Shown here piece by piece: positions 1-37,278 of a stretch of 37,278 bases of DNA. The position numbers and the translations under genes were made by a program. Positions within the stretch are counted from its first letter, which is position 1; the number at the start of each line of letters is the position of its first letter. The notes beneath the pieces are model-generated. The model ran no database searches, had not been told where the DNA came from, and saw only the letters and a list, made by a program, of their open reading frames with translations. Origin of the DNA: Parvibaculum sp. (GTDB lineage: Bacteria; Pseudomonadota; Alphaproteobacteria; Parvibaculales; Parvibaculaceae); contig JAHBYM010000012.1 in NCBI GenBank assembly GCA_019635975.1, positions 1-37,278 on the forward strand, read 5' to 3'.

Positions 1-98
1 TCCGGCACGTAGTCGTCGAGGTACCCGTGCTGATAGGCCAGCATGAAAAGTACCGGCAAGAGGAGCAGGAAGAGCGCCAGATTGAACAGAAATCTCAT
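1..98 (-). CDS. N-terminal fragment of a membrane or exported protein (runs off the left edge)
   Basis: On the minus strand an ATG at 98 opens a frame that stays open to the window edge, giving 32 residues. The peptide starts MRFLFN and continues as a strongly hydrophobic stretch (residues about 4-20, rich in Leu and Phe), then turns polar with a DDY segment. That is the pattern of a signal anchor or first transmembrane helix. It lies 113 bp downstream of the PhoX-family gene on the same strand, so the two could be co-transcribed. The family cannot be named from this fragment. The start is chosen because it is the first ATG before the hydrophobic segment. Confidence 0.5.
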   Translation of the reverse strand, partial: MRFLFNLALFLLLLPVLFMLAYQHGYLDDYVP

Positions 99-211
99 GC
101 CGTTACGCCCTCAACTGCCATCGCCGTTCGCGTGCCCGCGCAACCGGCGACAATGCCGCAAGCCAAGCTTGGGGCATCGGGGCCGCAGACGCAACCCGGC
201 GAGGGCCCGTT

Positions 212-2224
212 TCAGCCCCCGACGGGGCCGCCTTTCCCGGCGGCGATGACCAGAAGCGAAGGCCGCGCGGGCATGTTGGCGTCGAAATCGGGCCAGCGCG
301 TTGCCGGATCGGCATAGGTCGAGCGGCGGTTGAAGCCCGCGAAATTCACCGTGCCGTCGGCGGCTGGATGCTGGACGGCGAGAAAGAGGGCCGAGGCATC
401 GGGCGTGAATATGGGACCGCAGACCTCGGCGCCAATCGGTGCACGGAACAACTGGCGCGCGACGCCGCGCTTGTCGCCGCCGGTCGCCAGCGCATAAAGA
501 CCGTCCGCCGTGCCCGACGTCGCGTACCAGCTCGAGCCCTGGTCGGTTGCGACCCAGAGCCGGCCCCTGGCGTCGATGGCGACATTGTCGGGGCAGGTGA
601 ACCAGCCGTCGGGCGATGTTTCCTCGTTCCACGCCGCGCCGACTTCGGGGTCGGATGGATTGCCGCATTTGACCAGCAGCGTCCATGTGAATTTCTCCGA
701 CGCGTGGTCGCCACCGTCGGGCGTCATCTCGACGATCTGGCCCCAGAGATTGCCGGCGCGCGGGTTGACCGCATCGACCTTGTCGGCAGTGCGTTCCTTT
801 GCGTTGGTCAGTGCGGCATAGACCTTGCCGGTGACGGGATGCGGTTCGACATCTTCCGGGCGGTCGAGCGGTGTGGCGCCGAGAATATCCGCGGCGCGTC
901 GCGCCTCGATCAGAACGTCGGCCTGGCTCGCGAAGCCGTTTGTTTCGTCGAGTCCGTTTTGTCCGTGGATCAGGGGCAGCCAGCTTCCGCTGCCGTCTTC
1001 GTCGAAGCGGGCGACATAGAGCACGCCTTCGTCGAGCAGCGCCGCGTTGGCGGCGCGGTCCTTCAGGTTCACCTTGTCGCGGCTGACGAATTTGTACATG
1101 TATTCGAACTGCTGATCGTCGCCGGAATAGACCGCGAGGCGGCCGTCCTTCGTCAGCGCGTTCTCGCAGCCCTCATGTTTGAAGCGGCCGAGCGCGGTGC
1201 GCTTTACAGGCGTCGATGCCGGATCGAGCGGATCGACCTCGACGATCCAGCCGTAGCGGTTGGGCTCGCGCGGTTCGGCGGCGACGTCGAAGCGCTTGTG
1301 CCAGCGGCCCCAGGGATAGGAGAAGGGGGCGGGAATGCCGATGCGCGCGTGGTTCGTCGCCTCGGTTTCGTCGCTGGGTGTGCCCATGAAATAGAAGTTG
1401 AAGTTTTCTTCCGACATCAGCCAGGTGCCCCAGGGTGTGATGCCGCCAGCGCAATTGTTGAGCGTGCCCATCACGGTGCGGCCTTCGGGGTCCTCGGAGG
1501 TTTGCAGGCGCGGATGGCCGGCCGCCGGACCGGAAATCCGCATCGGGGTTGCAAGCGGCGTGATGCGGCGGTTGTAGGCGCTGTCGCGCACGACGGTCCA
1601 CTTGCGGTCCTTGCCGCGCGCGACCTCGACGATGCTGCCGCCATGCGCGGCCATCGAGATTTCGGCGATCTCGCGGGTGAAAAGCTCAAGCGGGTTCTGT
1701 CCCGGCGCCGGAACGAGGCCCGGATGCATCAGATCGTCATTGGTGTATTCGTGATGAATGCAAAGCAGGCCGCGGTCGCTCGAGCGCGAGCCGTATGGCA
1801 ATGGCACGAAACCGACATAGTCGTTGTTGTATCCGAACTGCTGCAATTGCCGTTCGGCGCTCTGGTTCAACGGGTCGAATTCGGGTGCGCCCGGCAACAC
1901 CGGGTCGCCCCAGCGGATCAGGATGTCGGCGCTGTGACCTGCCGCCACATGATGCGTCTCATCGACGCCGTGGGGCACTTCCTCGAAGCCGAAAATATCG
2001 TCGGGCGCGAAGCCGGGCGTGTCGCCGCAGGCGGCCAGCGGCAGGGCGCTCGTGGACGCCAGCAGCGCCGCCTTGCCGATGCTTTTCAGCACGTCGCGGC
2101 GGGCGAGGCGGCGGCTCCAGAGTTCGCCAAGCGTCGGCGCCATGGCGCGGGCTACGGGCCGGTCGTCGGCCGCTTCCATCGCCTCGCCGATGCTGCCGGT
2201 CTCCGAAGTTTTCCGTCGCGTCAT
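212..2224 (-). CDS. phoX: PhoX-family (DUF839) phosphatase, Tat-exported
   Basis: A 670-residue protein matching the PhoX/DUF839 family of secreted metal-dependent phosphatases, which release phosphate from organic phosphoesters outside the cytoplasm. An N-terminal twin-arginine motif (RRDVLK, residues 42-47) is followed by a hydrophobic segment ending LPLAAC. Tat export is therefore likely, and Cys66 may be a lipidation site. Family-like stretches include the HHEYTNDD region, [13 protein letters not shown] and the GCENA/YSGDDQ region. The start at 2224 is preferred over the in-frame start at 2287 because GGGAGGAG lies six bases upstream. It is transcribed divergently from the gamma carbonic anhydrase. 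A weak Pho-box-like sequence precedes it. The family assignment is firm; the substrate is inferred. Confidence 0.85.
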
Positions 2225-2382
2225 GCCGTTCTCTCCTCCCGGTTGCCGAGCGGACGTTAGGCGCCGCCCTTGACGCGCGAATGACACCCTATTTCCCTTG
2301 CGCTCCGCAAGCCTCGTTTCCGTCTTCGAGGCATGGCATAGTCCGCGTCGCGAGAAATACAGAGAAACGGGGAGACGTGCTC
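2225..2382. promoter_or_regulatory. Divergent promoter region with a weak Pho-box-like site (2270-2288)
   Basis: This is the only space between the PhoX gene (minus) and the carbonic anhydrase gene (plus), so it should hold both promoters. Read on the minus strand, 2288 to 2270 contains TGTCAT and then CGTCA. The two GTCA cores are exactly 11 bp apart, as in a PhoB direct-repeat site, although the second unit is poor. The distance to the phosphatase start is about 46-64 bp. No strong -10 is visible. Confidence 0.3.
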
Positions 2383-2913
2383 ATGGCCATTTATGCCATC
2401 GGCGATGCAAAGCCGGTCCTGCCGCCGGAAGGCGAATACTGGATTGCGCCAAACGCGCAGGTGATGGGAAATGTGAAGCTGGAGAAGAATGCCAGCGTCT
2501 GGTTCGGCGCGGTGCTGCGCGGCGATAACGAGCTCATCACCATCGGCGAGAATTCCAATGTGCAGGACGGTTCGGTGCTGCACACCGATCCCGGATCGCC
2601 GCTGACGATCGAGCGCGACGTCACCATCGGCCATATGGTGATGCTGCATGGCTGCACCATCGGCGCGGGCAGCCTTGTCGGCATCGGCAGCATCATCCTC
2701 AACAATACGCGCATCGGGAAGGGTTGCCTCATCGGGGCCAATACGCTGATCGCGGAAGGCAAGGACATTCCCGACTATTCGATGGTGCTCGGCGCGCCGG
2801 GAAAGATCATTCGTACGCTCGACAAGGAAACGGCCGAGGCGCTGCGGCTATCCTCCGACCATTATGTCCAGAACTGGAAGCGCTACGCTTCGGGCATGAA
2901 GCGTCTCGACTGA
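2383..2913 (+). CDS. Gamma carbonic anhydrase-family protein (left-handed beta-helix)
   Basis: A 176-residue hexapeptide-repeat protein of the gamma carbonic anhydrase/PaaY/YrdA family. Family members form trimers of left-handed beta-helices that bind metal between subunits. The three metal-ligand histidines are all present: His67 (LHTD), His84 (GHM) and His89 (LHGC). Hexapeptide turns such as GCTIGAG, GIGSIIL and IGKGCLIGA fill the middle. The ATG at 2383 is chosen because the protein begins there with the family's usual N-terminus and GGGGAGA lies just upstream. The longer upstream extension is antisense to the PhoX gene. Its stop overlaps the next start (TGATG). True carbonic anhydrase activity is not certain, since many relatives have other or no known activity. 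Confidence 0.85.
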
Positions 2914-3386
2914 TGCGCGCCGCGTCGCTTGCCGCCATTCTGGTTGCGGGGCTCGCCCTTTGGGCCTGTGCGCCGCCGGCCGGCGCGGAGACGACGCTCA
3001 CCGTCGAGACGGCGGCAGGCGCGACGCATCGATTCACCGTCGAGCTCGCGCGGAGCGACGAGGAAATCCGGCGGGGGCTGATGTTCCGCGAAAGCCTCGA
3101 CGAGGGCGCGGGCATGCTTTTCTTCTATTCCCAATGCCGGATCGCCAATTTCTGGATGAAGAACACGCTTATTCCGCTCGACATGATCTTCATCGAGGCC
3201 GACGGGCGGATCGCTTCCATCGCGGCGATGACCGAGCCGCTGTCGCTCGACATTCATGCCTCCGGCGTGCCGGTCAACGGCGTGCTGGAAATCGGCGGCG
3301 GGGTCGCGGCGGCGCGTGGCATCGCGCCCGGCGACTATGTCCGCCACCCGTGGTTCGGCGAGGGCGGGGCGGCTGTTTGCGGCTGA
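2913..3386 (+). CDS. DUF192 family exported protein
   Basis: A 157-residue protein with an N-terminal hydrophobic signal (residues 1-26). It contains LALWAC, a possible lipobox, and APPAGAE, which could instead be an ordinary cleavage region. The body carries the DUF192 hallmarks: RRGLMFRESL, then GMLFFYSQ, then FWMKNTLIPLDMIFI, followed by the central IASI strand. DUF192 proteins are small beta-barrel proteins without an established function. The start overlaps the stop of the carbonic anhydrase gene by one base (TGATG), which implies translational coupling and a shared transcript. The family is clear; the role is unknown. Confidence 0.85.
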   Translation: MRAASLAAILVAGLALWACAPPAGAETTLTVETAAGATHRFTVELARSDEEIRRGLMFRESLDEGAGMLFFYSQCRIANFWMKNTLIPLDMIFIEADGRIASIAAMTEPLSLDIHASGVPVNGVLEIGGGVAAARGIAPGDYVRHPWFGEGGAAVCG

Positions 3387-3435
3387 GCTTTTAGGCTAGT
3401 CTCGGCGGCAACGTCATCCGGACAGGGAGAAACAA

Positions 3436-4260
3436 ATGAGCCAGGCCAAACAGGCGCCCGAAGCCGCGCCGCAGGAAGTCCTCTACGACGTCTCCGACCA
3501 TATCGCGACCATCACGCTCAATGCGCCGGAGCGCATGAACACGATTTCGGGCGTCATGCTGAACCAGCTTACCGAAAGGCTGCTGGAGGCGGACCGCGAT
3601 CCCGAGGTGCGCTGCGTGATCCTGACCGGCGCCGGACGCGCCTTCTGCGCCGGGCTCGATCTGCGCCCGCAGGCAAGCGGCAATCTTTCGATCGGCCAGA
3701 GCGGCGGCGTCACCTCGACGACGCTCGATCTCAACCATACGCCGCCGACCGTGCTGCATGCGATGGAGACGCCCACCGTCTGCGCCGTCAATGGCGGTGC
3801 GGCGGGCTATGGCATGGACACGGCGCTCGGCTGCGACATAAGGCTGATGGCGAAGTCGGCGAAGTTCGCCGCCGCGTTCTGCAAGCGCGGATTGCTGCCG
3901 GAATCGGGTGGAACGTGGATCCTGCCGCGTCTTCTAGGCTGGTCGAAGGCGGCGGAACTGATTTTCACCGGGCGCACATTGTCGGCCGAAGAGAGCGTTG
4001 CGTGGGGGCTTGCATCCGAAGTTGTTGCCGATGCCGATCTGATGCCGCGCGCGCGAGCGCTTGCCGCCGAGATTGCCGGCAATGCGCCGCTCGCCGTGCG
4101 CGCCGCCAAGCGGATGATGCGCATGGGGCTCAACGAGCCGTTCCCGGAACATGTGCATCATGTCTATCTGCAATTGCTGCCGCTGATGCGGACCGAAGAC
4201 CTGAAGGAAGGGATGACGGCCTACATCGAAAAGCGCGAACCGAAATTCAAGGGACGCTAG
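3436..4260 (+). CDS. Enoyl-CoA hydratase/isomerase (crotonase) paralogue 1, atypical active site
   Basis: A 274-residue crotonase-fold protein preceded by GGGAGAAA. The first oxyanion-hole segment is CAGLDL (71-76) and the second is NGGAAGYGMD (119-128). The two glutamates of classic enoyl-CoA hydratase are not conserved: the first position is Asp128 and the second aligns with Phe148. Instead there is Glu156 in the GLLPESGG motif, as in some delta3-delta2-enoyl-CoA isomerases. An isomerase or another crotonase reaction on an acyl-CoA is therefore more likely than hydration (inference). It probably acts in the cytoplasm in fatty-acid or hydrocarbon breakdown. The next gene starts 35 bp downstream and may share its transcript. 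Confidence 0.85.
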   Translation: MSQAKQAPEAAPQEVLYDVSDHIATITLNAPERMNTISGVMLNQLTERLLEADRDPEVRCVILTGAGRAFCAGLDLRPQASGNLSIGQSGGVTSTTLDLNHTPPTVLHAMETPTVCAVNGGAAGYGMDTALGCDIRLMAKSAKFAAAFCKRGLLPESGGTWILPRLLGWSKAAELIFTGRTLSAEESVAWGLASEVVADADLMPRARALAAEIAGNAPLAVRAAKRMMRMGLNEPFPEHVHHVYLQLLPLMRTEDLKEGMTAYIEKREPKFKGR

Positions 4261-4295
4261 ACGAGGCCGCGCCCGAAAGGCGCAAGGGGGCAGGG

Positions 4296-5423
4296 ATGCG
4301 GAGGCTTGCCGCCGGGCGTGCGGCATTGGCGGCGAAAATGGCGGCGGCGGTTGTGCTGTTCGGACTGCTGACGATGGCGCGCGCGCCGGCGGCGGAGTTC
4401 ACCGGCGGCTATGACGGCATCGGCGACGCGGCGGGCATGGAACTGACGCTGCAACAGGTCGGAGCCCGCGTCGTCGGCCGGCTAACGACACCGGGCGGCA
4501 GCGTCTACGCGATCAACGGCGAGCGTGCGGGCGGCGACACAGGCGAGGCGCAGGGTGCGCTGCGCCTTTCCGGCGGGACCAGCGACGCGGCGTTTTTTCA
4601 TATCGAGGAACGTCCGCTCGGATTGCAGTTTCTTTTCATTCCATCGAGCGGCGGCCAGCCCGACATGGCGTCGTCGCGCGAGTTTTCATTTCTGAAGCGC
4701 GGCGTTCGGCCTGCCGTTCCCGCAAAGCCGGAAAGCCGCTTTCTGCCCGCGCCGCCGCCCGGCGCCCGCGCCGACATTACGGTGTTCATCGATCAGTTTC
4801 GCCGCTGGGACCCGCGCGATACGGCGCGGCTTTACGCGTCGCTCGACGATCGCAGCCGGGGGTTGATCCTGCTTTACGATCACGCGACGGCGGAGCTGAT
4901 GTGGCGCATTTGCGGGGCGGCGCCGACGGAAGGTTCGCGCGAGGCGGTGCGGCTCGCCGAAATGCTCGAACGTCAGCAGACGGATTGTGCGGCCTATCTG
5001 CCGCTGGTCGAGGCGGCGCGGGAGAGCGGCGTTTTTCCGGAGTTTCTGCGCCGGGCCCAGTTTCAGTTCGAGATCGTTCGCGCCACGGCGCTGTGCGACC
5101 GCGGGGAGACGCCGACGGCCAAATGTGCCGATGTCAGCGCGCTCGGCGCACCGCTGATCCTGCGCTGGCGCCGCGCCGTTTCTATCATGGCGGACATGGC
5201 GCGGACCGCCGCCGCGCATCCTCGCGACGAACCGGCACCAATGGCGACCGAAGGAACGGAGACGGCGGCGCCGGAACCGGTTCCGGTGCGGCGCGTGCCG
5301 CTTCCCGCGCCGCGCGCGCAACCCGAGGACGCGAGCGTCTCGGATTTCGAGCCCGACATTTCGACACGCACATTGCCGGTGCAGCAACCGATGCGGTTGC
5401 CGCTGCCCCGGCCGGGCGGCTAG
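4296..5423 (+). CDS. Secreted protein of unknown function with proline-rich C-terminus
   Basis: A 375-residue protein that I do not recognise. The N-terminus has positive charges, a hydrophobic stretch (AAAVVLFGLLTMARA) and a plausible signal-peptidase site near APAAEF, so export is likely. The central part is mixed alpha/beta with several cysteines (CGAAP, DCAAYL, LCDRG, KCAD) that could form disulfides. The last 90 residues are rich in Pro, Ala, Arg and Glu and look disordered. The start at 4296 is preferred because AGGGGGCAGGG sits just upstream and the signal peptide begins there. It follows the crotonase gene by 35 bp. Downstream it converges with the SlyD-type gene. Confidence 0.65.
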   Translation: MRRLAAGRAALAAKMAAAVVLFGLLTMARAPAAEFTGGYDGIGDAAGMELTLQQVGARVVGRLTTPGGSVYAINGERAGGDTGEAQGALRLSGGTSDAAFFHIEERPLGLQFLFIPSSGGQPDMASSREFSFLKRGVRPAVPAKPESRFLPAPPPGARADITVFIDQFRRWDPRDTARLYASLDDRSRGLILLYDHATAELMWRICGAAPTEGSREAVRLAEMLERQQTDCAAYLPLVEAARESGVFPEFLRRAQFQFEIVRATALCDRGETPTAKCADVSALGAPLILRWRRAVSIMADMARTAAAHPRDEPAPMATEGTETAAPEPVPVRRVPLPAPRAQPEDASVSDFEPDISTRTLPVQQPMRLPLPRPGG

Positions 5424-5433
5424 GCGTTGCCGT

Positions 5434-5859
5434 TCAGGCGACCTCGACGAGCTGGATCTCGAAGGTCAGGTCCTGTCCCGCCAGCGGATGATTGGCGTCG
5501 AGCCGCACGATCTCGCTCGTGACATCCGTGACGACCAGCGCGATTTCGCGGCCGTCGCCACCGCTTGCCTTGAGCTGCATGCCGGGTTCGGGCTCGAGTC
5601 CCTGCGGAAGCTCGGAGCGCGGCACGTCCTGCACGAGGCGCGGATCGTGTTCGCCGTAGGCTTCCGTTGCCGGAATTGTCAGCTTCTTGCTGTCGCCCGG
5701 CTCCATGCCGACCACGGCCTCCTCGAAGCCGGCGATGACCATGCGCTTGCCGACCGCAAATTCGATCGGGTCGCCGCCGCGGCTCGTGTCGAACACAGTG
5801 CCGTCGTCCAGCGTGCCTGTGTAGTGCACGCGCACCGTGTTGCCGTTTGCTGCTGCCAT
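5434..5859 (-). CDS. slyD: FKBP-type peptidyl-prolyl isomerase, SlyD-like
   Basis: A 141-residue FKBP-type isomerase that catalyses cis-trans isomerisation of prolyl bonds and acts as a folding helper. The first FKBP strand region is VRVHYTGTLDDGTVFDTS. The segment FAVGKRMVIAGFEEAVVGMEPGDSKKLTIPATEAYGEHDP precedes an inserted flap domain (about residues 70-120), the SlyD arrangement, and the fold closes with HPLAGQDLTFEIQLVEV. It lacks SlyD's histidine-rich metal-binding tail. The ATG at 5859 has AAGGCAG upstream, and the alternative upstream start at 5901 has no support. A terminator for the preceding minus-strand gene lies at 5893-5932. The symbol is by family resemblance. Confidence 0.85.
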   Translation of the reverse strand: MAAANGNTVRVHYTGTLDDGTVFDTSRGGDPIEFAVGKRMVIAGFEEAVVGMEPGDSKKLTIPATEAYGEHDPRLVQDVPRSELPQGLEPEPGMQLKASGGDGREIALVVTDVTSEIVRLDANHPLAGQDLTFEIQLVEVA

Positions 5860-5892
5860 TGTTCTGCCTTTGCGTTTCGATGAGGGGAGGGG

Positions 5893-5932
5893 CGAAAACA
5901 AAAGGGCTCTCAGGTGAATGACCTGAAAGCCC
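5893..5932 (-). terminator. Intrinsic terminator of the GYF_2 gene
   Basis: Inverted repeat with arms 5904-5915 and 5921-5932 (GGGCTcTCAGGT against ACCTGAaAGCCC, one mismatch, 5-base loop). On the minus strand it is followed by TTTTGTTTT, so it ends transcription coming from the GYF_2 gene before slyD. Confidence 0.75.
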
Positions 5933-6009
5933 CAACGGCAAAAATACTAGCACCCGACATCGCATTTGGCCACCTTGCGGCGGTATTTTTGCGAATGCGG
6001 CGGAAAACG

Positions 6010-6789
6010 TCAGTAAGTGCGGCGCCAGACGCGGCGAATTTTTGCGTCGACTTCCGGCCCCATCGAACTCCATGCGGTGCGATCGCGCGTCGTATCGGCA
6101 ATGAACATCGAATCCGTCTTGCCGATATGCACGCTCAGATCGTTGAGCAGGCCGGGCGCGGTCGCGTCGGTGTTGACGCACCACACATTGGCCGCGAGTT
6201 TGTAGGCAGGTCCAAGCGACATGATGGCCTGTTCCAGCGGGCCGGCGAAACGCGCCTTGATGTCGAGCACGATCAGGAAGTTCGCCGTCTCCGGTTGCTT
6301 GCGCCGATCGACCTGGCCCTTGCCGGGACCGTAGGGCTGGCGGCGCTGCTCGCCTGACTGTGCGGAGGCGGCTGCGGGCTGCGCTTCGATAGCGGGCTGT
6401 GCGACGGGTTCGGACGGCGTCTCGGCTCGCGCGATGGTGTCTTCGTCAGCGGTGGCATTGGTCTCTTCCGTGACAGCGGGATCAGGTTGCACGGCTGCTT
6501 CGGTTTCGACGTCTGTCTCGGCCGCCTTTTCGGCTGCGGGCTCGCCGCCGAAAAGGACGGCGAATTGCGGCAGGTCGCCGGCGGCGCGCCATGTGCCTGC
6601 GCCGGCAGGTGTGCCTTCCGGTGCAACGAGGCTGTGCGGCGCGACGCGGCCCTCGGCGGCATAGGCCGCCATTGCATCGAAGCTGTAGGGACCATAGACG
6701 CGATCGCCATATTTCAGCACCCAGCGCATCGCCGTGGCGTCGTCGTGTCCCGCCGGATTTGTCGCGAGGATTTCGTTCGGTTGGGCCAT
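6010..6789 (-). CDS. GYF_2 domain protein of unknown function
   Basis: A 259-residue protein. Residues about 20-78 (WVLKYGDRVYGPYSFDAM...) match the GYF_2 domain, a small module thought to bind proline-rich peptides and often fused to bacterial membrane or regulatory proteins. It is followed by an acidic, alanine-rich and probably disordered linker (about 80-165). The C-terminal domain (ETANFLIVLDIKARFAGPLEQAIMSL...KIRRVWRRTY) is one I cannot name. No transmembrane segment or signal peptide is visible, so it is probably cytoplasmic. ATG 6789 is taken as the start; an in-frame GTG five codons upstream is possible. A clean terminator follows at 5893-5932. Confidence 0.65.
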   Translation of the reverse strand: MAQPNEILATNPAGHDDATAMRWVLKYGDRVYGPYSFDAMAAYAAEGRVAPHSLVAPEGTPAGAGTWRAAGDLPQFAVLFGGEPAAEKAAETDVETEAAVQPDPAVTEETNATADEDTIARAETPSEPVAQPAIEAQPAAASAQSGEQRRQPYGPGKGQVDRRKQPETANFLIVLDIKARFAGPLEQAIMSLGPAYKLAANVWCVNTDATAPGLLNDLSVHIGKTDSMFIADTTRDRTAWSSMGPEVDAKIRRVWRRTY

Positions 6790-6960
6790 TGTCTCATTTC
6801 GCACGAGTTCATGGCGCGTTCGGCGCCGGTTCCAACGTTTATCTTTACGTCGGTTTGGTTACCGTTGCGTCAACGCGGTGCCGCTTGCCGCACCGGTTTG
6901 GACCGGGCAAAGTCGCGGCAGACTGCGAAAAATGCACACGAACATTACCGGGGAACGTCC

Positions 6961-7734
6961 ATGACCGAATTTTGCACGGCTGAGCGCGATGGCCACCTGC
7001 TCGTCGTCACCATAAACCGCCCGGAGCGCATGAACGCGCTTCACCCGCCGGCCAATTTCGAGCTGGAAGGTATCTTTAACGAATTCGCCGCCGACCCCGA
7101 TCTCTGGGTCGCCATCATCACCGGCGCGGGGGATCGCGCTTTCAGCGCCGGCAACGATCTCCGGTGGCAGGCCGAGGGCAACAAGCTGGAAGTACCGGCA
7201 ACGGGCTTTGCGGGCCTCACCGCGCGCTTCGATCTCACCAAGCCGGTCATCGCGGCCGTCAACGGCGTCGCCATGGGCGGTGGTTTCGAAATCGCGCTGG
7301 CCTGCGATCTCATTATTGCCTCCGACAATGCGAAGTTCGCCCTGCCGGAGCCGAAGGTCGGGCTCGCCGCGCTGGCGGGTGGGCTGCACCGGCTGCCACG
7401 CCAGATCGGCGCGAAGCGGGCGATGGGCATGATCCTGACCGGACGCCAGGTTCCGGCGGCGGAGGGCATGGAACTCGGTTTCGTCAACGAAGTCGTGCCG
7501 GCGGCCGAGCTGATGGCGGCGGCCAAACGGTGGGCCGGGCTCATCATGGAATGCTCGCCGATGTCGATCCGCGCCTCGAAGGAGGCGGTCTACAAGGGTC
7601 TCGACATTGCCAATCTCAACGAAGCGGTGACGGGCAAATATCCGGCGGTCAACGCGCTCTTCAAGAGCGAGGACCTGATCGAGGGGCCGCGCGCCTTTGC
7701 CGAAAAGCGCAAGCCGAACTGGAAAGGGAAGTAG
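6961..7734 (+). CDS. Enoyl-CoA hydratase (crotonase) paralogue 2, CaiD-like
   Basis: A 257-residue crotonase-fold enzyme, cytoplasmic. Here both classic catalytic glutamates are present, in GGGFEIALACD and in ALPEPKVGL. The oxyanion-hole segments are FSAGNDL and NGVAMGGG. The SAGNDL form and the ALPEPKVGL region resemble crotonobetainyl-CoA hydratase (CaiD) and related enoyl-CoA hydratases, so hydration of a 2-enoyl-CoA is the most likely reaction. The start at 6961 has CCGGGGAA upstream and gives the usual family N-terminus. It stands alone on the plus strand, divergent from the GYF_2 gene. Exact substrate unknown. Confidence 0.88.
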   Translation: MTEFCTAERDGHLLVVTINRPERMNALHPPANFELEGIFNEFAADPDLWVAIITGAGDRAFSAGNDLRWQAEGNKLEVPATGFAGLTARFDLTKPVIAAVNGVAMGGGFEIALACDLIIASDNAKFALPEPKVGLAALAGGLHRLPRQIGAKRAMGMILTGRQVPAAEGMELGFVNEVVPAAELMAAAKRWAGLIMECSPMSIRASKEAVYKGLDIANLNEAVTGKYPAVNALFKSEDLIEGPRAFAEKRKPNWKGK

Positions 7735-7741
7735 GTCCCCC

Positions 7742-7783
7742 AAAAAAGAACCGGCCCTGCCGCGGGGGGAGCGGCAGAGCCGG
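7742..7783 (-). terminator. Intrinsic terminator downstream of the BTLCP gene
   Basis: Hairpin 7751-7783: CCGGCcCTGCCGC pairs with GCGGCAGaGCCGG around a GGGGGA loop. Read on the minus strand it is followed by TTCTTTTTT, so it terminates the BTLCP transcript. It may also act as a weak stop for the convergent crotonase gene. A second inverted repeat (GACCGG/CCGGTC, 7793-7826) lies between it and the BTLCP stop. Confidence 0.75.
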
Positions 7784-7832
7784 CCTCGACAGGACCGGAC
7801 CCCAATGGGGGGCGGAGGGGCCGGTCGGCAGG

Positions 7833-8630
7833 TCAGTTGAAAGCGAGCGCTGCGGTCGGTTCCTCCTTCAAGGCTTCGCGGCTCGCTGTCTGGCCTTCGG
7901 CGATGCCCGGCCGCAAGTCGGCGGGCAAGTTCCTTTCAAGCGCGGCAAGGAATGGCGCGGGTTCGCCCAGCGGCGGAAAATCGTTTTGCGCGATCTGGCG
8001 GAAGGTCTTCCGGTCGAGATTGACCCAGATGAAGGGCCGTTCGCGCGACTGCCGCTTGATCCATTGATAGGGCGTGTCGTTCCAGAGAGCGATGTCCCAG
8101 GTCTTGTTGTCGAGTACGAATTCGCCGCGGTCGGTCCTGACCAGCAATACGGCATGGCCGTCGCCATTCCACTCGCGCACGACCGCCATCAGAAGCTGGT
8201 CCGGCGACCAGCCGCGTTCGATCAGCATCTTGCGCTTCAGAAGCGCCAGATCCTCGCAGTCGCCGCCGCGCTCGTCGGCGATGGCCCACCATTCGGCGCG
8301 CTGAAAGAGCGTCATGTCGTCGACCTGCGGGATCGCACGGTTGACCCAGTCGTTGACTTCGGCGAGTTCGGCCCAGCGCGCGGGCGTCAGCACCATATCG
8401 GTCGGCTCGTCGGTGCCGCCGGCGCATTCGTCCGGATTGCGGATGCAGAAACCGATATAGCCGTAAGGGGGCGGAGACTGCTGGCCGACCGGCATTGCCG
8501 CGGCGACGCGATAATCGCGGATGCCGCCGTCCTGTGTGAAGCCGATGCTGCCGACGCGATCCGGCGCCTGACAGCCGGCAACCGCCAGCAAGAGACCTGT
8601 CGTCAGAAGAGCAAGTTTACGCAACCACAT
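7833..8630 (-). CDS. Transglutaminase-like cysteine peptidase (BTLCP/DUF920) lipoprotein
   Basis: A 265-residue protein of the bacterial transglutaminase-like cysteine proteinase family, the family that includes LapG, the periplasmic protease that releases adhesins under c-di-GMP control. The catalytic triad is visible: Cys125 in GGDCEDLALLKRKML, His159 in GDGHAVLLV and Asp174 in FVLDNKT. The N-terminus is a lipoprotein signal, LLLAVAGC with Cys20 as the lipidated residue, so it should sit on the periplasmic face of a membrane. ATG 8630 has GGGGTGG five bases upstream and is preferred over GTG 8639. No lapD or large adhesin gene is seen nearby, so a LapG-like role is speculative. Confidence 0.85.
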   Translation of the reverse strand: MWLRKLALLTTGLLLAVAGCQAPDRVGSIGFTQDGGIRDYRVAAAMPVGQQSPPPYGYIGFCIRNPDECAGGTDEPTDMVLTPARWAELAEVNDWVNRAIPQVDDMTLFQRAEWWAIADERGGDCEDLALLKRKMLIERGWSPDQLLMAVVREWNGDGHAVLLVRTDRGEFVLDNKTWDIALWNDTPYQWIKRQSRERPFIWVNLDRKTFRQIAQNDFPPLGEPAPFLAALERNLPADLRPGIAEGQTASREALKEEPTAALAFN

Positions 8631-8949
8631 TGTCGCCACCCCGATATCTCACAAGCCCGGTCGTGTGGGCCTATGAGCGCAGGATGGCAGCGAGGGATTT
8701 TCACCCGTTTAAACGTGTGAATCACATTCGAACTAAATGCGGTGCTAATTCGACGGGCATTTTCCTAAAAGTCGAAACGATTCAATTTGAATAAAATCGA
8801 ACGTATTGGCCGATGCAAAAAGTCGTTGTGCTGCAACGCTTTTTTGAACTTCCGTGTGAGGTATTGTTCGAAATGACCGAGCCTCGTTGCCGCCGATTCC
8901 GCTTTCGGGACACCGCGAAATTTTCGGAAAAAATTGTCGCAGGGCCGGT
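8631..8949. promoter_or_regulatory. AT-richer intergenic region with terminator and palindromes
   Basis: A 319-bp gap between two minus-strand genes, distinctly AT-richer than its surroundings. It holds a bidirectional terminator-like hairpin (8815-8846), a perfect 13-bp palindrome ATTCAA-T-TTGAAT (8780-8792) and GTTTAAAC (8708-8715). These lie upstream of the BTLCP gene and probably include its promoter. No convincing ORF was found. Confidence 0.4.
8815..8846 (-). terminator. Bidirectional terminator-like hairpin after crotonase 3
   Basis: AAAAAG-t-CGTTG (8817-8828) pairs with CAACG-CTTTTTT (8834-8845) around a 5-base loop, with one bulged T. T-runs occur on both strands. On the minus strand it would end the crotonase transcript about 105 bp after its stop. 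Confidence 0.6.
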
Positions 8950-9657
8950 TCAACGGGTCTGCGCACCGTCGAATGTGCCGGAATCGGCCGCCAGAGTGGC
9001 GCGAATATGGGCGATCGTTGCCGCGCGCTCCTTGCGCTTGGTATTGGCGAAAGCGGGTTGGGCGAGCGCCGCCAGCGCGGTCGCGCGGGCCGTCGCCGTT
9101 TCGATCAGGGCGGCGGGGGGCACGGCCTCGTCGAGATAACCGACGGCGGCCGCCTCGGCGGGATTGTAGATACGGGCCTGCGTCACCGCCTCGGTGAAGC
9201 GGTTGCGGGCCAGCCGGTCGCGGGCGAGTTCGATGCCAAAGACGGGCATGGTCATGCCGATGGCGACTTCAGGCAGGCCGATGCGGAATTCGCCCTCGGC
9301 GCCGATGCGTACATCGCCGGCAAGAAGCAGCAGGCCGCCGGCGGCCAGCGCATGGCCGGTACAGGCGATGACGACGGGCAGGGGATGCTCGTAGATCCTC
9401 AGCAGCAATTCGGCGCCCGCACCCACCAGTTTGCGGACGTTTTCCGGGCCGGATGCCATCACTTCAAGGTCGAAGCCGGCGCAGAAGCGCTTCTCGCGGC
9501 CCGAAATCAGCACCGCCTTGGCCTCGTTTTGGGCGCGGTCGAGTGCCTCCGACAGCGCGGCGATCATTGCATGGCCGAGCGCATTGGCCTTGCCGTCGTC
9601 CATGGCGAGCATGGCGACATCGTTTTTTACCGAAAAATTGAGCATCTGCGCGGTCAC
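8950..9657 (-). CDS. Crotonase-family protein, paralogue 3 (enoyl-CoA hydratase/isomerase)
   Basis: A 235-residue protein, shorter than the usual 255-265 for the crotonase family. The oxyanion-hole segments are FCAGFDL and CTGHALAAGG. The first catalytic Glu position is Leu (GGLLLLAGD), while the second is present in IGLPEVAIGM. With only one acid, hydration is doubtful, and a thioesterase, isomerase or other crotonase reaction is possible. The GTG at 9657 is chosen because AGGGGGAAG lies seven bases upstream; the ATG four codons in is too far from it. It is followed by the terminator-like hairpin at 8815-8846. Cytoplasmic; substrate unknown. Confidence 0.82.
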   Translation of the reverse strand: MTAQMLNFSVKNDVAMLAMDDGKANALGHAMIAALSEALDRAQNEAKAVLISGREKRFCAGFDLEVMASGPENVRKLVGAGAELLLRIYEHPLPVVIACTGHALAAGGLLLLAGDVRIGAEGEFRIGLPEVAIGMTMPVFGIELARDRLARNRFTEAVTQARIYNPAEAAAVGYLDEAVPPAALIETATARATALAALAQPAFANTKRKERAATIAHIRATLAADSGTFDGAQTR

Positions 9658-9723
9658 AGGACTTCCCCCTTTGTTTTCCGGGGGCAGTCTAGCGCGATTG
9701 CGGCGGGAAAGCCGAGCGGCGGA

Positions 9724-10332
9724 TCAGCCGAACGGCCGGGAAAGCGCGGAGGCGCGTTCGGGGATGTTGGTGAACTGGATGCCGACGCCTTCCTCGGTGT
9801 GACGAACGACGCGGCCCGACATGCGGCCGATCGAGACTTCGGTGCCGATGGGCGGGCGGTCTTCGACCGCCACCTGGGCGCCGCCCAGCGACATGTCGAT
9901 GATCCGGCAGGGCATGGAGCCGCCGCCATCGATGGTCAGCACGGAGCTTTCTTCCAGTCCCGCTTCGCCGGGTGCGTAGCGCGCGAAAGAGCGACGCGCC
10001 GAGACTTCGATCTTTTCGCCGCGGGCGAGCGCCTCAAGGCGCTGAGCGAGGCGTTCGCGGCGTGGGCCGCTGATCGCGGTTTCGATGGCGAAGCCGCCCT
10101 CGTAGACGCGAACGATCTTGCCCTCGAAGCGGCCGAACTCGTCGAGATAGACAATGACGCTCTCGCCCATTTCGATCGCGACATCCGTCGACAGAGCAAT
10201 ACCGCCCAGCGACATGTCGCGGATCGAGCATTCGTGTTCCGAGCCATCAGGCGCAAGGAAACGGCCCTTTGCCTCGAAGGCGACACGGGGGTGTTTGCGG
10301 CGTTCTTTCTGTTCGATCTCGTCGGAATGCAT
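9724..10332 (-). CDS. Tandem PilZ domain protein (probable c-di-GMP receptor)
   Basis: A 202-residue protein with two PilZ domains. The first (about residues 10-85) has the full c-di-GMP binding signature, RRKHPR at 11-16 and DMSLGG at 39-44. The second (about 112-195) has ARRSFAR and DMSLGG at 146-151. PilZ domains bind the second messenger c-di-GMP and switch motility, surface polysaccharide or adhesion functions. There is no signal or transmembrane segment, so it is cytoplasmic. The ATG at 10332 starts just before the first domain; upstream in-frame alternatives would add an unlikely extension. It is divergent from the GMC oxidoreductase gene. Confidence 0.85.
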   Translation of the reverse strand: MHSDEIEQKERRKHPRVAFEAKGRFLAPDGSEHECSIRDMSLGGIALSTDVAIEMGESVIVYLDEFGRFEGKIVRVYEGGFAIETAISGPRRERLAQRLEALARGEKIEVSARRSFARYAPGEAGLEESSVLTIDGGGSMPCRIIDMSLGGAQVAVEDRPPIGTEVSIGRMSGRVVRHTEEGVGIQFTNIPERASALSRPFG

Positions 10333-10654
10333 CTGTTCAGTCCGGATTGTCCCAGAATCGGCGACGTACAAGCGGCACCGGCCTTTCCGGGGAAAGAATA
10401 GCCCTGACACGGTTAATGAAATTTTACTCAAACGCCTTCCCAAAACGATTATTTTTCTCCGTTGCCGCAAGGGTTTGGCGGCCGCCATGAAAATTGACGC
10501 TTGCGTCAGCTTCGGCGATTCCCGACAATCGCCGTCAAATTCCGATCAATCAGGGAATCGGGCCAGGCGTGGCCGAAGCCAGACAGGGCGGGACCTTCGC
10601 GGTTTCACGCGGCGGCGCGTATGGAAAACAAGTCAAAGGCTGGGAAGCATCTCC
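10333..10654. promoter_or_regulatory. Divergent intergenic region with the palindrome TGACGC-TT-GCGTCA
   Basis: A 322-bp region between the PilZ gene (minus) and the GMC gene (plus). It contains a perfect 14-bp palindrome at 10495-10508 (six-base arms, TT centre), a plausible dimeric-regulator site. Near 10410, TTAA-N7-TTAC resembles a degenerate CtrA box. No ORF is convincing here. Confidence 0.35.
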
Positions 10655-12301
10655 ATGAGCGATTTCGACTTCATCATCATCGGCGCCGGCAGCGCGGGCT
10701 GCGTTCTGGCAAACAGGCTGTCTGAAAATCCGGCCAACAAGGTGTTGCTGCTGGAGGCGGGGTCGAAAGACAAGAATTTCATGATCCACATGCCGGCCGG
10801 CGTCGGCAAGCTGATCGGCACCGACATGGCCAACTGGTATTACTACACCGAAGGCCAACCCTTCCTGAACAATCGCAAGCTCTTCTGGCCACGCGGCAAG
10901 GTGCTCGGCGGCTCCTCGTCCATCAACGGCATGATTTATATTCGCGGCCATGCGCGCGACTACGACATGTGGCGCCAGCTCGGCCTCGAAGGCTGGGGTT
11001 TCTCCGACGTGCTGCCCTATTTCCGCCGCGCCGAAGGCAACGAGAACGGCAACAGCGCCTTTCATGGCGGCGACGGCCCGCTGGGCGTCACCAATCCGCG
11101 CAAGACCAACGTGCTGTTCGAGGCCTTTGTCGAGGCGGGCAAGCAGGCCGGTCATCCCTATACGGACGACTTCAACGGTCCGCAGCAGGAAGGCGTCGGT
11201 CCCTATCAGCTCACCATCAAGAACGGTCAGCGCTGCAGCGCCGCCAAGGGTTATCTGACGCCGGTTCTCGACCGACCGAACCTGACGGTCGAAGTCGAGG
11301 CCTTGACCTCGCGCATTCTCTTCGACGGCAAGAAGGCGGTTGGCGTCGAGTACACGCAGAAGGGCGAGAAGAAGGTCGCGCGGGCCGCAAAGGAGATCGT
11401 GCTGTCGGGCGGCGCCGTCAACTCGCCGCAAGTGCTGCTCCTGTCCGGTATCGGCAAGGGCGAATATCTGCGCAAATTCGGCATCGACGTCGTTGCCGAC
11501 CTGCCGGGCGTCGGCCAGAACCTGCAGGACCATCTCGACAGCGTCGTGCTGAACGAATGCACGCAGCCGATCACGTTGCACAGCCAGGTCAGCAATCCGC
11601 TGAAGCAGATCATGACCGGCATGCAATACACTTTCTTCAAGTCGGGCCTTGCGACGTCGAACGGCCTTGAGAGCGGTGCTTTCCTGAAAACGCGGCCGGA
11701 GCTGGAAATCCCCGACATCCAGCTACACTTTGTCGCCGCGATGATGCGCGATCATGCGCGCGTCAAATCCGACCGGCACGGTTTCACGGTTCACATCTGT
11801 CAGCTTCGTCCGGAGAGCAAGGGCTATGTGGCGCTGAAGTCGCTCGATCCGGCCGATCACGCGCTGATCCAGCCGAACTATCTGGCGGCCGAATACGACC
11901 GCAAGGTGATGCGCGATGGCGTCAAGATGGTGCGCAACATCATCGCCCAGCGCGCGATGGACCCCTATCGCGGTCCCGAATTCTGGCCCGGCGCAGGCGT
12001 GCAGACCGATGCCGAGATCGACGCCTGGATTCGCGAGACCGCCGAAACGATCTATCACCCGGTCGGCACTGCCAAGATGGGCACCGATCCGATGGCGGTG
12101 GTCGATGCCAAGTGCCGCGTTCATGGGTTGCAGGGCCTGCGTGTTGTCGACGCCTCGGTCATGCCGACGCTGGTTGGCGGCAACACCAATGCGCCGACGA
12201 TCATGATCGCCGAAAAGATTTCGGACGACATGCTCGGCAAGGCACCGCTGCCGGCCGAGAACGTCACGATCGCCGAGGATCGCGTCGGCCACGCCGCCTG
12301 A
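10655..12301 (+). CDS. GMC-family FAD-dependent alcohol/choline dehydrogenase
   Basis: A 548-residue glucose-methanol-choline oxidoreductase. It has the FAD-binding GAGSAG near the N-terminus (10-15) with the ribose-binding LLLEAG. GMC signature 1 is GKVLGGSSSINGMIYIRG (about 81-98), and signature 2 includes GAVNSPQVLLLSGIG. C-terminal catalytic residues lie in YHPVGTAKMG (His) and GGNTNAPTIMIAEK (Asn). Such enzymes oxidise primary alcohols or choline to aldehydes, passing electrons to a membrane acceptor. With the crotonases nearby, an AlkJ-like role in long-chain alcohol oxidation is possible, but choline is equally possible. The start at 10655 gives the usual N-terminus; the SD-like GGGAAG is 8 bases upstream. 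It has its own strong terminator. Confidence 0.92.
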   Translation: MSDFDFIIIGAGSAGCVLANRLSENPANKVLLLEAGSKDKNFMIHMPAGVGKLIGTDMANWYYYTEGQPFLNNRKLFWPRGKVLGGSSSINGMIYIRGHARDYDMWRQLGLEGWGFSDVLPYFRRAEGNENGNSAFHGGDGPLGVTNPRKTNVLFEAFVEAGKQAGHPYTDDFNGPQQEGVGPYQLTIKNGQRCSAAKGYLTPVLDRPNLTVEVEALTSRILFDGKKAVGVEYTQKGEKKVARAAKEIVLSGGAVNSPQVLLLSGIGKGEYLRKFGIDVVADLPGVGQNLQDHLDSVVLNECTQPITLHSQVSNPLKQIMTGMQYTFFKSGLATSNGLESGAFLKTRPELEIPDIQLHFVAAMMRDHARVKSDRHGFTVHICQLRPESKGYVALKSLDPADHALIQPNYLAAEYDRKVMRDGVKMVRNIIAQRAMDPYRGPEFWPGAGVQTDAEIDAWIRETAETIYHPVGTAKMGTDPMAVVDAKCRVHGLQGLRVVDASVMPTLVGGNTNAPTIMIAEKISDDMLGKAPLPAENVTIAEDRVGHAA

Positions 12302-12323
12302 TTTTCCGCCGACGGCAAAGAAG

Positions 12324-12355
12324 AAAGCCGGTGTTGCGAGACACCGGCTTTTTTG
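12324..12355 (+). terminator. Intrinsic terminator of the GMC oxidoreductase gene
   Basis: Perfect stem AGCCGGTGT (12326-12334) with ACACCGGCT (12341-12349) and a 6-base loop, followed by a T-run through 12354. It begins 25 bp after the stop codon. Confidence 0.92.
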
Positions 12356-12467
12356 CGACCGCCAGACCGATCATACATTTGTGCATGGACGTCAAACGTC
12401 TTTGTCGCTTCCGGCGCGGCGTCGGCACGCGGAGAATGGCGCTTCGTGTCCCTCAGGAGAGATGCCG

Positions 12468-12842
12468 ATGACGCCCGCCCGCGACCGCATTGCGAAAATA
12501 TCGATGATCCTGCTCGGCCTTTCAGCCGTCGGCGCCTTTGCAGGCGCCGCTGCGACGATCGGCGCGTTTGCGCCGGATCGGATCGGCGTCGAGATATGGC
12601 GGATGCTCGGCTATCTCGTTTTCGCCGGGCTGTTCGTTCTGCTCGGGGTTTTTCCGCGCCGGGTGCCGGGCCTGTGGGAACTCGTCTTCTTCCACAAAGC
12701 AGGCAAGGTCATGTTGCTTGTGTTCGTCTTCGAGGCTTCCGATCCCGAGCTCACCATCGTCGTCGACAGTATTCTCTCGGCGGTGACGCTTTTCTGCTAT
12801 TGGCTCACGCAGGGCTGGCGGGCGTGGTTGCCGGCGCGCTGA
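12468..12842 (+). CDS. Small integral membrane protein, four predicted helices
   Basis: A 124-residue hydrophobic protein with about four membrane segments: SMILLGLSAVGAFAGAAATIGAF, MLGYLVFAGLFVLLGVF, a central segment VMLLVFVFEA and the C-terminal SAVTLFCYWLTQGW. I do not recognise the family. The ATG at 12468 is chosen over the one two codons upstream because AGGAG lies 8 bases before it. It converges with the PAS_5 gene with only four bases between the stop codons. No functional inference beyond the inner membrane is possible. Confidence 0.65.
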   Translation: MTPARDRIAKISMILLGLSAVGAFAGAAATIGAFAPDRIGVEIWRMLGYLVFAGLFVLLGVFPRRVPGLWELVFFHKAGKVMLLVFVFEASDPELTIVVDSILSAVTLFCYWLTQGWRAWLPAR

Positions 12843-12846
12843 AACT

Positions 12847-13518
12847 TCAGCCGTGTTCCTCGGTGTTGCTCAGCATGCCTTTCACAAGCCGCAGATAGGA
12901 ACGCTCGCTGCGGAGCGGTGCGCCTTGCGCCATGCGCTTGCCGAGGCTGGCGACCGTGACCGGCGGTTTTTCGGCGGCGAGGCGGCGGGCGGCGACCTGT
13001 GCGGCCGGTGCGCGTTTGGGCATATGCTCGGGATCGAGGCGGCGCAGCCGGTCGATCCATTGGCGCGCCAGCAGACGGTCGCCGACCCAGGGCGCCCGGT
13101 CGATGGGAACGGCGGCGCCAAGCACACGCGACAGCGAGCCGTCCTCGTGCAGCAGCGGCAGCAGCACCATTTCGAAAGTGGCTTCGCGGCCGTCGGTGGT
13201 CGCAGCGGTATATTCGACAACGGCGACGCCGGCATTGCGGATCACGTCGTCGAGCGCTTCCTTGATGTTTTCGGCGCAGTCGTCGCCCCACATCGAAATC
13301 ATGTTGTGGCCGCGGAACTCCATGCCGTAAACGCTGCAAAGGCCGGTGCCGGCAAGGCGGAAGCGATAAGTGTCGCGGTCCTTGCGCTCGAGAATGAAGA
13401 CATAGGGGAGGATGGCGCGCATCTCGCCGGGTTCGATCTCGCTGCGTCGGGGCGCCGGGCGTCCGGCGCGGATCGCGTTCCAGTAGTCGAACAGCGCTTG
13501 TGTCGTCTTGTGCTTCAT
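12847..13518 (-). CDS. PAS_5 domain protein (sensor-like, unknown partner)
   Basis: A 223-residue protein whose first 150 residues fit the PAS_5 family, common in alphaproteobacteria: LFDYWNAIRAGRPAPRRSEIEP, then the core IRLAGTGLCSVYGMEFRGHN-like segment, then EYTAATTDGREATFEMVLLPLL. PAS domains bind small ligands or mediate signalling contacts. No kinase, cyclase or output domain follows; the last 70 residues are basic and look disordered. It may signal through a partner. ATG 13518 is taken; an ATG three codons upstream, closer to GAGGCGAGGG, is also possible. Cytoplasmic. Confidence 0.75.
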   Translation of the reverse strand: MKHKTTQALFDYWNAIRAGRPAPRRSEIEPGEMRAILPYVFILERKDRDTYRFRLAGTGLCSVYGMEFRGHNMISMWGDDCAENIKEALDDVIRNAGVAVVEYTAATTDGREATFEMVLLPLLHEDGSLSRVLGAAVPIDRAPWVGDRLLARQWIDRLRRLDPEHMPKRAPAAQVAARRLAAEKPPVTVASLGKRMAQGAPLRSERSYLRLVKGMLSNTEEHG

Positions 13519-14006
13519 CGCCCTCATCCCTCGCCTCGGGCCGCATATCCGCCCGGCGAGGGGTGCCCCTCTTGCCCGAACGGATGTTAGCCCATTCAAA
13601 ACGGATCGTCCCGTTTCGGGTCTCACCGTCTCCGTCCTGTCCCCGTGTGGCGCTCCGTACCGATCCGGTACGCGACGGCGCCCCGATCCGGGCGGACAGG
13701 CAGCAGGGAGCAGAAACTGTGCCAGATGTTAATGGCCGCGTGACGACAGCGGTGGTTGCGGCCCTCTTCTTCGAAATATTGTTTATAAAACAATGGGTTG
13801 TGAAGTCCTTGGCGCTGCCGTCCGTGCGGCGAAGAGTTAACGCGGCGTCCGGTTTTGTGCCGATGGTGATGGGCCGGATTGTTGCATTAACGGTTTGGAA
13901 GCCATGTTTGCGCTGTCGGCCATCCGGCATGGCTTCTGCATCCACCACCCTGAGTTCCCGTTAAGACGCAGGCCAACGAGCCCCCCCGAGGGCCGGGAGT
14001 GTCAGG
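13519..14006. promoter_or_regulatory. 488-bp divergent intergenic region with two 7-3-7 palindromes
   Basis: It lies between the PAS_5 gene (minus) and the Asn-rich secreted protein (plus). There are two perfect inverted repeats with 7-base arms and 3-base centres. CGTACCG-atc-CGGTACG is at 13656-13672 and ATTGTTT-ata-AAACAAT at 13778-13794. The second lies in a local AT-rich patch. ORFs here look like chance frames. Promoters cannot be placed with confidence. Confidence 0.4.
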
Positions 14007-14924
14007 ATGAAGCAGATGATGAAGTTGACCTTTTCCAGCCGTGGGCTGGCCCTGAGCGGCGCGGCGCTGGCCGCCGCTCTCCTTCTCGCATCGATGGGTG
14101 CGGGGCCGGCCAATGCCGGCAGCAGCTGTGGCGGTTGCGGCGGCGGTGGTAAGCCGTCCAAGCCGAGCCACGACGTGATCTACAACAAGAACTACAACTC
14201 CAATTACAACAAGAATTACAACTCGAATTACAACAAGAACACCAACACGAACACGAACACCAATACGAATACCAACAACGTCAACGTTCAGGTCAACGTC
14301 AATGCCTCCGCGCAAGCGACGGCGACCGCGACGGCGATCGCCAACGCCAATGCGGCGGCCGACAGCGCCTCGCAGGCGATGGATCGCGGCAGCGCGGTTG
14401 CGGTCGGCAATGGCAGCGGTGGCGGCTTCGGCGGCGGTGGCGGCGGCGGATTCTTCGCGGCGGCGGCGCCCGTCACGCCGATGGGTTCGCTCAATGTGAT
14501 CGTGCGTGAAAAATATGTCGCGAAGCCGGTCAAGGGCATCTGCGTCAGCGCCAAGGGTCTTGAGGAAGCGGCACGGTTGAGCTCGCCCGTCAGCGAAGTG
14601 ACGCCTGGCCAGGATGTCGAACTCTTCCATTGCGTCGCCGGCGACATGCTGGTGACGACGATCGGCCGCCTCGCGGGCGCCGACGGCAAGACGCCCGACT
14701 ATGTCGGCGGCTATGTCATCGAGTGCCGTCCGGGCGAAGCGCTTCATCACGGCTCCAACGGCATGCTCGCCTGTGTGCCGCAACGTGCGCCGTCGATGAC
14801 GCGTATCCCGCAGCAGACGCGCAAGGCCTATGCCGAAGTGCTGATCCGCAAGAGCGAGCGCCACGAGCAGGTTTCGTCCAACGATGGTGGTGGCGGTTTC
14901 TTCACCGGCGGCGTCGGCTACTGA
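14007..14924 (+). CDS. Secreted Asn-rich repeat protein (candidate surface fibre or adhesin component)
   Basis: A 305-residue exported protein with a clear signal peptide (residues 1-37, cut near GPANAG) and a preceding GGGAG. After a CGGCGGGG segment comes an Asn-rich low-complexity tract (59-100): a YNKNYNSN octad repeated about twice, then a run of Asn-Thr pairs and Asn-Val pairs. There follow an Ala/Thr/Asn-rich stretch (101-130) and a Gly-rich hinge. The folded C-terminal domain (about 155-290) contains four cysteines and closes with GGGGFFTGGVGY. Asn-rich repeats of this kind occur in amyloid-like fibre subunits. The domain family is not recognised. A strong terminator follows, so it is probably monocistronic. 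Confidence 0.7.
   Translation: MKQMMKLTFSSRGLALSGAALAAALLLASMGAGPANAGSSCGGCGGGGKPSKPSHDVIYNKNYNSNYNKNYNSNYNKNTNTNTNTNTNTNNVNVQVNVNASAQATATATAIANANAAADSASQAMDRGSAVAVGNGSGGGFGGGGGGGFFAAAAPVTPMGSLNVIVREKYVAKPVKGICVSAKGLEEAARLSSPVSEVTPGQDVELFHCVAGDMLVTTIGRLAGADGKTPDYVGGYVIECRPGEALHHGSNGMLACVPQRAPSMTRIPQQTRKAYAEVLIRKSERHEQVSSNDGGGGFFTGGVGY
14179..14304 (+). repeat. In-frame tandem repeat encoding the Asn-rich tract
   Basis: Within the secreted protein gene, units of AAC/AAT with TAC, AAG, TCC or ACC codons repeat with 24-base (YNKNYNSN) and then 6-base (Asn-Thr) periods. Synonymous variation between copies suggests it is old or under protein-level selection. Confidence 0.75.
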
Positions 14925-14986
14925 GACAACGGGCGGGGCGGCGGGACGCGGACGGCTTTATCCCGCGTCCTGCATATTTCCGGGCA

Positions 14987-15017
14987 AACGGGGAGGGCGA
15001 AGGCCCTCCCCGTTTTT
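14987..15017 (+). terminator. Intrinsic terminator of the Asn-rich protein gene
   Basis: Perfect 12-bp stem AACGGGGAGGGC (14987-14998) with GCCCTCCCCGTT (15003-15014), GAAG loop, then a T-run to 15017. The same stem core recurs at 17989 and 19178. Confidence 0.92.
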
Positions 15018-15142
15018 GTCTGTACTCGCCGTTTTACCTGCGACACTTGCGCATCGCGCTGCGACGCTGGCGCATATTGACGGTTTGGTGGAGCAGCTAT
15101 CACATCAAAAAAGACGGGCAATTTTACACGGGTGCATCGGCG

Positions 15143-15250
15143 ATGCGGGCAGGGCTTGGCGCGGTTCTTCTGGTCCTGACGGCGGGGCTCACGGGCAGCG
15201 CATTAGCGCAGCATCACGGGCCGACGCCGACCCCGCCGGTTCCGAAGTAA
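15143..15250 (+). pseudogene. Signal-peptide fragment separated from its protein by an in-frame TAA
   Basis: ATG 15143 opens 35 codons: a typical signal peptide (hydrophobic GAVLLVLTAGLTG, cut near ALAQ) and then a Pro/Thr linker ending PPVPK before TAA at 15248-15250. The same frame remains open after the TAA, continuing PTAPVQQQ... without interruption into the 15347-16336 gene. The Pro-rich linker appears continuous across the stop. It is most simply read as the 5' end of that gene, broken by one nonsense change. Alternatives are a sequencing error or true stop readthrough. Confidence 0.6.
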
Positions 15251-15346
15251 CCAACAGCGCCGGTTCAGCAGCAATTACAGCAGAAGCAGATCGAACGCAG
15301 CCGTCCGGACGGTTTTGCGCGTCCGACGCTGCCGACGCGAGAGGTA

Positions 15347-16336
15347 ATGCAGGAACGGATCAGCAGGGGTATGCCGCCGCTCTGGCCGACGGGCTATCAC
15401 GAGCGGGGCACGGCAGTCTACGCGCTCAACGAACTGATGAAGCAGCAGACCGGCGATACCAAGCCGACCTATTTCTCAGTGACCGCGACCAATGGCGCAT
15501 TTCTCGTCACGAAGAAATATACGGCTCCGGCCGGCGACCGATGGGAGATCACTTTCTGGGTTTCCGCGGGCGAACTCGGGATCGACTATCCGCAGAATGC
15601 AGAGGGATGGTCAGCCGAGTGGGACAATTCCAGCGGCAAGCTTGGTTGGCCCTATGACGATGCCGGCCGCGGCGTGGGAACGCTCGACCTGACGGTTGAT
15701 CAGCCGCGGTCCGAGCCGGCACGGGAGCCGGTGCGTCCGCAGGAAGATTATTCGCACATTCCGGTCGATGAAATTCCACACGACCTGCGCGAGGGGCTCG
15801 GACTCAACCTGCCGGCGCATGACCAGGCAGCGATCGACTATTCGAAGGGCCTCGCGATGCGCGACGAGGAGCGGGCGGCGCAGACGCGCGAGCTTGCACA
15901 CCAGATAGCGAATATCGGTCTTGAGGCCGGCATCTTCGTCACCTCGACGGCGCTTCCGGTGGCGGGCGCGATCATCGGCGGCGGTCGAGGCTTTGCCAAT
16001 GCCTATCTGGCAGCGCTTGAGGGCGGTGCTTCGGAATCGGAAGCTTTGATGCGTGGCTTCGGCGCAGCCGGCGTCAATGTCGCGATCAACCTGACCGGCG
16101 GCAAGCTTGCCGAAGCGTTGAAGAGCAATCCCCTGCTGGCGCAATCGATCGGAAAGTTGACCGAGCGCGCGAGAGCGCTTGTGGCGCTGAATATCGATGC
16201 GGCGTCGAACCTGATCGGCAATTTTGCCGAAAGCGGACTTTACGCGTTGGGCGAGATCGCAGGCGAACCGCGTCCCGATGCGTGGCGGTACGAGCAGCCG
16301 TTCCCGCCCGGTCAACAATATCAGCTCGAACAGTGA
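15347..16336 (+). CDS. Secreted-type protein of unknown function, body of the split gene
   Basis: A 329-residue open frame that I do not recognise. Residues about 25-115 look like a beta-rich domain (TYFSVTATNGAFLVTKKY, EITFWVSAGELGIDYP, WSAEWDNSSGKLGWPYDD). A linker and a helical, Ala/Gly-rich hydrophobic segment follow (ANIGLEAGIFVTSTALPVAGAIIGGGRGFANAYLAAL; GFGAAGVNVAINLTGGKLAEAL). Segments like these occur upstream of toxin domains in some polymorphic toxins, but no toxin domain is seen. As it stands it lacks a signal peptide. In-frame codons upstream, across a TAA at 15248, supply one. GAGAGG is only two bases from ATG 15347, too close for a good site. This supports an interrupted gene. 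Confidence 0.6.
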   Translation: MQERISRGMPPLWPTGYHERGTAVYALNELMKQQTGDTKPTYFSVTATNGAFLVTKKYTAPAGDRWEITFWVSAGELGIDYPQNAEGWSAEWDNSSGKLGWPYDDAGRGVGTLDLTVDQPRSEPAREPVRPQEDYSHIPVDEIPHDLREGLGLNLPAHDQAAIDYSKGLAMRDEERAAQTRELAHQIANIGLEAGIFVTSTALPVAGAIIGGGRGFANAYLAALEGGASESEALMRGFGAAGVNVAINLTGGKLAEALKSNPLLAQSIGKLTERARALVALNIDAASNLIGNFAESGLYALGEIAGEPRPDAWRYEQPFPPGQQYQLEQ

Positions 16337-16344
16337 GACCGGGG

Positions 16345-17193
16345 ATGGCCATGAACAATTCCACTTTCATGCTCTTCGTTTCGCTGCTGAGTGCTTGTGT
16401 GGCGCTGGCCGGCGCCGCCCTGGCGCAGCCCGCGAACCCGCCTGCCGGCAATTACGATCGTGTTCAGTCCGACGCCGTGCTCGACGAAGCGTCGCTGCCG
16501 GAAGACGTTCGCGTTGCGATCCGCACGGCAGCCCTGCTCACCAGGGGTGTGCGCGACGAGCGTTCCTTGCGGCCGGTCACATTCGAGCGTGGCGTGATGG
16601 CCTCGCTGGCGAAGCCGACGACAACCTTGCCGGGCTTCGTCGCCGATCGTTTCGGCCTGTCGGCCATTCTGGCACCGGCTGGCGGCAGGCAGGGACGCAA
16701 ACTTGTCGGTACATTACGCTTCGTCGAGGAGGCGGGGCGCGCGGCGCTTGAGGGCTTCACGATCGACTATGGATTCACCGCCGATGCGATGACGGTGCGC
16801 CGCGTGTCGCTCTACACGGTTATGCCGGAAAACCCGCGCTGGATGCTCTATCTCGTGCCGAAATCGCGCGCTTCAATGACGGACTGGCAGAAATTCCAGA
16901 CCTGGGGCGAGGCAATGGACGCGATGCGCGCGCTGTCGGTGGCGCCGGCTCAGGTGCGGAATGAGGACTGCTGGGTCGTGCTCTTCGCGCTCGATCGTCT
17001 GCCGCCGGGCGGGCAGTCGCAGGCGACGCTCGACGGACGCGCGATGACATTCGTGTCGAAGGATTTTGCAGGCTGGCCGGTGCTTTTCGGCGAAGCCGGG
17101 CCGCGTGCGTCCGGACCTTCCGTTCTCAGGATTCGCTACGGCCCGCGGCCACCTGCCCCGGGGGCGAGTGCCGAGCGGGAGTTTCGTTTTTAG
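16345..17193 (+). CDS. Secreted protein of unknown function
   Basis: A 282-residue protein with a clear signal peptide: MFLFVSLLSAC-like hydrophobic stretch, then ALAGAALAQPANPP with cleavage after ALA. The mature part is mixed alpha/beta (ERSLRPVTFERGVMASL, GRKLVGTLRFVEEAGRAALEGFTIDYGF, RNEDCWVVLFALDRL) and I do not recognise it. It begins 8 bp after the stop of the split gene. A GGGG lies between, so the two probably share a transcript. The ATG at 16351 is an equally good start. A Pro/Ala-rich tail ends REFRF. No catalytic motif is visible. Confidence 0.65.
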   Translation: MAMNNSTFMLFVSLLSACVALAGAALAQPANPPAGNYDRVQSDAVLDEASLPEDVRVAIRTAALLTRGVRDERSLRPVTFERGVMASLAKPTTTLPGFVADRFGLSAILAPAGGRQGRKLVGTLRFVEEAGRAALEGFTIDYGFTADAMTVRRVSLYTVMPENPRWMLYLVPKSRASMTDWQKFQTWGEAMDAMRALSVAPAQVRNEDCWVVLFALDRLPPGGQSQATLDGRAMTFVSKDFAGWPVLFGEAGPRASGPSVLRIRYGPRPPAPGASAEREFRF

Positions 17194-17194
17194 G

Positions 17195-17347
17195 ATGGTG
17201 GACTGCGTCACCTGTTGCGCCGGGAACACGATGCTCTGTGCCGGCCTCACCTATGTGCATGACGTGGGACGCGAACGCATGATCGCGGTGCCGCTGCCGC
17301 CGGACGATTGCGACGAATTCATCGCCAATGTCAGATTCAAATTCTGA
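17195..17347 (+). CDS. Small Cys-rich hypothetical protein
   Basis: A 50-codon ORF whose ATG lies one base after the preceding stop. The peptide begins MVDCVTCCAGNTMLCAG, giving four Cys in the first 15 residues including a CxxCC cluster, and ends in a polar FIANVRFKF. Codon use is like the neighbours'. There is no ideal Shine-Dalgarno sequence: GGGAG is about 14 bases upstream. Translation by coupling is plausible. It could bind metal or be a spurious ORF; I recognise no family. Confidence 0.35.
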   Translation: MVDCVTCCAGNTMLCAGLTYVHDVGRERMIAVPLPPDDCDEFIANVRFKF

Positions 17348-17396
17348 TTGGCGGCTATCGAAAGCCCCCCGTTTCGGTTTGAGATTGTGAGCGCGG

Positions 17397-17924
17397 TCAG
17401 CCCTGCAACGCCTTGAAGAAGACCGTCGTCGGGCAAGGCGCCCCGTCGGGCATCAGCGCGTAATTCGGGATCTCGCCGACGCGTTTCCAGCCGCCGCGCG
17501 CATAGAGACGGTCGGCGTCGCTTCCCGTCACCGTGTCGAGCACCAGCAGGGTTTTTCCTGCCTTGCGGGCCTCTGCCTCGGCGGCCGCCAGAAGTGCGTC
17601 GCCAAACCCTTGCCGCCGTGCGCGGCGGTGGACCAGCATCTTGGCGACATCGGCGCGATGCGGCTGGTTTTCGGGGGTCGCCCAGATCACTTGCACCGTG
17701 CCGGCGATGCCTTCCGAATCCTCGGCCATGAGCACAGCGCGTTCGCCGCGCGCCACACTTTCGCCCACGCCGCGCCAGAAGGCGTCCGCCTTGTCGCGCG
17801 TCATCGGCCACATGAAGCTCACCGAGGCGCCGCCCTCGACGCAGTCGATCAGCACGTCGCTCAGCCCGTCTATCTCACGCGGACCGATCGTCTCGATACG
17901 TTCGATGCGAATGTTGCCGGTCAC
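17397..17924 (-). CDS. GNAT-family N-acetyltransferase
   Basis: A 175-residue GNAT acetyltransferase, transferring acetyl from acetyl-CoA to an unknown amine. The acetyl-CoA loop is visible as AKMLVHRRARRQGFGDALLAAAEAEARKAG (the R/Q-x-x-G-x-G/A motif is RRQGFG). It is preceded by IAGTVQVIWATPENQPHRADV and followed by LLVLDTVTGSDADRLYARGGWKRVGEIPNYAL, the usual C-terminal strand and helix. The start is a GTG at 17924 with TTGGGGGAA upstream. It stands alone, convergent with the small Cys-rich ORF. Substrate cannot be told. Confidence 0.85.
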   Translation of the reverse strand: MTGNIRIERIETIGPREIDGLSDVLIDCVEGGASVSFMWPMTRDKADAFWRGVGESVARGERAVLMAEDSEGIAGTVQVIWATPENQPHRADVAKMLVHRRARRQGFGDALLAAAEAEARKAGKTLLVLDTVTGSDADRLYARGGWKRVGEIPNYALMPDGAPCPTTVFFKALQG

Positions 17925-17988
17925 GATTCCCCCAAGTGTGCGTCAAGGCGTGGCGGCGCACATCATATGACGTGAGCGGGGGAATGCG

Positions 17989-18017
17989 AACGGGGAGGGT
18001 GGGGGGCCCTCCCCGTT
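17989..18017. terminator. Hairpin between DUF2147 and GNAT genes
   Basis: AACGGGGAGGG (17989-17999) pairs with CCCTCCCCGTT (18007-18017). The stem sequence is nearly the same as the terminator at 14987, but there is no T-run on either side. Probably a terminator of the DUF2147 gene working without a strong T-tract. Confidence 0.45.
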
Positions 18018-18105
18018 GCCGATTGCGGGTTCTTCGGCGTTCACGCCTTGCCTGCGAGGGGAATGGCCAGGCGGAGTGGAGGAGGAGCCGCGCCCGCTTG
18101 TGAAA

Positions 18106-18540
18106 CTACTCGACGCGTTCCCAGGTCTGTGAGCGGCTGGCGATGCCGCGCGAGCCTTTGACATCGAGCTTCTGGCCGCCATCTGCGAGTTTGACGCTGG
18201 CATTGGCGGTGCCGCCGGTTGCCGGCCTCAGGATTGTGCCGCCGCCCCATCCGCCGCGCTCGGGCGTCAGGTCCCAGAGAATGACCATGCCGACAAGCGG
18301 CTGGTCCTTTCGTTCGCCTTCGCATTTCGCGCAGTTCGTTTCCGTGGCGCCAGGCAGCAACTCGACGATCGTTCCTTCGAATTTGCCGCCGGCTTCGGCG
18401 ATCTCGACGATCGTATTGGGCGCGCCGGAGTCGGGATGAAAGGTGCGCCACTTGCCGACGGGCGACGATGTGTCGGCCCATGCCGGAAGTGCAAGCGCCG
18501 TCGAAAGTAACAATGCAGTACCAAACTTTCGAAGTGTCAT
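18106..18540 (-). CDS. DUF2147 exported protein, copy 1
   Basis: A 144-residue protein with a signal peptide (MTLRKFGTALLLSTALALPAWA). The mature part fits DUF2147: SSPVGKWRTFHPDSGAPNTIVEI, GKFEGTIVEL, a CAKC pair with GERKDQPLVGMVILWDL, GGGTILRPATGGT and a C-terminal IASRSQTWERVE strand. DUF2147 proteins are small periplasmic beta-barrel proteins of unknown function. The CxxC pair may form a disulfide or bind metal. The ATG at 18540 has GGGGAGAG upstream. The neighbouring gene is a paralogue with the same layout. A 15-base motif upstream (18574-18588) is shared with the HfaB-like gene. Confidence 0.8.
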   Translation of the reverse strand: MTLRKFGTALLLSTALALPAWADTSSPVGKWRTFHPDSGAPNTIVEIAEAGGKFEGTIVELLPGATETNCAKCEGERKDQPLVGMVILWDLTPERGGWGGGTILRPATGGTANASVKLADGGQKLDVKGSRGIASRSQTWERVE

Positions 18541-18619
18541 CGCTCTCTCCCCGTCGATGATCGGCGGCAAACGGACCGTTCGGTTGCCTGCGGCGCCGAA
18601 TAAAAAATGAAAACCCGTT

Positions 18620-19051
18620 CTATTTGATGCGCTGCCAGCGCTGATCGACCTGAAGCGGGCCGCGGCCGGTCGTCATGTGAAGCACTTCGCCGTCAGCTTC
18701 GAGCGCGAAATAGGCCGGCGAGACCATGCCGGTGGCGGGTCGCATCATGACGGCGGTCCAGCCACGACCGTCCCATTTGCCGTTCTTGATGAATTCCATG
18801 CCGGCGAGCGGCTTGTTCCTGTTCTCGCCGATGCAGCTCCAGCAGATCGCGTCCCGCGGTCCATCGGCGAGCCCGACGATTTGTCCTTCAAGCTCGCTGT
18901 TTTCGACCTCGATTTCGACGATCATGAAGGGTTCGTTCGTCAGCGGATGATAGATGCGCCATTGTCCGGCTGGCGAAGATGTGTCGGCCGAGGCCGGGAG
19001 GGCAAGCGCCGCCGAAAACAACAGCGCCGCGCCGAGAATTCGAAATGTCAT
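18620..19051 (-). CDS. DUF2147 exported protein, copy 2
   Basis: A 143-residue paralogue of the neighbouring DUF2147 protein. It has a signal peptide (FRILGAALLFSAALALPASA), then SSPAGQWRIYHPLTNEPFMIVEI, a CWSC pair in ICWSCIGENRNKPLAGMEF, the WDGRGWTAVMMRPATG segment and a terminal QRWQRIK strand. The ATG at 19051 has GGGTGGGAAG just upstream. A perfect 10-bp-arm palindrome lies about 20 bp before the start and may be an operator. Tandem divergence of two copies suggests different partners. Function unknown; probably periplasmic. Confidence 0.8.
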   Translation of the reverse strand: MTFRILGAALLFSAALALPASADTSSPAGQWRIYHPLTNEPFMIVEIEVENSELEGQIVGLADGPRDAICWSCIGENRNKPLAGMEFIKNGKWDGRGWTAVMMRPATGMVSPAYFALEADGEVLHMTTGRGPLQVDQRWQRIK

Positions 19052-19069
19052 GCTTCCCACCCAAGTTGC

Positions 19070-19096
19070 TATATTGGCATTTCAAGTGCCAATATA
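19070..19096. promoter_or_regulatory. Perfect palindrome, candidate operator of DUF2147 copy 2
   Basis: TATATTGGCA (19070-19079) and TGCCAATATA (19087-19096), ten-base arms with a 7-base centre, directly upstream of the ribosome-binding site of the DUF2147 gene. It has no T-run, so it is not a normal terminator. The size fits a dimeric repressor site. Confidence 0.5.
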
Positions 19097-19169
19097 TCTT
19101 GCTTTGAGGTGGATGCAACCGCTTTTGCAGCGGGGTATTTGAAATTTTGAAGACGGGCGGAACTCGGCC

Positions 19170-19197
19170 AAAAAAAAGGGAGGGCCAAGCCCTCCCC
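19170..19197 (-). terminator. Intrinsic terminator of the HfaB-like gene
   Basis: GGGAGGGC (19178-19185) pairs with GCCCTCCC (19189-19196), 3-base loop. On the minus strand a run of eight T follows. It lies about 180 bp downstream of the HfaB-like stop. The 327-bp gap 19052-19378 otherwise contains only the palindrome above and no convincing ORF. Confidence 0.8.
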
Positions 19198-19378
19198 AAG
19201 TGGTCTTCCGAATTGCGAAACGGAAACTCGCTGCTTCGCTTCCGGTTTGGCGGACAAGCTCCGCGCGGGCTCTCAGTGTCCGGCCGGAGGCCGACCAGGC
19301 GCAGACAGGCTGAGGGGTTGGGCCGATGATGCTTCGCGGAATTTTCGGTCGACATCATCGGCGATCTGGTTGGCTGAC

Positions 19379-20440
19379 TTAGTTGAGGCCACCGCGAAGA
19401 CCGCCGCGTTCGAAGACGGGTTCGCTGTAATAGGCGTAGGGATCGTTGCCGGCCGCTTCGGTGCGGGCCGGGCGCGCGGCAGGCGCTTCGGCGACGCGCT
19501 GGCGGTTTGCGGCCGGCTGCACGGCGCTCGGGTTGGCCTGGCGATAGTCGATCTTGCCCAGCGGATCCTTGTTGCCGGGGAAGCGGGCGCAGTCGCTCGG
19601 GTTGACACCGTAGAGCGGCACGAGCAGCTTCAGCACGGCCCGTTCGATGACGGAGCGGACCGCGAGCTGGATCGGTTCCTGACCACCGGTGCCCGCGCCG
19701 ATCGAGAACAGATTGCCGCCGAAGAAGTCGAACACACCGGCGCGGATTTCGCGGCCGACGATCTGCTTCTGATAGGAGACATAGTCGACGACTTCGAGCG
19801 TGCGGCTGTTCACCAGGCGCAGGTCGAGGCCGATATTCATCACATAGACCGAGTAGGAGGCATTCGCCGCCGCGCCCATGTCGCCGCCTTCGGCGAATCC
19901 GGCATTGAGGCCGCCCGACTGGATGTTGAAATTCAATTCGGTGATGCCGCCGACGAGATAGTAGTCGGAGCCGCGGATTTCGCCCGCGTAGATCTTGCGG
20001 TAGTCGCCTTCCGCCGCATCGCCGATCAGCTTGTTGTTGGTGTATTTCAGCTCGAGCTCGGTGATCGCCGTGTCGTAGCGTTCGACCAGCGGCACGCCCG
20101 CCTTGCCCAGCGCCGACATCGCCATCAGCGAGGCGCCCTGCGTGATCTTCATGCCGGTGCCGTCGGCTTCCTGCTTGCCGGTGTAGTCGCGGATGTTGCC
20201 GACCGCAATGCGCGTCGCCGCCGTGCTGCCGGGCACATGGCCAGCGAGGCAACGCAGCGCGTTGGAATAGGGCGTTTCGTTGGTGATGACGGGCGCGTTG
20301 CCGATCGGCGTCGCATAGCGGCCATCCGATCCGGCGTTTGCGCTGACGCAGCCGGTGAGGGCGAATGCCATGGCGAGAGCGCCCAGCGTCCGCTTGGGCA
20401 ATCCCTTGTTCGTCGCGATCGACAGAGCCTGAGTAAACAC
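19379..20440 (-). CDS. hfaB: HfaB/CsgG-family outer-membrane lipoprotein
   Basis: A 353-residue lipoprotein of the CsgG family, most like HfaB, which in Caulobacter-type bacteria secretes or anchors holdfast attachment proteins. A lipobox AFALTGC ends at Cys31. The CsgG core follows: RIAVGNIRDYTGKQEADGTGMKITQGASLMAMSALGKAGV, ERYDTAITELELKYTNNKLI, then SDYYLVGGITELNFNIQSGG, VMNIGLDLRLVNSRTLEVVDYV and AVRSVIERAVLKLLVPLYG. The tail is Pro/Ala-rich. The start is GTG 20440 because AGGAGG lies seven bases upstream. CsgG forms a ring pore in the outer membrane. No other hfa genes are adjacent; an Asn-rich secreted protein lies 4.5 kb away. Confidence 0.8.
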   Translation of the reverse strand: MFTQALSIATNKGLPKRTLGALAMAFALTGCVSANAGSDGRYATPIGNAPVITNETPYSNALRCLAGHVPGSTAATRIAVGNIRDYTGKQEADGTGMKITQGASLMAMSALGKAGVPLVERYDTAITELELKYTNNKLIGDAAEGDYRKIYAGEIRGSDYYLVGGITELNFNIQSGGLNAGFAEGGDMGAAANASYSVYVMNIGLDLRLVNSRTLEVVDYVSYQKQIVGREIRAGVFDFFGGNLFSIGAGTGGQEPIQLAVRSVIERAVLKLLVPLYGVNPSDCARFPGNKDPLGKIDYRQANPSAVQPAANRQRVAEAPAARPARTEAAGNDPYAYYSEPVFERGGLRGGLN

Positions 20441-20785
20441 GTTGGCCTCCTGGTGGTCATCGGTCGTCCGGTTGGCGCTGGCGATCATTGTTTTTTGATT
20501 CTGCCGGCGCGCCGCCGACCGTTCGGTTGCCAAGGGGATTGCAACCGCTGTGCCAGCCGTTACGTTTTGTTAAGAGGCGCGGAAATGCTGACGTTGTTTG
20601 GTTAACGCCGGTGGGCGGGCGATCTGGATAGACGCGGCCGATCCCGCCGGAAGACGTAAACGGGACGTTAAGACTGTCCGGGTTTGAAACATTGTCGTGG
20701 GCCGGAATGCCGGTTGCGGCTCTCCGTCATGCGCGCGACACTCCCGCGCGCAACCGGGTAACCATATTTTCGAGGAGCCGACGCT
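20441..20785. promoter_or_regulatory. Divergent region upstream of the HfaB-like gene with an inverted repeat
   Basis: CGGTTGC (20524-20530) and GCAACCG (20541-20547), 10-base centre. The left arm overlaps the 15-base motif GACCGTTCGGTTGCC (20517-20531), which also occurs upstream of DUF2147 copy 1. TTAA-containing stretches occur near 20571-20605 but do not make a full CtrA box. No ORF. Confidence 0.4.
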
Positions 20786-21388
20786 GTGGCGACGCTTGAG
20801 TTCTTTTTCGATTGTTCGAGCCCCTGGACATATCTGGCGTTCAGCCGCATCGAAGCGCTGGCCGAGCGGGTGGGGGTCGATATCGACTGGCGGCCGATCC
20901 TGGTCGGCGGCGTCTTCAACGCGGTTAACGAAAGCGTCTATGAGGCGCGGGCGAACCCGCATCCGGTGAAGGGCCGCTACTACGTCAAGGATCTGCAGGA
21001 CTGGGCGCGCTATTGCGGCATCGAGATCGGGCGGCCGCCGGTATTCCCGGTGCGTTCGGTCGATGCGATGCGCGCCGCCATTGTCGCGCAGGATGAGGGC
21101 AAGCTGCCGGAATTCGCCTGGGCGACCTTCCGCAGCTATTGGGGCGAGCTCAAGGACATCAGCCAGCCGGATGTGCTGGCAGAGGTCTGCGCCGCGTGCG
21201 GTCTCAACTGGGATGCCGTCAGCCGGCGGATCAAGGATGACGACGTCAAGGGCCGTTTGCGCGCCAATACTGAGGAACTGATCGCGCGCGGCGGCTTCGG
21301 CTCGCCGACAATGTTCGTCAACAAGACGGATATGTATTTCGGCAATGACCGGTTGCCGCTCGTCGAGGCGGCGCTTGCCAATGGCTGA
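20786..21388 (+). CDS. DsbA-fold 2-hydroxychromene-2-carboxylate isomerase family protein
   Basis: A 200-residue protein of the DsbA/HCCA isomerase family (kappa-class glutathione transferase fold). The N-terminal FFFDCSSPWTYLAFSRIEAL carries the SSPW active-site region (Ser11-Trp14) in place of a CxxC. DWRPILVGGVFNAVNES and the closing GGFGSPTMFVNKTDMYFGNDRLPLVEAAL are typical. Family members use glutathione to isomerise aromatic-degradation intermediates; the true substrate here is unknown. The GTG start has GAGGAG 8 bases upstream. It overlaps the rhomboid gene by 8 bases, so the two are co-translated. Cytoplasmic. Confidence 0.85.
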   Translation: MATLEFFFDCSSPWTYLAFSRIEALAERVGVDIDWRPILVGGVFNAVNESVYEARANPHPVKGRYYVKDLQDWARYCGIEIGRPPVFPVRSVDAMRAAIVAQDEGKLPEFAWATFRSYWGELKDISQPDVLAEVCAACGLNWDAVSRRIKDDDVKGRLRANTEELIARGGFGSPTMFVNKTDMYFGNDRLPLVEAALANG

Positions 21389-22190
21389 TCCGTGGGAGAG
21401 GGAGGCACCGCCCTATAAAGAGCCGCCGGCTTTCAACATCCCCGGAGCGGTGCTGGCGTTGTTTGCCGCCATTGTCGGGCTGCACCTGCTGATCGAATGG
21501 TTGCCGCTCGCCGCACAGCGCGAGGTGCTTTTCCGTTTTGCGCTGTTCCCTTTGCGCTACTCCGGCGCGAACGGTGTCGTCGAAGGATTGCCGGGCGGGT
21601 TTGCCGCCGCAATCTGGACGCCCATCAGCTACACCTTCCTGCATGGCGGCTGGACGCATCTCATCGTCAATTCGGTGTGGCTGCTTGCCTTCGGTTCGCC
21701 GCTGGCGCGCCGCTTCGGAGCGTTGCGCTTTTTTGTTTTCTATTTTCTCTGCGGCGCGGCTGGCGCGTTTCTGCATGTCGCGATCTATCCGGGCTCGCCC
21801 GTGCCGGTGGTCGGTGCGTCGGCGGCGATTTCGGGGCTGATGGGCGGCGCGGCGCGTTTCGTGTTTCTCGGCGACGGACCGCTCGGTGCGCTTGGCGGCA
21901 ACAGTCCTGCCGACGCGCCGCAGCGCAGCGCTGGCATCTTCGCCGCGCTGGCCGACAGGCGGACGCTGATATTCGTCGGCGTATGGATCGGTCTCAACTT
22001 TCTGTTCGGCGCGACCGCGCTGTCCGGCGCGCTCGGCGTGACGGCGCAGGTTGCATGGGAGGCGCATCTCGGCGGATTTCTGGCGGGGCTGCTGCTTTTC
22101 GGTCTTTTCGATCCGATCCGCTATTCGCCATCGGGCGGGCCGGGCAATGTCGGCTACGGCGAATGGCTCGGCAAGGATCGCGAGAAATAG
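21381..22190 (+). CDS. Rhomboid family intramembrane serine protease
   Basis: A 269-residue integral membrane protein with about six helices. Rhomboid hallmarks are HGGWTHLIVNSVWLL (His93 and Asn97 of the HxxxN motif), the nucleophile Ser147 in VVGASAAISGLMGG, and the catalytic His229 in VAWEAHLGGFLAGLLL. Rhomboids cut transmembrane substrates within the membrane. A hydrophilic loop (about 165-190) lies between the helix with the Ser and the next. The start at 21381 lies inside the end of the isomerase gene (8-base overlap). Substrates unknown. Confidence 0.88.
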   Translation: MADPWEREAPPYKEPPAFNIPGAVLALFAAIVGLHLLIEWLPLAAQREVLFRFALFPLRYSGANGVVEGLPGGFAAAIWTPISYTFLHGGWTHLIVNSVWLLAFGSPLARRFGALRFFVFYFLCGAAGAFLHVAIYPGSPVPVVGASAAISGLMGGAARFVFLGDGPLGALGGNSPADAPQRSAGIFAALADRRTLIFVGVWIGLNFLFGATALSGALGVTAQVAWEAHLGGFLAGLLLFGLFDPIRYSPSGGPGNVGYGEWLGKDREK

Positions 22191-22274
22191 CGCCGGACGT
22201 TGACTTTCGTGCCGGCATAACCACATCACAATAACGGCCTTTGGCGGACCGGGACTTTCAGGAGGAGACGATCC

Positions 22275-22607
22275 ATGAGCGATACATCTGCCCATTCGGA
22301 CCCCCAGCCTGGCGCATCGCAAGCGGATGGCGCGGCGGCGGCGCCGGAACGTCGCGATCTCTGGATACGGCTGCTTTACATGGTCGTGTTCTGGTTTCTC
22401 GGCAATGTCGCCTTTTCGGTGGCGATCTTTCTTGGCGCGATCCAGTTCGTCGTCATTCTGGTCACCGGCGACAAGAACGAGGAGCTGCGCAGCTTCAGCC
22501 GCAACCTCGTGCAATATGTCTGGGAGTGCCTCGCCTTCGTGATCTTCGCACGCGAGGACAAGCCGTTTCCGCTCGGCAAGTTTCCGTCGGTCAGTGGGAA
22601 CGAGTGA
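22275..22607 (+). CDS. DUF4389 membrane protein
   Basis: A 110-residue protein with a disordered N-terminus (Ala/Asp/Pro-rich to about 25), one or two membrane segments (LLYMVVFWFLGNVAFSVAIFLGAIQFVVILVTG), and a C-terminal NEELRSFSRNLVQYVWECLAFVIFAREDKPFPLGKFP that matches DUF4389. Preceded by GGAGGAG. Function unknown. Its last 17 bases overlap the end of the oppositely oriented TetR gene. It may be co-transcribed with the rhomboid gene 84 bp upstream. Confidence 0.82.
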   Translation: MSDTSAHSDPQPGASQADGAAAAPERRDLWIRLLYMVVFWFLGNVAFSVAIFLGAIQFVVILVTGDKNEELRSFSRNLVQYVWECLAFVIFAREDKPFPLGKFPSVSGNE

Positions 22608-23274
22608 AGCTTTCGTATTTCTTGAGGCCCTTCGGCGTCAGCAGGCCGCGCATGACGGCGCCTGCCGTGACGCCGAAGCGCTTTTCCGCCGCTTCGGCGC
22701 TTGCGTGAAAACCGGCCAGTTCGAGACTGCACAACCCGTGTGCGGTTGCCCATAACGCGTCGCCGATGATCGCCGGGTCGGCATCGGCCGGCATGCTGCC
22801 TTCGGCGATGCAGGCTTCGATCGCATCGAGCAGGTTCTGATAGGAGGGATGCCGCGCGATGCTGCGCGCCGCCGGTTCGCTCGACGCCGGTTCATCGTGG
22901 CGCAATGACGCGGGCACCGGCAATGTGGCGCTGATCATCAACGCATAATAGGACGGGTTCTTCAGCGCGAAGTCGCGATAGGCGCGCGAGAGGCTGGCGA
23001 GCCAGAGGATCGGCTCGGGATTTCGCGGCACCGCATTCTGCGCCGCCGCCAGCCGGTCGAATGCTTCCTCGAACAGCGCGGTGATCAAACCTTCCTTGCC
23101 GCCGAACGCCGTGTAGACGGCCATTGTCGAGGCGCCGACCTTTGCCGCCAGTTTGCGCAGCGAGATCGCATCCGGGCCGCCATGCATCAGCATTTCGCTG
23201 GCCGCATCGAGCAATGCTTCGCGTTGCGCGTTGCGGCGGTCTTCGGCGGCGGTTGTTTTTTCGTCTGTACTCAT
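22591..23274 (-). CDS. TetR-family transcriptional regulator
   Basis: A 227-residue TetR-family repressor. The N-terminal helix-turn-helix is at about residues 30-60 (PDAISLRKLAAKVGASTMAVYTAFGGKEGLITALFEEAF). The C-terminal half is a helical ligand-binding domain with WHG-type features. It is divergent from the carotenoid oxygenase gene, with an ideal-looking inverted repeat over that gene's -10 element. It probably represses the oxygenase and itself until a small hydrophobic inducer is present (inference). Start ATG 23274. Its 3' end overlaps DUF4389 tail to tail by 17 bases. Confidence 0.9.
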   Translation of the reverse strand: MSTDEKTTAAEDRRNAQREALLDAASEMLMHGGPDAISLRKLAAKVGASTMAVYTAFGGKEGLITALFEEAFDRLAAAQNAVPRNPEPILWLASLSRAYRDFALKNPSYYALMISATLPVPASLRHDEPASSEPAARSIARHPSYQNLLDAIEACIAEGSMPADADPAIIGDALWATAHGLCSLELAGFHASAEAAEKRFGVTAGAVMRGLLTPKGLKKYESFTRSH

Positions 23275-23295
23275 CGGTTTCTCTATCGAACAGGC

Positions 23296-23324
23296 TTGAC
23301 CTTCTGTCCAGCGCTAACTATAAC
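23296..23324 (+). promoter_or_regulatory. Sigma70-like promoter of the carotenoid oxygenase gene
   Basis: TTGACC (23296-23301), 17-base spacer, TATAAC (23319-23324). Both elements are close to consensus. Transcription would begin near 23331, about 50 bp before the start codon. Confidence 0.7.
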
Positions 23325-23346
23325 ATATCCATAACACTGTTATAGT
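23317..23346. promoter_or_regulatory. Candidate TetR operator overlapping the -10 element
   Basis: ACTATAAC (23317-23324) and GTTATAGT (23339-23346) form a perfect 8-base-arm inverted repeat with a 14-base centre. An inner ATAAC-act-GTTAT repeat (23331-23343) shares the right arm. The site overlaps the promoter -10, so a bound regulator would block transcription. Confidence 0.65.
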
Positions 23347-23380
23347 ATTGGTTTTGCCGCCATTCCGGGAGGAGCGCGCC

Positions 23381-24808
23381 ATGTCCAAGCCCTATCCGAA
23401 CAATCCTTTCCTGCAGAATAATTTCGCGCCTGTCGCCGCCGAATGCGATGCGCCCGATCTCGTGGTGCATGGCGAATTGCCGGCGTCGCTGGCGGGCACG
23501 CTTTATCGCAACGGTCCGAATCCGATGTTTCCGCCGCTCGGTCACCAGCATCACTGGTTTCTCGGCGAAGGGATGATCCACGCGATCCATGTCGAGGGCG
23601 GCAAGGCGAGTTATCGCAACCGCTGGGTCAGGACCGAGCAGTACGAGGAGCAGCGCAAGGCCGGCGAGCGGCGAATCTCGACGGCGTTCGGCGAAGCGCC
23701 GCTGCCGGGCACCGAAAACATCAAGCGCAACGTCGCCAACACAAATGTCGTGTGGCATGCGGGCAAGCTGATGGCGCTGGACGAGGGAAGTTCGCCGGTG
23801 GCGATGGATGGCGACACGCTGGAGACGACGGGCTCGTGGAACTTCGGGGGCAAGTATAACGGCCCGATGACCGCGCATCCGAAATTCGATCCGAAGACCG
23901 GCGAGATGATTTTCTTCGGCTACATGGCGGCGGGGCCCGGGACGCCGGACATTTCGTACCAGGTCGTCGACCGCGACGGCAAGCTGACGCGCAGCGAAAC
24001 CTTCAAGGCGCCTTATGCCAGCATGGTGCATGATTTCATCGTCACAAACGAGCATGTGATCTTTCCGATCTTTCCGGCGACGATCGATGTCGAACGCATC
24101 ATGAAGGGCGGGCCGGTGATTGCGTGGGATCCCGATGCCGGCACGCATATCGGAATCATGGCGCGCAACGCCTCGACCGATACGATCCGCTGGTTCAAGG
24201 GCGATCCCTGCTATGTCTATCATCCGATGAATGCCTATACGACGCATGATGGCGGACGTACGCGCATCGTCGCCGACATGATGAAGTACAGCCGCGTGCC
24301 GCTTTTCCCGAGCGCCGACGGCAAGAAGGCGCCGACCGATCTTCTCGACGAGCAGGGACAGCTTGTGCGCTGGACGTTCGACCTCGACGGAAATTCCGAC
24401 AGCTACACCGAAGAAGCGCTGACCGATCTCGGTGGCGAGTTCCCGCGTCTCGACGAACGTTTCGCGGGGCATGGCTATCGCCACGGTTATTATGCGGCGA
24501 CAAAGGCGCCGAAGGTGCCGGGCGCGTCCTTCGACACGCTTGTCCATATCGATCTTGCGAGCGGCAAGCGGCGCGAATGGGATGCGGGTGCTGGGTGCTA
24601 TGTGCATGAGCCGGTTTTCGTGCCGCGCAAGGAAGGCGCGGCGGAGGGCGACGGCTTCGTGGTGTCGCTGGTTTACGACACGGCGCGCAATATCAGCGAC
24701 TTCATCGTTCTCGATACGGACGATATTTCTAAGGGGCCGCTGGCGCGGGTCGAGCTTCCGGCGCGGGTGCCGTTCGGCTTTCACGGCAACTGGCGGGACG
24801 CCGGCTGA
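23381..24808 (+). CDS. Carotenoid oxygenase (RPE65/CCD family)
   Basis: A 475-residue enzyme of the carotenoid cleavage dioxygenase family, which splits a double bond of a carotenoid or stilbenoid/lignin-derived phenylpropanoid using non-haem iron. The four iron-binding histidines are present: His166 (TAHPKFDP), His217 (VHDFIVTN), His281 (YHPMNAY) and His468 (FGFHGNW). The N-terminus shows ELPASLAGTLYRNGPNP, typical of the family. ATG 23381 has GGGAGGAG about 7 bases upstream. It is divergent from a TetR regulator with an operator-like site between. No carotenoid synthesis genes are nearby, so an environmental substrate is possible. Cytoplasmic or membrane-associated. Confidence 0.92.
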   Translation: MSKPYPNNPFLQNNFAPVAAECDAPDLVVHGELPASLAGTLYRNGPNPMFPPLGHQHHWFLGEGMIHAIHVEGGKASYRNRWVRTEQYEEQRKAGERRISTAFGEAPLPGTENIKRNVANTNVVWHAGKLMALDEGSSPVAMDGDTLETTGSWNFGGKYNGPMTAHPKFDPKTGEMIFFGYMAAGPGTPDISYQVVDRDGKLTRSETFKAPYASMVHDFIVTNEHVIFPIFPATIDVERIMKGGPVIAWDPDAGTHIGIMARNASTDTIRWFKGDPCYVYHPMNAYTTHDGGRTRIVADMMKYSRVPLFPSADGKKAPTDLLDEQGQLVRWTFDLDGNSDSYTEEALTDLGGEFPRLDERFAGHGYRHGYYAATKAPKVPGASFDTLVHIDLASGKRREWDAGAGCYVHEPVFVPRKEGAAEGDGFVVSLVYDTARNISDFIVLDTDDISKGPLARVELPARVPFGFHGNWRDAG

Positions 24809-24835
24809 GGCACTTATCCCCGGTTTTGGCAGCGT

Positions 24836-24875
24836 CTGTCATCGTTCTGTCAAAAAACTGTCACGCAACTGTCAC
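24836..24875 (+). promoter_or_regulatory. Tandem Pho box (four CTGTCA units at 11-bp spacing)
   Basis: CTGTCA occurs at 24836, 24847, 24858 and 24869, each exactly 11 bp after the last, with AT-leaning spacers. The PhoB consensus is two CTGTCAT/C heptamers separated by four bases (11-bp period), so this reads as two abutting Pho boxes in the plus orientation. It lies in a convergent intergenic region 28 bp after the oxygenase stop, with no obvious plus-strand gene downstream. A perfect hairpin begins at 24884. Confidence 0.75.
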
Positions 24876-24883
24876 AAATGGAT

Positions 24884-24919
24884 TTCCGGGATCGAGAGCG
24901 ACGCCAACCGATCCCGGAA
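24884..24919 (+). other. Perfect hairpin downstream of the Pho box
   Basis: TTCCGGGATCG (24884-24894) pairs with CGATCCCGGAA (24909-24919), 14-base loop. There is no T-run, so it is not a standard terminator; it could be part of a structured RNA. Downstream, CGAAATTCC is repeated and AAAATCGAATTTT is near-palindromic (24938-24972). Confidence 0.4.
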
Positions 24920-24991
24920 TCGACTCGAACGCGGTCCGAAATTCCGACCCGAAATTCCAAAATCGAATTTTCGAGAAAACTTATCCCCGCC

Positions 24992-25609
24992 TCAGAAGAC
25001 CGGCTCTTCGTAGACCGGTTCGCCGTTGAGGCGCAGGCCCTTGATGGCGGGGGTGCCGCTGCGGCCGAGCGCGACGTCGACGGTGAGGGTGCCGGCGTTG
25101 CGTTCGTCCTCAAGTTCCTGGCCGTCGCCTTCGGGGATGAAATAGCTTTCGATGCCGTAGACGATGGTGACGGTCTTGCAGCCGGGGCAGGGCGCTTCGG
25201 GCGCCGTCATTTCCGTGTCGTCGTCCGGGGCGCGGGTGATCATCCGATTCTCGAGGACGTAAGTGATACGTCCACGGATGATCTTGTTGCCGTCCGCCGG
25301 TTCGGGGCGGTCGCGCCATGCGGCGACAGCCGTCCATGTGTCGCCGTCCGGCGCAAGTTCGACGTGAACCGTATCGCCTTCGGCGAAATCGTCGTCGCCC
25401 GAAAGTTTGTCGAGCGGCAGTTGCGAAATCTCGTAGCTCAGAATGACGTAGTAACCGCGGAAGATGTCGCGCGGATCGATGGGCGCGGTTTTCAAGGTGA
25501 CGACGTCGGGCGAGCGCAGCAGCGTCACCCGGTCCCAGATCATGGCGCCGAGGAACAGCGTTTGTCCGAGCGCCAGCACGATCAGCGCCATGCCGAAACG
25601 GGGGTTCAT
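24992..25609 (-). CDS. GDYXXLXY domain membrane-anchored protein
   Basis: A 205-residue protein with one N-terminal membrane segment (FGMALIVLALGQTLFLGAMIW) and a large extracytoplasmic part. It belongs to the GDYXXLXY family, here with the signature GYYVILSY after PIDPRDIFR. The rest contains YVLENRMITRAPD, CPGC and KTVTIVYGIESYFIPEGDG, all family-like. GDYXXLXY genes are usually paired with DUF2157 genes. Here the ATG overlaps the DUF2157 stop (ATGA), so they are translationally coupled and probably form one membrane complex of unknown function. Confidence 0.85.
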   Translation of the reverse strand: MNPRFGMALIVLALGQTLFLGAMIWDRVTLLRSPDVVTLKTAPIDPRDIFRGYYVILSYEISQLPLDKLSGDDDFAEGDTVHVELAPDGDTWTAVAAWRDRPEPADGNKIIRGRITYVLENRMITRAPDDDTEMTAPEAPCPGCKTVTIVYGIESYFIPEGDGQELEDERNAGTLTVDVALGRSGTPAIKGLRLNGEPVYEEPVF

Positions 25610-26910
25610 GCCGCACCCCCTTCGGTGGCGGTGCCGCGAACGATGCGGCGGCGCATGCGCTCGAAGACGATGCTGCCGACGATCAGCAAGACACCGCCGA
25701 GCGCGAAGAAGATCGCGGTGTCGAGAAGCGTGCCGAGCGTTGCGAAGTAGAGCCAGAGGACTTCGGCCGCGAAGACGACGAAGCCGAAATTGACGGCAAA
25801 CCGGCTGCCGCTCGCCGCGCCCCATGAAACCAGCCATGCGGCAAGCACCAGAATGGCGGCGGCATAGATCCACGGGATCAGGGCGGGGTTCTCCGAGGCG
25901 GAGAGAAACGGATAGGCGATGGCGAGGGCTGCCAGCGCGGCGACACCGGCAACATGGCGCGACGGCAGGCGGCCGCGCATGACGGCAAGGGCGGCGAGTG
26001 CCGCGGCGAGGATGGCAGTGGTCGCGATCAACAGCGGACCGGCGGCGCCCTCGGCGGCGCGGTCGTACTCGCCGGGATCGACCTGAAAGAAGCCGACCAG
26101 CGCGAAGGCGACGACGATGCCATAGGCCTCGGCGACGCTGCCCAGACGGGCGCCGTCACGCGCGAAGGCGAGGGCCGCCATCCACAGCGCCAGCGCTTCG
26201 AGGGCGACGAAGACCGCGAATTGCGAGGGCGAGAGGCCGGTGAGGTCGATGATTGCGTCGGCATTGATGGCCTGCCACAGGAAACCCGCGATCAAGACGA
26301 GGTGAAGGGCGGGTGTCCAGGACAGGCGCAGCGCCAGCGCGGCGGCCGCCGCCCATGCGAACCAGAAGGCCCAGTGCGGCACCGCGTCGTTCATGTCGAT
26401 CGCAAACCATGTCCAGACGACAGCCAGCAGGATGCCGAGCGCCAGCGCCGCGCGCGACGAGAGCAGCCATGCGGTGGCGAGCGCCGCGACACACCATGCA
26501 AGCACGCCGCCGGGATCGTCGGTGACGATGTGGTAGATCTGCGCGATCAGCATGATGCCGGCGCCGAAGAGGCCGAGGCCGATCAGGACGGCGGCTTGCG
26601 CGAAATTCGCATGGCCGCGCTTTTCGAGGACGATGGCCGCGCCATAGGCCGTCCACATCGCCGCGAAGATCAGGACGATCTTGGTGAGTTTCGAGATTTC
26701 CTGCCAGTTGGCGGCAACGAAGCTCATCACCGCGAAGCCGATCAGCACCGCGCCGAGAATTGCGAGTATGGCCGGCATGCGGCGCGTCGCGGCGCCGGGC
26801 TCGGCGGCGGAGGCGAGGATCGCGTCGGCATTGGCCGCGGTCACCCAACCACGCTCGATCCAGAGATCGAGGTCGCGCTTCAGACGGTTCAGGTAGGCGC
26901 GTTGCCACAT
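25606..26910 (-). CDS. DUF2157 multi-pass membrane protein
   Basis: A 434-residue protein. The N-terminal soluble part (residues 1-45, LNRLKRDLDLWIERGWVTAANADAILA) is followed by about 12 hydrophobic helices, a typical DUF2157 layout (PAILAILGAVLIGFAVMSFVAANWQEISKLTKIVLIF). It precedes the GDYXXLXY gene and overlaps it by ATGA. The ATG at 26910 fits the family N-terminus, but there is no good SD sequence, because just upstream sits a copy of an intergenic repeat. An upstream in-frame extension to 27030 comes from that repeat and is unlikely to be real. Function unknown. Confidence 0.82.
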   Translation of the reverse strand: MWQRAYLNRLKRDLDLWIERGWVTAANADAILASAAEPGAATRRMPAILAILGAVLIGFAVMSFVAANWQEISKLTKIVLIFAAMWTAYGAAIVLEKRGHANFAQAAVLIGLGLFGAGIMLIAQIYHIVTDDPGGVLAWCVAALATAWLLSSRAALALGILLAVVWTWFAIDMNDAVPHWAFWFAWAAAAALALRLSWTPALHLVLIAGFLWQAINADAIIDLTGLSPSQFAVFVALEALALWMAALAFARDGARLGSVAEAYGIVVAFALVGFFQVDPGEYDRAAEGAAGPLLIATTAILAAALAALAVMRGRLPSRHVAGVAALAALAIAYPFLSASENPALIPWIYAAAILVLAAWLVSWGAASGSRFAVNFGFVVFAAEVLWLYFATLGTLLDTAIFFALGGVLLIVGSIVFERMRRRIVRGTATEGGAA

Positions 26911-27028
26911 GAGGCGGGAGCCGGATTGTTGCTGCGGGACGCGAGGGCAGGACTCGGTAAACGGTGAGGCAGTATCCGGGCGGGTGGGCCCGGAAGTCAA
27001 AGAATCATCCCTATGCCGCAGAATTCGC
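26906..27028. repeat. Left copy of an imperfect ~120-bp direct repeat flanking an AT-richer island
   Basis: It shares with 29954-30086 the blocks GGAGCCGGAxTGTTG, GGACTCGGTAAA, the GGCGGGxGGGCCCGG stretch and GGAAGTCAAAG, in the same order and orientation, interrupted by small indels. It abuts the start codon of the DUF2157 gene and reaches into the promoter space before the lipoprotein gene's end. Confidence 0.65.
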
Positions 27029-27050
27029 AAAATCCAATTCAGGCCAGACG

Positions 27051-28016
27051 TTACTTAGGCGGCGTCTCCGCGCAGACTGCATAGGTGTTGTCGGCTAGAC
27101 AAGGGAACACTTTATCACGAAGATAATCATTGTACCGACCATATTCCCGAATTTTCTCCATGACAGCAGGTTGAGTCAATTCGCTTCTCTTTCCGAAGGG
27201 CATGATGGGCCTGGGACTGCCAACTTTCTTCCAAATGGCTTCGATCTCGGGACGGTTTTCGGTCCAGAGAAACCTCTGGTACGCGATAGAGGCCATCAGA
27301 AACCGATCAGCTTCTTCCGTTTCTGCCACGTTTAGAAGTTGCATCTGCTCAAGCCGGTTATAGGCTGCCAAGGCGTCGTCAATATCCCATATGTTGTTTC
27401 CAAGGCGACGTCCAGGCATCAAAAATATCCACCCGGCCAGCGACCCGAGATGTCGGCAATCAGGACGTTTCTGATAGCAGTTCGGCATCGCAAGCCAATC
27501 GCCATCGTACTTTCGCAGCAATTTTATGAAATCGTCATCTCCCAGCCGCAGGCTTTCTGCCCACAGGCTGGTAGTGTAAAAAGGAAGGCCTCGCGACGAA
27601 CCATCATAGGCGGAAAGTGCATCAGTCGGTTTCAGGCCGTTGTCCAGCATTGCGCGGACTATTTTTCTGAATGATTCATTCCCAATATTATCTTCCAAAA
27701 ATCGTGGCATCTTCTGATAGTGATATCGGGCCTGGCCGCGCACAGGATAGCTGAGCGCGTCAGACATTGCATTGACATTGAACCCGGCTGCAATGAAGAG
27801 TTCTACCGAAGTTGCGTCAAGTAAATCCACAGCGTGACGAAAACCCTCCTGATCGATGTTGTATCCTGCAGCAACGAGGCGTGATCGGGCTTCAGTGGGG
27901 TCTACATTCGCAGCGCTGTCGTCCGAGCAGCTAGTTAACCCGAGTAGCATTGTCGCCGACAAGACGACGGCTCTCGTTGCCTTTGCAATGAATTCAACGA
28001 ATTTATAGGCAGCCAT
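27051..28016 (-). CDS. Ankyrin-like lipoprotein of unknown function
   Basis: A 321-residue protein with a lipoprotein signal (VVLSATMLLGLTSC; lipid Cys near 28). Residues about 50-75 (AVDLLDATSVELFIAAGFNVNA) and 110-125 (IVRAMLDNGLKPTDAL) resemble ankyrin repeats, a protein-binding fold. The rest (about 140-310), with Cys pairs NCYQKRPDC and PCLADNTYAVC, is not recognised. Base composition is clearly more AT-rich than the window average, suggesting transfer. The ATG at 28016 follows AGAGAA; the upstream gene ends 12 bp before. Probably an operon with the DUF4852-like gene. Likely anchored in the periplasm. Confidence 0.7.
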   Translation of the reverse strand: MAAYKFVEFIAKATRAVVLSATMLLGLTSCSDDSAANVDPTEARSRLVAAGYNIDQEGFRHAVDLLDATSVELFIAAGFNVNAMSDALSYPVRGQARYHYQKMPRFLEDNIGNESFRKIVRAMLDNGLKPTDALSAYDGSSRGLPFYTTSLWAESLRLGDDDFIKLLRKYDGDWLAMPNCYQKRPDCRHLGSLAGWIFLMPGRRLGNNIWDIDDALAAYNRLEQMQLLNVAETEEADRFLMASIAYQRFLWTENRPEIEAIWKKVGSPRPIMPFGKRSELTQPAVMEKIREYGRYNDYLRDKVFPCLADNTYAVCAETPPK

Positions 28017-28027
28017 ATCAGTTTCTC

Positions 28028-29161
28028 TCAACGGTTGTTGACCACAGACACAATTTCAATTGGGCGGCCAAACCCATAGATGAGCGAGACCTGCAAGATT
28101 GTCGTGTCTGAGTGCCATACAACAGATCGAACTCCGGATTGAGCCGGGATTTGTCCATAGTTCGTCCATTGTGCTGCTCTCGGCTCTTTCACCGTATCGC
28201 CGATCGGGTCGCCGTAGAGCAGTTTGAGGTTATCAACTACTGCGTCCAGGGGCTGGTCATCGACCTTGGTCCTGTGCTCCAGGGACTGCACAATTCCCTC
28301 TTTGCTCACTCTCGCCTTTAGCACCTCGCCGCTGTCCAGCATTATCTCACATTCCGCCCCGGCGGCGTTGCAGGCGACACTTCCCGGCGGGAGTTTGGCT
28401 TTGGCTTCGTCAATCGTGCCTCCCGCGTTCCAACCCATCAGCGATAGCGCACGATCACCAGAGGTGTTTTCGATGCCGACGTCTTCGGCGACTGCGGTGT
28501 AATGCGCAATAACCGCGTTGCTCGATTGATCAAGCAGGCGAACATCAATGAGACGACCGATGAGTGCATTGCCGTCCCGTCGTTGCGGGACAAAGTCGAT
28601 TTCCAATTGGACGTTTCTGTTGACGTTGCCGTAACTGTCTTTCCTGCTGTCCAAGAACTTCTGTGCGTCTTCCGTCGACATGGCGATGCCGTCGACCAAA
28701 TCAAAATTGGAGAACTTCACATTGATCTGATCGGGAAACTGGCAGTGCCCTCCACGCTTGTAGAAATAGGTGTTCCGTGTAAACGGGTTAAACGAGAACT
28801 TCTGGTTGTCGAAGTCGTACTCGCCAAATCGGGTGCGGCTCGGAATTGAAATCGAATCCCCCAAGACAACTTCGTCAACCCGACGTTTCATCAACTCGAT
28901 GGTCTCGGTCCGCTTCTCCTGAAGCCGAAACTCGTCATTCTTGTATCTGTTCCAGACATCGGAGCGATACATAGACATGTAGCAATTTGCGTATGCGGCG
29001 TAGTCAAAATGCCTGTCCAGCTTCATCCAAATGTGAAGAAGGTTGTAGTAGGTAAACTCAGCCGCAGCGACCGGGGTGGCCAATGCAAGAAAACAAATCT
29101 GAAGGATCAATACACTGGGCAGAACTTTAAATCGGATGGCCCCTTTCAACGAACGCAACAT
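28028..29161 (-). CDS. DUF4852-like secreted protein
   Basis: A 377-residue protein with a signal peptide (LPSVLILQICFLALATPVAAA). The region after it (FTYYNLLHIWMKLDRHFDYAAYANCYMSMYRSDVWNRYKNDEFRLQEKRTETI) resembles DUF4852, found in small secreted proteins of unknown function. The C-terminal half (IDVRLLDQSSNAVIAHYTA, SLMGWNAGGTIDEAK, CNAAGAECEIMLDSG) looks beta-rich with a Cys pair. The start has an excellent AGGAGGAGG six bases upstream. Lower GC and different codon choice from neighbours suggest acquisition. It is followed directly by the ankyrin-like lipoprotein gene. Confidence 0.65.
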   Translation of the reverse strand: MLRSLKGAIRFKVLPSVLILQICFLALATPVAAAEFTYYNLLHIWMKLDRHFDYAAYANCYMSMYRSDVWNRYKNDEFRLQEKRTETIELMKRRVDEVVLGDSISIPSRTRFGEYDFDNQKFSFNPFTRNTYFYKRGGHCQFPDQINVKFSNFDLVDGIAMSTEDAQKFLDSRKDSYGNVNRNVQLEIDFVPQRRDGNALIGRLIDVRLLDQSSNAVIAHYTAVAEDVGIENTSGDRALSLMGWNAGGTIDEAKAKLPPGSVACNAAGAECEIMLDSGEVLKARVSKEGIVQSLEHRTKVDDQPLDAVVDNLKLLYGDPIGDTVKEPRAAQWTNYGQIPAQSGVRSVVWHSDTTILQVSLIYGFGRPIEIVSVVNNR

Positions 29162-29238
29162 GATAAACCTCCTCCTGCACGATACGGGATATGAGTGAGG
29201 GGCCTAAACAGGCTTTCCCATCAGGTTTGAGCGAGGGC

Positions 29239-29346
29239 TCAAATCCCGAATGACTTTCGATGGGCTTCAATTTGTCCTATCTGGTCTTCAAGGGTCATTC
29301 TTCTACGCACCGCTTCAGCCGTGTTCTCATTCGATGAAATTTTCAT
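29239..29346 (-). CDS. Small ORF upstream of the DUF4852-like gene
   Basis: A 35-codon ORF starting MKISSNENTA and ending HRKSFGI, with the strong SD GGAGAGGGG directly before ATG 29346. The peptide is polar and helical (RRRMTLEDQIGQIEAHRK), with no Cys and no membrane segment. It is 77 bp upstream of the DUF4852-like gene on the same strand, so it may head the same transcript. I recognise no family; leader, small protein or debris are all possible. Confidence 0.45.
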   Translation of the reverse strand: MKISSNENTAEAVRRRMTLEDQIGQIEAHRKSFGI

Positions 29347-29412
29347 GCCCCTCTCCGATCTGTCAGCTTTTCCAAGCATGATAGCTCGTCAGATTCCGGA
29401 TTTTTTCAGCCT

Positions 29413-29753
29413 ATGCCGATCGGTCTTTGGAATCGACCAAACAGCGACGCGAATGCCCCCCGGCGTGACGCTTGGAAAGCTGAAAGCAATGCAATTCAAT
29501 TTTCCAATTCAAAAACAAAGCGCAGCGAAGATTGTACAAACGACATTCAATATGTCTGTGGACAGCCGTTTGTCGCGGACCGCCTTGCAGCGCTGAATCT
29601 CTGTATGATCGATACGTTGAGGAAGATTGTGCTCGATATCAAGAATTTTTTGCTCCTGCTACAGAGCAACGGGATTTTCATCGCCGACAATTTGGACACG
29701 AATCTTTTTTCGCAGGCACCAACTGGTCTTTGTGTTCATCATCTATGAGGTAG
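29413..29753 (+). pseudogene. Frameshifted gene remnant
   Basis: Two overlapping frames look like two halves of one protein. The first, from 29413, reads ...CTNDIQYVCGQPFVADRLAAL. From about 29590 the protein-like sequence continues in another frame (SLYDRYVEEDCARYQEFFAPATEQ...GTNWSLC...) to TAG at 29753. The second half has convincing composition (aromatic, Arg/Glu-rich). No start with an SD is seen. It fits a decayed gene with a single frameshift. Family unknown; a chance origin cannot be excluded. Confidence 0.35.
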
Positions 29754-30200
29754 ACGCCGAGATGTTTGAGCTTTGAGACTGCTAAAGTTTTGGGTTTTCT
29801 CCCAAGCGGCAATGCGCAGATGTGCGGGTGCAAAAAGCCGGATCATCCGGATGTTGCCGCTTCATCGTTTTGTTGAGCTTGAATTTGTAGCCGATGGCGG
29901 TCTGCGGAGAGTTAGAGCAGCGCAGGGAAAGTTGTTGCGAAGTAGTGATTTTCCACATGGATGGAGCCGGACTGTTGTTGCGGGGTGCGGGGTGCGGGGT
30001 GCGGGGGCGGGACTCGGTAAATGGTGACGCAGCACTCTGGCGGGCGGGCCCGGAAGTCAAAGGGCTCGTCTTTACGTCGCGGAATCCGTGGGTTTTTGTT
30101 GTTGTCCTTGCTCGCTGCGGCGGAATGTCGCATCATTTCAGTTCGGGCGATTGCCCGTGGTCGCGGCTTGCCCGCCGGGACCCGACCGGGAGGAGATGCC
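29754..30200. other. Non-coding stretch with the right repeat copy
   Basis: About 450 bp with no convincing gene. It contains the second copy of the direct repeat (29954-30086), a GGGGTGC tandem run within it, and AT-richer sequence before it. A long minus-strand frame (29782-30060) runs through the repeat and ends in low-complexity sequence; I do not believe it is a gene. Confidence 0.5.
29954..30086. repeat. Right copy of the imperfect direct repeat
   Basis: Same order of conserved blocks as 26906-27028, in the same orientation, including CCACATG at its left end (the DUF2157 start codon region in the left copy). A short tandem duplication (GGGGTGC repeated, 29981-30002) makes this copy longer. 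Confidence 0.65.
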
Positions 30201-30629
30201 ATGAACGTTGCGGCGATTTTGAAGGCGAAAGGCCCGGAGGTGGTGACGGTCGATCCGAACGCCACGCTGGGTCAGGTAGCGACGACGCTGAGCGAACGGC
30301 GGATCGGCGCCATTGTCGTGATGCAGGACCGCAAGGTGCTCGGCATCGTCTCGGAGCGCGACGTCATCAAGGCGATCGCGCGGGTCGGCGCGGCGGCGCT
30401 GACGACGCCGGTGCGCGAGGCCATGACGTCGCGCATCATCACCTGCGGCCTCAACGACTCGATCGACGAATTGATGGATTCGATGACGGCGGGGCGGTTC
30501 CGCCATCTGCCGGTGATCGAAAACGGCGAGCTTGTCGGGATCGTTTCGATCGGCGACGTGGTGAAGCACCGGATCGCCGAGACGGTGATGGAGACCGAAG
30601 CGCTGAAGCTCTATATCGCCACCGGCTGA
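30201..30629 (+). CDS. Two-CBS-domain protein
   Basis: A 142-residue protein made of two CBS domains: residues about 8-62 (GPEVVTVDPNATLGQVATTLSERRIGAIVVMQDRKVLGIVSERDVIKAI) and about 74-132 (MTSRIITCGLNDSIDELMDSMTAGRFRHLPVIENGELVGIVSIGDVVKHRI). CBS pairs bind adenine nucleotides and act as energy or redox sensors; the target here is unknown. The ATG at 30201 has GGGAGGAG 7 bases upstream; the longer upstream frame comes from repeat DNA. Cytoplasmic and apparently monocistronic. Confidence 0.9.
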   Translation: MNVAAILKAKGPEVVTVDPNATLGQVATTLSERRIGAIVVMQDRKVLGIVSERDVIKAIARVGAAALTTPVREAMTSRIITCGLNDSIDELMDSMTAGRFRHLPVIENGELVGIVSIGDVVKHRIAETVMETEALKLYIATG

Positions 30630-30683
30630 CGGTTGCTTGAGCAGCAACGGTTGCCGGAGTGGTGCGTTTTCACAACCCAGGGT

Positions 30684-30779
30684 CGTCATGGCCCGCTTTA
30701 TGCGGGCCATCCACGTCTTCGCGACACGGAAAAGCGAGCAAGAAAGTCGTGGATGACCCGGACAAGCCGGGTCATGACG
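30684..30779. repeat. Cloverleaf-like palindromic repeat element
   Basis: Ends CGTCATG (30684-30690) and CATGACG (30773-30779) are inverted. Inside are a hairpin GGCCCGC/GCGGGCC (30690-30708), a central stem ATCCACG/CGTGGAT (30709-30715 and 30748-30754) and a second hairpin GACCCGG/CCGGGTC (30755-30773). This resembles the dispersed intergenic palindromes of alphaproteobacteria. It sits between the convergent CBS and patatin genes. Confidence 0.8.
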
Positions 30780-30884
30780 GTTAAATTTGAGTCTGAGAGC
30801 ATTTCAAGACACCGGAAGTGACTGCAAACCCTCAACCGGACAGCAGTGAAATAAACCGGCCCATCGCGACTCTCCAACAATCTC

Positions 30885-31943
30885 CTACTGCATCAATTCA
30901 ATCGTCTCGTGGATATGCGGGATGGCGTCTTCGGCTGCTTCCTCGCCGAGACGGATCAGTTCGTCGGCGTGGTCGAAGTCGAGCAGGCTCAGATGGCCGA
31001 CTTTCGGCGCGATCATCACGTCGGGCGGGTCGCCGGCCATGCGCATGCGGCCGAGCCGATCCTGAACGATGTTGAGCGAGGCCAGCATCACGCTGGCGAT
31101 GCCGGGGCCGCGCTTGCGGCCACCGATGACGCGGCGCATCAGCTCCTGTTCGGGCGTCTTCTTCCAGCGCAGGGTTTTCAGCTTTTCGCGGATGCGGGCG
31201 GCGACGGGCGTGGCTTCGCCCTGCGTCAGCGAGGCATCTTCCTCCGCGGTCGTTTCCTCCTCGATGCGTTCCTGCAATTCGCGGAAGAGTTCGTCTTCCG
31301 GCAGGGCGGGCGGCGCGCCGCCGATATAGCCGGGGAAACGCGCGGACCGGGTCTGGCGATGGATCGAGGGGTCGAAGGGATCGTTGTTGAGATTGACCGC
31401 AATGACGACACGGGCGCCGAGCGCGCGGGCGACCGAAACCGGCACGGGGTTGACCAGCGCGCCGTCGATCAGCCAGCGGCCGTCGACGGCAACGGGTGCG
31501 AAGACGCCGGGCAGCGCATAGGAGGCGCGGATCGCCTGGGTGAGATCGCCCTTGTGCAGCCAGAGTTCGTGGCCGGTGGTCAGTTCGGTGGCGACGCTGA
31601 CAAAGGTGCGTTCCAGGTCTTCAATGCGCAGATCGGCAAGCTGTTCGCGCATCAGTTCGGCGAGTTTCGAGTCTCCGATCAGGCCCGATGAACGGAAGCG
31701 CAGATCGAGCAGGCTCAACATGCGCCGCCGTGTCAGCGAACGGGCGAAATCCTCCAGCGGGTCCAGCCGGTTTGCCACGAGGCAGCCGCCGACAAGCGCG
31801 CCGATCGACGTGCCGGCAACGATGTCGGCTTCGATGCCGGCGCGGGACAGAGCGCGCAGCACGCCGATATGCGTCCATCCGCGCGCGACGCCGGCGCCAA
31901 GGGCGATGCCGATTTTCGGTTTGGGCATGCGAATCGACTTCAT
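30885..31943 (-). CDS. Patatin-like phospholipase (RssA-like)
   Basis: A 352-residue patatin-family lipid acyl hydrolase. The oxyanion region is GAGVARGWTHIGVLRAL (16-32), less Gly-rich than the usual GGGxRG. The nucleophile is Ser46 in GTSIG, and the catalytic dyad Asp160 is in DGALVNPVPVSVARALGA. A charged insert (about 210-245, Glu-rich) and a C-terminal part (LNIVQDRLGRMRMAGDPPDVMIAPKVGHLSLLDFDHADELIRLGEEAA) complete the usual bacterial form. Such enzymes release fatty acids from lipids; the natural lipid is unknown. ATG 31943 or the ATG five codons later are both possible starts. No signal peptide. Confidence 0.88.
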   Translation of the reverse strand: MKSIRMPKPKIGIALGAGVARGWTHIGVLRALSRAGIEADIVAGTSIGALVGGCLVANRLDPLEDFARSLTRRRMLSLLDLRFRSSGLIGDSKLAELMREQLADLRIEDLERTFVSVATELTTGHELWLHKGDLTQAIRASYALPGVFAPVAVDGRWLIDGALVNPVPVSVARALGARVVIAVNLNNDPFDPSIHRQTRSARFPGYIGGAPPALPEDELFRELQERIEEETTAEEDASLTQGEATPVAARIREKLKTLRWKKTPEQELMRRVIGGRKRGPGIASVMLASLNIVQDRLGRMRMAGDPPDVMIAPKVGHLSLLDFDHADELIRLGEEAAEDAIPHIHETIELMQ

Positions 31944-32086
31944 GGTGAAACCCGACGCTTGTCAGACAATGCAACAGCGCCGCCTCGCGGGAAAGGCGAC
32001 GCCGGCTGTATGGGCGGTAAATGTGACCGAATTTCAACGCCGCTCAGCGTTGCGGCAATATGGTGTTTTGCAGTTCTACATGCGAA

Positions 32087-32683
32087 TTAATCTTCGTCTC
32101 GCAATTGGGCTTCGAGTAGGTCGGCGAGATAAGATTCCAAGGCAGAGAATTCAAGATTCCCTTCATCCCAAGCCCGATCCGCTTCTCTCAATGCGGCATA
32201 GTACGGTTCGCGGTTGTCTCTAATGCGCTCCGGCACAGTTTTACGGCCAGGCAGCAAGGTGCCTGCTCGAGCGCAAAGCAAATAGTAGCAGGTAGCCCTT
32301 GCAGTACGTCCGTTTCCTTCAATGAACGGATGAATCCACAGCAATCTCCATAGACCGTATGCCGCCAGCTCTGTCGGTGACCAGTTGAACCAATTTTCGT
32401 GGAGAGTGGAAATGAACCTGTCTATTAGCTCGGGTACGTCTTTGAAATGTGGAGGTTTGTGATTTCCAACGTAAATTGGTTCTTCCCGAAATCTTCCGCC
32501 AAATTGAGAGATGTTGGCGACAGCCACATGGTTCAATGCCCAAAGCACATATTTATCGAACGCTGTGTGGCCTTGGAGCAGTCCAATTTCAATGCAATTG
32601 GTTAGAAGGTCGTATTGTCGAATGAGATTGCGCTCTTGGACCTGCGCATATAGTTCGGGGGATTGTTCCTCAATGACGATCAT
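32087..32683 (-). CDS. Fic-family AMP-transferase toxin-like protein
   Basis: A 198-residue Fic protein. The complete active-site motif HPFIEGNGRTAR (118-129) is present, including the catalytic His and the nucleotide-binding Gly/Asn/Arg residues, so it should transfer AMP or a related group to a target hydroxyl. A Fic flap region (FRFREEPIYVGNHK-like) precedes it. In the N-terminal helix, TNCIEI (28-33) resembles the inhibitory S/T-x-x-x-E-G/N motif, with Ile in the last place. Low GC suggests acquisition. A 70-codon gene ends 33 bp upstream and may be its antitoxin. Start 32683 has GGGGGAG about 9 bases upstream. Confidence 0.88.
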   Translation of the reverse strand: MIVIEEQSPELYAQVQERNLIRQYDLLTNCIEIGLLQGHTAFDKYVLWALNHVAVANISQFGGRFREEPIYVGNHKPPHFKDVPELIDRFISTLHENWFNWSPTELAAYGLWRLLWIHPFIEGNGRTARATCYYLLCARAGTLLPGRKTVPERIRDNREPYYAALREADRAWDEGNLEFSALESYLADLLEAQLRDED

Positions 32684-32716
32684 CGACGAACGCTCCCCCG
32701 GCTTTTGTTTCGCAGA

Positions 32717-32929
32717 TCATGCGACGATTAGACGATTTCGCCTCGAAGCATCACGCGCTGACTCTTTCGTGATGCGGTCGGCTCCGGCGGGCGCGTTGCC
32801 ATAAGCGAAACTTGCACGTTGCTCCTGCAGTTGCTCGTCGGTCACGCCCTTCTGACGTGCTTCTGCAATCAGCGCATCAAGTTGAGGCCTTGGCGGTGCC
32901 TTTGTCAGTGTTGGTTTGCGTGCGGCCAT
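32717..32929 (-). CDS. Candidate Fic antitoxin (small basic protein)
   Basis: A 70-residue protein encoded just before the Fic gene on the same strand, 33 bp apart. Helical segments (LDALIAEARQKGVTDEQLQEQRASFAYGNA) are followed by ADRITKESARDASRRNR. Small proteins with the QRxSFAYGNA...ITKESxR pattern are, to my recollection, common partners of toxin genes. The SFAYGN piece (40-45) resembles the Fic-inhibitory S-x-x-x-E-G/N motif with Gly in place of Glu. Start ATG 32929 has GGGAG upstream. Antitoxin role is inferred from position. Confidence 0.55.
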   Translation of the reverse strand: MAARKPTLTKAPPRPQLDALIAEARQKGVTDEQLQEQRASFAYGNAPAGADRITKESARDASRRNRLIVA

Positions 32930-33104
32930 ATCGGTTGCTCCCAGATAAGGAGTCAGTGTAGCTCCTGAGTCTCATCTATTACAGTGATTTGCGGTATCTT
33001 TTAAGCGCCCCAACGCAACATATTGCGCTTGGAGATTAAATTTTCTCTATATTTATGTCATATATAGCTCGAATGGAGGGGCCCGGGGATAAGGTCGAGG
33101 GGCA

Positions 33105-33542
33105 TCAATCCGCCCGGGTCAATCTCGTTGCGCCGGTGCGTTCGAGCGTGGCGGGGAGCTTGCCGAGCGGCACACGGCGGTAGAAGCAGGCCTTGTAGCC
33201 GACATGGCAGCAGCCGCCGTCGCCGCCGACTTCGACTTTCAGCCAGACCGTGTCCTGATCGCAATCGGTGCGGAGTTCCTTCACGGTCTGGATCTGACCG
33301 CTGGTGTCGCCCTTGTGCCAGAGTTCGTTGCGGCTGCGGCTCCAGTACCAGGCTTCGCCGGTTTCGATGGTGCGGGCCAGCGCCTCGGCGTTCATCCAGG
33401 CGACCATCAGCAGTTCGCCCGTATTCGCATCCGTCGTGACGGCGGTGATGAGGCCATCGCGGTCGAATTTCGGCGCGAAGGCCGCGCCTTCCTCGATTTC
33501 CTGCGCCGTGCCGCGCGGTGCGAAGGGGGATGTGCCTGTCAT
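33105..33542 (-). CDS. hisI: Phosphoribosyl-AMP cyclohydrolase (histidine biosynthesis)
   Basis: A 145-residue HisI, the enzyme that hydrolyses the adenine ring of phosphoribosyl-AMP in the third step of histidine synthesis. The metal-binding DCDQD (93-97) and zinc cysteines in [15 protein letters not shown] (Cys111 and Cys119 region) are all present, as is [21 protein letters not shown]. It lacks the HisE pyrophosphohydrolase domain, as in most alphaproteobacteria. Cytoplasmic. It lies downstream of folE, with a terminator between them. Start ATG 33542; the first 25 residues vary in the family. Confidence 0.95.
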
Positions 33543-33560
33543 GTCCTGTTCCTGAATTGA

Positions 33561-33596
33561 AAAGGCCCCGCCATTCAGATGAAGGCGGGGCCTCTT
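33561..33596 (-). terminator. Intrinsic terminator of folE
   Basis: AGGCCCCGCC (33563-33572) pairs with GGCGGGGCCT (33584-33593), 11-base loop; on the minus strand TTTT follows. It separates folE from hisI, so hisI has its own promoter or depends on readthrough. Confidence 0.8.
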
Positions 33597-33620
33597 GTCA
33601 AAACCTGCGTCTCGACTGGC

Positions 33621-34256
33621 TCAGTATCCGCGGATCATCTGCATGAAACGGGCTTCCATCCGCGGATCGTCGCGGAAGACGCCGGTGAACTGCGTGGTGA
33701 TGGTGGCGACGTCGGGCTTCTTGATGCCGCGCGTCGTCATGCATTGATGCTTCGCCTCGATCAGGATGGCGACGCCCTGCGGCTGCAGCGCGGCGTTGAT
33801 CGTGTCGGCGATCTGCGCCGTCATGGTTTCCTGCGTCTGCAGGCGGCGGGCGAAGATCTCGATGACGCGGGCGAGCTTGGAAATGCCCACGACCTTCCTG
33901 GTCGGCACATAGGCGATATGCGCGCGGCCGAGAATGGCGACCATGTGGTGCTCGCAATGCGACTCGATGTTGATGTCGCGCAACATCACCATGTCGTTGT
34001 AACCCTCGACTTCCTCGAAGGTGCGGCTCAATTCCTTGAAGGGGTCTTCGTTGTAGCCCTCGAAGAATTCCTCATAGGCGCGCACGACGCGGCCGGGCGT
34101 GTCGATCAGGCCCTCGCGGTCGGGGTTGTCGCCGGCCCATGCGATGAGGGTGCGGACGGCGGCTTCGGCCTCTTCGCGGCTCGGCTTTTCAACGGCAGAC
34201 AGGCGGTCGTCCTCCGTCCGGGCCCGGAGCCCATCAACTACAGCATTCATGTCCAT
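33621..34256 (-). CDS. folE: GTP cyclohydrolase I (folate/pterin biosynthesis)
   Basis: A 211-residue type I GTP cyclohydrolase, the first enzyme of tetrahydrofolate synthesis (GTP to dihydroneopterin triphosphate). Zinc ligands are Cys101 in ESHCEHH, His104 and Cys172 in [10 protein letters not shown]. The substrate region [27 protein letters not shown] is intact, as is the end [25 protein letters not shown]. This is the zinc enzyme (FolE), not the metal-alternative FolE2. Cytoplasmic decamer in known relatives. Start 34256 or the Met two codons later both fit. A terminator follows. Confidence 0.95.
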
Positions 34257-34530
34257 TCGACCAATCTCGTTAGGGGTTTCCCGGCAGCTTGTCCTCTACG
34301 TGGAGGGCCGGCATCCGGTTCAAGTCACGGGCTGAATTCCCCATCGAAATCCCGAGGAAAGCCGCCCGTTTTGCCCATCAAGCACGGGGTCTTATGCCAT
34401 GCTGAAGCTGATGTGACATCGTCTCAACCATGCATATAGCCTTGCGGAAACGGCCTATCAAGACCCGCAGGACAGCGAGGCGGCGCAAAATGCGGCAGAC
34501 GGCGGGGCCGGTTGGTTAATTCTTAAAGGC
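34257..34530. promoter_or_regulatory. Divergent region upstream of folE and the cysS leader
   Basis: About 270 bp with no gene I believe. It should carry the folE promoter (minus) and lead into the cysS promoter (plus, 34531). I see no confident operator or riboswitch. Confidence 0.3.
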
Positions 34531-34559
34531 TTGCCGGGCAGGATGGGCTCGCTTAATAA
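34531..34559 (+). promoter_or_regulatory. Sigma70-like promoter of the cysS transcript
   Basis: TTGCCG (34531-34536), 17-base spacer, TAATAA (34554-34559). A start near 34566 would give a leader of about 200 bases before cysS, containing the Cys-rich ORF and the hairpins. Confidence 0.6.
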
Positions 34560-34570
34560 AGGGCACGAAG

Positions 34571-34590
34571 CGCTCCCGCAGGCGGGAGCG
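34571..34590 (+). other. Perfect hairpin at the 5' end of the cysS leader
   Basis: CGCTCCCGC (34571-34579) pairs with GCGGGAGCG (34582-34590) with only two bases between, so the real loop is larger after end-fraying. It lies just after the inferred transcription start and before the leader ORF, and could stabilise the RNA. Confidence 0.5.
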
Positions 34591-34617
34591 ATTCGCGGAT
34601 TTCGGAGATTTCGGGCC

Positions 34618-34704
34618 ATGGTTCGCCTGACGACATGTTGTCGAACTTCGCCGACCACGGGTGGCACGACCACCCGTTGCGCGGCCGGCTGTCCGGCCGC
34701 CTGA
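34618..34704 (+). CDS. Cys-rich leader peptide upstream of cysS
   Basis: A 28-codon ORF starting [11 protein letters not shown] and ending in AAGCPAA before TGA at 34702. Four of its 28 codons are Cys (7, 8, 21, 25), with codons 7-8 in tandem. GGAGA lies nine bases before its ATG. It sits 58 bp upstream of cysS, behind a promoter and among perfect hairpins (34657-34677, 34681-34700, 34705-34724). This is the layout of a ribosome-stalling attenuator sensing charged tRNA-Cys. The alternative pairing of 34681-34686 with 34721-34726 gives mutually exclusive structures. Not a Cys-bearing structural gene as far as I can see. Confidence 0.55.
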
Positions 34705-34726
34705 GGCCCGTCGTCGCACGGGCCGC
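34657..34726 (+). promoter_or_regulatory. Consecutive perfect hairpins, candidate cysS attenuator
   Basis: Stem B: ACGGGTGG (34657-34664) with CCACCCGT (34670-34677). Stem C: GCGGCCGG (34681-34688) with CCGGCCGC (34693-34700). Stem D: GGCCCG (34705-34710) with CGGGCC (34719-34724). GCGGCC of C can instead pair with GGCCGC at 34721-34726, disrupting D. B and C lie within the leader ORF, and D starts directly after its stop codon. There is no T-run, so control may be translational or Rho-based. Confidence 0.5.
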
Positions 34727-34762
34727 ACCCCGCGAAGCCCCGACGACATAAAGGCCTGCCCG

Positions 34763-36166
34763 ATGAACGCCCAACCCAACCGACACAAGCTCGTTCTCTA
34801 CAACACGCTGACGCGCCAGAAGGAAATCTTCGAGCCCGCGGACCCTGCGCGCGTGACGATGTATGTGTGCGGGCCGACGGTCTACAACCACGCCCATATC
34901 GGCAATGCGCGGCCGGCCGTGGTGTTCGACGTGCTGGCGCGGTTGCTCAGGCGGCTCTACCCGCATGTGGTTTATGCGCGCAACATCACCGATATCGAGG
35001 ACAAGATCATCGCCGCCGCGAAAGAGCAGGGCGTCGAGATTTCGGTCGTGACCGAGAAATACGCGCAGATCTATCGCGACGACATGGGCGTGCTCGGCGT
35101 GTTGCGGCCCGACCTCGAGCCGAAAGCGACGGAGAGTGTCGCCGAGATGATCTCGATGATGGAGCGCCTCATCGCCAGCGGCAACGCCTATGCGGCGGAG
35201 GGGCATGTGCTCTTTCACGTACCGAGCTTTGCCGGATACGGGAAGTTGTCGGGGCGGGACCGCGACGACATGATCGCGGGCGCGCGGGTCGAAGTGGCGC
35301 CGTATAAAAAAGACCCGGCCGATTTCGTGCTGTGGAAGCCGAGTACGCCCGACCAGCCCGGCTGGGACAGCCCCTGGGGACGCGGGCGGCCCGGCTGGCA
35401 TATCGAATGCTCGGCGATGATCGAGAAGCATCTCGGCCAGACCATCGACATTCATGGCGGCGGCATCGACCTGCAGTTTCCGCATCACGAGAACGAGCTG
35501 GCGCAATCGACATGCACGCATGGGGCGCCGCTGGCGCGGTTCTGGCTGCATAACGGCTTCGTCAACATGGGCGCCGAGAAGATGTCGAAGTCGCTCGGCA
35601 ATGTGCTGCTGGTGCACGATCTGATCGGCCAGGCGCCCGGCGAGGCGATCCGGCTGGCGCTGTTGAACGCGCATTACCGGCAGCCGCTCGACTGGACGGA
35701 AGAGGGGCTGGCGCAGGCGAAGCGCATGCTCGACCGGCTTTACGGCGCGCTCAAGGGGCTCGCCGACGTCAAATCCGAGCCGACCAACGATGCGGCGCCG
35801 GACGAGTTCATGGCGGCGCTGACCGACGATCTCAACACGCCGAAAGCGCTGGCGGTGCTGTTCGATCTCGCCAAACAGGCCAATACCGCGACCGATCCCG
35901 GCACGCGGGCGCAGCTCAAGGCGGCGCTGATCGGCGCGGGGCGGCTGATCGGCTTGCTCGAAATGACGCCCGAGGCCTGGTTTGCAGGCGCGGGGGCGGC
36001 TTCCCATATCGATGGGGATGAGGTCGAACGGCTGATCGCGGCGCGCAATGCGGCGCGCAAGGCCAAGGATTTCGCCGAGGCCGACCGCATCCGCGGCGCG
36101 CTTGCCGATATGGGCGTGGCGATTGAAGATGGACCGCAAGGCACAAGCTGGAGAGTGGCGGGCTAG
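34763..36166 (+). CDS. cysS: Cysteinyl-tRNA synthetase
   Basis: A 467-residue class I cysteinyl-tRNA synthetase, which charges tRNA-Cys. The HIGH-type motif is HAHIGNA (43-49) and the KMSKS motif is at about 273-277. The zinc/cysteine-binding residues include Cys36 in VCGPTVYN, the Cys in WHIECSAM and the HH in QFPHHENE. The C-terminal helical DALR-like domain follows, ending with [28 protein letters not shown]. Cytoplasmic. ATG 34763 has AAAGG 8 bases upstream. The leader upstream contains a Cys-rich ORF, so it is likely feedback-regulated by charged tRNA-Cys. Directly followed by the IscU-like gene. Confidence 0.96.
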
Positions 36167-36670
36167 ATGCTCAACGAGATCTACAACAAGCGCATTCTCG
36201 AACTTGCGGCGGATATTCCGTTCAGCGAGCGCTTGTCCGCGCCCGACGCCTCGGCGACGGCGGTGTCGAAGCTGTGCGGTTCGAAGGTGACGGTCGATGT
36301 GAAGCTCGACGCTGACGGCCGGGTCGCGGACTACGGCGCGGATGTGAAGGCTTGTGCGCTCGGGCAGGCGTCGTCCTCCATCATGGCGCGGCATGTGATC
36401 GGCGCGAGCGCCGCCGAGCTGCACGAAGTCGGCGCGGCGATGCGGGCGATGCTGAAAGAGGGCGCCGCGCCGCCGCGCGAGATTTTCGGCGGCAAGTGGA
36501 AAGACCTCGAAGTGCTGGAGCCGGTGCGCGACTACAAGGCGCGCCATGCCTCGACGCTATTGGTGTTCGACGCGGTGGAGGAGGCGGTGGAGACCGCGCT
36601 TGCCGCCAAACGGGGGAGTGGGACTGCCGCGCAGACCGGGACCGCCACTAGCACCGGCCCGGCCGCCTGA
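36167..36670 (+). CDS. IscU/NifU_N-like iron-sulfur scaffold family protein with altered third ligand
   Basis: A 167-residue protein of the NifU N-terminal/IscU family, which builds iron-sulfur clusters on three cysteines. Two are present: Cys37 (KLCGSK) and Cys63 (KACALGQASSS). The third position, HCS in IscU, is His127-Ala128-Ser here (ARHAST), so a normal cluster site is incomplete. The last 25 residues are Thr/Ala/Gly-rich. Its ATG follows the cysS stop directly, so it is on the same transcript. A scaffold, transfer or regulatory role is possible, fed by cysteine. Cytoplasmic. Confidence 0.85.
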   Translation: MLNEIYNKRILELAADIPFSERLSAPDASATAVSKLCGSKVTVDVKLDADGRVADYGADVKACALGQASSSIMARHVIGASAAELHEVGAAMRAMLKEGAAPPREIFGGKWKDLEVLEPVRDYKARHASTLLVFDAVEEAVETALAAKRGSGTAAQTGTATSTGPAA

Positions 36671-36717
36671 AGCGCCGGGCCCGGCCGCTCCCGCGTTTCC
36701 GCCCGGGCGGCTTTTTT
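36661..36717 (+). terminator. Terminator-like sequence after the IscU-like gene
   Basis: The GC-rich sequence GCCGCC...CCGGGC on the left can pair with GCCCGGGCGGC (36701-36711) with a bulge, followed directly by a T6 run (36712-36717). This fits an intrinsic terminator of the cysS transcript, though the stem is imperfect. Confidence 0.6.
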
Positions 36718-36813
36718 CCAGACGAATCAATCGGATCGCAGACGTGGCGGTTTCCGCCTCGGTTGTGCGCCCTCCGATTAAAAGCTAACAAGTGCGTGTA
36801 ACTTTGGTTTGTC

Positions 36814-36858
36814 GCGTTTTCGAACCGCAAAAGTGGAGTCCACTTTTGCTGAAAACGC
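36814..36858. repeat. Short nested palindromic repeat
   Basis: GCGTTTTC (36814-36821) and GAAAACGC (36851-36858) enclose GCAAAAGTGGA-g-TCCACTTTTGC (36827-36849), two nested perfect inverted repeats. It resembles short dispersed palindromes common in Rhizobiales-type genomes. It lies just before yidD. Confidence 0.65.
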
Positions 36859-36876
36859 TTCCCGACGTGGTTTCCC

Positions 36877-37194
36877 ATGCGGCGCGACCTCCTTTCGCTC
36901 CCGATGCGCGGCCTGATCCGGTTCTATCAGTGGTTCATTTCGCCGCTGCTGGGGCCCTCCTGCCGCCATCTGCCGACCTGCTCGGACTACACAATGCAGG
37001 CGATGGAGCGGCATGGCGGGTGGCGCGGTTTCTGGATGGGGCTTGCGCGCATCGCGCGGTGCCACCCCTGGGGCAGCCACGGCTTCGACCCGGTGCCGGA
37101 GCGGCTGGAGGACCAGCCCGTCTGGGCGCCGTGGCGATACGGGCGTTGGCGGATGCCGCCGGCGCCGCCGGAATGCACGCACGGAACGCATTGA
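36877..37194 (+). CDS. yidD: Membrane protein insertion efficiency factor YidD
   Basis: A 105-residue YidD-family protein. The signature is complete: LIRFYQWFISPLLGPSCRHLPTCSDYTMQAMERHGGWRGFWMGLARIARCHPWGSHGFDPVPE. Three conserved cysteines are in SCRHLPTCSDY and RCHPW. YidD helps YidC/Sec insert membrane proteins and lies at the inner membrane through an amphipathic helix. The C-terminus is Pro-rich and longer than the core. Start ATG 36877; the SD is weak. thrS follows 10 bp later, so co-transcription is likely. Confidence 0.9.
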   Translation: MRRDLLSLPMRGLIRFYQWFISPLLGPSCRHLPTCSDYTMQAMERHGGWRGFWMGLARIARCHPWGSHGFDPVPERLEDQPVWAPWRYGRWRMPPAPPECTHGTH

Positions 37195-37204
37195 GAGAAA
37201 GACA

Positions 37205-37278
37205 ATGATCAAGCTGAAACTTCCCGACGGTTCCGTTCGTGAACATGAGAAACCGCTCGACGGGCTCGCCTTCGCCGA
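37205..37278 (+). CDS. thrS: Threonyl-tRNA synthetase, N-terminal fragment (runs off the right edge)
   Basis: ATG 37205 with GAGAGAAAGAC upstream opens a frame to the window end. It begins MIKLKLPDGSVREHEKPLDG, the start of the TGS domain of threonyl-tRNA synthetase, which helps bind tRNA. Only 24 residues are visible, so the call rests on this pattern and the context beside yidD. Confidence 0.75.
   Translation, partial: MIKLKLPDGSVREHEKPLDGLAFA

Follow-up and report, generated by a model that had tools for sequence, protein, structure and literature searches.

Known cysteine leader ORFs and the locus in the window

Control of a cysteinyl-tRNA synthetase gene by an upstream Cys-codon ORF has a precedent in the Alphaproteobacteria. 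The uORFC-8-2 element (PMC8632094, 2021) was described from 145 leaders upstream of cysS genes in Rhodobacterales; these have tandem Cys codons, mostly at peptide positions 14-15, and a terminator whose intrinsic stem is accompanied by a U run at the 3' end; it was read as ribosome-mediated attenuation (PMC8632094). The original prediction for the locus analysed here had supposed such control of alphaproteobacterial cysS to be undescribed and was mistaken on that point. The leader in our window (the whole 37,278-nt stretch of Parvibaculum sp. DNA, which makes up all of contig 24 of a draft genome) likewise lies 5' of cysS in an alphaproteobacterium and is an ATG-initiated uORF with tandem Cys codons. 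Its host belongs to the Parvibaculaceae and not to the Rhodobacterales, and its Cys pair is found at codons 7-8 (Cys 3 and 6 in the short forms described below) as opposed to positions 14-15.

Actinobacteria also carry Cys leader ORFs (PMC1262725). In mycobacteria, polycysteine leaderless short ORFs (Canestrari et al. 2020, cited in PMC9031893), so far as the citing account describes them, resemble the window leader in that Cys codons of a leader ORF control downstream genes in response to cysteine, and differ from it in being leaderless. Attenuators of the trp type share with the window leader the use of regulatory codons, a stop-proximal arm with two partners and a comparable peptide size, but their output is an intrinsic terminator whereas the output here is apparently access to the Shine-Dalgarno (SD) sequence. 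Attenuation of aminoacyl-tRNA operons was reportedly treated by Lopatovskaya in 2010, and additional published precedent for a Cys leader is possible.

The window leader runs from an ATG at 34618 to a TGA at 34702-34704, encodes 28 residues with Cys at codons 7, 8, 21 and 25, and is separated from the cysS ATG (34763) by 58 bases. The features of the locus are as follows.

34531..34559, + strand: promoter-like TTGCCG-N17-TAATAA, in a stretch conserved in the genus (relatives' alignment)
34618..34704, + strand: leader ORF, kept in relatives (translation)
34636..34641, + strand: tandem Cys codons 7-8 (TGT TGT), then CGA ACT (clade alignment)
34678..34680, + strand: Cys codon 21 (TGC; TGT in L003) (sequence, translation, alignment)
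34690..34692, + strand: Cys codon 25 (TGT) (sequence, translation)
34750..34754, + strand: cysS SD-like AAAGG, with AAGG retained in most of the clade (sequence)
34763..36166, + strand: cysS, cysteinyl-tRNA synthetase (Pfam PF01406, PF09190, PF23493)

Coordinates and translation agree with the 28-codon ORF that had been predicted 58 bp before cysS, with four Cys codons of which two are tandem, and the synthetase identity was confirmed by a Pfam tRNA-synt_1e match (E 6e-121), DALR_2 and CysS_C also being matched. The proposed sigma70-like promoter stood only in part: its TTGCCG (34531-34536) and TAATAA (34554-34559), 17 bases apart, fall in a stretch conserved among relatives, but a consensus scan found no sigma-70 site near the leader and missed this pair too. 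An Rfam search of the window gave 0 matches, and a further copy of the leader was sought in the same genome and not found. Downstream of cysS (36167-37278), the window holds a gene with a NifU-N domain, yidD and, at its end, the apparent start of thrS.

Conservation of the leader ORF

We gathered cysS upstream regions from the order, where 36 of 40 genomes had a strong cysS match, and further ones from a class-wide set and 80 named genome loci. By automatic count, a Cys-clustered short ORF (CxxC or CC type) was present in 30 of the 35 order leaders, compared with 2.1 ± 1.4 in dinucleotide shuffles; relatives thus clearly retain the ORF and its Cys codons, the outcome on which the original prediction had been staked in advance. 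The same test on the order leaders yielded 0-10 for nine other amino acids (0-4 for tryptophan, histidine, tyrosine and others; 10 for methionine). Other Alphaproteobacteria had a smaller excess (15/80 vs 6.5 expected; 10/39 vs 2.9 for the named ones, mainly Rhodobacterales), and there was no excess in non-alphaproteobacterial cysS leaders (2/33 vs 3.4). Of the ten amino acids Cys thus stood out, and within this sample it did so solely ahead of cysS genes of Alphaproteobacteria.

These counts already contradict the idea that the ORF arose by chance in GC-rich intergenic sequence or is an upstream gene read out of frame, an explanation we regard as extremely improbable. The nearest upstream gene, folE (33621-34256), is transcribed in the opposite direction from a start 361 bases 5' of the leader. 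Artefacts of this type do exist in another alphaproteobacterial group, where MDPxCxICYR 'uORFs' (L122, L126, L138, L199-L201; e.g. MDPKCRICYR) were considered as a further lineage and rejected, as they overlie the apparent end of an upstream CDS out of frame. Such CxxC uORFs are a trap for automatic uORF searches.

Two forms of the leader were distinguished, a long one (TTCCRTS..., 28-33 codons) in the clade of the window and a short one (MTCRTCGPTITTA, MTCRSCGHITITA, MTCRCCRKNTTESPA, MTCHLCCRCRQTSFTRLA) in the rest of the order. The leader is kept order-wide although its peptides are as divergent as TTCCRTS, MTCRTCGPTITTA, MTCRCCRKNTTESPA and MTCHLCCRCRQ. Across the window clade the Cys pair lies within codons 6-9 and varies only by TGT/TGC third-position changes, the CGA-ACT that follows is identical in 15/15 members, and changes in tail length leave the reading frame intact and the stop in place immediately 5' of a segment called A below. 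The gap between the leader stop and cysS is 54-86 bases across relatives. Four members of the window's genus (L017, L018, L019 and L023) are without a Cys-clustered leader 5' of cysS; by their sequences these are apparent losses, and they could serve as natural controls.

Because the signal and the gene match, these data strongly suggest that the sensor is the Cys codons read by the ribosome. A Cys-sensing leader peptide before cysS is well supported by the comparative sequence evidence, and the window element is very probably a functional Cys leader. We also considered a peptide that senses metal or thiol stress through its CxxC or CC cysteines and not tRNA-Cys charging. Metal control by Cys-rich upstream ORFs is known in other bacteria and several leaders do contain CxxC (MTCRTC), but the layout of the cysteines varies freely (CC, CxxC or CxCC, or with additional Cys in the tail) and the gene is constantly cysS; for this reason we favour the codon role over a metal site and hold the latter to be very improbable.

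Alternative RNA structures between the leader and cysS

The structures in and after the leader ORF are listed below.

34657..34677, + strand: hairpin 1, perfect, 8 bp, inside the leader ORF, window subclade only; arms 34657-34664/34670-34677 (sequence, fold)
34681..34700, + strand: hairpin 2, perfect, 8 bp, inside the leader ORF; arms 34681-34688/34693-34700 (sequence, alignment)
34705..34724, + strand: hairpin A:B directly 3' of the stop, GGCCCGT/ACGGGCC, candidate anti-sequestor; perfect arms A, 34705-34711, and B, 34718-34724 (alignment, folds)
34705..34756, + strand: candidate sequestor over the cysS SD region (fold, z -3.2; pair counts; family-wide test)
34732..34749, + strand: complement of the stretch with the Cys codons (34635-34651), closest relatives only (duplex test)

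The three perfect hairpins said to follow or overlap the ORF are all present in the sequence, and hairpin 2 is maintained in L003 by a double change (GCGACCGG/CCGGTCGC), one compensatory change. The predicted arm with two competing partners fared less uniformly. In the window, GCGGCC (34681-34686) is complementary to GGCCGC at both 34695-34700 and 34721-34726, but pairing with the latter is not conserved, the match being broken in L003. The alternatives that do recur in relatives are the hairpin after the stop and a helix of the same segment with the cysS SD region. Hairpin A:B, with hardly any covariation, is present in most of the window clade and is mutually exclusive with the sequestor.

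In the window, the candidate sequestor is composed of GGCC (34705-34708) paired with a GGCC that overlaps the SD (34753-34756), GTCGTCG (34710-34716) paired with CGACGAC (34741-34747), and GGGC (34720-34723) paired with GCCC (34737-34740). In most relatives the interval from the stop to the ATG folds best as a single long hairpin joining the post-stop bases to the SD region. For 17 representatives the median summed pair probability between these two regions was 8.3; for 112 further cysS loci it was 2.5 (Mann-Whitney p 1.3e-5), and the representatives also exceeded shuffles (Fisher p 8e-5). The pairing letters differ by genus (GGCC/GGCC in the window, CCUCUU/AAGAG in L028, GCUCGCG/CGCGAGA in L141). 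Within the window clade, 96% of cells in the outer helices are paired and two pairs are changed on both sides, and none of 500 shuffles reached the covariation score of this small set of 11 sequences, the shuffles leaving relatedness in. A duplex between the Cys codons and the stretch 5' of the SD was also tried as a general switch and rejected: the duplex test gave p 0.003 in the window and was significant only there and in its nearest relatives, not in most relatives.

Output and direction of the proposed control

No intrinsic terminator was found near the leader by the consensus scan of the window, whose stop-to-cysS interval contains no TT, and the longest T run in the clade is 1-2. Since there is no terminator, and since the post-stop segment pairs with the SD region, the target is likely translation initiation. 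The same peptide and alternative hairpins could instead decide premature transcription termination, intrinsic or Rho-dependent, as in the published model of the Rhodobacterales cysS leader (PMC8632094); the common A-B-C order of the Rhodobacterales leaders, with almost invariant GCGGG/CCCGC arms, would fit this, as would the suggestion of Rho for terminator-less actinobacterial Cys leaders (PMC1262725). T-rich stretches also occur in some Parvibaculaceae spacers, L021 and L140 having T-richer ones, and transcription control is possible in these two. For the window element we consider termination unlikely, given that the scan and the T runs speak against it and that it leaves the SD-pairing signal unexplained. 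SD access is the better fit in the window clade.

We accordingly favour, with moderate confidence, a leader-peptide attenuator in which tRNA-Cys charging sets cysS expression, likely through translation initiation and not through an intrinsic terminator. SD access is quite likely the output, and induction of cysS on Cys shortage is somewhat probable. In the proposed scheme, the short ORF with its clustered Cys codons would be translated, and segment A could form either the hairpin with B or the longer structure over the cysS SD. With ample Cys-tRNA, the ribosome would reach the stop and cover A while B pairs downstream; upon its departure the sequestor would shut over the SD and cysS would be low. 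With scarce Cys-tRNA, the ribosome would stall at codons 7-8, leaving A free for B as the RNA emerges, and the A:B hairpin would keep the SD open and cysS high. We infer the stalling, the choice of structure and the direction of the response, and that starvation turns cysS on is what physiology leads us to expect.

Folding with ribosome masks gave a mean SD opening of 4.1 kcal/mol for the terminating mask and 4.2 kcal/mol for locked A:B, the stalled state remaining closed at equilibrium (6.1 kcal/mol); such equilibrium calculations do not discriminate the direction and lean slightly to the opposite sign. Under a coupling of that sign, ribosomes finishing the leader would open the helix between A and the SD, and Cys shortage would lower cysS. 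Masking the post-stop segment indeed opens the SD by ~2 kcal/mol on average relative to the stalled state. The subclade of the window would have a further complication of the switch: its Cys codons are able to base-pair with the sequestor arm, and a ribosome sitting on codons 7-8 would prevent this pairing and so remove a competitor of the sequestor, which would point to the opposite sign. However, the mask calculations are for equilibrium only, lowered expression on starvation would be a positive feedback physiologically unexpected for a synthetase gene, and the gap of 54-86 bases far exceeds the ~12-base limit for reinitiation (PMC4833913). We judge this coupling improbable and take induction on Cys shortage to be the somewhat likelier response.

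Relation to the Rhodobacterales element

For comparison, Rhodobacterales leaders were re-collected and a covariance model was rebuilt from 22 of them. The rebuilt model detected held-out Rhodobacterales (E about 1e-4 to 1e-12), but at E<=10 none of the leader ORF regions from Parvibaculaceae was matched, and no Rfam 15 family matched any leader compared. Because the rebuilt model lacks Parvibaculaceae matches, we regard the window leader as similar to uORFC-8-2 at the sensor and not as a member. The G/C arms that follow the Cys codons come in a similar order (GGCGGGC, AAGCCC), and from this similarity a distant common origin is possible. Unlike uORFC-8-2, the window clade has no terminator U run, and the arms in the window take in the cysS SD. 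In the Rhodobacterales leaders L235-L261 (alignment A2), the uORF stop is followed by a nearly invariant GCGGG with two facing partners, a distal CCCGC with which it pairs and a CCCGC-like sequence overlying the stop codon, an arrangement that suggests uORFC-8-2 to be a three-arm switch.

Whether the Parvibaculaceae cysS leaders form a separate order-wide class, in which a Cys peptide gates SD access and the pairing is rebuilt per genus, is to us an evenly balanced proposal; such a class would be either independent of the Rhodobacterales element or a terminator-less relative of it. If it holds, cysS genes governed by a Cys-codon leader of their own would not be confined to Rhodobacterales; the arrangement would recur in Alphaproteobacteria, its output here being a different one, translation and not termination. 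The locus would then be a compact test case of an attenuator that changes its output stage while its sensor stays, and a natural reporter of tRNA-Cys charging.

Other Cys-rich ORFs and matches

Very Cys-rich short ORFs were seen directly 5' of cysS in L149 (MAQDIKQNKSCKCGCGCACCTCTSCDCCHGCSKDCSCGCCA, -191 to -65) and in L055 (MTHQSCSCKKCDCHGNCGKNCACGCCK, -142 to -58), positions being counted from the cysS match; either may be a leader or a small metal-binding protein. The 41-residue Cys-rich ORF 5' of cysS in L149/L214, considered as another possible lineage, was not found in the sampled order mates. Two Hyphomonas genomes (L061 and L068) have short ORFs ending in Cys runs (MFDVRFALCPACCCCR and MFTVSYRCTCCC) 5' of cysS and are possibly, judging by these sequences, a third alphaproteobacterial lineage with a cysS leader. 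In a Roseovarius genome, positions 429-528 of L078 (minus strand) matched Rfam PYLIS_3 (mttB), a pyrrolysine insertion element, at 44 bits, which probably reflects similarity to an mttB-like coding sequence.
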